Shown here: positions 1-38,299 of the stretch, in pieces
How positions within the stretch are numbered: position 1 is the stretch's first letter
Layout of the letters: every line of letters begins with the position of its first letter
DNA from: Halieaceae bacterium MED-G27
Lineage (GTDB): Bacteria > Pseudomonadota > Gammaproteobacteria > Pseudomonadales > Halieaceae
Direction of reading: 5' to 3'
Assembly (NCBI GenBank): GCA_002456975.1
Contig: NTKA01000016.1
Coordinates: 1 to 38,299, forward strand
Length of the DNA stretch: 38,299 nucleotides
Notes under the pieces: model-generated
Told to the model about the DNA's origin: nothing
The model's database searches: none
Seen by the model: the letters and a program-made list of their open reading frames with translations, nothing else
Program-made: the position numbers and the translations under genes

Positions 1-2
1 AG

Positions 3-1040
3 AAACGCATCCAGCAGCGCGCTTTCCTGATGGCCTGCGCGATCTTCCTTTTTCTAGGCGGTATGGTGGGCATGATGTGGGCTGGAGGGCAGGATGTACT
101 TGCGGGCCGCATGTCCGGCGGCGATCTCGGCGCATTCGTGTTTTACGCAGTCATGTTGGGAAGTGCATTCGCCACCTTGTCTGAAGTGTGGGGCGATCTC
201 CAGCGCGCCGCCGGTGCCTCTGAGCGCCTAGTAGAGTTGATGCATATGGAGAGCAATATTCTCGATATCGGCCAATCACCCGTCCCTCAAGGCCAGGCTA
301 TCGTCGCTGAATCACTGGAGTTCTTCTATCCGTCTCGACCTGCCAATCCAGCCCTAAGCGAGTTCTCACTGGTGATTCCTCCGGGAAAAACGCTCGCGCT
401 AGTAGGCCCTTCGGGCGCTGGCAAATCGACACTATTTGAGTTATTGCAGCGATTTCACGATCCATCTGCAGGCTCGCTTAGCTATGGTGGTGTCGCCCTA
501 ACTGACATTCCTTTGGATGACTGGCGGGCTAAAACAGCGCTAGTGCCTCAGGCGCCTATTCTGTTTACGGGTGACGTGGCTTACAACATTGGCTATGGCA
601 CTGAAGACGCGAGTCAGGCCGATATCGAAGCAGCTGCCAAGGCGGCCTATGCCGACGAGTTCATTCGACAGCTTCCCGATGGCTATCAATCAGAATTGGG
701 GGCACAGGGCGTGCAACTATCGGGCGGCCAACGGCAGCGAATCGCACTCGCCCGCGCGATCATCCATAACCCGGAAATTTTGTTGCTCGATGAGGCTACC
801 AGCGCCCTAGACACGGAGAGCGAGCACTATGTGCAACTAGCGTTGCAGGACATTACCCGTGACAGGACAACGATCGTCATCGCACATCGACTGTCGACCA
901 TTATCAATGCAGACGCCATCGCGGTGATTGATGGTGGCAGGGTTATTGATGTAGGCACACATGCAGAGCTCATTGACCGCTGCGAACTGTATGCTCGCCT
1001 CGCAAGCATGCAGTTTAAGAACGAAGAGAAAGTGGCCTAG
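3..1040 (+). CDS. ABC exporter, fused permease/ATPase, MsbA-related (5' truncated by window edge)
   Basis: The reading frame is open to the left edge, so the start codon and most of the membrane domain lie outside. The first ATG in view (base 30) is internal. What is visible is the end of the transmembrane domain (hydrophobic segments, then the SEVWGDLQRAAGASERL stretch typical of MsbA-related lipid exporters) followed by a complete nucleotide-binding domain. Counting from the ATG at 30, Walker A GPSGAGKS is at residues 126-133, the Q-loop near 174, the signature LSGGQRQR at 230-237, Walker B ILLLDEA at about 250-256 and the H-loop His at 286. All catalytic motifs are intact, so it should be an active half-transporter working as a dimer in the inner membrane. 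The substrate is probably a lipid or other hydrophobic compound; this is inference from the family. It converges on pntB, with a shared terminator between them. Confidence 0.9.
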   Translation, partial: KRIQQRAFLMACAIFLFLGGMVGMMWAGGQDVLAGRMSGGDLGAFVFYAVMLGSAFATLSEVWGDLQRAAGASERLVELMHMESNILDIGQSPVPQGQAIVAESLEFFYPSRPANPALSEFSLVIPPGKTLALVGPSGAGKSTLFELLQRFHDPSAGSLSYGGVALTDIPLDDWRAKTALVPQAPILFTGDVAYNIGYGTEDASQADIEAAAKAAYADEFIRQLPDGYQSELGAQGVQLSGGQRQRIALARAIIHNPEILLLDEATSALDTESEHYVQLALQDITRDRTTIVIAHRLSTIINADAIAVIDGGRVIDVGTHAELIDRCELYARLASMQFKNEEKVA

Positions 1041-1096
1041 GCCAACAGCCAAATCATAGAAGCTTTAGGAAGGCCTACCTGACCAAACGATGAGGC

Positions 1097-1126
1097 AAAA
1101 AAAAACGCCGGTAATGCCGGCGTTTT
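1097..1126. terminator. Bidirectional rho-independent terminator
   Basis: A perfect 10-bp inverted repeat, AAAACGCCGG (1102-1111) and CCGGCGTTTT (1117-1126), encloses a 5-nt loop. The plus strand ends in TTTT. The minus strand reads the nine-A run at 1097-1105 as a U-tract. It sits between the convergent ABC exporter and pntB and can stop transcription from both sides. Confidence 0.88.
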
Positions 1127-1145
1127 GGATAAGAATGCGCTCTGC

Positions 1146-2504
1146 TCAAGAGAACTCACGCACTAACCCACCAATTGACTCCTTAGCGTCACCAAAGAGC
1201 ATTCGAGTATTGTCCTTGTAGAACAGCGGGTTCTCGATACCGGCGAAGCCTGACGCCATCGACCGCTTCAATACAAATACAGTCTTCGCGTCTGCTACAT
1301 TAATCACCGGCATACCGTAAATCGGAGACGATTCGACTTCACGGGCGGCTGGATTAACAACATCGTTCGCACCGATCACAATCGCCACATCAACCGACTC
1401 CATTCGAGGGTTGATTTCATCCATCTCGAGTAGCTGATCATAGGGCACGTCAGCTTCAGCGAGCAGCACGTTCATGTGCCCTGGCATACGCCCAGCCACT
1501 GGGTGAATACCGTAATTGACTTCACATCCATTGTTTTCAAGAAGCTCCATGAGCTCTTTTACAACGTGCTGCGCCTGTGCCACTGCCATACCGTAGCCGG
1601 GGATGATCGCCACGTTAGTTGCCGCCTCAAGTACATAGTAGGCATCGTCAACCGATATTGGTTTGATCTCACCTTCGACTTCGGTGACCGTGGTTGAAAC
1701 GCTCTGGAAACCAGAGAATAGAACATTAGTTAGCGAGCGATTCATCGCCTTGCACATGATCTGCGTCAGAATAATGCCGGACGCGCCTACCAAAGAGCCG
1801 GCGACAATCAAGGCATTGTTGTCGACGGCGAAACCCGCAGCACAAGCAGCAAGACCGGAGTAAGAGTTCAGCAGCGAGATCACGACTGGCATGTCGGCGC
1901 CACCAATCGGGATCACTGCCATGATGCCGAAAAGAAGCGACAGACCAATGACGGCGTATAACCAATTAGGATCGTTCGGATTATTGATAAACATGAAGGC
2001 GCTTACCAATACGCCGATCACAATGAGGCTGTTGACGATTTTTTGACCACCAAAAGTCATCGCAGCTCCGCTGATTGTCTCAGAGAGCTTGCCGTATGCA
2101 ATCAATGATCCGGTTAGCGTGACACCACCGATCAGGATCGAGAACATAATGGTGGTTAAAGTGAAGGCTCCGGCATCGGGCGCTAGTGCTGACCAGCCAA
2201 CGAGAAGCGAGGCCGCGCCGCCAAAGCCATTAAACAATGCAACCATCTCGGGCATGGCGGTCATCGCTACCGACCTTGCGGCTATGGCACCAATGGCACC
2301 ACCAACCAGCATACCGCCAATGATGTACTCGTACTGAACAATACCCTGCCCCAACAGAGCGGAAATAATCGCTACCAGCATACCGACTGATGATATGGCG
2401 TTACCCCTACGTGCCGTGTCAGGCGAACCCAGCATTTTTAGGCCGAAGATAAAGAGCGCTGCCGCAACAACGTAGCCCAGCTGTGTGATCAGTTCTAAAT
2501 TCAT
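1146..2504 (-). CDS. pntB: NAD(P) transhydrogenase, beta subunit
   Basis: PntB of the proton-translocating transhydrogenase, which uses the proton-motive force to transfer hydride from NADH to NADP+ in the inner membrane. The 452 residues are close to the usual 460. Residues 1-260 form a series of hydrophobic helices (domain II, proton channel). Residues 270-452 form the NADP(H)-binding domain III, with GYGMAVAQ at 303-310, IGANDVVNPAA at 377-387 and KRSMASGFAGIENPLF at 413-428, all hallmark motifs. The ATG at 2504 has the strong ribosome site AAGGAGG a few bases upstream and starts 2 nt after the stop of pntAB, so it is the last gene of a three-gene operon. The NADPH it supplies would feed biosynthesis and antioxidant enzymes. 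Confidence 0.97.
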   Translation of the reverse strand: MNLELITQLGYVVAAALFIFGLKMLGSPDTARRGNAISSVGMLVAIISALLGQGIVQYEYIIGGMLVGGAIGAIAARSVAMTAMPEMVALFNGFGGAASLLVGWSALAPDAGAFTLTTIMFSILIGGVTLTGSLIAYGKLSETISGAAMTFGGQKIVNSLIVIGVLVSAFMFINNPNDPNWLYAVIGLSLLFGIMAVIPIGGADMPVVISLLNSYSGLAACAAGFAVDNNALIVAGSLVGASGIILTQIMCKAMNRSLTNVLFSGFQSVSTTVTEVEGEIKPISVDDAYYVLEAATNVAIIPGYGMAVAQAQHVVKELMELLENNGCEVNYGIHPVAGRMPGHMNVLLAEADVPYDQLLEMDEINPRMESVDVAIVIGANDVVNPAAREVESSPIYGMPVINVADAKTVFVLKRSMASGFAGIENPLFYKDNTRMLFGDAKESIGGLVREFS

Positions 2505-2506
2505 GA

Positions 2507-2791
2507 TCAGTCCTCCTTCTTCTTAAAGAAGCCGAGCATGCGATCAGTAACCATGTAGCCACCAACCACGTTGATGCTCGCTAGTGTTACAGCGCCAACA
2601 CCCAACCAGTGTGCTAGGTCAGTGTTTTCAGTGCCGGCCAAGGCAATAGCGCCGACCACGGTGATACCTGAAATCGCATTCGCGCCCGACATCAGTGGAG
2701 TGTGTAAGGTCGCAGGGACTTTATTAATTAGCTCGAAGCCCAAGAAAATCGAGAGCATCAAGATGAATAGTAAATACTCAGCACCAGCCAT
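2507..2791 (-). CDS. pntAB: NAD(P) transhydrogenase, alpha subunit part 2 (membrane part)
   Basis: A 94-residue protein equal to the C-terminal membrane portion of one-piece PntA. It has hydrophobic helices at about residues 5-20, 40-55 and 60-85, and ends in a charged cytoplasmic tail (FKKKED). It contributes helices to the proton-conducting domain II with PntB. The ATG at 2791 lies 1 nt after the pntAA stop codon, and the ribosome site GGAGGGGG is inside the last codons of pntAA, which suggests translational coupling. A separate gene for this part is the three-subunit arrangement known from Rhodospirillum and many other bacteria; E. coli has it fused. Confidence 0.95.
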   Translation of the reverse strand: MAGAEYLLFILMLSIFLGFELINKVPATLHTPLMSGANAISGITVVGAIALAGTENTDLAHWLGVGAVTLASINVVGGYMVTDRMLGFFKKKED

Positions 2792-2792
2792 T

Positions 2793-3935
2793 TTAGCTAT
2801 CCCCCTCCATCAGGTTCTTAATAGTGGGGTGAACCACTTCACCACCATGGGTAATAACGCAGCCCGGGAGAATGTCGTTCTCCATATCGAGTACGAATTC
2901 CTTTGCTTCGGTATCCCAGGTGTCTTCAACTAGATTGAACAAGTTGCTCGCGTACATCTGCGATGCGTCACGGGCGGCTTCGTTGGCGAGATTCGCGGTA
3001 CCGACAATCGTGACACCGTCAACGGTGACTGTCTCATCGGGCACCGAGCCCTCGACGTTGCCCCCAGTTTCTGCTGCCATGTCGACAATGACCGAACCAG
3101 GCGCCATGCCCTCAACCATATCCTTGGTTACCAGAACCGGTGGCTTACGACCGAATACCTGTGCAGTGGTAATCACCACGTCAGACTCTGCAATCACCGC
3201 CTTCTGGGCCTGCCGCTGCATTTCTACCTGTTCAGGCGTCAGTTCACGCGCATAGCCATCAGCAGTCTGTCCGGTCTCGCCGAGGTCAATCTCAAGGAAC
3301 TTGCCGCCTAGCGATTCAACCTGTTCCGCAACCACGGGACGGGTATCAAACGCTGTTACTCGAGCACCTAAGCGCTTCGCAGTGGCGATCGCCTGGAGAC
3401 CTGCGACACCGGCACCGATAATGAACACCTTCGCTGGCTTCAAGGTCCCGGCTGGTGTCATCAGCATAGGGAAAATTCGAGGCAAGCGTGCTGCAGCTAA
3501 CATAACCGCTACATAACCCGCCAAGTTCGCCTGGGAACTAAGGGCGTCCATTTTCTGGCTTCGCGTGGATCGAGGAATCATCTCCATGCTGACGGCTGTA
3601 ACGCCTTGCTTAGCCAAGGCAGTGATCAGCTCACGCTCGTTGAACGGATCCAGATAAGACACATGGATGCACCCTGCCTTGAGCATTGCGACTTCATCAT
3701 GCTCGGGCTTTCTGAGGCGCAAGACCATATCAGCTGAGCTCATTAGTGCCGCGCGATCACTCACGATCTCAGCACCCAACTCCGCATAGACGTCGTCAGA
3801 AAAGCCAACAGCGGCGCCCGCTCCAGACTCAATCGCGACGTCTGCACCGAGGCGAATCATTTTTTTGACGGTTTCGGGCGTAGCCGAAGTTCTCCGCTCT
3901 CCAGAGAGCGACTCTTTTGGAATAACCAAACGCAT
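2793..3935 (-). CDS. pntAA: NAD(P) transhydrogenase, alpha subunit part 1 (NAD-binding domain I)
   Basis: A 380-residue soluble domain I that binds NAD(H) and passes hydride to NADP+ held by PntB. It opens with MRLVIPKES, has the conserved loop RSQKMDALSSQANLAGY at residues 125-141, and the dinucleotide-binding GAGVAG at 174-179, as in the alanine dehydrogenase/PntA family. It ends before any membrane helix; those are in the next gene. It is the first gene of the operon. The ATG at 3935 has only a modest ribosome site (GAGA about 10 nt upstream). The 132 bp between it and chrR should hold the promoter, but I could not choose a convincing -35/-10 pair. Confidence 0.96.
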   Translation of the reverse strand: MRLVIPKESLSGERRTSATPETVKKMIRLGADVAIESGAGAAVGFSDDVYAELGAEIVSDRAALMSSADMVLRLRKPEHDEVAMLKAGCIHVSYLDPFNERELITALAKQGVTAVSMEMIPRSTRSQKMDALSSQANLAGYVAVMLAAARLPRIFPMLMTPAGTLKPAKVFIIGAGVAGLQAIATAKRLGARVTAFDTRPVVAEQVESLGGKFLEIDLGETGQTADGYARELTPEQVEMQRQAQKAVIAESDVVITTAQVFGRKPPVLVTKDMVEGMAPGSVIVDMAAETGGNVEGSVPDETVTVDGVTIVGTANLANEAARDASQMYASNLFNLVEDTWDTEAKEFVLDMENDILPGCVITHGGEVVHPTIKNLMEGDS

Positions 3936-4067
3936 GGAAAGATCTCGTTTTAGTAGTTTGGGAGTGTTACGTAGAACAACCCCGGAAGGATTTCACGTCC
4001 GCAACAAAATAAGGCGAAACCATAAATATCAATTATCGATAACTACGATAGTGCAGCTGGCTCGCTA

Positions 4068-4718
4068 TTAACCCGCTCGAAGCTGCAGAAGAGGGTTCAA
4101 CCAGCGATAGTGCCATCGGGTAAACTTGAGTGGAGACTCAAGCACTGCAAGACAGATACAGTCACCGCCAGGGAGCGCAGTTGGAGCGTGGATATCGCCC
4201 GCCTCGCGAACCAGGAAATCGCCCGCATGATAAATGCCGGTTTCATCAGAAAACCCACCACTTAGGACCAGAGTCATCTCAGTTCCCGAGTGATTGTGTT
4301 GCGGGATCTTGCCGCCTTCCGAGATATGATAAACAGAGACCTCAGAGGCACCAGGCACATCGCCAAGGCTCGCGATCCGCAACGACTTGGTTACGCGTCG
4401 CCAATTTAAATCAGCGGTCGCGCCCGATCGAATTTTTTTTACCATCGACGACAACGACGCCGCTGTCGCGTCATTAGCTGCGGGCTCTGGACTCACTTCA
4501 TCCAGTCGCAGCATCACCGCGTCGAAGACGCTGGAGGAAACACTCTCGGCCGTGCCATTCTCGAGCATCGCACCGCCGAGATCATCGAGCTTCGCTAACT
4601 TCGAGCGACACTCGGAGCAGTGGTCCAAATGTGTGGAGACACAAACACTGTGCGCGACAGGCAGCGTGCCTGACGAAAACTCTACCAAAGTATTGCTATG
4701 GGGATGATGTGTAATCAT
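4068..4718 (-). CDS. chrR: ChrR-type anti-sigma factor, zinc finger plus cupin
   Basis: A 216-residue zinc-dependent anti-sigma factor that should hold the ECF sigma factor encoded upstream inactive until photo-oxidative stress. The N-terminal ZAS domain has an HX3CX2C motif (His30, Cys34, Cys37) with further histidines at 4, 5 and 7. The C-terminal cupin carries His141, His143, Glu147 and His177, the same residue types and numbers I recall for the second zinc site of Rhodobacter sphaeroides ChrR. All known ligands are therefore present. In that family the N-domain binds sigma, and the cupin is needed for the singlet-oxygen response. The ATG at 4718 has no strong ribosome site (an AGGG lies about 16 nt upstream). 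The 147-nt gap from the sigma gene is long for such a pair and contains a candidate promoter. Confidence 0.93.
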   Translation of the reverse strand: MITHHPHSNTLVEFSSGTLPVAHSVCVSTHLDHCSECRSKLAKLDDLGGAMLENGTAESVSSSVFDAVMLRLDEVSPEPAANDATAASLSSMVKKIRSGATADLNWRRVTKSLRIASLGDVPGASEVSVYHISEGGKIPQHNHSGTEMTLVLSGGFSDETGIYHAGDFLVREAGDIHAPTALPGGDCICLAVLESPLKFTRWHYRWLNPLLQLRAG

Positions 4719-4839
4719 TGTTACGTTCTAACCCTGCCCTGCCAAACTGTCAATTCTATTACCGGCTAATTGTGGCTCAACTACGAAAAATGGCGGCCTT
4801 TAGCTCTTTCAGCACCTCTAGATGGGGCTGATTTGTTAA

Positions 4840-4868
4840 TAAATACACGAAAACTCGCGGCTGGATCA
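4840..4868 (-). promoter_or_regulatory. Candidate ECF-type promoter for chrR
   Basis: On the minus strand TGATCC (4868-4863) is followed after 17 nt by TATTTA (4845-4840). TGATC-type -35 elements are reported for the RpoE-ChrR sigma group. The site starts at the TGA stop codon of the sigma gene, so part of the match may be chance. It would give chrR its own sigma-dependent transcript with a leader of about 115 nt. Seen by eye only. Confidence 0.3.
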
Positions 4869-5495
4869 CTGCTGTAACCCCGCGTCCATGAAAACTTGAA
4901 GTTTTTGGATCGCCAGACGCACCCTCGATTTGACCGTTCCCAGCGGTAATCCCAGTTCAGCTGCGGTCTCCGAGTGCGACTTACCCTCCATGTACACCTT
5001 AGCAAGTATCTGGGCTTGATCCTGCGGTAGATCCTTTAAGAGCTCCCGGACCCTAACCGCACCCCGACTCGCATGGAGGGCCATCGTCGGCTCGTCACTC
5101 TCCAATTCAAAACCGATATCCTCTGCTTCCAGCTGCGTGTCAAACTTTTGCAAGCGACGGAACATATCGGTTCTACAATTTCGTGCGATGGTATAAACCC
5201 AGGTGCTCGCAGCTGCTTTCTCCGGATTGAAACCAGCAGCTTTCTGCCACACCTTTAGCATTACTTCCTGAACCAACTCATCAGCATGAGCTGCTGACAG
5301 CGATGACCCCGACAGGGCGAAGGCTTTTATCAATGGGGCGAAGTGAGCAAAGAACTTTCCAAAGGCGGCACGATCGCGATATTCGGCGATGCGAACCACG
5401 CACAAGCTCCATTCATCGGTGCGACGACCCTGGGGCACCGACCAAGCAAAGTTTGCGGGTTGTCCCCGAGCGCCTTCCCCCTGCTTATCTACCAT
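4866..5495 (-). CDS. rpoE: ECF sigma factor, RpoE/ChrR-associated (singlet-oxygen type)
   Basis: A 209-residue group-4 sigma factor. Region 2 spans about residues 40-112, including DELVQEVMLKVWQKA and STWVYTIARN. Region 4, with its helix-turn-helix (HSETAAELGLPLGTVKSRV), lies at about 148-203. There is no region 3, as expected. Its partner chrR follows on the same strand, which places it in the ChrR-controlled class responding to singlet oxygen or organic peroxides. I chose the ATG at 5495 because AAGGAG lies 8 nt upstream. A longer frame from a GTG at 5555 would overlap the divergent promoter and adds 20 residues that do not look like sigma sequence. The divergent neighbours are probably its targets. 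Confidence 0.93.
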   Translation of the reverse strand: MVDKQGEGARGQPANFAWSVPQGRRTDEWSLCVVRIAEYRDRAAFGKFFAHFAPLIKAFALSGSSLSAAHADELVQEVMLKVWQKAAGFNPEKAAASTWVYTIARNCRTDMFRRLQKFDTQLEAEDIGFELESDEPTMALHASRGAVRVRELLKDLPQDQAQILAKVYMEGKSHSETAAELGLPLGTVKSRVRLAIQKLQVFMDAGLQQ

Positions 5496-5548
5496 TTGCC
5501 CAACTCCTTGGAGCGTATCTCTGCACAGAATACACAAATCCAAAAAAC

Positions 5549-5580
5549 TTGACACTATTAATGTATATTTAATATTACAT
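5549..5580 (+). promoter_or_regulatory. Candidate promoter/operator of the FAD-DUF1365-cfa operon
   Basis: TTGACA at 5549-5554 is followed after 18 nt by TATTAC (5573-5578), a fair sigma-70-like pair in an AT-rich patch. An inverted repeat ATGTA (5561-5565) / TACAT (5576-5580), with a 10-nt centre, covers the spacer and -10. Such repeats in the spacer are common operators for MerR-type or other regulators of light-induced lipid genes. No TGATCC element is visible on either strand of this intergenic region. The regulator is unknown; assignment is by eye. Confidence 0.42.
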
Positions 5581-5647
5581 AATGGGTGGTAAGCATCTTT
5601 TACTGATTGAAGAGAATCTGCGGTATTGCGCGAATTGGGGAGTGGTC

Positions 5648-6910
5648 ATGACAACAGCGGTAATTGGGACTGGCATCTCGGGCCTCGCCTGCGCCCGTCA
5701 GCTAGCACTTGCCGATGAGCCGGTGGTTGTTTTTGAGGCCGCTCAAAAGATCGGCGGCCACACTGCAACCATTGACGTGAGTACAAGCTCTGGCGACTAC
5801 GCGGTAGATACCGGCTTTATCGTCTATAACGACTGGACCTACCCCAACTTCATTGCTCTCCTCAACGAGTTACAGGTCGTCAATCAACCGACATCGATGG
5901 GCTTCTCCGTCTCGGATGACTTATCGGGACTCGAGTACGCCGGCAACAACCTAAACACCTTGTTTGCACAACGCCGCAATTTACTCAGCCCGAGCTTTCT
6001 CTCGATGGTGATGGAAATACTCCGATTTAACCGACAGGCCATCGCAGACCTAGAGGCCGGTAACTTGAGCTCGGGCGAGACACTGGAAACTTACTTGACT
6101 CGCCACCGCTTCAGCGACTTTTTCCGGCGCCATTACCTGATCAGCATGGCGGCTGCGATCTGGTCCGCCAATTTCCGCGAAGCACTCAATTTCCCCGCTG
6201 AGTTTTTCGTGCGTTTTTTCAAAAACCACGGGCTCCTGCAGATCGGTAATCGGCCACAATGGCGTGTCCTGCAAGGTGGCAGCCGGTCTTATTTGGATCC
6301 CATCACAGCACTTTACCAAGACAGCATCCGAGTCGACAGCGAAGTCATTGCCATCGAACGCAACCCAAATGGCAATAAACTTAGGCTTCACAATGGGCAG
6401 GAGCATAAATTTGACCATGTGGTGATCGCCACACATTCTGACCAAGCGCTGGCAATGCTCAGCGATGCCGATTCCAACGAACAGGACATTCTCAAAGCGC
6501 TTCCATACTCAGACAACGAGGTGGTTTTGCACACCGACGAATCGCTTCTACCAAGCAACAAGCGAGCATGGTCTAGCTGGAACTACAGACTGCGCTCCAA
6601 TACCGATCGAGCAACGCTTACTTACAACATGAATATTCTCCAAGGCCTCAGCGCACCGGAGACCTTTTGCGTGACGCTAAACGACAGCGATGCCATTAAG
6701 CCAAGTTCAATACTCGGCGAGTATTCATACGCGCATCCACAGTTCACAATCGAAGGCATCGCCGCACAGGCCCGATGGAATGAAATCAATGGCCCACGCA
6801 ACACCTTTTTTTGCGGCGCGTACTGGCAGAACGGCTTTCACGAGGACGGTCTTTCGAGTGGCCTTCGAGCCGCTAATGCTCTTATTGCCAAACTGAGGGC
6901 GGTAGCGTGA
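5648..6910 (+). CDS. FAD/NAD(P)-dependent oxidoreductase, amine-oxidase-like (COG2907 type)
   Basis: A 420-residue flavoprotein. The N-terminal Rossmann motif GTGISG is at residues 7-12, followed by an acidic strand end (VVVFEA) and the GGHTATI stretch that binds FAD. VDTGFIVYN, DDLSGLEYAG and, near the C-terminus, NGFHEDGLSSGLRAA are typical of the predicted amine-oxidase-like group usually found beside DUF1365 and Cfa-like genes. It probably oxidises or desaturates a membrane lipid acyl chain; the substrate is inferred from neighbours only. The ATG at 5648 is preceded by GGGGAG at good spacing and immediately opens the Rossmann fold. An earlier in-frame ATG at 5582 lies at the expected transcription start and is rejected. 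The stop codon overlaps the next gene by 4 nt (GTGA). Confidence 0.88.
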   Translation: MTTAVIGTGISGLACARQLALADEPVVVFEAAQKIGGHTATIDVSTSSGDYAVDTGFIVYNDWTYPNFIALLNELQVVNQPTSMGFSVSDDLSGLEYAGNNLNTLFAQRRNLLSPSFLSMVMEILRFNRQAIADLEAGNLSSGETLETYLTRHRFSDFFRRHYLISMAAAIWSANFREALNFPAEFFVRFFKNHGLLQIGNRPQWRVLQGGSRSYLDPITALYQDSIRVDSEVIAIERNPNGNKLRLHNGQEHKFDHVVIATHSDQALAMLSDADSNEQDILKALPYSDNEVVLHTDESLLPSNKRAWSSWNYRLRSNTDRATLTYNMNILQGLSAPETFCVTLNDSDAIKPSSILGEYSYAHPQFTIEGIAAQARWNEINGPRNTFFCGAYWQNGFHEDGLSSGLRAANALIAKLRAVA

Positions 6911-7653
6911 TCTCCTCTTTTTATGTCGGACAGTTAGCGCACACCAGACTCAGTCCGCGACGCCACTCTTTTCGATACCAGGTGTTTATGCCCTTCGTCG
7001 ATATCGAAAAGATCGAACTGCTTGTGCAGCGACTTCCTTTTTGGGGAAGCCAGCGCCTGGGCATTGCGCGGTTCTTACGAAGTGACTTTCTAGGGGCTCC
7101 CGAGCTACCGCTGCTCGATGCTGTCAAACAGCGAATTCATGAGGAGACAGGATCCACCTTCAACGGACGCGTCTTCCTGCTGGCTAACTGGCGGTACTTC
7201 GGATTACAAAACAATCCCATCGCCTGTTACTTCTGTTACGACCAAGAGCGACTCGAGTACATCATCGCCGAAGTCACCAATACTCCCTGGGGCGAGCGCC
7301 ACAGCTACGTATTGACGGTTGATAATGATGGATCGGTCTTCACTACCGTATTCCAGAAAAAACTCCATGTCTCGCCATTTAATGGCATGCAACAAGTTTA
7401 TCGCTGGTTCTCTACCGCTCCAGGCAACGATCTGGGTATAAAAATTTCGAACCTTGAGGATGGCAAGCCTATGTTTCACGCCTGCCTAACCTTGAGATCA
7501 ATACCACTGACTGCAAGCAATGGCATAAAGCTAATCGCCAGTTATCCCTTCGAAACGCTCAAGGTCACAACCGCGATTTATTGGCAGGCATTCATTCTTC
7601 TGCTGAAGGGCTTAACCCTCCAGCCACACCCAAAAAATAATCAATCGTTATGA
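6907..7653 (+). CDS. DUF1365 family protein (COG3496)
   Basis: A 248-residue member of a widespread family of unknown biochemical role. Family features are seen: the opening YVGQLAHTRLSPRRHSFRY, the middle NPIACYFCYD and EVTNTPWGERHSYVL, and a hydrophobic stretch near the C-terminus (about 215-235) that may attach it to the membrane. It starts with GTG at 6907, inside the stop of the FAD gene, so translation is probably coupled. The fixed trio FAD oxidoreductase-DUF1365-Cfa-like enzyme is known from RpoE/ChrR or light-controlled loci, and points to modification of unsaturated fatty acids in phospholipids. No catalytic residue can be assigned from the sequence alone. Confidence 0.9.
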   Translation: MISSFYVGQLAHTRLSPRRHSFRYQVFMPFVDIEKIELLVQRLPFWGSQRLGIARFLRSDFLGAPELPLLDAVKQRIHEETGSTFNGRVFLLANWRYFGLQNNPIACYFCYDQERLEYIIAEVTNTPWGERHSYVLTVDNDGSVFTTVFQKKLHVSPFNGMQQVYRWFSTAPGNDLGIKISNLEDGKPMFHACLTLRSIPLTASNGIKLIASYPFETLKVTTAIYWQAFILLLKGLTLQPHPKNNQSL

Positions 7654-7663
7654 GGAGACATCT

Positions 7664-8926
7664 ATGACAACAGGAAATATTGATGTCAAAAACATTGCAC
7701 GCCTGCCCGATGTTTGGTCTTGGCGTGGAGTCAACCTGTCTCGAAAGTTGGCTCTGAAGCTATTCTCAGGCTTGAAACATGGAAGCCTCACTATTCACGA
7801 CAATGGTGTCGTTTACCAGTTTGGATCTGGCGATCTGAGTATCGCACCAGCCGCCACTGTCACCATTGAAAATCCGACGGCATACAGCCGGATATTGACC
7901 GGCGGAACAGTCGGTGCGGGCGAATCCTATATCGATGGCGACTGGACCACCGATGACCTGACCGCGGTCACCCGCTTGTTCAGCGCCAATATGCCCACCA
8001 TGGATTCGATGAAGGCGAAACAAAACTGGTTGATCAAAGCCGCAATGGGCCTTGCTCACGCCGCGCGACGCAACTCGATGACCGGATCACGAGAAAATAT
8101 CTCGGCACACTACGACCTTGGCAATGAGTTTTTCAATCTCTTTTTGGACCCATCGCTGATGTATAGCTCCGCGGTTTTCCCGGAAGGCTGCGACAGTCTC
8201 GATGCGGCATCACAGCATAAACTACATCTGATCTGTGAAGATCTCGAGTTATCAGAAAGTGATCATTTAATTGAAATCGGCACGGGCTGGGGCGGTATGG
8301 CGATCTATGCTGCAGAGCACTACGGCTGCAGAGTCACCACCACAACTATCTCGAGGGAGCAATTTGATCGCGCCACAGCCGAAGTGAAGCGCCGCGGCCT
8401 CGACCACCTGGTTACGCTGCTGTTCGAGGACTATCGAGCACTATCTGGGCAATACGACAAATTGGTTTCAATCGAAATGATAGAAGCCGTGGGTCACGAA
8501 TACTTCGATACCTACTTCGACTGCGTCAGTAAGTTGCTCAAGCCAGACGGCAAGGCGGTTATACAGGCGATTACGATCAATAAGCAGCGCTATGAACCAG
8601 CGCGACGTTCCGTTGACTTCATCAAGCGCTATATTTTCCCGGGTGGATGCCTGCCGTCACTCGCCGTTATCAACAACGCGCTAGCAAAAAATACCGATAT
8701 GCAAATGGTCGGCTTGCGCGATATCGCTCAAGACTATGCAAAAACACTCGAATACTGGCATATCGCGTTCTTGGATAAGCTAGATGAAGTGCGAGCATTG
8801 GGCTTTGACGATCGGTTTATTCGAATGTGGCGCTTCTACTTAAGCTACTGTGAGGGTGGCTTTCGAGAACGTATTATTGGAACCTATCAAATAACAATGG
8901 CGAAGCCGCACTACCGGCCCGGATAA
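7664..8926 (+). CDS. Cfa-like SAM-dependent fatty acid methyltransferase
   Basis: A 420-residue protein of the cyclopropane fatty acid synthase family. The family signature NISAHYDLGNEFFNLFLD is at about residues 145-162, the SAM-binding loop IEIGTGWGG at 203-211, TTTTISREQ near 225-233, and KRYIFPGGCLPS in the C-terminal half. Aligned by eye with E. coli Cfa, the bicarbonate ligands Cys139 and His266 are replaced by Ser (YSS instead of YSC) and Gln (QAI instead of HTI), while Glu239 and Ile268 are kept. It is therefore probably not a standard cyclopropane synthase. Enzymes of this subgroup near DUF1365 genes have been linked to methylated or furan fatty acids. A good ribosome site, GAGGAG, precedes ATG 7664. 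I give no symbol because cfa would overstate the reaction. Confidence 0.9.
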   Translation: MTTGNIDVKNIARLPDVWSWRGVNLSRKLALKLFSGLKHGSLTIHDNGVVYQFGSGDLSIAPAATVTIENPTAYSRILTGGTVGAGESYIDGDWTTDDLTAVTRLFSANMPTMDSMKAKQNWLIKAAMGLAHAARRNSMTGSRENISAHYDLGNEFFNLFLDPSLMYSSAVFPEGCDSLDAASQHKLHLICEDLELSESDHLIEIGTGWGGMAIYAAEHYGCRVTTTTISREQFDRATAEVKRRGLDHLVTLLFEDYRALSGQYDKLVSIEMIEAVGHEYFDTYFDCVSKLLKPDGKAVIQAITINKQRYEPARRSVDFIKRYIFPGGCLPSLAVINNALAKNTDMQMVGLRDIAQDYAKTLEYWHIAFLDKLDEVRALGFDDRFIRMWRFYLSYCEGGFRERIIGTYQITMAKPHYRPG

Positions 8927-8930
8927 ACCT

Positions 8931-10349
8931 ATGCTTTTATCGCTTGCTCCGATCGTTCTACTTATCGCACTTCTTTTTTCAGCGGTGCAATTATTCGGGG
9001 CAGACGCCTCCTATGGGCCAAACCAAGTGGCGCTGCTGATTGCATCGGCTGCCGCAGGGCTCGTCGGTATGTACCGCGGTATGTCTTGGAGTGAAGTTCA
9101 GGACAGCATGGTCGACGGCATTAAGGTCGGCCTTGGGCCCATCCTTATCCTGATGGCCGTCGGTGGCTTGATTGGCAGCTGGATGATTGCGGGAACAGTA
9201 CCCGCAATGATCTATTACGGCGTTGCCATACTTAATCCCGCCATTTTCTTTGCCGCAGCGTCGGTGATTTGCGCGCTTGCCTCAATCAGTATCGGGAGTT
9301 CATGGACCGTAGCAGGCACACTGGGTATAGGCCTTATCGGGATCGCCGACAGCTTTGGGCTATCGCCAGCCATTACCGCTGGCGCCATTATCAGCGGCGC
9401 CTATTTTGGTGACAAACTGTCGCCTTTGTCTGACACCACTAATCTCGCCGCTGCCTGCACCAACGTCGATCTATTCGCTCATATTCGTCATATGCTGTGG
9501 ACAACAGTCCCGGCCTTTATCATCGCGCTGCTCTTCTTTTCGATGATCGATGCCGGTGCAGCAACGGAGCCCGAGCAAATAGCGATACTGCGCTCAGCAC
9601 TCGCCAATGAATTCAATATTGGCATTGGGGTCCTCATCCCACTGCTGGTGATGCTGCTTTTGATTTGGCGCAAGGTGCCCGCCTATCCAGCGATTATGCT
9701 TGCCACAGTTGCCGGTGTAGCAACAGCCGCGCTGCTGCAGGCCGACGTTGTTAGAGCCTTCGCACTCACGAAGAACGCCGACTCCTCAGTCCCTCTGATC
9801 GAGGGTCTGTGGCTCACCTTGTTCGGTGGTTTTGAGGGCAACACTAGTAACCAAGAGCTGAACCAACTCATCAGTAAAGGCGGCATCGCGAGCATGCTTA
9901 ACACCGTCTGGCTAATCATTAGCGCTCTTGCCTTCGGCGGTGTGCTGGAGCGCACCGGCATCCTCAAGCAACTCCTTGATGCCGTCTTACGCGCCGTAAA
10001 GTCAACAGGCGACCTGGTCTTGGCAACCGTCACTGGTGGTGTGGTTACCAATATTTTGGCTGCAGATCAGTTCCTCGCTATTGCACTGCCGGGTCGACTG
10101 TTCTCAACGACTTACGATGACTTCGGCCTCAGCCGTGAAAATCTGTCGAGAACGCTGGAAGACTCGGCCACCATGACATCGGCACTAATCCCCTGGAATA
10201 CCTGCGGCGCTTACATGGCGGCAACTTTGGGTGTCGCCACCTGGGAATACGCTCCCTACGCGATTTTCAACATGGCCTGCCCATTGCTCGCGATCAGCTT
10301 TGGCTATTTGCTGATCAAGCAAAAGCGAGTTGAAGCTGTCCCAGCATGA
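8931..10349 (+). CDS. nhaC: Na+/H+ antiporter, NhaC family
   Basis: A 472-residue integral membrane protein with about twelve hydrophobic helices. The NhaC-family core is clear: SISIGSSWTVAGTLGIG, GAYFGDKLSPLSDTTNLAA and, in the second half, LAADQFLAIALPGRLF and LIPWNTCGAYMA. It should exchange Na+ for H+ across the inner membrane, as suits a marine organism. It begins 4 nt after the Cfa-like gene with little ribosome site of its own, so it is probably expressed by read-through and translational coupling. This puts an ion transporter in the lipid-modification operon, which I do not recall as a standard arrangement. Its substrate could differ, since NhaC relatives also carry small organic acids or amines. 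Confidence 0.9.
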   Translation: MLLSLAPIVLLIALLFSAVQLFGADASYGPNQVALLIASAAAGLVGMYRGMSWSEVQDSMVDGIKVGLGPILILMAVGGLIGSWMIAGTVPAMIYYGVAILNPAIFFAAASVICALASISIGSSWTVAGTLGIGLIGIADSFGLSPAITAGAIISGAYFGDKLSPLSDTTNLAAACTNVDLFAHIRHMLWTTVPAFIIALLFFSMIDAGAATEPEQIAILRSALANEFNIGIGVLIPLLVMLLLIWRKVPAYPAIMLATVAGVATAALLQADVVRAFALTKNADSSVPLIEGLWLTLFGGFEGNTSNQELNQLISKGGIASMLNTVWLIISALAFGGVLERTGILKQLLDAVLRAVKSTGDLVLATVTGGVVTNILAADQFLAIALPGRLFSTTYDDFGLSRENLSRTLEDSATMTSALIPWNTCGAYMAATLGVATWEYAPYAIFNMACPLLAISFGYLLIKQKRVEAVPA

Positions 10350-10777
10350 ATTGGGACTACAACGATCCATATATTCGCACCGTTCGAGTACTCCCGGAGC
10401 ATATCGATGCGCTAGATCACACCAACAATACCCAGTACGTCACCTGGTGTAATGAGACCGCTTGGGCTCACACCACAGCACTCGGATTAGGCGCTAACGA
10501 GTACCAAGACCTGAATCGCGCCATGGCGCTCACGCGAGCCGATTATCAGTATCTTAGAGCTACCCGCCTCGACAATGAGCTGATGGTAGGCACTTGGATT
10601 ACACAGTGGGATCGCCGCATGACGATGGAAAGAAAAATGCAGATCGTTGATGCAGACAGCGGTGATACCGTTCTACGGGCCACACTGCAGTTTGTTTGTA
10701 TCGAAATATCGTCTGGGCGACCGAAACGTCCTCCAGAGGAGTTCATAGCGATTTATGAGCCGGCACTGGTTAGCTAA
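10346..10777 (+). CDS. Hotdog-fold acyl-CoA thioesterase (YbgC/FadM-like)
   Basis: A 143-residue single hotdog domain. Near the N-terminus it has DALDHTNNTQYVTWCNETA, which matches the 4-hydroxybenzoyl-CoA/FadM thioesterase pattern of Asp-x-x-x-His-x-Asn followed by Tyr and the long central helix. The remaining beta strands (MTMERKMQIVD, TVLRATLQFVCIEI) fit the fold. It probably hydrolyses fatty acyl-CoA or a related thioester in the cytoplasm. The start ATG overlaps the nhaC stop (ATGA), so it is the last member of the tightly packed plus-strand set. Its 3' end overlaps the convergent epmA by 8 nt. Confidence 0.85.
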   Translation: MNWDYNDPYIRTVRVLPEHIDALDHTNNTQYVTWCNETAWAHTTALGLGANEYQDLNRAMALTRADYQYLRATRLDNELMVGTWITQWDRRMTMERKMQIVDADSGDTVLRATLQFVCIEISSGRPKRPPEEFIAIYEPALVS

Positions 10778-11717
10778 TCGACCAGTCGAAGCTTATGGTA
10801 CTGCCGATCGACTGTTGTCCGGTAATCGCCATCAGCAATCGATCAACGCCAAGTGCGACACCAGCGCAGTCGGGTAGCCCAGAGCGGTGCGCGGCTAAAA
10901 AGTGAGGATCATTCTCGACTGGGGTAGCGCCCTGCTTGGTTCGTTTTAGCCGATCCGACTCAAACCTGCGCTCCAACTCGGTCACATTGGTCTCTTCCCA
11001 ATATCCATTAGCGAGCTCTACCCCGTAATAATAAGCCTCGAACCGAGCAGCCAACGGTCCCTCCTTACCCGTCAGCACTCGCGCCAAAGCCGCTTGATCG
11101 GCAGGAAAATCAACAATGAAGACCAGTCCCCACTGTTTGATTGTGGGTTCAATAATGTGAGTCAGTAGAAGGTCTAAGCTATCGCGTCGATCGATATCGC
11201 CGACGACGTCGAGGCCTGACGATGTCAATGACTCTTGTAACTCTTCGTCTGAACACCGATGGGGGTCCAACCCCAGACAATGCTCAAATAACTGCTGGTA
11301 GGACCAGATTTGCCAGCTAACTGCACCGACGAGATATTCGATAAACCTCGCGACCTCTGCGATAAGTTGATGATGATCCCAACCCAGTCGATACCACTCT
11401 AGCAACGTAAATTCTGGATTGTGACGCGACCCCACCTCAGATGCTCTGAAGGCTTTACCGCAATAAAAGATATCACCTGAACCCGCGGCCAATAGCCGCT
11501 TCATCGCGTACTCGGGTGAGCTTTGTAAAAAGCGGGTTCCCGATCGCGTGGCTACTTGAAAAAGGTCGATCGCCGGATCGGTGACTCCCGACGAAGCGAG
11601 CAAAGGCACCTCGACTTCGGTCGCCGCACGTTCCGCAAAGAACTGCCGTATGCTTGCGAGCGTGGTTGCCCTAGTCTCGATAATCTCAAGAGTCGCGCTA
11701 GGGCGCCATTCAGTCAT
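10770..11717 (-). CDS. epmA: EF-P lysine ligase (EF-P--(R)-beta-lysine ligase)
   Basis: A 315-residue class II lysyl-tRNA-synthetase paralogue (also PoxA/GenX/YjeA) lacking the N-terminal tRNA anticodon domain. It activates beta-lysine and attaches it to EF-P. Motif 2 is seen as FRASEVGSRHNPEFTLLEWYR and motif 3 as ALGVDRLLM close to the C-terminus; GVELANGYWEET also fits. The length is near the 325 of E. coli. The substrate gene efp lies immediately upstream (12-nt gap), an arrangement that supports the pair as one operon. EpmB, the lysine 2,3-aminomutase that makes beta-lysine, is not in this window. The ATG at 11717 has no clear Shine-Dalgarno sequence and may rely on coupling. Confidence 0.95.
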   Translation of the reverse strand: MTEWRPSATLEIIETRATTLASIRQFFAERAATEVEVPLLASSGVTDPAIDLFQVATRSGTRFLQSSPEYAMKRLLAAGSGDIFYCGKAFRASEVGSRHNPEFTLLEWYRLGWDHHQLIAEVARFIEYLVGAVSWQIWSYQQLFEHCLGLDPHRCSDEELQESLTSSGLDVVGDIDRRDSLDLLLTHIIEPTIKQWGLVFIVDFPADQAALARVLTGKEGPLAARFEAYYYGVELANGYWEETNVTELERRFESDRLKRTKQGATPVENDPHFLAAHRSGLPDCAGVALGVDRLLMAITGQQSIGSTISFDWSIS

Positions 11718-11729
11718 GGGGTGTTCAGG

Positions 11730-12302
11730 CTACGACTTACTCGCCCGACTTACGTACTCACCACTGCGTGTATCAACTCTGATGATTTCGCCCTGTGATA
11801 AAAACAAGGGTACACGCACCACTGCACCTGTACTTAGCGTCGCAGGCTTGCTACCGCCCTGCGCCGTATCGCCTTTCAGTCCAGGGTCGGTCTCAATGAT
11901 TTCTAGCTCGATAAAGTTGGGGGGTGCAACGGCCAGTGGAGCACCGTTATACAGCGTGACTTCATAGCGCTCCTGTTCTTTTAACCATTTCTCACTGTCA
12001 GCTACCGCCGCCTTGTCAGCCGAGTGCTGTTCAAATGAGTCAGGATCCATGAAGTACCAAAACTCGCCATCGGTGTAGAGGTACTCGAGAGCGGTATCCA
12101 TCACGTCGGCGCCCTCTAACGATTCACCCGACTTAAAAGTCCGCTCCCAAACCCGGCCCGACCGCAGATTGCGCAGTTTGACGCGGTTAAACGCCTGCCC
12201 CTTCCCTGGTTTGACGTATTCATTTTCCATGATCGAGCAGGGCTCACCGTCGAGCATCACCTTGAGTCCAGGCTTGAATTCATTCGTTGAGAAATTGGGC
12301 AT
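11730..12302 (-). CDS. efp: Elongation factor P
   Basis: A 190-residue protein of the EF-P family, which rescues ribosomes stalled at polyproline. The modification site is conserved: residues 31-36 are KPGKGQ, with Lys34 at the same number as in E. coli, so beta-lysylation by the adjacent EpmA is expected. The three beta-barrel domains follow at normal length, and the C-terminal signature is present ([16 protein letters not shown]). The ATG at 12302 follows the E. coli start closely. It lies 62 nt downstream of serB on the same strand. Confidence 0.97.
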
Positions 12303-12364
12303 GTCCTACACCTTGTTCACATTGACGCGCGCATCATACCGTAGAGCTTGGGTTGCTTTCGAGA

Positions 12365-13282
12365 CTACTGAGCCAACTCACCGCGGTGACCGAGAAAGTA
12401 CAGCAAGCTATCCAGGCCTGTATGCGATACCCGATAGTCAGCTTGCGCGCGTACTATGGGTTTTGCATGAAACGCCACCCCCAGTCCCGCAGCACTAAGC
12501 ATCTTCAGATCATTAGCGCCATCACCCACCGCAATGCTCTCCTCTGCTGTAACACCCAACTCACCCACCAAGCTCAGCAGCCGCTCGCGCTTGGTATCCG
12601 CATTAACGATTGGAAATACCGCCTCACCGGTTAACTTGTCATCAGCGATTGCTAAGGTATTGGCAAGATAGCCATCCATGCCCAGTACAGCGGCAACATG
12701 AGATGCAAAGAAATCGAAACCGCCTGATACGATCACTGTCTTGATGCCGAGGGATCGCAACGACAGCATGAGTTCCCTGCCTCCCTCGACAAACGGGAGA
12801 GAACTAAGCAACTCATCCAATACAGCCGATGACAACCCGCTGAGCAAACCGACACGCTCGATAAAGCTTTGGTCAAAATCAATTTCACCGCGCATCGCGC
12901 GTTCAGTAATCGCAGCGACTTGCTCTCCTACCCCAGCTCGCTCGGCCAACAAATCGATGACCTCACACGCAATCAAGGTCGAATCCATATCAAATACCGC
13001 CAGCCGATAGGCTCTCAGTCGTTGCTCGCTCGACTGCAAATTAATATCGATCTTCTGTTCGTCTCCAATAGCGGCCAGTCGTGATCTACTCAACTGATTT
13101 TCTGACGCTGAAATCCGCCACAGCTGGCAACTGCGTCTATCATCGAGCGTGGTGGGTACGGGGCAACTATCCCGACTCACAATAGCTGCGCCCGTCTCCG
13201 CCAAATAAGTCTCAAGCGGGGAGAGCGAGGGCATGGTGCGCTTGGGTGCTGCAACCACTATCGTCATCGCCGAATCGGTCAT
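12365..13282 (-). CDS. serB: Phosphoserine phosphatase
   Basis: SerB, the last step of serine biosynthesis, hydrolyses phosphoserine. With the start used here it has 305 residues. The HAD motif I, FDMDSTL, gives nucleophile Asp98 and acid/base Asp100. Motif II is VIVSGGFDFF (183-192) and motif IV is GDGANDLKML (253-262). Residues 1-90 form a weakly conserved ACT-like N-terminal half, common in gammaproteobacterial SerB. I chose ATG 13282, which has a GAGA ribosome site; a GTG at 13327 would add 15 residues and a further ATG at 13267 is possible. It is divergent from the Smp-like gene, as in E. coli (serB/smp). Confidence 0.94.
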   Translation of the reverse strand: MTDSAMTIVVAAPKRTMPSLSPLETYLAETGAAIVSRDSCPVPTTLDDRRSCQLWRISASENQLSRSRLAAIGDEQKIDINLQSSEQRLRAYRLAVFDMDSTLIACEVIDLLAERAGVGEQVAAITERAMRGEIDFDQSFIERVGLLSGLSSAVLDELLSSLPFVEGGRELMLSLRSLGIKTVIVSGGFDFFASHVAAVLGMDGYLANTLAIADDKLTGEAVFPIVNADTKRERLLSLVGELGVTAEESIAVGDGANDLKMLSAAGLGVAFHAKPIVRAQADYRVSHTGLDSLLYFLGHRGELAQ

Positions 13283-13376
13283 TGCATTCTCGTTGTGGTC
13301 TCGGATATGCCTATAATAAACCGGCACTCGACCGACAGGTGATCGAGTACCAAACTTTCTTAGGGAGCGTCGCTGG

Positions 13377-14627
13377 ATGCGCTGGATTGATCGACTGAAT
13401 TTAGGTCAGCAATTAGGGCTGTTGGCTGCATCATGCTGCTTCTTGGCCACCGTCAGTGCACTTCTCATCACCTTTCGATCAATGGCGTTTGTGGATGATA
13501 CGACCAGACAGGCCCTCGCGCAGACCGTTATTGATCCACTGACACGACGAGTGGCAGCGCTGATTGCAGCGGACGACACGCTGGGAGCAACCCACGAAAT
13601 CCGAAAGCTGGCAGACGATCCGCTAGTGCAGGCTATCGATGTGACCGATATCGATGGCGAATCGATATTAAGCGCTGGTGAGCAATTACTAGACGCCCCG
13701 GTATTCTCCTCCAACATGATGATAGGTGAGGATTTCGCAGGCTCTGTAAAGCTTCAGCTCGCTACCTCAACCATCGATCAGCAAAAGCAAAATCTGCGAC
13801 TATCGATTATTGGCTTTGGTCTATTAGCGGCCAGCATCACCTACCTGTTAATGACACAACTCAGCGCAAACTGGGTATCTCGCGTCCGTCTTATAAGCCG
13901 TCGCCTAAAACTGGCTACTGAAAGCGACGCAGGATCTGAGCTGGTTGAATTAGAGGAGATCGTTTCTACGCTTCCCATCGAGCTTCTTGCGGCTCCCGCA
14001 CCGATGGAATTCACCGATGATGTGATTCAACCCATGGCCGCGGTAACCTTGGCACTCAGGCACCTGCCGAGATATGCCGACACCCTCGATCCACCTCGTT
14101 TAACCGCCTATATTGGTGTCATTGAACGGGTGGTTCGCGCAGTTGCGAGACTCAACTCGGGAACCGTGCACATTACCCGAGCGCACAGTATGACGCTGTT
14201 ATTTGAGTCTTCAGACACCGGACCTAGTGGCTTCATTCGGGCTTGCGACAGCGCTGTCTTAATTCAACAACTGCTATTGGTTGCCGAGCAGAGCCAGCGC
14301 CTAAAGCTATCCGGAGGCCTTGCTATCGGAGTAAACGAAATGGGCTATGGCAACGAGCACGCGTCCTACCTTCGCCTGTATGCTCAAGCGCTATTAGACC
14401 AACTCCAAGAGTTGGCCGAGGGTGCGGGCGACTCAATTCTGTTAACGCCAAGCGCTGCTGATGAGCCAGATCTAGTCGACAGCTTTCCCTCAGCCGCCAT
14501 CAATGAGGCCAAACGAGAGCTGGGAGCGCCGAGTCCAGACCATGCTACGACCATACAGACGCGGCTCAAAATGCTTCAGCGAGCGCTGTTCCCCGACGTT
14601 GGCGAACAGAGCGCGCTTCCGTTTTAA
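13377..14627 (+). CDS. Smp/YtjB-like two-helix membrane protein with C-terminal cyclase-like domain
   Basis: A 416-residue protein whose position (divergent from serB, next to parC) matches the YtjB/SMP_2 family. The first transmembrane helix is at about residues 11-33, a periplasmic sensor-like loop at 34-140, the second helix at 142-162, then a linker like a degenerate HAMP. Residues about 221-360 resemble by pattern a class III nucleotide cyclase fold (LALRHLPRYADTL, a long helix, GTVHITRAHSMTLLFES, LSGGLAIGVNEMG, ILLTPSA). The metal-binding aspartates expected in the first strand and after the GTVH strand are missing, so it would be catalytically dead. E. coli Smp is much shorter (about 214) and lacks this part. 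The function is unknown. ATG 13377 has AGGGAG upstream. Confidence 0.75.
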   Translation: MRWIDRLNLGQQLGLLAASCCFLATVSALLITFRSMAFVDDTTRQALAQTVIDPLTRRVAALIAADDTLGATHEIRKLADDPLVQAIDVTDIDGESILSAGEQLLDAPVFSSNMMIGEDFAGSVKLQLATSTIDQQKQNLRLSIIGFGLLAASITYLLMTQLSANWVSRVRLISRRLKLATESDAGSELVELEEIVSTLPIELLAAPAPMEFTDDVIQPMAAVTLALRHLPRYADTLDPPRLTAYIGVIERVVRAVARLNSGTVHITRAHSMTLLFESSDTGPSGFIRACDSAVLIQQLLLVAEQSQRLKLSGGLAIGVNEMGYGNEHASYLRLYAQALLDQLQELAEGAGDSILLTPSAADEPDLVDSFPSAAINEAKRELGAPSPDHATTIQTRLKMLQRALFPDVGEQSALPF

Positions 14628-16877
14628 CTAGTCGGCGACGCTCAACCCCGTAACCCGTGTGTAACCGCGCGGCAACTTACCGCCTCTGCGTCCTCGCTCA
14701 CCCCGAAAATGCTGAAGCTCAGAAGGCGGAAACTTCCGATATTGACCTCCGGTATGAACAATCAAGGTATCACCGTCACCGAAAATCAAAAGTCCTACCA
14801 CCAATTCCTCGCGTGCTGCCGCGCGAGCACTCGGAATACCGATAATCTTATTACCTTTACCCTTGGCGAGCTCTGGGAGGTCGGCCAGCGAAAAAACGAG
14901 AAGTCGACCTTCACTGGTCGCGGCCGCGACGAGCAGGTTTTCTTTCTCAGGCACCGCGACTGGCGGTAGTACCTGTGAACCCTTGGGGAGCGTTAAGACA
15001 GCCTTACCCGCCTTGTTCTTGGCTACGAGTTGGCTGAAGCTCGCGACAAACCCGTAGCCCGCATCACTCGCTAACAGATATCGCTGAGTATCGGCTCCGG
15101 TCATCAAGCCCTCGAAGGTTGCCCCCGACGGCGGTGAAATGCGACCGGTCAGCGGCTCGCCCTGACCCCGAGCAGATGGTAACTGGTGTGTCGGAATCGA
15201 ATAAGCGCGCCCCGTAGAGTCAAATACGATAGTGGTTTGATTGCTTCGGCCGAGCGCTGAAAATTTAAAGCTGTCGCCCGACTTATAATTCAAGGCCACG
15301 GGGTCAATATCATGGCCCTTCGCCGCCCTAATCCAACCCTTTTCTGACAGCACGATAGTCATCGGGTCGGCCGTGGTTAGCTCCAGCTCCGAGAACGCTC
15401 GCGCTTCCTCTCTACTGACAACTGCCGAGCGACGCTCATCACCGTAGGTTTCTGCGATCGCGACCAGCTCGCCTCGAATCAGTTTCGTCATCAACGTCTT
15501 GCTACCCAGAGTCTTCTCGAGTGAGTCACGCTCGTCGCTAAGCTCTGACTGCTCTCCTCGGATTTTCATCTCCTCGAGCTTTGCAAGATTCCGAAGCTTC
15601 AGATCAAGGATAGCGTCAGCCTGAATGTCAGTGAGCTGAAAACGCGCCATCAGCTCTAACTTGGGCTCGTCCTCTTCTCGGATAATACGAATGACCTCAT
15701 CAATATTCAGGTAGGCAACGAGGTAGCCTTCCAAAATATGCAGACGCTTGAGCACTTTATCGAGACGGTGTTCAAGGCGTCGCTTCACGGTTTCTCGCCG
15801 GAAACTTATCCAGTCGCGTAATAACTGATCGAGCGATCGCACACCCGGCCGGCCGTTCATACCAATCACGTTGAGATTGACCCGATAATTACGCTCGAGG
15901 TCGGTGGTGGCAAACAAATGACTCATTAGAGCCTCGAGATCGACGCGATTTGATCGCGGAACAATAACAAGGCGCGTCGGGTGTTCGTGATCTGACTCAT
16001 CGCGCAAATCGGCGACCATCGGTAACTTCTTGGCATTCATCTGAGCGGCGATCTGCTCTAGTACCTTTGAACCAGACACCTGATAAGGCAGCGCGTGCAA
16101 AACGACAGCAGCATCCTCTTTACGCCACGCAGCGCGCATTCGTACGCTACCTCGACCCGAGCGATAGATCTCGCGTAATTCTTCTGACGCGGTGGTGATT
16201 TCAGCATCGGTTGGAAAGTCCGGGGCTTGAATGTGCCCGCATAACGCATCGACAGTAGCGTCTGGGTAGTCCAGCAAATGAATGGTGGCATCGACCACTT
16301 CGCGTAAATTGTGAGGAGGAATATCGGTCGCCATGCCCACCGCGATCCCTGTCGTGCCATTGAGCAACAAATTGGGAACCTGGGCTGGCAGGACAACGGG
16401 CTCATCGAGGCTCCCATCAAAATTTGGCTGCCAGTCGACAGTTCCCTGCCCTAATTCAGCCAAGAGGGTATCGGCATATTTGGTGAGTTTAGACTCGGTG
16501 TATCGCATGGCCGCGAACGATTTCGGGTCATCGGCGGAGCCCCAATTACCCTGTCCATCGACGAGCGTGTATCGATACGAGAAATCCTGAGCCATCAGCA
16601 CCATGGCCTCGTAAGCGGCACTGTCACCATGCGGGTGAAACTTTCCGATGACATCACCAACGGTGCGCGCCGACTTTTTATACTTCGCCGAAGCTTTTAA
16701 TCCAAGCTCGCTCATGGCATACACAATGCGCCGCTGAACCGGTTTCAAACCGTCGCCAACATGCGGCAATGCGCGATCGAGGATGACGTACATCGAATAA
16801 TCGAGGTAAGCCTTCTCCGCATATTCCTTAAGCGATAAGGTCTCCACCCCTACTGGGGTTGCATCAGTGTCTGTCAT
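14628..16877 (-). CDS. parC: DNA topoisomerase IV subunit A
   Basis: A 749-residue ParC (E. coli has 752), the DNA cutting subunit of topoisomerase IV that unlinks daughter chromosomes. The catalytic tyrosine is Tyr126 in AAMRYTE. The quinolone-determining region reads [15 protein letters not shown], with Ser86 and Glu90 corresponding to E. coli Ser80 and Glu84, so both are wild type. The N-terminal winged-helix and tower region is followed by the C-terminal beta-propeller repeats from about residue 490. Its stop codon abuts the stop of the convergent Smp-like gene with no base between them. ATG 16877 has a weak GAGAG ribosome site. parE is not in the window. Confidence 0.97.
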
Positions 16878-16990
16878 GGTCTCTCAAGTCGTCTTGGCTT
16901 AACGCGATTATCTGTGGTGGTCAAAAGACTAATGCAATGACGCATGGTAGCCTTCGCTCGCATTTAGTATCGCATAGTGACACCAGTAAT

Positions 16991-17437
16991 ATGGAATCAA
17001 TTAAATGGCGATGGCGCCATTTTGAGACAATGTCGGCGCCTCAATGGCATGAAATTCTGGCTTTGCGGGCGTCTATCTTTGTCGTTGAACAAGCCTGCCC
17101 CTATCAAGATCCAGATCGCAAAGACACTGTATCGTGGCATCTCGCTGGATACCGTAATGGTGAACTCGTGGCGTCAATGCGAGTGGTGCCACCCGGTATT
17201 AGCTACAAGGAATGTTCGATTGGTCGTGTCGCGGTACCGACGGTGCATCGGGGCAAGCGGCTGGGACGAGAACTCATGTTAGTTGGCATGAAGTTCTGCC
17301 GCTCTCAATGGCAAGGCGGCATACGGATTAGTGGCCAGGGTTACCTAAAAGGTTTTTATGAGTCGCTTGGCTTTGAGACGATCTATGGCCCCTATATGGA
17401 AGACGATATCCCCCACTTCGAGATGTTACTGCCCTAA
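16991..17437 (+). CDS. elaA: GNAT family N-acetyltransferase, ElaA-like
   Basis: A 148-residue single-domain acetyltransferase close in length to E. coli ElaA (153). The shared stretch LRASIFVVEQACPYQDPD near the N-terminus and the GRVAVPTVHRGKRLGRELM segment, which forms the acetyl-CoA pyrophosphate loop, identify the family. GYLKGFYESLGF and YMEDDIPHFEML complete the fold. The substrate is not established for the family. I chose ATG 16991 from the alignment, although no clear Shine-Dalgarno sequence precedes it; the frame remains open to 16859 with an additional ATG at 16937. It is divergent from parC and convergent with typA. Confidence 0.88.
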   Translation: MESIKWRWRHFETMSAPQWHEILALRASIFVVEQACPYQDPDRKDTVSWHLAGYRNGELVASMRVVPPGISYKECSIGRVAVPTVHRGKRLGRELMLVGMKFCRSQWQGGIRISGQGYLKGFYESLGFETIYGPYMEDDIPHFEMLLP

Positions 17438-17537
17438 AACTGAACTCACGCCGAGAGACCTTGAGGCACAGTCACGACCTCAGTGAACCACCCGATAGGC
17501 GAGTCGTAGGGCATCCGATCGTCCCCAACTCACCGAA

Positions 17538-19352
17538 TTAAGCGGCTCTCGATGCTCGCTTACGTTCGTGCTCGAGCAGTAACTTTTTGCGCAGACGGAT
17601 ACTGTCAGGCGTTACCTCGACCAACTCGTCGGCATCGATAAACTCGAGGGCTTGCTCAAGACTGTGCAACACAGGCGGCGTCAGAATCAGCGCCTCATCA
17701 GTTCCGGATGCTCGAACATTGGTCAATTGCTTTGCTTTGGTCGGGTTGACCACCAGGTCATTACTGCGACTGTGAAGGCCGACAATCTGCCCTTCGTACA
17801 CGTCGATATTGGGTTGGATGAACAGTCGGCCTCGGTCTTGGAGGCTAAATAAGGCGTAGGCTAACGTTTTCCCCTTCACCATAGACACCAAGACTCCATT
17901 GTTTCTGGATGCCAATTCGGCTTTGCTGATAGGTCCGTAGTGATCAAAGACGTGCGTCATGATCCCGCTACCCGATGTCAGTGTCATAAACAGCGAACGA
18001 AATCCAATAAGCCCACGAGCTGGAACAATAAACTCGAGCCGGACTCGGCCGCTGGCATCCTGGACCATGTTTTTCATGTCCGCACGGCGCTGTCCTAATT
18101 CTTCCATCACGCCGCCCTGGTGCTCTGCCTCGCAGTCGATAACAAGGTTTTCGTAAGGCTCGCAAAGCTGGCCATCGACTTCCTTTTGAATCACTTCGGG
18201 GCGCGAGACACCGAGCTCAAACCCCTCACGTCGCATGCTTTCAATCAGAACAGACAAGTGAAGCTCGCCTCGGCCAGAAACAACAAACTTATCGGGGCTG
18301 TCACCCTGCTCGACTCGCAGAGCAACATTGTGAATCAGCTCGCGATCCAAGCGCTCGCGAATATTGCGTGAGGTAACAAACTTACCCTCGAGACCAGCGA
18401 ACGGTGAATCGTTTACTTGAAATGTCATGCTAACAGTGGGTTCATCGACTGATAGCGCGGGCAATGGATCAGGTGTTTCGGGATGACATAACGTGTCAGA
18501 AATGTTGAGTGCGTCGATACCCGTGATACAAACGATATCGCCGGCTTCAGCCTGAGCTACTTCATTGCGCTCAAGCCCGTGGTACCCCATGACTTGCAGC
18601 ACTTTCGCATTGCGGTTTGATCCGTCTCGGCCCACTACGGCAACAGGCATATTAGTTTGCAAACGCCCACGCGTAATCCGCCCGACACCGATAACACCGA
18701 CGTAGCTACTGTAATCCAGCGCTGAAATTTGCAACTGCAAAGGACCTTCGGCATCAACGTTTGGCGCTGCAACCTGCTCTGCAATCATTTCGAATAAAGG
18801 CGTCATATCAGAGGCCATATCATCAGGATCCAGACCTGCGATACCGTTTAGGGCCGATGCGTAGATAATCGGAAAATCGAGTTGCTCATCGGTAGCGCCC
18901 AAGGAATCGAATAGGTCAAAGACCTGGTCAATGACCCAATCGGGTCGAGCACCCGGCCTGTCTATTTTGTTAACGACCACGATTGGGTTTAGACCCCGCT
19001 CGAATGCTTTTGCCGTGACAAAGCGGGTTTGCGGCATCGGCCCATCGACTGCGTCAACTAGCAGCAAGACCGAATCGACCATTGATAGAACACGCTCTAC
19101 CTCGCCACCGAAGTCAGCGTGTCCCGGCGTATCAACAATATTAATCCGATAATCCTGCCAGCGAATCGCAGTGTTCTTTGCAAGAATCGTAATACCACGC
19201 TCTTTCTCTTGATCGTTGGAGTCCATGATTCGCTCGGCACCCTGGCTTTTTCGATCGAGTGTTCCCGATTGCTGCAGAAGGCAATCGACCAAGGTCGTTT
19301 TCCCGTGGTCGACGTGAGCAATGATGGCGATGTTACGTAATTGATTTATCAC
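17538..19352 (-). CDS. typA: Translational GTPase TypA/BipA
   Basis: A 604-residue ribosome-associated GTPase of the EF-G group, involved in ribosome assembly and stress adaptation. The P-loop AHVDHGKTT is at residues 12-20, switch II is [11 protein letters not shown] and the G4 motif is NKIDRP. Domains II, III and V and the BipA-specific C-terminal domain follow at usual length. It starts with GTG at 19352, which aligns exactly with the E. coli start ([17 protein letters not shown]). There is no good Shine-Dalgarno sequence upstream. It is divergent from glnA, and the intergenic region carries the NtrC sites. Confidence 0.97.
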
Positions 19353-19436
19353 AAGGAGTCCCGAGCTGTGGGTTTACGGCGCGCGGACTCTAACACAGTC
19401 CCAAAACCGGTAAACCAGCGCTTTACTATTAAAATC

Positions 19437-19453
19437 TGCACTAAATTGGTGCT
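19437..19453. promoter_or_regulatory. NtrC binding site 1 upstream of glnA
   Basis: TGCACTAAATTGGTGCT agrees with the dyad consensus TGCACCA-N3-TGGTGCA at 12 of 14 fixed positions by eye. Its centre lies about 150 bp upstream of the predicted glnA start point and 30 bp from site 2, close to three helical turns, like the paired enhancer sites of E. coli glnAp2. Confidence 0.85.
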
Positions 19454-19466
19454 CTATAAATAGTAA

Positions 19467-19483
19467 TGCACTATATTAATGCG
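19467..19483. promoter_or_regulatory. NtrC binding site 2 upstream of glnA
   Basis: TGCACTATATTAATGCG matches the same dyad at 10 of 14 fixed positions; the left half is strong and the right half weak. It is centred about 120 bp upstream of the predicted transcription start and on the same helix face as site 1. It probably binds NtrC cooperatively with site 1. Confidence 0.7.
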
Positions 19484-19567
19484 ATACGTTAAGGCCTACA
19501 CCCACACCAATAGACGTTAAAACGATTAAAATCAGACAGTTATAACCGCTTCATATCAAGGTCAGGA

Positions 19568-19584
19568 TTGGCATGTGGCTTGCT
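19568..19584 (+). promoter_or_regulatory. Sigma-54 promoter of glnA
   Basis: TTGGCATGTGGCTTGCT has GG at 19570-19571 and GC at 19582-19583, the required 12-base separation of the -24 and -12 elements, and fits TGGCAC-N5-TTGCW with one mismatch in the -24 box. The predicted start is near 19595, giving a leader of about 74 nt before glnA. With the two upstream NtrC sites and glnG nearby, this is a standard nitrogen-regulated promoter. Confidence 0.88.
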
Positions 19585-19668
19585 GCTCAATAGTGCAAGC
19601 GGTTCAACACACTGCTACGTATAAACCAACCCGACTGGATCGGGGTTATTTAGTCCGAGGAGGCACAC

Positions 19669-21075
19669 ATGTCAGAGCGCACGCTCAATATGATTAAAGA
19701 CAACGATATCCGCTGGGTAGACCTGCGGTTCACAGATACCAAAGGCAAGGAGCAGCACGTCAGCATCCCATCGTCTGTGGTTGACGAAGATTTTTTTGAA
19801 GAAGGTAAGATGTTTGACGGTTCGTCCATCGCCGGCTGGAAGGGTATTAACGAGTCAGACATGATCCTTATGCCCGACGACAGCACCTCGGTGATCGACC
19901 CATTCACTGACGACGCCACTGTTATTCTGCGCTGCGATATCGTGGAGCCATCGACGATGCAAGGTTATGAGCGTGACCCACGCAGTGTGGCCAAACGAGC
20001 AGAGGCTTATCTGGGCTCAACCGGTATCGGTGACACCGTTTTCTTCGGTCCCGAGCCTGAGTTTTTTGTTTTTGACGACGTAAAGTTCAGCGTTGAAATG
20101 AAAGGCGCGAGCTACGCGGTCAACTCAGAGGAGGCCGCATGGGCATCCAATGATGACTTCGAAGAGGGCAATACCGGGCACCGGCCCCGAGTCAAAGGTG
20201 GTTATTTTCCCGTACCACCGGTTGATTCGCTACACGATATCCGCGCAGCGATGTGCTCGGCGATGGAGCAGATGGGTCTAGATGTAGAAGTACACCACCA
20301 CGAAGTGGGTACGGCTGGTCAGTGCGAAATCGGCATCAAATTCAACACCATGGTGGCCAAGGCAGACGAAGTACAAATCCTCAAGTACTGCGTCCACAAT
20401 GTCGCTCACGCCTACGGCAAAACAGCGACATTCATGCCGAAGCCTCTGGTAGGCGATAATGGCTCAGGCATGCACTGCCACCAGAGCATTGCAAAGGATG
20501 GCGACAACACTTTCGCCGGTGACCAGTACGCGGGCTTGTCCGAAACTGCGCTCTACTACATTGGCGGTATTGTCAAGCACGCTCGTGCAATCAATGCGTT
20601 CGCCAATGCATCCACCAACTCTTATAAGCGCCTCGTGCCAGGCTTCGAAGCACCGGTAATGCTCGCCTACTCGGCCCGCAACCGCTCAGCATCGATTCGT
20701 ATTCCTTACGAGCCCTCACCAAAAGGCAAACGAATCGAGGTTCGATTCCCCGACCCAACAGGCAATCCATATCTCGCGTTTGCCGCTATGTTGATGGCCG
20801 GCCTCGATGGCATCCAGAACAAGATCCACCCCGGCGATCCCGCGGACAAAGATCTCTATGATCTGCCAGCTGAGGAAGCCGCTGATATCCCAACCGTTGC
20901 CTCAACCCTTGAGATGGCGCTCGATGCACTGGACGCTGACCGCGAGTTTTTGACCAAAGGCGGTGTCTTCACAGATGACATGATCGATGGCTATTTGGAG
21001 CTTAAGCGTGAGGAGGTGGAATACCTCAACATGACGACGCATCCGGTTGAGTTCGACATGTACTACTCGGTGTAA
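19669..21075 (+). CDS. glnA: Glutamine synthetase, type I beta
   Basis: A 468-residue GlnA that makes glutamine from glutamate and ammonia with ATP, the central ammonium-assimilation step; it acts as a dodecamer. Seen are the N-terminal loop FDGSSIAGW (49-57), the metal-binding [10 protein letters not shown] (128-137), the ATP-binding [16 protein letters not shown] (258-273) and the adenylylation site DLYDLP with Tyr397 at the same number as in E. coli. Control by adenylyltransferase is therefore expected. The ribosome site GAGGAGG is 6 nt before the ATG. It is transcribed from the sigma-54 promoter described above and followed by a strong terminator, so glnL-glnG must have separate or read-through transcription. 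Confidence 0.98.
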
Positions 21076-21095
21076 TTGTCGCGAGTGACAAATTT

Positions 21096-21126
21096 AAGCC
21101 CGCGGCTTTGCGCGGGCTTTTTTTTT
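21096..21126 (+). terminator. Rho-independent terminator of glnA
   Basis: A perfect 9-bp stem, AAGCCCGCG (21096-21104) with CGCGGGCTT (21111-21119), encloses a 6-nt loop and runs into nine Ts (21118-21126). It separates glnA from the DUF4124-glnL-glnG genes, as between glnA and glnLG in enteric bacteria. Confidence 0.92.
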
Positions 21127-21159
21127 CACTCAAACAATGACTCGATATCAAAATATCGA

Positions 21160-21176
21160 CGCACCAATAGAGTGCA
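21160..21176. promoter_or_regulatory. NtrC-like site upstream of the DUF4124-glnL-glnG operon
   Basis: CGCACCAATAGAGTGCA agrees with TGCACCA-N3-TGGTGCA at 11 of 14 fixed positions. It lies 18 bp before the start of the DUF4124 gene, so it probably overlaps the transcription start and would repress, like the single NtrC site at glnLp in E. coli. The promoter itself was not resolved by eye. Confidence 0.55.
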
Positions 21177-21193
21177 TAACAAAATAGGCCTAC

Positions 21194-21766
21194 GTGACAC
21201 AGCCAGCCAAAATAACTATTCGCAGCAAAGACCTGACCGCCGTTCTGCTGGCGGCCATGCTTAGCTGGCCTATCGTGGCGCAGTCCGACATTTATAAGGT
21301 CACGCATCCGGACGGCTCAGTCAGCTTCACAGATCAACCGCCGAGGGACGATGATTCATCTACGGTTGAACTCCTGGATAACAACCGAACCAACACGATC
21401 CCCGGCTTCGAACCCAAGCCCGAAACAGCCGAGACGGGGGCGGAGACAGTGCAGTCGGTGACGACTGAGGTGATACTAAAATCGGTGCGCATCGTATCAC
21501 CAATGGATCAAACCACCATTCCAATGGGCCCTGGCCATTTCAGCGTGTTGGCTGACGTAACTCCGGAACTCGCACCGGATGAAACGCTACAGCTACTCAT
21601 GGATGACACTCCTGTGGGCGACCCCACCACGAATACCACGTGGGACCTTAGGTTTGTCATCCGCGGCGAACACTCGCTAGTCATCAACAGACTCGACAGC
21701 ACTGGAGAGGTTATCGCCACATCGGAGCCTGTGATTGTCTACGTTTTACGACCCTCGATCCGGTGA
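21194..21766 (+). CDS. DUF4124 domain-containing exported protein
   Basis: A 190-residue protein with an N-terminal signal-like hydrophobic stretch at about residues 14-30 and a DUF4124 motif right after it (IYKVTHPDGSVSFTDQPP). The rest is an acidic linker (about 60-90) and a C-terminal beta-rich region. It is probably periplasmic. The biochemical function of DUF4124 is unknown. It starts with GTG at 21194; an in-frame TAG 12 nt upstream excludes a longer form, and the next Met lies inside the signal sequence. glnL begins 7 nt after its stop, so it is the promoter-proximal gene of the nitrogen two-component operon. Confidence 0.8.
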   Translation: MTQPAKITIRSKDLTAVLLAAMLSWPIVAQSDIYKVTHPDGSVSFTDQPPRDDDSSTVELLDNNRTNTIPGFEPKPETAETGAETVQSVTTEVILKSVRIVSPMDQTTIPMGPGHFSVLADVTPELAPDETLQLLMDDTPVGDPTTNTTWDLRFVIRGEHSLVINRLDSTGEVIATSEPVIVYVLRPSIR

Positions 21767-21773
21767 CAAAGCG

Positions 21774-22844
21774 ATGACCGTGCATCCCAGCTTTGACCTC
21801 GATTCGCTTACTAATTGCATCATATTGATCGACGAGCATGGTGTTATCGACACCATCAACCAAGCAGCAGAGGTCTTATTTGAAACCTCTGCACAACGAG
21901 CCATCGGCATGCCATTTGAGCAATTGGCGATGGTGCCGGGTAGCGAGGGGATCGACTGGTACGAGACGCTAATGTCCGTAGCTCTTGGTAAACTTCCCAC
22001 CGTCAACAGAGACCTTCGGTTCCGTCTCAGATCTGGAAAAGAAATTAGTGTCGACGTTGTGATCACACCGCTGCAATACGAGACAGACTCAAGAATCTTA
22101 TTAGAGATGTCTCCGCTCGACCGAGTGCGGGCTATTAGCGAAACCGAGAACTTACGAGAGGCCCAGAAGCGCTTGCACAATGTTGTTAAGGGTCTGGCGC
22201 ACGAGGTCAAAAACCCACTCGGTGGTATTCGCGGCGCAGCTCAGCTAATTAATAAACGTTTCAACGATCCCAAACTAGATCAATACACCGACATCATTAT
22301 CGCCGAGGTCGACAGACTGCAGGGTCTAGTCGACCGTATGTTGGGACCTCGAGAGTCGCTGTCGATGGCGACCCACAACATTCACGAGGTAACCGAGCGA
22401 GTAAGACAACTGCTTGAGGCTGAAGCGGGCGATCGATTACAGGTACGCAGAGATTATGATCCGAGCCTCCCGGAATTTGATGCCGATCGCGACCAACTGA
22501 CGCAAGCGGTCCTCAATATCGCGCGCAATGCCCTCGAAGCCTCACCAGAGCAGTGCCGACTGACGCTCAAAACAAGAGCGCTAAGACAATTCACCCTCAA
22601 CGGAGAACGGCATCGATTAGTCTGCGTGATTGAGGTTATCGACGAGGGCCCTGGCATACCGGCAGAGCTGTTGTCTTCTGTATTTCTACCGATGATTACC
22701 TCGCGATCCGAAGGGTCGGGGCTGGGCTTGTCGGTGTCACAAATGATTGTTAATCGACACGGTGGTGTTATCCAGGCAGAGAGCTCAACAGGGCATACCT
22801 GTTTCACTATCCTACTTCCAATGGAGCCTAAAGATGAAAACTGA
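21774..22844 (+). CDS. glnL: Nitrogen regulation sensor kinase NtrB
   Basis: A 356-residue soluble histidine kinase that phosphorylates NtrC under nitrogen limitation and dephosphorylates it when PII binds. An N-terminal PAS-like domain (about 5-115) is followed by the dimerisation/phosphoacceptor helix LAHEVKNPLGGIRGAAQL with His143. The ATPase domain has the N-box AVLNIARNALEAS, the G1 box DEGPGIP and the G2 box SEGSGLGLS. There is no membrane helix. The ATG at 21774 was chosen because it gives the usual length; an upstream TTG at 21735 overlaps the DUF4124 gene. It overlaps glnG by 11 nt. Confidence 0.96.
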   Translation: MTVHPSFDLDSLTNCIILIDEHGVIDTINQAAEVLFETSAQRAIGMPFEQLAMVPGSEGIDWYETLMSVALGKLPTVNRDLRFRLRSGKEISVDVVITPLQYETDSRILLEMSPLDRVRAISETENLREAQKRLHNVVKGLAHEVKNPLGGIRGAAQLINKRFNDPKLDQYTDIIIAEVDRLQGLVDRMLGPRESLSMATHNIHEVTERVRQLLEAEAGDRLQVRRDYDPSLPEFDADRDQLTQAVLNIARNALEASPEQCRLTLKTRALRQFTLNGERHRLVCVIEVIDEGPGIPAELLSSVFLPMITSRSEGSGLGLSVSQMIVNRHGGVIQAESSTGHTCFTILLPMEPKDEN

Positions 22845-24228
22845 TCAAGAGGTCTGGGTAGTTGATGACGACAAATCGATTCGAAAAGTAATCGAACTCG
22901 CCCTCGAACAGGAAAATATCGCACACCGAAGCTTCGCAAATGCCGCCACGTTGCTTGAAGAGTTAAAAGAGCAGCATCCGAGCGCCATCATCAGTGATAT
23001 CCGAATGCCCGGGATGGACGGCATCGAACTACTCGCCCGTTTACAGCAGGACGTACCACATATCCCCGTTGTGATCACAACCGCTCACTCCGATCTCGAC
23101 AGTGCAGTGACTTCCTATGAAGGCGGCGCTTTTGAATACCTGCCCAAACCCTTTGACATCGACGAGATGCTGGAGGTAACACAGCGCGCCATGGCACATG
23201 TCACCAGCCAGCCAGTGGCTGACAGTGATGATGCGAATTCTAAAAATGAAATCATTGGCAATGCACCGGCCATGCAGGAAGTCTTTCGCGCCATTGGCCG
23301 GCTATCGCAAAGCTCGATCACCGTCTTGATCAATGGTCAGTCTGGAACTGGAAAAGAGTTAGTCGCCCGCGCCCTACACCGACACAGCCCTCGCTCCACC
23401 AAGCCCTTCGTCGCACTTAACATGGCCGCCATTCCAAAAGACCTAATGGAGTCAGAACTTTTTGGTCACGAAAAAGGCGCTTTTACCGGCGCAACCGGTA
23501 GACGCGAGGGACGCTTCGAGCAAGCCAACGGCGGTACTTTATTTCTCGATGAAATCGGCGACATGCCTGCCGAAACCCAAACCAGATTGTTGCGAGTATT
23601 AGCTGAGGGCGAGTTTTATCGCGTCGGCGGGATGTCGGCAGTGCAGACCGACGTACGGGTCATTGCTGCCACCCATCAGGACTTGAGCAAACTGGTAGCG
23701 TCGGGACAATTTCGCGAAGATCTATTTCATCGCTTAAACGTCATCAAGATCTCGGTACCCGCACTGGCAGAACGCCGTGAAGATATTCCTGCACTCCTTA
23801 CCTATTTCCTAGAAAGATCAGCCGATGAATTAGGCGTCGCTAGAAAGCAATTAGCACCCAGCGTAACTCGCGTTCTGTCTGAGCTTCCATGGCCCGGCAA
23901 TGTCAGGCAGTTGGAAAACACCTGCCGTTGGCTCACCGTGATGGCGGCCGGCAACACCATTATCGACAGTGATTTACCCGAGGATCTGTTACTGCCCAGC
24001 GAGATCAGCGAGGAGGTGAACTCAGCAAACTGGGGTAGTCAGCTCGCCTCTTGGGCACGACGCCAGCTCAGCTCAGGCGAAACACAAGTGTTAAGAAAAG
24101 CAATCCCCCAGTTTGAGCAAATCATGATCGATGCGGCGCTCGAGCACACCGGGGGCAGAAAAGCAGAGGCTGCCGAGCTTTTGGGCTGGGGACGAAATAC
24201 CCTCACCCGCAAGCTCAGCGGCCAGTAG
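22834..24228 (+). CDS. glnG: Nitrogen regulation response regulator NtrC
   Basis: A 464-residue sigma-54 activator (E. coli has 469). The receiver domain has acidic residues 11-13 and phosphoacceptor Asp55 in [11 protein letters not shown]. The AAA+ domain has Walker A GQSGTGKE (168-175), the sigma-54 contact loop GAFTGA (215-220) and Walker B LFLDEIGD (236-243). The Fis-type helix-turn-helix at the C-terminus ends [16 protein letters not shown]. It should act at the palindromes upstream of glnA. The ATG at 22834 lies inside the end of glnL and has GGAG 8 nt upstream. Its stop is 3 nt from the stop of the convergent secB. Confidence 0.97.
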
Positions 24229-24231
24229 GCC

Positions 24232-24735
24232 TTAGTGCGTCGAACCGTCGGTGGGCGCCGCTTCTTGCGCCTGCTGTTGAGCCATCGCCTGTTGGTAAAG
24301 CGCATCAAAGTTGACCGGCGCTAGCATTAGGGGCGGGAAGCCACCTTTTATGACCATATTGTCGACTGCCTCTCGGGCGTATGGGAACAGGATATTGGGT
24401 GCCACCGTAGCCAAGATTTGACGCAACTGCTCACCCTCAATGCCCGCTACAAAAAAGATACCCGCCTGCTGAATTTCAACAAGAAACGCGCTTTTGTTGT
24501 CCTGCTTAGCAGTCACTGTAATGGTCAGAGTCACTTCGTGATTGCCGGTATCGTCCGCCACCTGCGACTTGGTATTTAAGTCGACGTTGATATTAGGTTG
24601 CCAGTTCTGGCGGAAAATATCCGGGGTGGCTGGTGATTCAAAAGACGCGTCTTTGACGTAAATGCGCTGCATCGCAAATTGTTGTTGCGCTGCCTCCCCC
24701 TCGGTACCAGCTGCTGCTAACTGCTCATCCGCCAT
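24232..24735 (-). CDS. secB: Protein-export chaperone SecB
   Basis: A 167-residue SecB, the tetrameric chaperone that keeps preproteins unfolded and delivers them to SecA. Family landmarks are seen: FAMQRIYVKDASFESP at about 20-35, the central FFVAGIEGEQLRQILATVAPNILFPYARE, and GGFPPLMLAPVNFDALY. The glutamine- and alanine-rich C-terminal tail lacks the zinc ligands of SecA, as is normal. AAGGAG lies before ATG 24735. It is last in the rhodanese-grxC-secB group, the same gene order as in E. coli and Pseudomonas. Confidence 0.97.
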   Translation of the reverse strand: MADEQLAAAGTEGEAAQQQFAMQRIYVKDASFESPATPDIFRQNWQPNINVDLNTKSQVADDTGNHEVTLTITVTAKQDNKSAFLVEIQQAGIFFVAGIEGEQLRQILATVAPNILFPYAREAVDNMVIKGGFPPLMLAPVNFDALYQQAMAQQQAQEAAPTDGSTH

Positions 24736-24777
24736 GGCGGTTTCTCCTTCTTTACAGGCCCATTGATCGGGCCTTAA

Positions 24778-25029
24778 TTAGTTTAATAAAGCATCAAGTG
24801 CCGATGTTCTTTCCAACGCGAACAAATCATCACAGCCACCAACGTGTTGGTCACCAATCCAGATTTGCGGCACGCTCGTGCGACCGGCTTTAGCTGCCAT
24901 GTTCGCCCGCAACCCGGGCTCGCCATCTACACTCACCTCGGTGTACGACAGCCCCTTCGAATCCAATAACTGCTTGGCGCGTGTGCAAAAAAAGCACCAC
25001 CGACTGGTATAAATTAGGACCTCAGCCAT
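24778..25029 (-). CDS. grxC: Glutaredoxin 3 with unusual CFFC active site
   Basis: An 83-residue glutaredoxin using glutathione to reduce disulfides. The redox centre reads SRWCFFCTRAKQLL: the usual CPYC is CFFC, with Phe in place of the almost invariant Pro (codons TGC TTT TTT TGC, checked on the sequence). The rest is normal: the cis-Pro motif TSVPQIWIG and the GSH-binding GGCDDL. The ATG at 25029 overlaps the stop of the rhodanese gene by 1 nt (TGATG); a GTG one codon earlier is possible. The change may alter redox potential or specificity but does not exclude activity. Confidence 0.93.
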   Translation of the reverse strand: MAEVLIYTSRWCFFCTRAKQLLDSKGLSYTEVSVDGEPGLRANMAAKAGRTSVPQIWIGDQHVGGCDDLFALERTSALDALLN

Positions 25030-25448
25030 CACTTGGTTACCGGCAATCGATTGTCATCCCATGACAACATACCACCTGCCATTCGGTGGGCTTGACTGAA
25101 GCCTTCTTCGCGCAGCTGCTTTACCGCAGCCGATGACGTCTGCCCCAGGCGACAGACCACAACAACCGGCTTATCTTGATGGGCATTGAGCTCACCCATT
25201 CGGTTCGGCAAACTCGCCGAAGGGATGTTGATCGCGCCCGCTATGTGGCCCTGCTTAAAATCTTTGGCCTCTCTAATATCAAGAAAAATACCACCCTCGG
25301 CGTTGGTGAGCGTGATCGCCTGTTGTGGACTCAAAGCCGGTCCCGCTTTCCTGGCCTCGGTGAAATACAACAACCACAAGGTCACAATCAGTGCGGTAAC
25401 CAGCACCCATTGTTCTCCAAGGAATAACAAGAACAGTCCAAACGACAC
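25029..25448 (-). CDS. Membrane-anchored rhodanese-like protein (YibN-like)
   Basis: A 139-residue protein with one N-terminal transmembrane helix (about residues 13-30) and a cytoplasmic rhodanese domain (about 40-135). The catalytic Cys99 loop is CRLGQTSS, so sulfurtransfer is possible. FLDIREAKDFKQGHIAGAINIP is the standard domain opening. The family (YibN in E. coli, beside grxC and secB) has no settled substrate. It starts with GTG at 25448 behind AAGAGAGA; no in-frame ATG precedes it. A TATACT box on the minus strand (25509-25504) is a possible -10, without a clear -35. Confidence 0.9.
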   Translation of the reverse strand: MSFGLFLLFLGEQWVLVTALIVTLWLLYFTEARKAGPALSPQQAITLTNAEGGIFLDIREAKDFKQGHIAGAINIPSASLPNRMGELNAHQDKPVVVVCRLGQTSSAAVKQLREEGFSQAHRMAGGMLSWDDNRLPVTK

Positions 25449-25610
25449 AATAATCTCTCTTTCGGCAATTTTTCGGCAACAGCGCCGACATTCGGCCGGG
25501 CGCAGTATACGTGTTTCGACCCAATGCTATCTAGTGGAAGCGATTGGCGGTTCAATAGTGCAGATTAACTGGGCTCGGGTTAAAATAGAGCGACCCCCCA
25601 AGAGGTTTCT

Positions 25611-27152
25611 ATGACTGTGCTACCGACAGCCCAAGGGCCGACTGTTTTGGTGATTCTCGACGGATTTGGATATCGAGAAGCCACCGACAATAACGCGATT
25701 GCGCATGCAAAGACCCCGACACTCGACCGTCTCCTAAGCGAGGCCACTAACACCCTGGTATCAGGGTCCGGGCTCGACGTCGGCCTCCCAGCTGGCCAAA
25801 TGGGCAATTCTGAAGTCGGCCACATGAGCCTAGGGTCAGGCCGGATCATCTATCAAAGTATTACTCGGATCGATAAGGCCATCACTGATGGTGACTTCGC
25901 AACCAATGCAGCCTATGTCGCAGCGATCGATACCGCAGTGGCGAATGGCGGTGCCGTCCATATCATGGGCTTACTATCCAGCGGCGGAGTTCATAGTCAC
26001 CAAGGCCATATTGAAGCGATTATTAGAGTCGCTGCAGCGCGGGGCGCCGAAGCAATTTACCTGCATGCCTTTTTGGATGGACGTGACACCCCGCCTCGAA
26101 GTGCAGCACCATCGCTCGCTCGGGCTGACGAGGTTTTCTCCGAGCTGGGCGTTGGTAGAATCGCATCGGTTCACGGCCGCTACTTTGCCATGGATAGAGA
26201 TAAGCGCTGGGATCGAGTAGAGCGAACCTACTCGTTGCTAACCGAAGCAAAAGCGTCACACTACGCGGGCAGCGCAGCTGAAGCGCTACAGGCCGCCTAC
26301 GACCGAGATGAGAACGACGAATTCGTCGCGCCAACGCAAATTGGTGAGCCGGCGCCGATACAAGATGGCGACGCTGTCCTATTTATGAACTTCCGGGCCG
26401 ATCGCGCGCGACAGCTCACGCAAGCTTTGACCGATAACAACTTCGATGGCTTTGTTCGTAATAGCACTCCAGCCACCCATTTTGTAGCAACGACCGAGTA
26501 CTTTGAGGGAATCAATGCAAGTGTTGCCTTCGCTCCCGATGTTATCGAAGAGACACTAGGGGAAATTGTAGCCAACCACGGTCTTCGTCAGGCGCGCATT
26601 GCCGAAACTGAGAAGTATGCTCACGTCACTTTTTTCTTTAGCGGAGGTCGCGAGGCCTGCTATGACAACGAAGAGCGCATTCTGATTGCCTCCCCAGACG
26701 TTGCAACCTACGACTTAAAACCTGAGATGAGCGCCTTTGAGGTACTCGACGCTGTTACCGGCAGCATTAAAAACCATGAGCACGACCTGATCGTGGTGAA
26801 CTTTGCCAACGGTGACATGGTGGGACATACCGGTAACTTCGACGCGGCAGTTCAGGCAGTCGAGGCACTCGATCAATGCCTTTTCGCGATCGAAACCGAA
26901 ATACTGGCCGCCAACGGTAATGCCCTGATCACGGCCGATCACGGCAATTGCGAGCAAATGCACGACCCCGATTCGGAGCAACCACACACGCAGCACACCA
27001 CTGAACCAGTGCCATTAATCTACATCGGCAATCAACAACGATGGTTCTCCAAATCACCGGGGGTGCTGGCTGATATTGCTCCAACCGTGCTTGATTTAAT
27101 GGCGATCGAGGCACCACAGGCGATGACTGGTCGCAGCCTGTTTGAGGCTTAA
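25611..27152 (+). CDS. gpmI: 2,3-bisphosphoglycerate-independent phosphoglycerate mutase
   Basis: A 513-residue iPGM (E. coli has 514), which interconverts 3- and 2-phosphoglycerate in glycolysis with two Mn ions. Metal ligand Asp17 lies in LDGFG and the phosphoserine nucleophile is Ser67 in GNSEVGH. Further family motifs are HIMGLLSSGGVHSH, FLDGRDTPPRS, NFRADRARQ, YAHVTFFFSGG and ITADHGNCEQM. AGAGG precedes ATG 25611. A TAAAAT box at 25581-25586 may be the -10. Its stop codon directly abuts the TTG start of envC, so the two are co-transcribed. Confidence 0.97.
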   Translation: MTVLPTAQGPTVLVILDGFGYREATDNNAIAHAKTPTLDRLLSEATNTLVSGSGLDVGLPAGQMGNSEVGHMSLGSGRIIYQSITRIDKAITDGDFATNAAYVAAIDTAVANGGAVHIMGLLSSGGVHSHQGHIEAIIRVAAARGAEAIYLHAFLDGRDTPPRSAAPSLARADEVFSELGVGRIASVHGRYFAMDRDKRWDRVERTYSLLTEAKASHYAGSAAEALQAAYDRDENDEFVAPTQIGEPAPIQDGDAVLFMNFRADRARQLTQALTDNNFDGFVRNSTPATHFVATTEYFEGINASVAFAPDVIEETLGEIVANHGLRQARIAETEKYAHVTFFFSGGREACYDNEERILIASPDVATYDLKPEMSAFEVLDAVTGSIKNHEHDLIVVNFANGDMVGHTGNFDAAVQAVEALDQCLFAIETEILAANGNALITADHGNCEQMHDPDSEQPHTQHTTEPVPLIYIGNQQRWFSKSPGVLADIAPTVLDLMAIEAPQAMTGRSLFEA

Positions 27153-28322
27153 TTGCGAAGCCCGATAATAACTCGGGCGCATGCCCTACTCTTGATACTG
27201 AACCTAGTTTTGAGCGGGTGGGCTTTTGCCCAAGACCCCGAAACCGAGGAAGAAGCCAAGCGCCAAATTCAAGCGATCAACGCGGAATTAAGCACTCTAG
27301 AGTCTCGAATACGGGAGCAAACCACTGAACGTGAGGTTCTCCGCGAGAAGCTCCGTGAAATCGATATTTCTATCAACCGCCTGTCAAAAAATCTCCGCCA
27401 AGTAGAACGAGCGATTGAAATCCAGCAGCGACAGCTGAATGACTTGCAAGCACAAGCAGACAAACTAGAGCGAAAAGCAAACGACCTTCAAGAATCGATA
27501 GAGAGCCAAATCGGCACCTTCTCGGTACTCCGGCAAGGTGGCGATCTCAAAATATTATTTGGGGACATCCGACCACAAGATGCAGCCCGGCACATGGCCT
27601 ATTTTTCTATTTTGGTCGATGACCAAATCCAACAAATTGAGAGCTTCGAAAGCACATTGGCTGCCCTCGAAGAAAACCGTCAGCAAACCGAAGAAACTCG
27701 AAGCGCACTCGTCAAACAGCAACAACGGCTCGCCAGTGATCAAACTGCGTTAAAAGGCCGGCGCAATGAACAACGCGCAACCGTCGCTGCTCTCAACGAT
27801 TCGCTAGAGAGAGATGGACAACGTGTCGCAACGTTACGTGCCAATAACGACCGCCTGAGCGAACTCCTCAAAGCACTCGCATTGAGACTACGAGATTTGG
27901 AATTAAGAGACGGGTATGCCCTATTTGAATCACTGAAAGGCAAGCTTCCCCGTCCAGTATCCGAGACGCCTACCACGCGTTTCGGCGACAGTAAGAACCG
28001 AGGTGATCTCGCTTGGCAAGGTTGGCTGATACCAGCCAATGTAGGTAAGGAGGTCCGTGCGATTCACTATGGTCGAATTGTGTACTCCGACTGGCTACGG
28101 GGTCAGGGTTTGCTTACCATCATCGACCATGGTGATGGCTGGATGAGCCTATATGGTCACAACGACAGTCTGACCAAGGAGCTTGGCGACTGGGTGCAAC
28201 CAGGCGAGGTCATCGCTAGTGTCGGTAGTAGCGGTGGCATTGACCAATCCGCGCTCTACTTTGAAATTCGTTTCGAAGGTAACCCAGTCGATCCAGCGCC
28301 ATGGATGGATAACACGCGCTAA
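27153..28322 (+). CDS. envC: Murein hydrolase activator EnvC
   Basis: A 389-residue periplasmic protein. It has a signal peptide cleaved probably after Ala26 (WAFA/QD), a long coiled coil at about residues 30-255 and a C-terminal LytM (M23) domain. The LytM domain is degenerate: where active peptidases have the HxxxD and HxH zinc ligands, this has GRIVYSDW and ALYFEIR. This matches E. coli EnvC, which activates the amidases AmiA/AmiB at the septum and has no hydrolase activity itself. The start is TTG at 27153, abutting the gpmI stop, with GAGG 6 nt upstream; the next in-frame ATG is far inside, so TTG is the only reasonable start. FtsEX, its usual regulator, is elsewhere. Confidence 0.94.
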   Translation: MRSPIITRAHALLLILNLVLSGWAFAQDPETEEEAKRQIQAINAELSTLESRIREQTTEREVLREKLREIDISINRLSKNLRQVERAIEIQQRQLNDLQAQADKLERKANDLQESIESQIGTFSVLRQGGDLKILFGDIRPQDAARHMAYFSILVDDQIQQIESFESTLAALEENRQQTEETRSALVKQQQRLASDQTALKGRRNEQRATVAALNDSLERDGQRVATLRANNDRLSELLKALALRLRDLELRDGYALFESLKGKLPRPVSETPTTRFGDSKNRGDLAWQGWLIPANVGKEVRAIHYGRIVYSDWLRGQGLLTIIDHGDGWMSLYGHNDSLTKELGDWVQPGEVIASVGSSGGIDQSALYFEIRFEGNPVDPAPWMDNTR

Positions 28323-28346
28323 CCGCAACATATTAGGACAGTTCCC

Positions 28347-29717
28347 ATGACAGTAGCCCGACTCACGTTTTGGCTTTTAATCCTCGCCTCACCATTAGTG
28401 TGGGGGCAGGAAGCCGCTTCCGAAAAATCCGAAGCAGCGACCGAGACTACCGTGTCAATCCCTTTGACCGAATTAAAGCTATTTGCCGATACCTTCGATG
28501 CCATCCGCAAAGGCTATGTCGAAGATGTGAGTGATGCCGAGCTATTTGAAATGGCGGTTCGGGGCATGCTGACAAGTCTGGATCCGCATTCCGCGTATCT
28601 GAAGGATGACGACTACTCTGACCTACAAGAATCCACTGACGGGCAGTTTTCAGGACTGGGTATCGAAATAGGAACCCGCGGCGGCTTTATCTCGATTGTT
28701 ACCCCAATCGATGGCTCACCCGCGGTGGAGGCAGGATTGAAGGCAGGTGATGTCATTTTAAAAATCGATGGCAAATCAACGCAGGGAATGACCACAGGCG
28801 AATCTTCACTGTATATGCGCGGCGAAGCGGGAACCGACGTAACACTCGAGATAGGCCGAGCCGGTCAGAGCCAACCCTTCGATGTCGTTGTCACAAGAGG
28901 TGTTATCAATGTACCTAGCGTCCGATCGCGCGAGCTAGTCGATGGGTACTGGTTAATTCGCGTTTCTAGATTTCAGCGAGACTCGGGGGAAGAGGTCGCA
29001 GATGCGATAATCAGCGCTAAAGAAAAAGGACCGGTAAAAGGTCTGATTTTAGACGTACGCAACAACCCCGGCGGTGTCATGGGAGCAAGCGTTGAGATGG
29101 CGGGCGCACTTTTGGATGGTGGATTGGTTGTGTACACGCAGGGCCGACATCCACAGTCCGACAAGGAATATGAAGCTGCAGCGGGAGATATGTTACCTGG
29201 CGTGCCCGTGGTCGTGCTGATCAATGGCGGATCGGCAAGCGCATCTGAGATCGTCGCAGGCGCCCTTCAGGATCGAGGACGAGCGGTCATCATGGGAACC
29301 CAAAGTTTCGGCAAAGGCTCGGTGCAGACAGTACTGCCTGTCTCGGAAACCAGGGCGCTAAAGCTAACTACCTCTCTGTATTACACGCCGTCGGGGCGAT
29401 CGATACAGGCCGAGGGAATTGTCCCTGATGTGGTTGTGGAGCGCGCGACCATCACCAGCATAGAAAACAATCGCCGTATCCGTGAGGCCGATCTTAGAGG
29501 CAGCCTGGAAAATAGTGGCGAGACCGAGACGCAGGATAACGAGGCGCTTTTACAAATCAGCAGCGAAGACAACCAGCTCTACGAGGCACTGACCCTATTG
29601 AAGGGAATCAATGTCTATCAGTCGTCGACTCAGCGCCTGACTGACAATGACCTGACTGACAATGACCTGACTGACAATGAAAAGAATAATGAGATACAGA
29701 ACACCAACGACGACTAA
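28347..29717 (+). CDS. ctpA: Carboxyl-terminal processing protease, S41A
   Basis: A 456-residue periplasmic serine protease. A signal peptide covers about residues 1-20. The PDZ domain (about 95-185) has FSGLGIEIG and GLKAGDVILKIDG. The catalytic dyad is Ser298 in GSASASEIVAG and Lys323 in GTQSFGKGS, 25 residues apart as in other S41A enzymes. It trims C-termini and often controls cell-wall hydrolases, which fits its place behind envC. AGGA lies before ATG 28347, 24 nt after envC. The C-terminal tail is acidic and Asn/Asp-rich and contains three tandem LTDND units. The stop is 10 nt from the convergent hisF. Confidence 0.95.
   Translation: MTVARLTFWLLILASPLVWGQEAASEKSEAATETTVSIPLTELKLFADTFDAIRKGYVEDVSDAELFEMAVRGMLTSLDPHSAYLKDDDYSDLQESTDGQFSGLGIEIGTRGGFISIVTPIDGSPAVEAGLKAGDVILKIDGKSTQGMTTGESSLYMRGEAGTDVTLEIGRAGQSQPFDVVVTRGVINVPSVRSRELVDGYWLIRVSRFQRDSGEEVADAIISAKEKGPVKGLILDVRNNPGGVMGASVEMAGALLDGGLVVYTQGRHPQSDKEYEAAAGDMLPGVPVVVLINGGSASASEIVAGALQDRGRAVIMGTQSFGKGSVQTVLPVSETRALKLTTSLYYTPSGRSIQAEGIVPDVVVERATITSIENNRRIREADLRGSLENSGETETQDNEALLQISSEDNQLYEALTLLKGINVYQSSTQRLTDNDLTDNDLTDNEKNNEIQNTNDD
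29637..29681 (+). repeat. Three tandem 15-bp repeats in the ctpA tail
   Basis: CTGACTGACAATGAC occurs three times head to tail (29637-29651, 29652-29666, 29667-29681; the last base of the third unit is A). The unit is a multiple of three and in frame, encoding Leu-Thr-Asp-Asn-Asp, with Glu ending the third. Copy-number change would lengthen or shorten the tail without a frameshift. Confidence 0.93.
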
Positions 29718-29727
29718 GCGCAGATAA

Positions 29728-30489
29728 CTAGTGCCTGACAGCAATGCCGGCCTTGCCGAGATGGGCTTTGGCCTCTCCGACAGTGAACGTACCGAAATGA
29801 AAGATACTGGCAGCTAAAACTGCATCGGCACCACCCTTTGTTAAACCATCAACTAGATGGTCTAAGTTGCCAACGCCACCCGATGCTATGACGGGCACCG
29901 TAACCGCCGCACTGATTCGCTGGGTGATATCAAGGTCATAGCCGTCTTGAGTTCCGTCACGATCCATACTGGTAAGCAATAGCTCACCGGCGCCGAGAGT
30001 CACCATTTTTTCAGCCCAAGCCACGGCTTCTAAACCGGTTTCGCGCCGCCCGCCGTGGGTAAATAGCTCATAGCGAGAACCCTGCCCTGTCGACTTCACA
30101 TCCATCGCTACGACGATGCATTGCGAACCAAATCGTGCCGCCGCATCGGCAACAAGCGCGGGATTGGTTATGGCCGCTGTATTAATACTGACCTTATCGG
30201 CACCCGCATTGAGTAGCCGGCGAATGTCATCGAGTGAGCGAACGCCACCCCCTACGGCCAGGGGAATAAATACCTCTGAAGCAATCTGCTCAACGGTCCG
30301 AAAGGTCGTGTCGCGTTGCTCGTGACTAGCCGTGATGTCAAGAAAAGTGACCTCATCAGCACCAGCGTCGTTGTAGCGCTTTGCGATTTCAACCGGATCA
30401 CCAGCATCGCGTATACCGACGAAATTAACGCCTTTCACGACCCGTCCCTGATCCACGTCAAGGCAGGGAATAATTCGCTTTGCTAACAC
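29728..30489 (-). CDS. hisF: Imidazole glycerol phosphate synthase, cyclase subunit
   Basis: A 253-residue (beta/alpha)8 barrel that joins PRFAR with ammonia from HisH to give imidazole glycerol phosphate and AICAR. The catalytic residues Asp11 (IIPCLDV) and Asp130 (VVAMDVKS) are at the standard numbers; [12 protein letters not shown] and [13 protein letters not shown] bind phosphate. It starts with GTG at 30489, whose G is also the last base of the hisA TAG stop, so the genes overlap by 1 nt. It is last in the his cluster. Confidence 0.97.
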
Positions 30490-31235
30490 TAGCGACTCAC
30501 TCCGGCGAGCTCATCCGCCAATGACTGCGCCGCTGATAGATCGAGCGTGCCCTCATAGATTGCGCGACCGGTAATAGCCCCGACAATACCCTGATCAGCA
30601 ACACGCGCCAGCTGATCGATATCATTAATGTCGGTCACCCCACCTGATGCGATAACAGGCAATCCGCCTTTGATCGCAAGATCTACGGTGGCTTCGAGGT
30701 TAACCCCCTGCATCATGCCGTCGCGGGCAATATCGGTATAAACAATCGCTTCAACACCCGCATCTGCAAACTCACGAGCCAAGTCGATGGCTTGAACACC
30801 GCTCGTTTCAGCCCAGCCATCGGTGGCTACCCAACCCGATTTTGCATCGATACCCACGATGATATGGCCTGGAAAACGCTGGCATGCCTCGCGCACAAAA
30901 TTGGGGTTCTTCACCGCTGCAGTACCGATAATGCAATAACTCACCCCAGCGCTTAGGTACGCAGCGATGGTGTCACAGTCCCGAATACCGCCACCAATCT
31001 GAATCGGTAGATCCGGAAATTCAGCAGAGATCGCCGTCACAGCATCGGCATTCTTGGGAACGCCAGCAAAAGCTCCATTCAAATCGACCAGATGAAGTCG
31101 TCTGGCACCAGCCGACACCCAACGCGCAGCGGTTGCTACCGGGTCATCTGAAAAAATGGTGCTGTCGTCCATATCGCCCTGGCGAAGTCTGACGCACTCA
31201 CCGTCTTTCAGGTCGATGGCAGGAATAACTAGCAT
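30489..31235 (-). CDS. hisA: ProFAR isomerase (phosphoribosylformimino-5-aminoimidazole carboxamide ribotide isomerase)
   Basis: A 248-residue barrel enzyme for the Amadori rearrangement before HisF. Asp8 (PAIDLKDG) and Asp130 (VGIDAKSG) are the expected catalytic pair; IQIGGGIRD and [12 protein letters not shown] are phosphate-binding loops. ATG 31235 lies inside the 3' end of hisH (7-nt overlap), indicating coupling. The paralogy with HisF is evident in the shared motif positions. Confidence 0.97.
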
Positions 31236-31876
31236 GTTCCATCCCAGGTCAAAAAATTACTCAATAACCGCAGTCCGTGATCGTGACTTTTCTCAGGGTG
31301 GAACTGCGTCGCAAAAACATTGCCTCGGCCAATCACCGCCGCCGCCTCAACCCCATAGTTAACCGTCGCGAGCGCGTCACTGCATTCTGAGCGAGGCACG
31401 AAATAGCTATGCACGAAATAGAAATACGATTGATCGGGAATACCGTCCCATAACGGATGGGCTGTTAGTTGACTGACGGTATTCCAACCCATATGCGGGA
31501 CTTTTAACGCCTCGCCATTCTCCGTCTTTGAGCTTTTGTCGAATAAACGCACGCTGCCACCAAAGACATCAAGCGCATCTACCCCGCCATTTTCCTCGGA
31601 ATGCGTCATGAGCGACTGCATGCCAACACAAATCGCTAGTACCGGCGTACTCCGGCTGATCACCTTTTTCAGAACGGGCTCACACCCCAGCCCCCTGAAT
31701 TCCGAAAGACAATCCTTAATGGCGCCGACCCCCGGAAAAACCACTCGATCGGCCGCTTCGATCAATGAAAGATCAGACGTCACAATAACATCGCTGGCAC
31801 CTGCTTTGACCAAGGCGCTCTGAACCGAATGAAGATTACCCATACCGTAATCGATTACGGCAGTTACCGACGACAT
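31229..31876 (-). CDS. hisH: Imidazole glycerol phosphate synthase, glutaminase subunit
   Basis: A 215-residue class I glutamine amidotransferase that feeds ammonia to HisF. The nucleophile is Cys83 in [11 protein letters not shown]; His and Glu of the triad are in [11 protein letters not shown] near residue 195. [13 protein letters not shown] is the conserved start, which fixes the ATG at 31876, 4 nt after the hisB stop. The frame is open further upstream to 31960, but that would overlap hisB by 80 nt and add unrelated residues. Confidence 0.96.
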
Positions 31877-31880
31877 AGGG

Positions 31881-32489
31881 CTATAGCACGCCTTTTGTGG
31901 ATGGCATGCCTTCTGGGGATCGCGAGTCGTAAGATACAGCCATGCGCAGTGCGCGACCAAAGGCCTTGAACACAGTCTCCGCTTGGTGGTGGCTATTAAC
32001 GCCCTTGAGGTTGTCGATGTGGAGCGTGAGTTGTGCGTGATTCACCAAACCCTGAAATAACTCGCCAAACAGATCAACATCAAATTCCCCAACATTTGAT
32101 CGGGTGAATGGCACCTCGTAATGCAGGCTCGGGCGGCCTGAAAAATCGATCACAACCCGAGATAAGGCCTCATCCAGAGGAACATAGGCGTGCCCGTAGC
32201 GCTGTATGCCACGTCGATCACCCACTGCCTTTGCGAGAGCCTGACCCAAGGTAATGCCGATATCTTCGACTGTGTGATGCGCATCGATGTGCAGGTCGCC
32301 ATTGGCCTTGATGTCGAGATCGACCATGCCGTGCCGAGCAATTTGATCGAGCATATGCTCCAGAAACGGGAGCCCGGTATCGAACTTCGCCTCGCCCTGT
32401 CCGTCGAGATCAATACTGACGGTGATCTGAGTTTCCAGGGTATCTCTGGAAACCACTGCCTGGCGGTTGCTTACCTGCTTATCTGCCAT
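31881..32489 (-). CDS. hisB: Imidazoleglycerol-phosphate dehydratase
   Basis: A 202-residue monofunctional dehydratase (the phosphatase domain of E. coli HisB is absent, as in Pseudomonas). Metal-binding histidine motifs are seen: [23 protein letters not shown] and [26 protein letters not shown] lies before ATG 32489. First gene of hisB-hisH-hisA-hisF, divergent from mutY across 100 bp. Histidine biosynthetic genes other than these four lie outside the window. Confidence 0.97.
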
Positions 32490-32589
32490 GAAATCTTTCC
32501 TTGGGTGCTATGAGCGACACCCTAATCGGATGATTGAGCGCTACACTACGGCGCGAATTGTATAGCAAAGCGCGAGCGCACTCACTCTT

Positions 32590-33648
32590 ATGGCCGCCAA
32601 CCCGTCGAATTTTGCCGATCAAATACTCGTTTGGTTCGATGAACACGGTCGAAAGAACCTACCTTGGCAACAAAACAAAACCCCATACAAGGTTTGGATC
32701 TCCGAGATCATGTTGCAGCAAACCCAGGTAGCGACGGTCATACCCTATTTCGAGCGGTTCATGGCTCGCTTCCCGACCGTTCAGTCATTAGCGGCAGCAC
32801 CACTCGATGAAGTGCTTGGGCTTTGGACAGGGCTTGGTTACTACGCGCGTGCCCGCAACATGCACAAGGCGGCGCGACAAATAGTTGAGGAATTTAATGC
32901 GGAACTTCCCAATTCGGTCGGCGAATTGATCACACTCCCAGGTATCGGCGAATCGACAGCAGGTGCCATCGTGACCTTAGGCCACGGGGGTATCGCGACC
33001 ATTCTTGATGGAAACGTAAAGCGAGTGCTGGCACGCCACCGTGAGATCGAGGGTTGGTATGGGCAAAGCGCGGTGATGAAAAAACTTTGGCAAGCCGCAC
33101 AGGCATTCACACCCGAGACGAGAACCTCAGACTACACACAGGCGATCATGGATTTAGGCGCCTTGATTTGCACCAAAAGTGCCCCTCACTGTGATGTCTG
33201 TCCGGTAAGCGAGGATTGCTTGGCACGGCTCAACAACCGCATTGCTGATTTACCCGGCAAAAAGCCCCGCAAAAAGATCCCAACGAGGACAAAGCTATTC
33301 CTACAGTGCATCGATTCAGAGCATCGAATTTGCCTTATCAAACGCCCCGAAAATGGCGTATGGGGAGGCCTGTGGTGTTTCCCTGAATTTGATACTCAAG
33401 AAGCCATGAGTGATTGGCTAAGCAGCCAGAACATCAAGCCTCAAGCAAACCCGAAGGCCGAAATTGCCGTAGAACACCAATTCAGCCACTACAAACTTCA
33501 TATGCTGCCCTATCACTGCCGCACAACAAAGGTGGAACACCGTGTTGCAGAAGTAGAAACACATGCATGGTTTACAATAGACGAGGCCGTTAAGCTTGGG
33601 CTCCCCGCACCCGTGCTAGGGATGCTTAAAACCATGATAGATACGTGA
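32590..33648 (+). CDS. mutY: Adenine DNA glycosylase
   Basis: A 352-residue MutY that removes adenine mispaired with 8-oxoguanine. Catalytic Glu39 (SEIMLQQTQV) and Asp140 (ILDGNVKRVLAR), the helix-hairpin-helix LPGIGESTAGAI, and the [4Fe-4S] cluster ligands Cys194, Cys201, Cys204 and Cys210 (C-x6-C-x2-C-x5-C) are all present. The C-terminal NUDIX-like domain (from about residue 235) recognises 8-oxoG. ATG 32590 has a weak ribosome site. yggX follows after 9 nt, as in E. coli and Pseudomonas. Confidence 0.97.
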   Translation: MAANPSNFADQILVWFDEHGRKNLPWQQNKTPYKVWISEIMLQQTQVATVIPYFERFMARFPTVQSLAAAPLDEVLGLWTGLGYYARARNMHKAARQIVEEFNAELPNSVGELITLPGIGESTAGAIVTLGHGGIATILDGNVKRVLARHREIEGWYGQSAVMKKLWQAAQAFTPETRTSDYTQAIMDLGALICTKSAPHCDVCPVSEDCLARLNNRIADLPGKKPRKKIPTRTKLFLQCIDSEHRICLIKRPENGVWGGLWCFPEFDTQEAMSDWLSSQNIKPQANPKAEIAVEHQFSHYKLHMLPYHCRTTKVEHRVAEVETHAWFTIDEAVKLGLPAPVLGMLKTMIDT

Positions 33649-33657
33649 GAGACATAG

Positions 33658-33933
33658 ATGCGCAAAGTATATTGCCGGCGATACCAGGAAGAACTCGAAG
33701 GGCTTGATAGACCGCCGTTACCCGGCGCAAAAGGGCAAGAGCTTTTTGAGACGGTCTCAAAAAAGGCCTGGCTCGACTGGCAGGCGCTGCAAACGATGTT
33801 AATCAACGAGAAGCATCTCAACATGATGGATCCAGAGGCGCGAAAGTACCTGCAAGAACAAATGGATCTCTATCTCTCAGGTGGTGATCACGACCACGCC
33901 GAAGGCTATGTACCGCCAAGCGAAGCATCGTAA
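33658..33933 (+). CDS. yggX: Probable Fe(2+)-trafficking protein YggX
   Basis: A 91-residue protein matching YggX at full length: [20 protein letters not shown] with Cys6 at the N-terminus, then [18 protein letters not shown] and the C-terminal EGYVPP. It protects iron-sulfur enzymes from oxidative damage. It is probably co-transcribed with mutY, whose product needs an iron-sulfur cluster. GAGAGA precedes ATG 33658. Confidence 0.96.
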
Positions 33934-33966
33934 ATCACTAAGCTGGAACACCTAGGAAAACTCCGA

Positions 33967-35046
33967 ATGCGCAGAATCATCCCTTGGCTGATCACCCTGA
34001 TGAGTTGCTTTGGCGTTACTGCAGCGCTGGCGACTGTTAAGTATCAGCAGATATCAGCTGCCATCGCATTCGGCGAGTCCTTCCCAGAGCCCTATGAAGT
34101 CGTCGATGCCATGGCAGTCGCCGAGGTCGACTATGTCGCCACACGACGTCTGACAGGCACCATTCGCGCACCGGAGTTCCTGGAGATAGCGCCTTCGATT
34201 GGCGGTCGGATTGTTTCCATCCCACACAGCGCAGGATCAGTGGTAAACAGCGGCGATACTATTGTCGAGTTGTTCTCCGAGGATCTGTCTGCGCAGAAGG
34301 CGGCGCTGATCGCCAATCGTGAGCTCACCAATACGCAACTCAAGCGCTCGCGCAGACTGCAAAGCGACTCGCTGATCTCACAGAATGATGTGGATGTGCA
34401 GGCAGCGCGACTAAAGGCCCTGTCAGCGCAGATCGATGCGCTCTCTGCACAAATCAGTCAGCTCACCATTACGGCGCCGTTCACCGGGAGACTGGGTATC
34501 TTTACTCAAGTCAACGGCGATATGCTGGCGCAGGGCACTGTCTTCTCGACACTGACTGGCTTGTCAGCTGAGCGCTGGATTGACTTCGAGGTGCCTCAAG
34601 GCCTGGTCGATCTCAACGTCGGCAGCACCGTAAATGTCTACGATATCAACAGCCAATTTCGTGGGCGGGCGGGCGTTATCGCGGTATCTCCCGCCTTAAA
34701 TCCACGTAGCCGGACATTTACAGTTCGCGCTTCTTCGGATCAGATAGCACTCCGACACGGTGAGCTTGTTCAGGTAGAAGTTGCCACGCGTGATTCACAG
34801 CGAGTACTGTCGTTACCCAATCGGAGTATCCGCTGGGATACTGACGGCACATATGTATTCCTACTCGAGGACGCCGAGTCCGGAGCAGAAAAACCTTACC
34901 GCGCCAAGCCCGCGCGCGTCACACTGATTGGCGAGTCGAGCAGTGATAGCTACTTCACCGCTAATTTTACCGAGGGCACACTGGTAGCAACGGTTGGCTC
35001 TTTCAAGCTGAGCGACGGCATGCTCGCCAAGCTGAGTGGTAGCTAA
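33967..35046 (+). CDS. RND efflux periplasmic adaptor subunit (HlyD/MFP family)
   Basis: A 359-residue membrane-fusion protein. An N-terminal anchor or uncleaved signal at about residues 3-23 is followed by a beta/lipoyl half (GGRIVSIPHSAGSVVNSGD), a short alpha-helical hairpin (about 105-160), the second lipoyl half (ITAPFTGRLG) and beta-barrel and membrane-proximal domains. It links the inner-membrane pump encoded next to an outer-membrane channel. No lipobox Cys is visible. AGGA precedes ATG 33967; the pump gene starts 5 nt after its stop. No TolC-like channel gene is in the window, so it probably uses one encoded elsewhere. Confidence 0.92.
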   Translation: MRRIIPWLITLMSCFGVTAALATVKYQQISAAIAFGESFPEPYEVVDAMAVAEVDYVATRRLTGTIRAPEFLEIAPSIGGRIVSIPHSAGSVVNSGDTIVELFSEDLSAQKAALIANRELTNTQLKRSRRLQSDSLISQNDVDVQAARLKALSAQIDALSAQISQLTITAPFTGRLGIFTQVNGDMLAQGTVFSTLTGLSAERWIDFEVPQGLVDLNVGSTVNVYDINSQFRGRAGVIAVSPALNPRSRTFTVRASSDQIALRHGELVQVEVATRDSQRVLSLPNRSIRWDTDGTYVFLLEDAESGAEKPYRAKPARVTLIGESSSDSYFTANFTEGTLVATVGSFKLSDGMLAKLSGS

Positions 35047-35051
35047 ACCAA

Positions 35052-38000
35052 ATGACCGAGCTTCAAGATAAGCCGCGCTGGAACGATGTATTTGTCGAGC
35101 GTCCCGTTATTGCGATAGTGCTGTCTCTGCTGTTGCTACTCGCAGGTGTGCGCTCTGCTCTCGACATGCCGGTGCTGCAGTTTCCGGTCATTGAAAGCAC
35201 CTCGATTCAAATCATAACGCCCTATCCAGGCGCTAATTCCGAGTCGGTTCAAGGCTTTGTCACCGAACCTATCGAACGGGTGGCCAATGCTATACCCGGC
35301 GTTGACTACGTCGAATCGACGACCACTTCGGGCGAGAGCATTGTCACCGCATGGCTTAAGCTCAACGAGAGCGGAAACGATGCCTTGGCCGAGCTATCGA
35401 CGGGGCTAAGCACCATCAGAAACGAGCTCCCCGACGGTACCGAAGACCCCGTGATCATTGTGAATCGCGCCGACCGTCCCTACGCCAGCTTTTATCTTGC
35501 GGTGAATGTTCCAGCACACCGCAATATTGGAGAGGTCACTGACATTGTTCAGCGCGATGTCGTACCCCAGCTGACGTCGATCAGCAACGTCCAGCGCGCA
35601 GAAAACAGTGGTGTACAGCCTGCGATGCGGGTCTGGCTCAATGCCTGGAAAATGGCAGCGCTCGATGTCTCTGCCACCGATGTTCGCAATACTCTGCAGC
35701 GCAACAACGTGATTGGAACTCTGGGCGCTGCAGAGAACGCAGCGCAGCGCGTATCGATTAAAGCTGATACCAACGCTCGTACTGCCGACGACTTCCTATC
35801 AATGATTATTCGCTCAGACGAGCAGTCCGACATCCGCCTTGGCGATGTCGCCCGCGTCGATCTCGGCGTGGAACCAATGCAGATGCGCAGCCGTTATGGT
35901 CAGGATCTGACTGTATTCGTTGCCATTTATGCATCGCCCGGTGCCAGTGAAATTGCTGTCGCAAACGACATCTATGATCGCGTAGAGGAAATTAATAAAG
36001 TCCTCCCAGATGACCTCGAGCTGATTGTTGCCTTCGATGTATCCAATTACATGCGCGATTCACTGCGCGAGATCGCGACTACGCTTGGGGAGACCATTCT
36101 GCTCGTCGGCTTTGTGGTCGTGGCCTTGATGGGCTCGTTGCGAACCGCTCTGGTACCACTCCTTACAATTCCTATCTCGTTATTGGGTGCGGTCGCCGCG
36201 ATGTCGCTGATTGGGTTTTCATTTAACCTACTCACGGTACTCGCCATCGTGCTGTCTGTGGGTTTAGTGGTCGACGATGCGATTGTCGTGGTCGAGAACG
36301 TCGCCCGAAATTTACGCTCAGGCATGAGTCGCTTCGAGGCGGCAATGACCAGCTCGCGCCGGCTATTACCGCCTATTCTTGCGATGACGATTACCTTGGC
36401 TGTTGTCTATGCACCGATAGGTTTCTTATCGGGCTTATCGGGGGTGCTGTTTCGTGAGTTTGCCTTCGCACTCGCGGTTGCCGTGCTTATCTCGGGGTTC
36501 GTAGCCATGACCCTATCGCCAATCTTGAGTGCTTGGGTCTGCCCCGATCGCGGGCATGAGCCACCCGCCACGCGATGGGTAAATGACCGATTCGATGGCA
36601 TCACGAGGCGCTACGAGAAGCTCGTCGACTTTTCGATTCGCTGGCGCTATCAGCTGATCACAGCGGGTGTCTTCTTCTCACTACTGTCGCTACCGCTCTA
36701 CATGTTCTCGCTAAAGGAGCTGTCGCCGGTTGAGGATCAAAGTAGCTTGGGGATGGTATTTGAATCCTCCCCTGAGTCGTCGCTGAACGAAACACTGACC
36801 GGCTTTCACCAGGTAGTCAGCACTCTCGAAGATAAGCCTGAACCTACCTATATGTGGCAAGTTGTCACCCCAGTAGGTGGCTTTGGCGGACAGGAGTTTG
36901 TGCCACCGGAGGAACGCGATCAGACCGTGAGTGACATGGTATGGGAGATCTACGAGCGTGTTAAAGGTTCGCCCGTCGTGTCAGCACTACCATTTGAGGA
37001 GGCATCGCTTCCCTCAGCCGGTCGCTTCGATGTAGAGGTGGTCGTAACAAGCTCGGACACCCCCGAGAATATGCTCAAGCAAGCCGAGGCTATCATCATC
37101 GAAGCCCAAGCATCGGGGATGTTCCTCTTCGTTCAAACCGATCTCAAGATCGACCGAGTTGAGGCGACTTACGATATCGATAAGGACAGGCTCGCAGACC
37201 TTGGAATGAGCTTGGGCGATCTGTCCTCGCAAATGGCATTGATGGTCTCGGAGTCCTACGTCACGCGGTTCGACGAGCGCGGACGAGCCTATCGTGTTAT
37301 TCCGATGCTCGAGGAAGCTCAACGTTCGTCGGCCAATGCGATTCTCGATATCCCCGTGCGAACGCCTGCGGGGCAACTCATACCCTTCGGCTCACTGGTA
37401 ACACTCACACACTCGACAGAGCCCAGAGCACTCACCCGATTCCAGCAGAAAGACGGTTTTAAAGTCTTTGGTGCACTCATCCCCGGCAATACAAAAGATC
37501 AGGGCCTAACTCTGCTCGAGGATATTGCAGACCGCGTGCTGCCAGATGGTTATGTACTCGACTATATGGGTGAGTCACGCGAACTCCGAAGCGAGGGTAA
37601 TACCATGGCAGGTGTGCTTGGTATTGCCACCGCGCTAGTATTCTTCGTACTAGCCGTGCAATTCAACAGCTTTCGAGACCCCCTGATTATTCTGCTGGGC
37701 TCGATCCCGCTTGCGCTTTTTGCAGCGCTAACGATCACCTTCCTCAACTTCAGTACGATCAACATCTTCTCGCAGGTAGGGCTGATTACGCTGGTGGGGT
37801 TAGTCGCTAAAAACGCGATCCTGATTGTCGACTTTGCCAATCGCGAGCGCATGGCCGGGCTCGACAAGCTCGAAGCGATCCGCAGAGGCGCGGTGGCGCG
37901 GTTACGACCCGTACTTATGACTACTGGTGCCACCGTGCTTGGCCATTTCCCGCTCGTGCTCGTCACAGGTGCTGGCGCAGAGGCACGCAATAGCATCGGT

Positions 38001-38165
38001 GCGGTTTTGGTGTTTGGGATGTTGATCGGCACAGTCTTTACACTGGTTATTTTGCCCGCGGTCTACGCCGTTTTGGCCTCGGATAAGCCAATGGGTAAGA
38101 CTAATGAGTCGGTCGGTGAAGATGATTCAGCGCTCGAGGGTCCAAATAGCGCCGTCGTTACTTGA
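35052..38165 (+). CDS. RND efflux transporter, inner-membrane permease (HAE1-like)
   Basis: A 1037-residue pump of AcrB-like architecture: one helix, a large periplasmic domain, six helices, and the same again. The proton relay residues are present: Asp408 and Asp409 in VGLVVDDAIVVVEN (AcrB 407/408), and the lysine in GLVAKNAILIVDF. It exports a substrate in exchange for protons. The substrate cannot be read from sequence; HAE1 relatives export drugs, detergents and lipids. It is translationally close to the adaptor (5-nt gap). No local TetR or MarR regulator is seen. Confidence 0.95.
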   Translation: MTELQDKPRWNDVFVERPVIAIVLSLLLLLAGVRSALDMPVLQFPVIESTSIQIITPYPGANSESVQGFVTEPIERVANAIPGVDYVESTTTSGESIVTAWLKLNESGNDALAELSTGLSTIRNELPDGTEDPVIIVNRADRPYASFYLAVNVPAHRNIGEVTDIVQRDVVPQLTSISNVQRAENSGVQPAMRVWLNAWKMAALDVSATDVRNTLQRNNVIGTLGAAENAAQRVSIKADTNARTADDFLSMIIRSDEQSDIRLGDVARVDLGVEPMQMRSRYGQDLTVFVAIYASPGASEIAVANDIYDRVEEINKVLPDDLELIVAFDVSNYMRDSLREIATTLGETILLVGFVVVALMGSLRTALVPLLTIPISLLGAVAAMSLIGFSFNLLTVLAIVLSVGLVVDDAIVVVENVARNLRSGMSRFEAAMTSSRRLLPPILAMTITLAVVYAPIGFLSGLSGVLFREFAFALAVAVLISGFVAMTLSPILSAWVCPDRGHEPPATRWVNDRFDGITRRYEKLVDFSIRWRYQLITAGVFFSLLSLPLYMFSLKELSPVEDQSSLGMVFESSPESSLNETLTGFHQVVSTLEDKPEPTYMWQVVTPVGGFGGQEFVPPEERDQTVSDMVWEIYERVKGSPVVSALPFEEASLPSAGRFDVEVVVTSSDTPENMLKQAEAIIIEAQASGMFLFVQTDLKIDRVEATYDIDKDRLADLGMSLGDLSSQMALMVSESYVTRFDERGRAYRVIPMLEEAQRSSANAILDIPVRTPAGQLIPFGSLVTLTHSTEPRALTRFQQKDGFKVFGALIPGNTKDQGLTLLEDIADRVLPDGYVLDYMGESRELRSEGNTMAGVLGIATALVFFVLAVQFNSFRDPLIILLGSIPLALFAALTITFLNFSTINIFSQVGLITLVGLVAKNAILIVDFANRERMAGLDKLEAIRRGAVARLRPVLMTTGATVLGHFPLVLVTGAGAEARNSIGAVLVFGMLIGTVFTLVILPAVYAVLASDKPMGKTNESVGEDDSALEGPNSAVVT

Positions 38166-38174
38166 CGGCCAAGA

Positions 38175-38201
38175 GCCGCGGCGGTTTAATACGCGGCCTT
38201 T
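38175..38201 (+). terminator. Weak candidate terminator after the RND gene
   Basis: GCCGCG (38175-38180) can pair with CGCGGC (38192-38197) across an 11-nt loop, followed by CTTT. The T-run is short, so termination efficiency is doubtful. It lies between the pump gene and the tRNA. Confidence 0.3.
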
Positions 38202-38223
38202 CGAAGTAACTACTTCCAAGTTT

Positions 38224-38299
38224 GCCCAGGTAGCTCAGTTGGTAGAGCAGGGGATTGAAAATCCCCGTGTCGGCGGTTCGATTCCGTCCCTGGGCACCA
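38224..38299 (+). tRNA. tRNA-Phe (anticodon GAA)
   Basis: A complete 76-nt tRNA ending exactly at the window edge. The acceptor stem GCCCAGG pairs with CCTGGGC. The D arm is TAGCTCAGTTGGTAGAGCA. The anticodon stem GGGGA/TCCCC encloses TTGAAAA with anticodon GAA at 38257-38259. The variable loop is GTGTC, the T stem is GGCGG/CCGTC with loop TTCGATT, and discriminator A is followed by an encoded CCA. A tRNA-Phe downstream of mutY-yggX is also known in Pseudomonas. Confidence 0.97.

Follow-up and report, generated by a model that had tools for sequence, protein, structure and literature searches.

We believe it is likely, judging from sequence, that a membrane-lipid operon in the window (the whole 38.3 kb stretch of DNA analysed here) has moved, with an Na+/H+ antiporter gene (nhaC) and a thioesterase gene (te) aboard, from singlet-oxygen-induced to photosystem-coupled expression after a two-step assembly of the operon. 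The conserved core of the singlet-oxygen regulon is described as including the furan-fatty-acid genes and rpoE-chrR (PMC6852236). In the ancestor of the genus (Luminiphilus, Halieaceae), opposite-strand genes lying between a lipid trio (fad, DUF1365 and cfa) and the block nhaC-te-epmA-efp would have been lost, leaving nhaC-te directly behind cfa, and rpoE-chrR would have lost its own ECF11 promoter. The second step would belong to the subclade of the window, where the trio's ECF11 promoter was lost in turn and a sigma-70-like promoter under two tandem PpsR boxes stands in its place. PpsR would then repress the operon, so that the five genes are made along with the photosynthetic apparatus, NhaC and the thioesterase riding on the trio transcript. 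The boxes also lie upstream of the divergent rpoE, which is possibly PpsR-repressed too, and RpoE would still serve the gene pair DUF3833-DUF3429. Since the product of the trio should quench singlet oxygen, membrane protection would come built in with the photosystem and not be induced after damage, which is the physiological benefit we propose.

The features of the locus are collected in the table. The rpoE-chrR pair is divergent from five close-packed genes on one strand, encoding an FAD oxidoreductase, a DUF1365 protein, a Cfa-like methylase, NhaC and a hotdog thioesterase. The pair is of the ECF11 RpoE-ChrR type, with a ChrR-type anti-sigma factor adjoining an ECF sigma factor, and by eye the translation of chrR has an HxxxCxxC motif as well as the cupin domain. 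We take the ATG as the start of rpoE, the GTG at 5555 in the list of open reading frames being a longer alternative, and for fad we take the ATG common to relatives where that list begins at 5582. The preliminary description proposed that the five packed genes probably form one transcript. It gave the junctions as a GTGA overlap, 10 nt, 4 nt and an ATGA overlap, and the reading-frame coordinates agree. The packing speaks for a single transcript, as does a scan of 8500-9000, across the cfa/nhaC junction, which found no sigma-70-like promoter; the sole terminator-like match there lies inside cfa on the opposite strand. The five genes are probably co-transcribed as one operon. At its far end te shares 8 nt with epmA, which is convergent to it.

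Table. Features of the operon, its predicted regulatory sites and the neighbouring sigma/anti-sigma pair, in window coordinates.
Feature	Coordinates	Strand	Basis
chrR, ChrR-family anti-sigma factor	4068..4718	-	TIGR02451, 167 bits (cut-off 124.5), and PF12973
rpoE, ECF sigma factor	4866..5495	-	family search: sigma-70 regions 2 and 4
Upper PpsR-type box (predicted)	5537..5554		half-site TTGACA kept, left half degenerate; 7.2 bits
Sigma-70-like promoter, TTGACA-N16-AATATT	5549..5576	+	10/12 matches; shuffles mean 0.3 sites
Lower PpsR-type box (predicted), TGTATATTTAATATTACA	5562..5579		19.5 bits; next best in the window 8.8
fad, FAD oxidoreductase, UfaD-like	5648..6910	+	family search; role by analogy with PMC7380195
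DUF1365 protein, UfaO-like	6907..7653	+	PF07103, 231.6 bits; role by analogy with PMC7380195
cfa, Cfa-like S-adenosylmethionine methylase, UfaM-like	7664..8926	+	family searches; alignment with E. coli Cfa
nhaC, Na+/H+ antiporter	8931..10349	+	TIGR00931, 427 bits (cut-off 370)
te, hotdog thioesterase (4HBT_2)	10346..10777	+	PF13279 above cut-off

The trio carries the domains of the furan-fatty-acid enzymes UfaD, UfaO and UfaM, here encoded side by side. By analogy its most likely products are furan (or methyl-branched) fatty acids of membrane phospholipids, which would quench singlet oxygen. A rather unlikely alternative is that it yields cyclopropane fatty acids. The methylase does align best with E. 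coli Cfa (6bqc). At the five bicarbonate ligands of E. coli Cfa (numbering from PMC3132707) it has Ser for Cys139 and Gln for His266 while keeping Glu239, Ile268 and Tyr317. These two changes might be taken as proof against cyclopropane synthesis, but we discard that argument because the cotton cyclopropane synthases described in PMC3132707 have the same Ser and Gln. What counts against cyclopropane is the company the methylase keeps, since its DUF1365 and FAD partners have the same domains as UfaO and UfaD (PMC7380195). A cyclopropane synthase is not known to require either kind of partner. Against the furan reading, PMC3679898, which gives a fatty-acid table for Luminiphilus syltensis, nowhere uses the word furan in its main text.

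The order of the genes in relatives tells us where nhaC-te came from. Adjacency of cfa and nhaC exceeds chance, occurring in all 49 other loci of the genus Luminiphilus that have both on one contig, which confirms that the order is conserved in close relatives, a check proposed in the preliminary description. The start codon of nhaC lies 2-13 nt past the cfa stop in every row of the genus except L058 (18 nt); it abuts cfa, and an N-terminal extension seen in other genera is apparently missing. Elsewhere in the Halieaceae the genera have nhaC-te-epmA-efp as a block of its own, and wherever cfa and nhaC are both on the stretch there are opposite-strand genes between them: a helicase, a VRR-NUC nuclease and an EamA transporter, the families being taken from one representative each. 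The 32 stretches from other families have no nhaC-te. We therefore reject the idea that nhaC-te belonged to the system from the start. The suspicion that the antiporter and thioesterase are not standard members was right for the loci examined, in which they do not adjoin the trio outside the genus, but an origin within the photo-oxidative system is not supported. Since opposite-strand genes part cfa from nhaC-te in the other genera, nhaC-te most likely joined the trio when DNA was deleted in the ancestor of Luminiphilus.

Could NhaC and the thioesterase nevertheless be functional partners of the trio, restoring ion balance and proof-reading acyl groups, as was first suggested? The unbroken adjacency within the genus and the overlap of te with nhaC in the window favour this, and the R. 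sphaeroides operon also contains a transporter, RSP1089, of another family (GPH; PMC7074977). NhaC passes its own model and scores 346 on the ArcD model (cut-off 650). The thioesterase matches Pfam 4HBT_2 and Acyl-ACP_TE and falls below the YbgC/FadM cut-off (TIGR00051, 36.9 against 68.7). We consider the partnership unlikely, however, given that in the loci examined outside the genus opposite-strand genes intervene or both genes are absent. In addition, G053, a 99% complete member of the genus, has no thioesterase match, and deletions of RSP1087, 1088 and 1089 left the fatty-acid profile of R. sphaeroides unchanged (PMC7380195).

The promoters bear on both steps. An ECF11-type promoter precedes the trio in 48 of 48 loci outside the subclade of the window (32/32 in the rest of the genus, 16/16 outside it) and in none of the 16 promoters within the subclade, whose best scores are within the range of shuffles. 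Before rpoE the same promoter is found in 15 of 16 loci outside the genus and in 0 of 48 inside it (0/16 in the subclade, 0/32 in the remainder), so in this genus the pair does not have the autoregulatory promoter. These counts, and those of the boxes below, cover only loci with rpoE and fad at most 400 nt apart on one contig, a rule by which L039 (genome G019) of the subclade was lost. The subclade is monophyletic with support 1.0 in a tree from which 4 of 70 rows were dropped; the 16 tips of the subclade there and the 16 promoters differ by one locus, L039 being only among the tips and L075 only among the promoters. One locus of another family, L112, matches the ECF11 pattern yet scores only 4.7 on the matrix.

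It is important to realize that the motif itself has not drifted, since the DUF3833-DUF3429 pair elsewhere in the genome keeps a normal ECF11 motif in all 8 subclade genomes inspected. Those loci were reached by a search with the motif (58 genomes, 11 of the subclade, a second site in G018 being left out), and in that search two subclade genomes, G001 and G014, gave no strict ECF11 site. Nor is phototrophy alone sufficient for the switch, an explanation we reject because reaction-centre genes are present in the genomes of 24 of the 32 other loci of the genus that have the ECF11 promoter.

In place of the lost promoter we find a predicted pair of tandem TGT-N12-ACA-type boxes, 7-8 nt apart as in the PpsR regulon, that together cover the sigma-70-like promoter of the operon, the left half of the upper box being degenerate. 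The lower box scores 14.8-20.5 bits in all 16 subclade promoters, and no score exceeds 8.8 in the 48 other loci. That matrix was built from 13 boxes picked by hand among intergenic TGT-N12-ACA matches, mainly less AT-rich ones being left out, so the scoring was redone with every distinct match (21 boxes); the background count of boxes, the pair profile, the box spacings and the folE and photolyase scans below use the hand-picked boxes. The unselected matrix, drawn from all 20 loci, gives the lower box 15.4-18.6 in the subclade against at most 11.7 elsewhere, and 17.7 in the window against 12.2 for the next site. Each of three unselected matrices puts it at the top in the window, by 2.4-6.4 bits, and so do all six matrices built from the genus. 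On the other side, a matrix from R. sphaeroides ChIP sites gives it 12.3 bits, only second to an intragenic nhaC site (12.6), and we do not take that matrix as decisive. The upper box is weak in the window, scores 5.8-17.6 bits in the other 15 subclade promoters and has no TGT half in any of the 16; the offset between boxes is 25 in the window and 26 in the other 15.

In this genome bchC and bchF show the same box spacing. The genome encodes PpsR (G000:C21, 401.5 bits, cut-off 275.4) and has photosynthesis genes including those of the reaction centre, on another contig than the lipid operon. No PpsR above the cut-off was found in two subclade genomes, G027 (93% complete, with pufLM) and G048 (a fragment). 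The architecture before the trio is that of PpsR-repressed photosynthesis promoters, and we infer that PpsR binds it.

The preliminary description implied that RpoE controls the five genes, which is not borne out for this genome, where the subclade has tandem PpsR-type boxes instead of the ECF11-type promoter found elsewhere. One could argue for a conventional RpoE-ChrR regulon all the same, with RpoE using a diverged promoter and the boxes being an AT-rich promoter core without PpsR. The rpoE-chrR pair is intact and adjoining, and furan-fatty-acid genes are in the core sigma-E regulon of other bacteria (PMC6852236). We find this improbable, both because subclade scores no better than shuffles stand beside a normal motif at DUF3833-DUF3429 and because all 16 promoters keep two boxes at a fixed distance from each other. 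That the boxes are real but belong to another Fis-type helix-turn-helix factor (TyrR-like) or to a different regulator is very improbable: TyrR boxes have the same TGT-N12-ACA outline, but the box matrices derive from photosynthesis-cluster boxes, and the strict sites common to the three subclade genomes G000, G006 and G030 are, besides fad, at ppsR|bchF, bchC and crtE|crtC.

If PpsR does control the trio enzymes, and perhaps rpoE, the RpoE-ChrR feedback loop may have been opened, with the antiporter and thioesterase captured by deletion into the same photosynthesis-coupled transcript. We offer this wider reading only tentatively. In R. sphaeroides the furan-fatty-acid enzymes are required for singlet oxygen to trigger ChrR turnover, and RpoE in turn targets their genes. 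With no RpoE-type promoter at the trio or at rpoE-chrR, and PpsR over the enzymes, both the sensing of singlet oxygen and resistance to it would be switched on with the photosystem.

Two other genes were considered as targets. The idea that folE, too, had passed to PpsR control was rejected, a 16-19-bit box within 250 nt upstream being present only in G030, G056, G006 and G047 among 30 loci; in G000 the best box scores 10.9, and none of the 30 loci has an ECF11 motif there. Photolyase under RpoE or PpsR was rejected as well: over 900 nt upstream in 30 loci, a scan that promoters further up an operon would escape, neither strand has an ECF11 motif and no box exceeds 9.0 bits. G000 itself yielded only distant relatives of that photolyase.

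Among the closest known systems is that of R. sphaeroides (RSP1091-1087, ufaM as RSP2144, and rpoE-chrR), which likewise has FAD desaturase and DUF1365 genes beside rpoE-chrR and furan-fatty-acid enzymes (PMC7380195, PMC6852236, PMC7074977), and which also has a transporter gene, RSP1089 of the GPH family, further along. As described there, however, that operon is a sigma-E target, whereas the window has PpsR-type boxes and no ECF11 motif at the promoter, and its ufaM-like gene lies inside the operon, followed by nhaC-te. The trio also occurs in other gammaproteobacteria of the order, in many loci close to the divergent sigma pair. There, DUF2878 and DUF3833 genes often come after it, some loci have a photolyase and a short-chain dehydrogenase close by, and nhaC-te is not on the stretches. 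The boxes resemble, in spacing too, the PpsR/CrtJ tandem operators of R. capsulatus bchC (PMC5362033) and of the Congregibacter litoralis photosynthesis cluster (PMC2654016), paired TGT-N12-ACA-type palindromes (7 or 8 nt apart in C. litoralis) that lie over the -35 and -10 of a sigma-70 promoter. Unlike the operators described in those papers, this one would serve a membrane-lipid operon off the photosynthesis contig, and half of its upper box is degenerate. Our search, which covered part of the literature, found no paper linking PpsR with furan-fatty-acid genes.

The most important thing about this marine, light-harvesting clade is that it keeps the parts of the regulon, yet has no RpoE-type promoter at the regulon core and an apparent photosynthesis-repressor operator at the trio, which makes it a natural rewiring experiment. 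Sister species of both designs exist, so damage-induced and photosystem-preinstalled membrane protection become testable against each other. The case also shows a route by which nhaC and a thioesterase gene may join an operon. Plants offer a more distant parallel, where AtUFAMD1 and AtUFAO1 are similar to UfaM, UfaD and UfaO, but with the methylase and FAD parts in one protein and at the lipid droplets of plant cells, as described in PMC10940516.

The seven genes named in the preliminary description are all present, with the junctions it gave them. ChrR and NhaC score above curated cut-offs, and the thioesterase (te) exceeds the cut-off for broad Pfam models only. The FAD oxidoreductase (fad), DUF1365 and Cfa-like methylase (cfa) genes share, at the level of domains, the set found in UfaD, UfaO and UfaM. 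In R. sphaeroides and R. palustris these three enzymes are reported to produce phospholipid-borne methylated furan fatty acids (PMC7380195). Aligned with E. coli Cfa (6bqc), the window's Cfa-like methylase has two of the five bicarbonate ligands changed; because cotton synthases differ at the same two, this does not settle its product. The te gene and the convergent epmA overlap by 8 nt, and the window's genome (G000) has a distant second NhaC paralogue (35% identity).

The window's subclade differs from the other loci in the promoter before fad. We counted the RpoE/ECF11-type motif (TGATC[CT]-N15-18-CGTA) only in loci where rpoE and fad are close together. It precedes fad in all 32 other loci of the genus (Luminiphilus) and in all 16 loci outside it, 14 from the same family and two, including the low-scoring L112, from other families. 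It precedes fad in none of the 16 loci of the window's subclade, where the best matrix scores fall within the shuffle range. In a tree of fad and cfa the subclade is monophyletic (16 tips, support 1.0), as is the genus (49 tips, support 0.998). Before rpoE it occurs in 15/16 loci outside the genus, 0/32 other genus loci and 0/16 of the subclade; a sigma-70-like scan of the tabulated interval detected no rpoE promoter on the rpoE strand. A strict search (TGATCC-N16/17-CGTAA) of 58 genomes found one site in G000, upstream of genes for a DUF3833 lipoprotein and a DUF3429 membrane protein. The same pair lies downstream of strict sites in seven other subclade genomes (loci L177, L179, L180, L182, L185, L190 and L200), identified there by translation similarity and in G000 by family-model match; the sites of these eight genomes score 16-19 bits. 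The strict search found no site in subclade genomes G001 and G014. Since the motif is retained before this pair, it is still used in the subclade, though not before the lipid trio. The pair precedes a gene that appears tsaB-like from its translation.

Coordinates of features in the window and in other contigs of its genome
Sequence	Position	Feature
Window	5440-5700	Interval scanned for sigma-70-like promoters
Window	5562-5579	Lower PpsR-type box before fad
Window	10770-10777	Overlap of te and epmA
G000:C21 (L281)	3442-3882	BLUF protein gene
G000:C21 (L281)	3938	PpsR-type box between the BLUF gene and acsF
G000:C25 (L181)	near 24286	Strict ECF11-type site
G000:C68	32092-33429	Second NhaC paralogue

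What the subclade has before fad instead is a pair of PpsR-type boxes (TGT-N12-ACA). With a matrix of 13 hand-picked boxes from photosynthesis-cluster intergenic regions, the lower box is the top site in the 38.3 kb window (19.5 bits; runner-up 8.8). It is found in 16/16 subclade promoters at 14.8-20.5 bits, against at most 8.8 in 48 other loci; when 14 subclade loci were scored with this matrix, none of their remaining 208,591 positions reached 14.8. A matrix of every distinct intergenic match (21 boxes) still puts the lower box first (17.7 vs 12.2), with 15.4-18.6 in the subclade and no more than 11.7 among the other 48. Matrices of only non-subclade boxes (15.1 vs 12.7) or only subclade boxes (17.6 vs 11.2) also rank it first. 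One built from R. sphaeroides ChIP sites (Table 2 of PMC4344238) ranks it second (12.3 vs 12.6). The upper box, weak in the window, is half-degenerate and ends in TTGACA, 25 bases upstream of the lower box there and 26 in the other 15 promoters. Boxes are 26 apart at the G000 bchC promoter and 25 apart at bchF, where the second is weak (10.5 bits); in Congregibacter litoralis, 12 of the 15 putative sites described are tandem, separated by 7 or 8 nt (PMC2654016). The sole sigma-70-like match in the scanned interval, TTGACA-N16-AATATT, is overlain by both boxes, in the same manner as the -35 and -10 of R. capsulatus bchC are reported to lie under its two boxes (PMC5362033). Searching G000 and two relatives (G006, G030) for a strict palindromic pattern gave 7, 13 and 6 sites, and for the reversed pattern 2, 2 and 3; the sites common to all three are fad, ppsR|bchF, bchC and crtE|crtC.

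The proposed regulator is encoded in the same genome. In G000 (2.02 Mb, 75% complete) the gene for PpsR (TIGR02040, 401.5 bits, cut-off 275.4) adjoins bchF, bchN and bchB. That stretch also has acsF and a BLUF protein gene, which are divergent and have a PpsR-type box in between. Contig C29 carries bchC and reaction-centre genes, as well as crtC-like and crtE-like genes whose assignments fall below the model cut-off (G030 copies tested). The bch genes, acsF and BLUF were identified by family-model matches. The reaction-centre family is present in 44/57 genus genomes, G000 among them. These genes make the window's source an aerobic anoxygenic phototroph, for which singlet oxygen is a real hazard. 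Earlier work proposed that photosynthesis genes in this bacterial group are probably regulated by PpsR (PMC3666943, PMC2654016). No PpsR above cut-off was found in G027 (93% complete), and G048 has only a fragment.

The preliminary description asked whether the five-gene order beside rpoE-chrR is conserved in related genomes. DUF1365 was found in 98 of 117 relatives, and 99 stretches were compared gene by gene. Wherever the contig extends, the genus keeps pntB-pntA-chrR-rpoE | fad-DUF1365-cfa-nhaC-te-epmA-efp, except G053, which lacks te. Adjacency of cfa and nhaC holds in 49/49 genus loci with both genes on one contig. An nhaC start codon lies 2-13 nt past the cfa stop in all but one of the genus loci aligned there; te was detected on 44/51 genus loci, several of which stop at a contig edge. 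In other genera of the family nhaC is on the fetched stretch in 8/16 loci, 1.1 to 5.4 kb from cfa. In these eight, and in L141 and L146, at least one opposite-strand gene separates the two (DinG-like helicase, VRR-NUC nuclease or EamA transporter, by Pfam families of representatives). The genus NhaC apparently lacks an N-terminal extension present in other genera. The 32 stretches that came from other families, reaching up to 8 kb to each side and in some cases ended by the contig, contained no nhaC and no te. In two genera (L143, L145) pntA, opposite-strand genes, nhaC and epmA-efp stand together without the sigma-lipid module. The simplest account, from gene order, is that a single deletion at the base of the genus would have put nhaC-te behind the lipid operon. 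In this set of loci (L143, L145 and L096, L091; G067, G063) the pntA-efp neighbourhood is free of the module, which is on a different contig near photolyase and dehydrogenase genes, so it has relocated within the family.

We propose that relief of PpsR repression, as pigment synthesis proceeds, would let the operon be transcribed along with the pigments. The UfaM-, UfaD- and UfaO-like enzymes would then convert phospholipid vaccenyl chains to furan chains that scavenge singlet oxygen, and cells making the photosystem would also produce NhaC and the thioesterase. Because ChrR turnover is reported to require furan-fatty-acid genes in R. sphaeroides (PMC6852236), readiness of the RpoE response would, by analogy, itself depend on PpsR. 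The promoter switch is a choice of this lineage and not a necessity, since 24 of the 32 other genus loci keeping the RpoE-type promoter are in genomes with reaction-centre genes.

Pterin genes recur around the regulon (L196 of G020, L082, L083, L313), including a PTPS-family gene after an ECF11-type motif beside a short-chain dehydrogenase. They could be a source of reductant for UfaO or of photolyase cofactor; in R. sphaeroides, RpoE targets include FolE2 (PMC7074977). The folE gene immediately follows cfa in two genera, and four subclade genomes have a PpsR-type box at folE.
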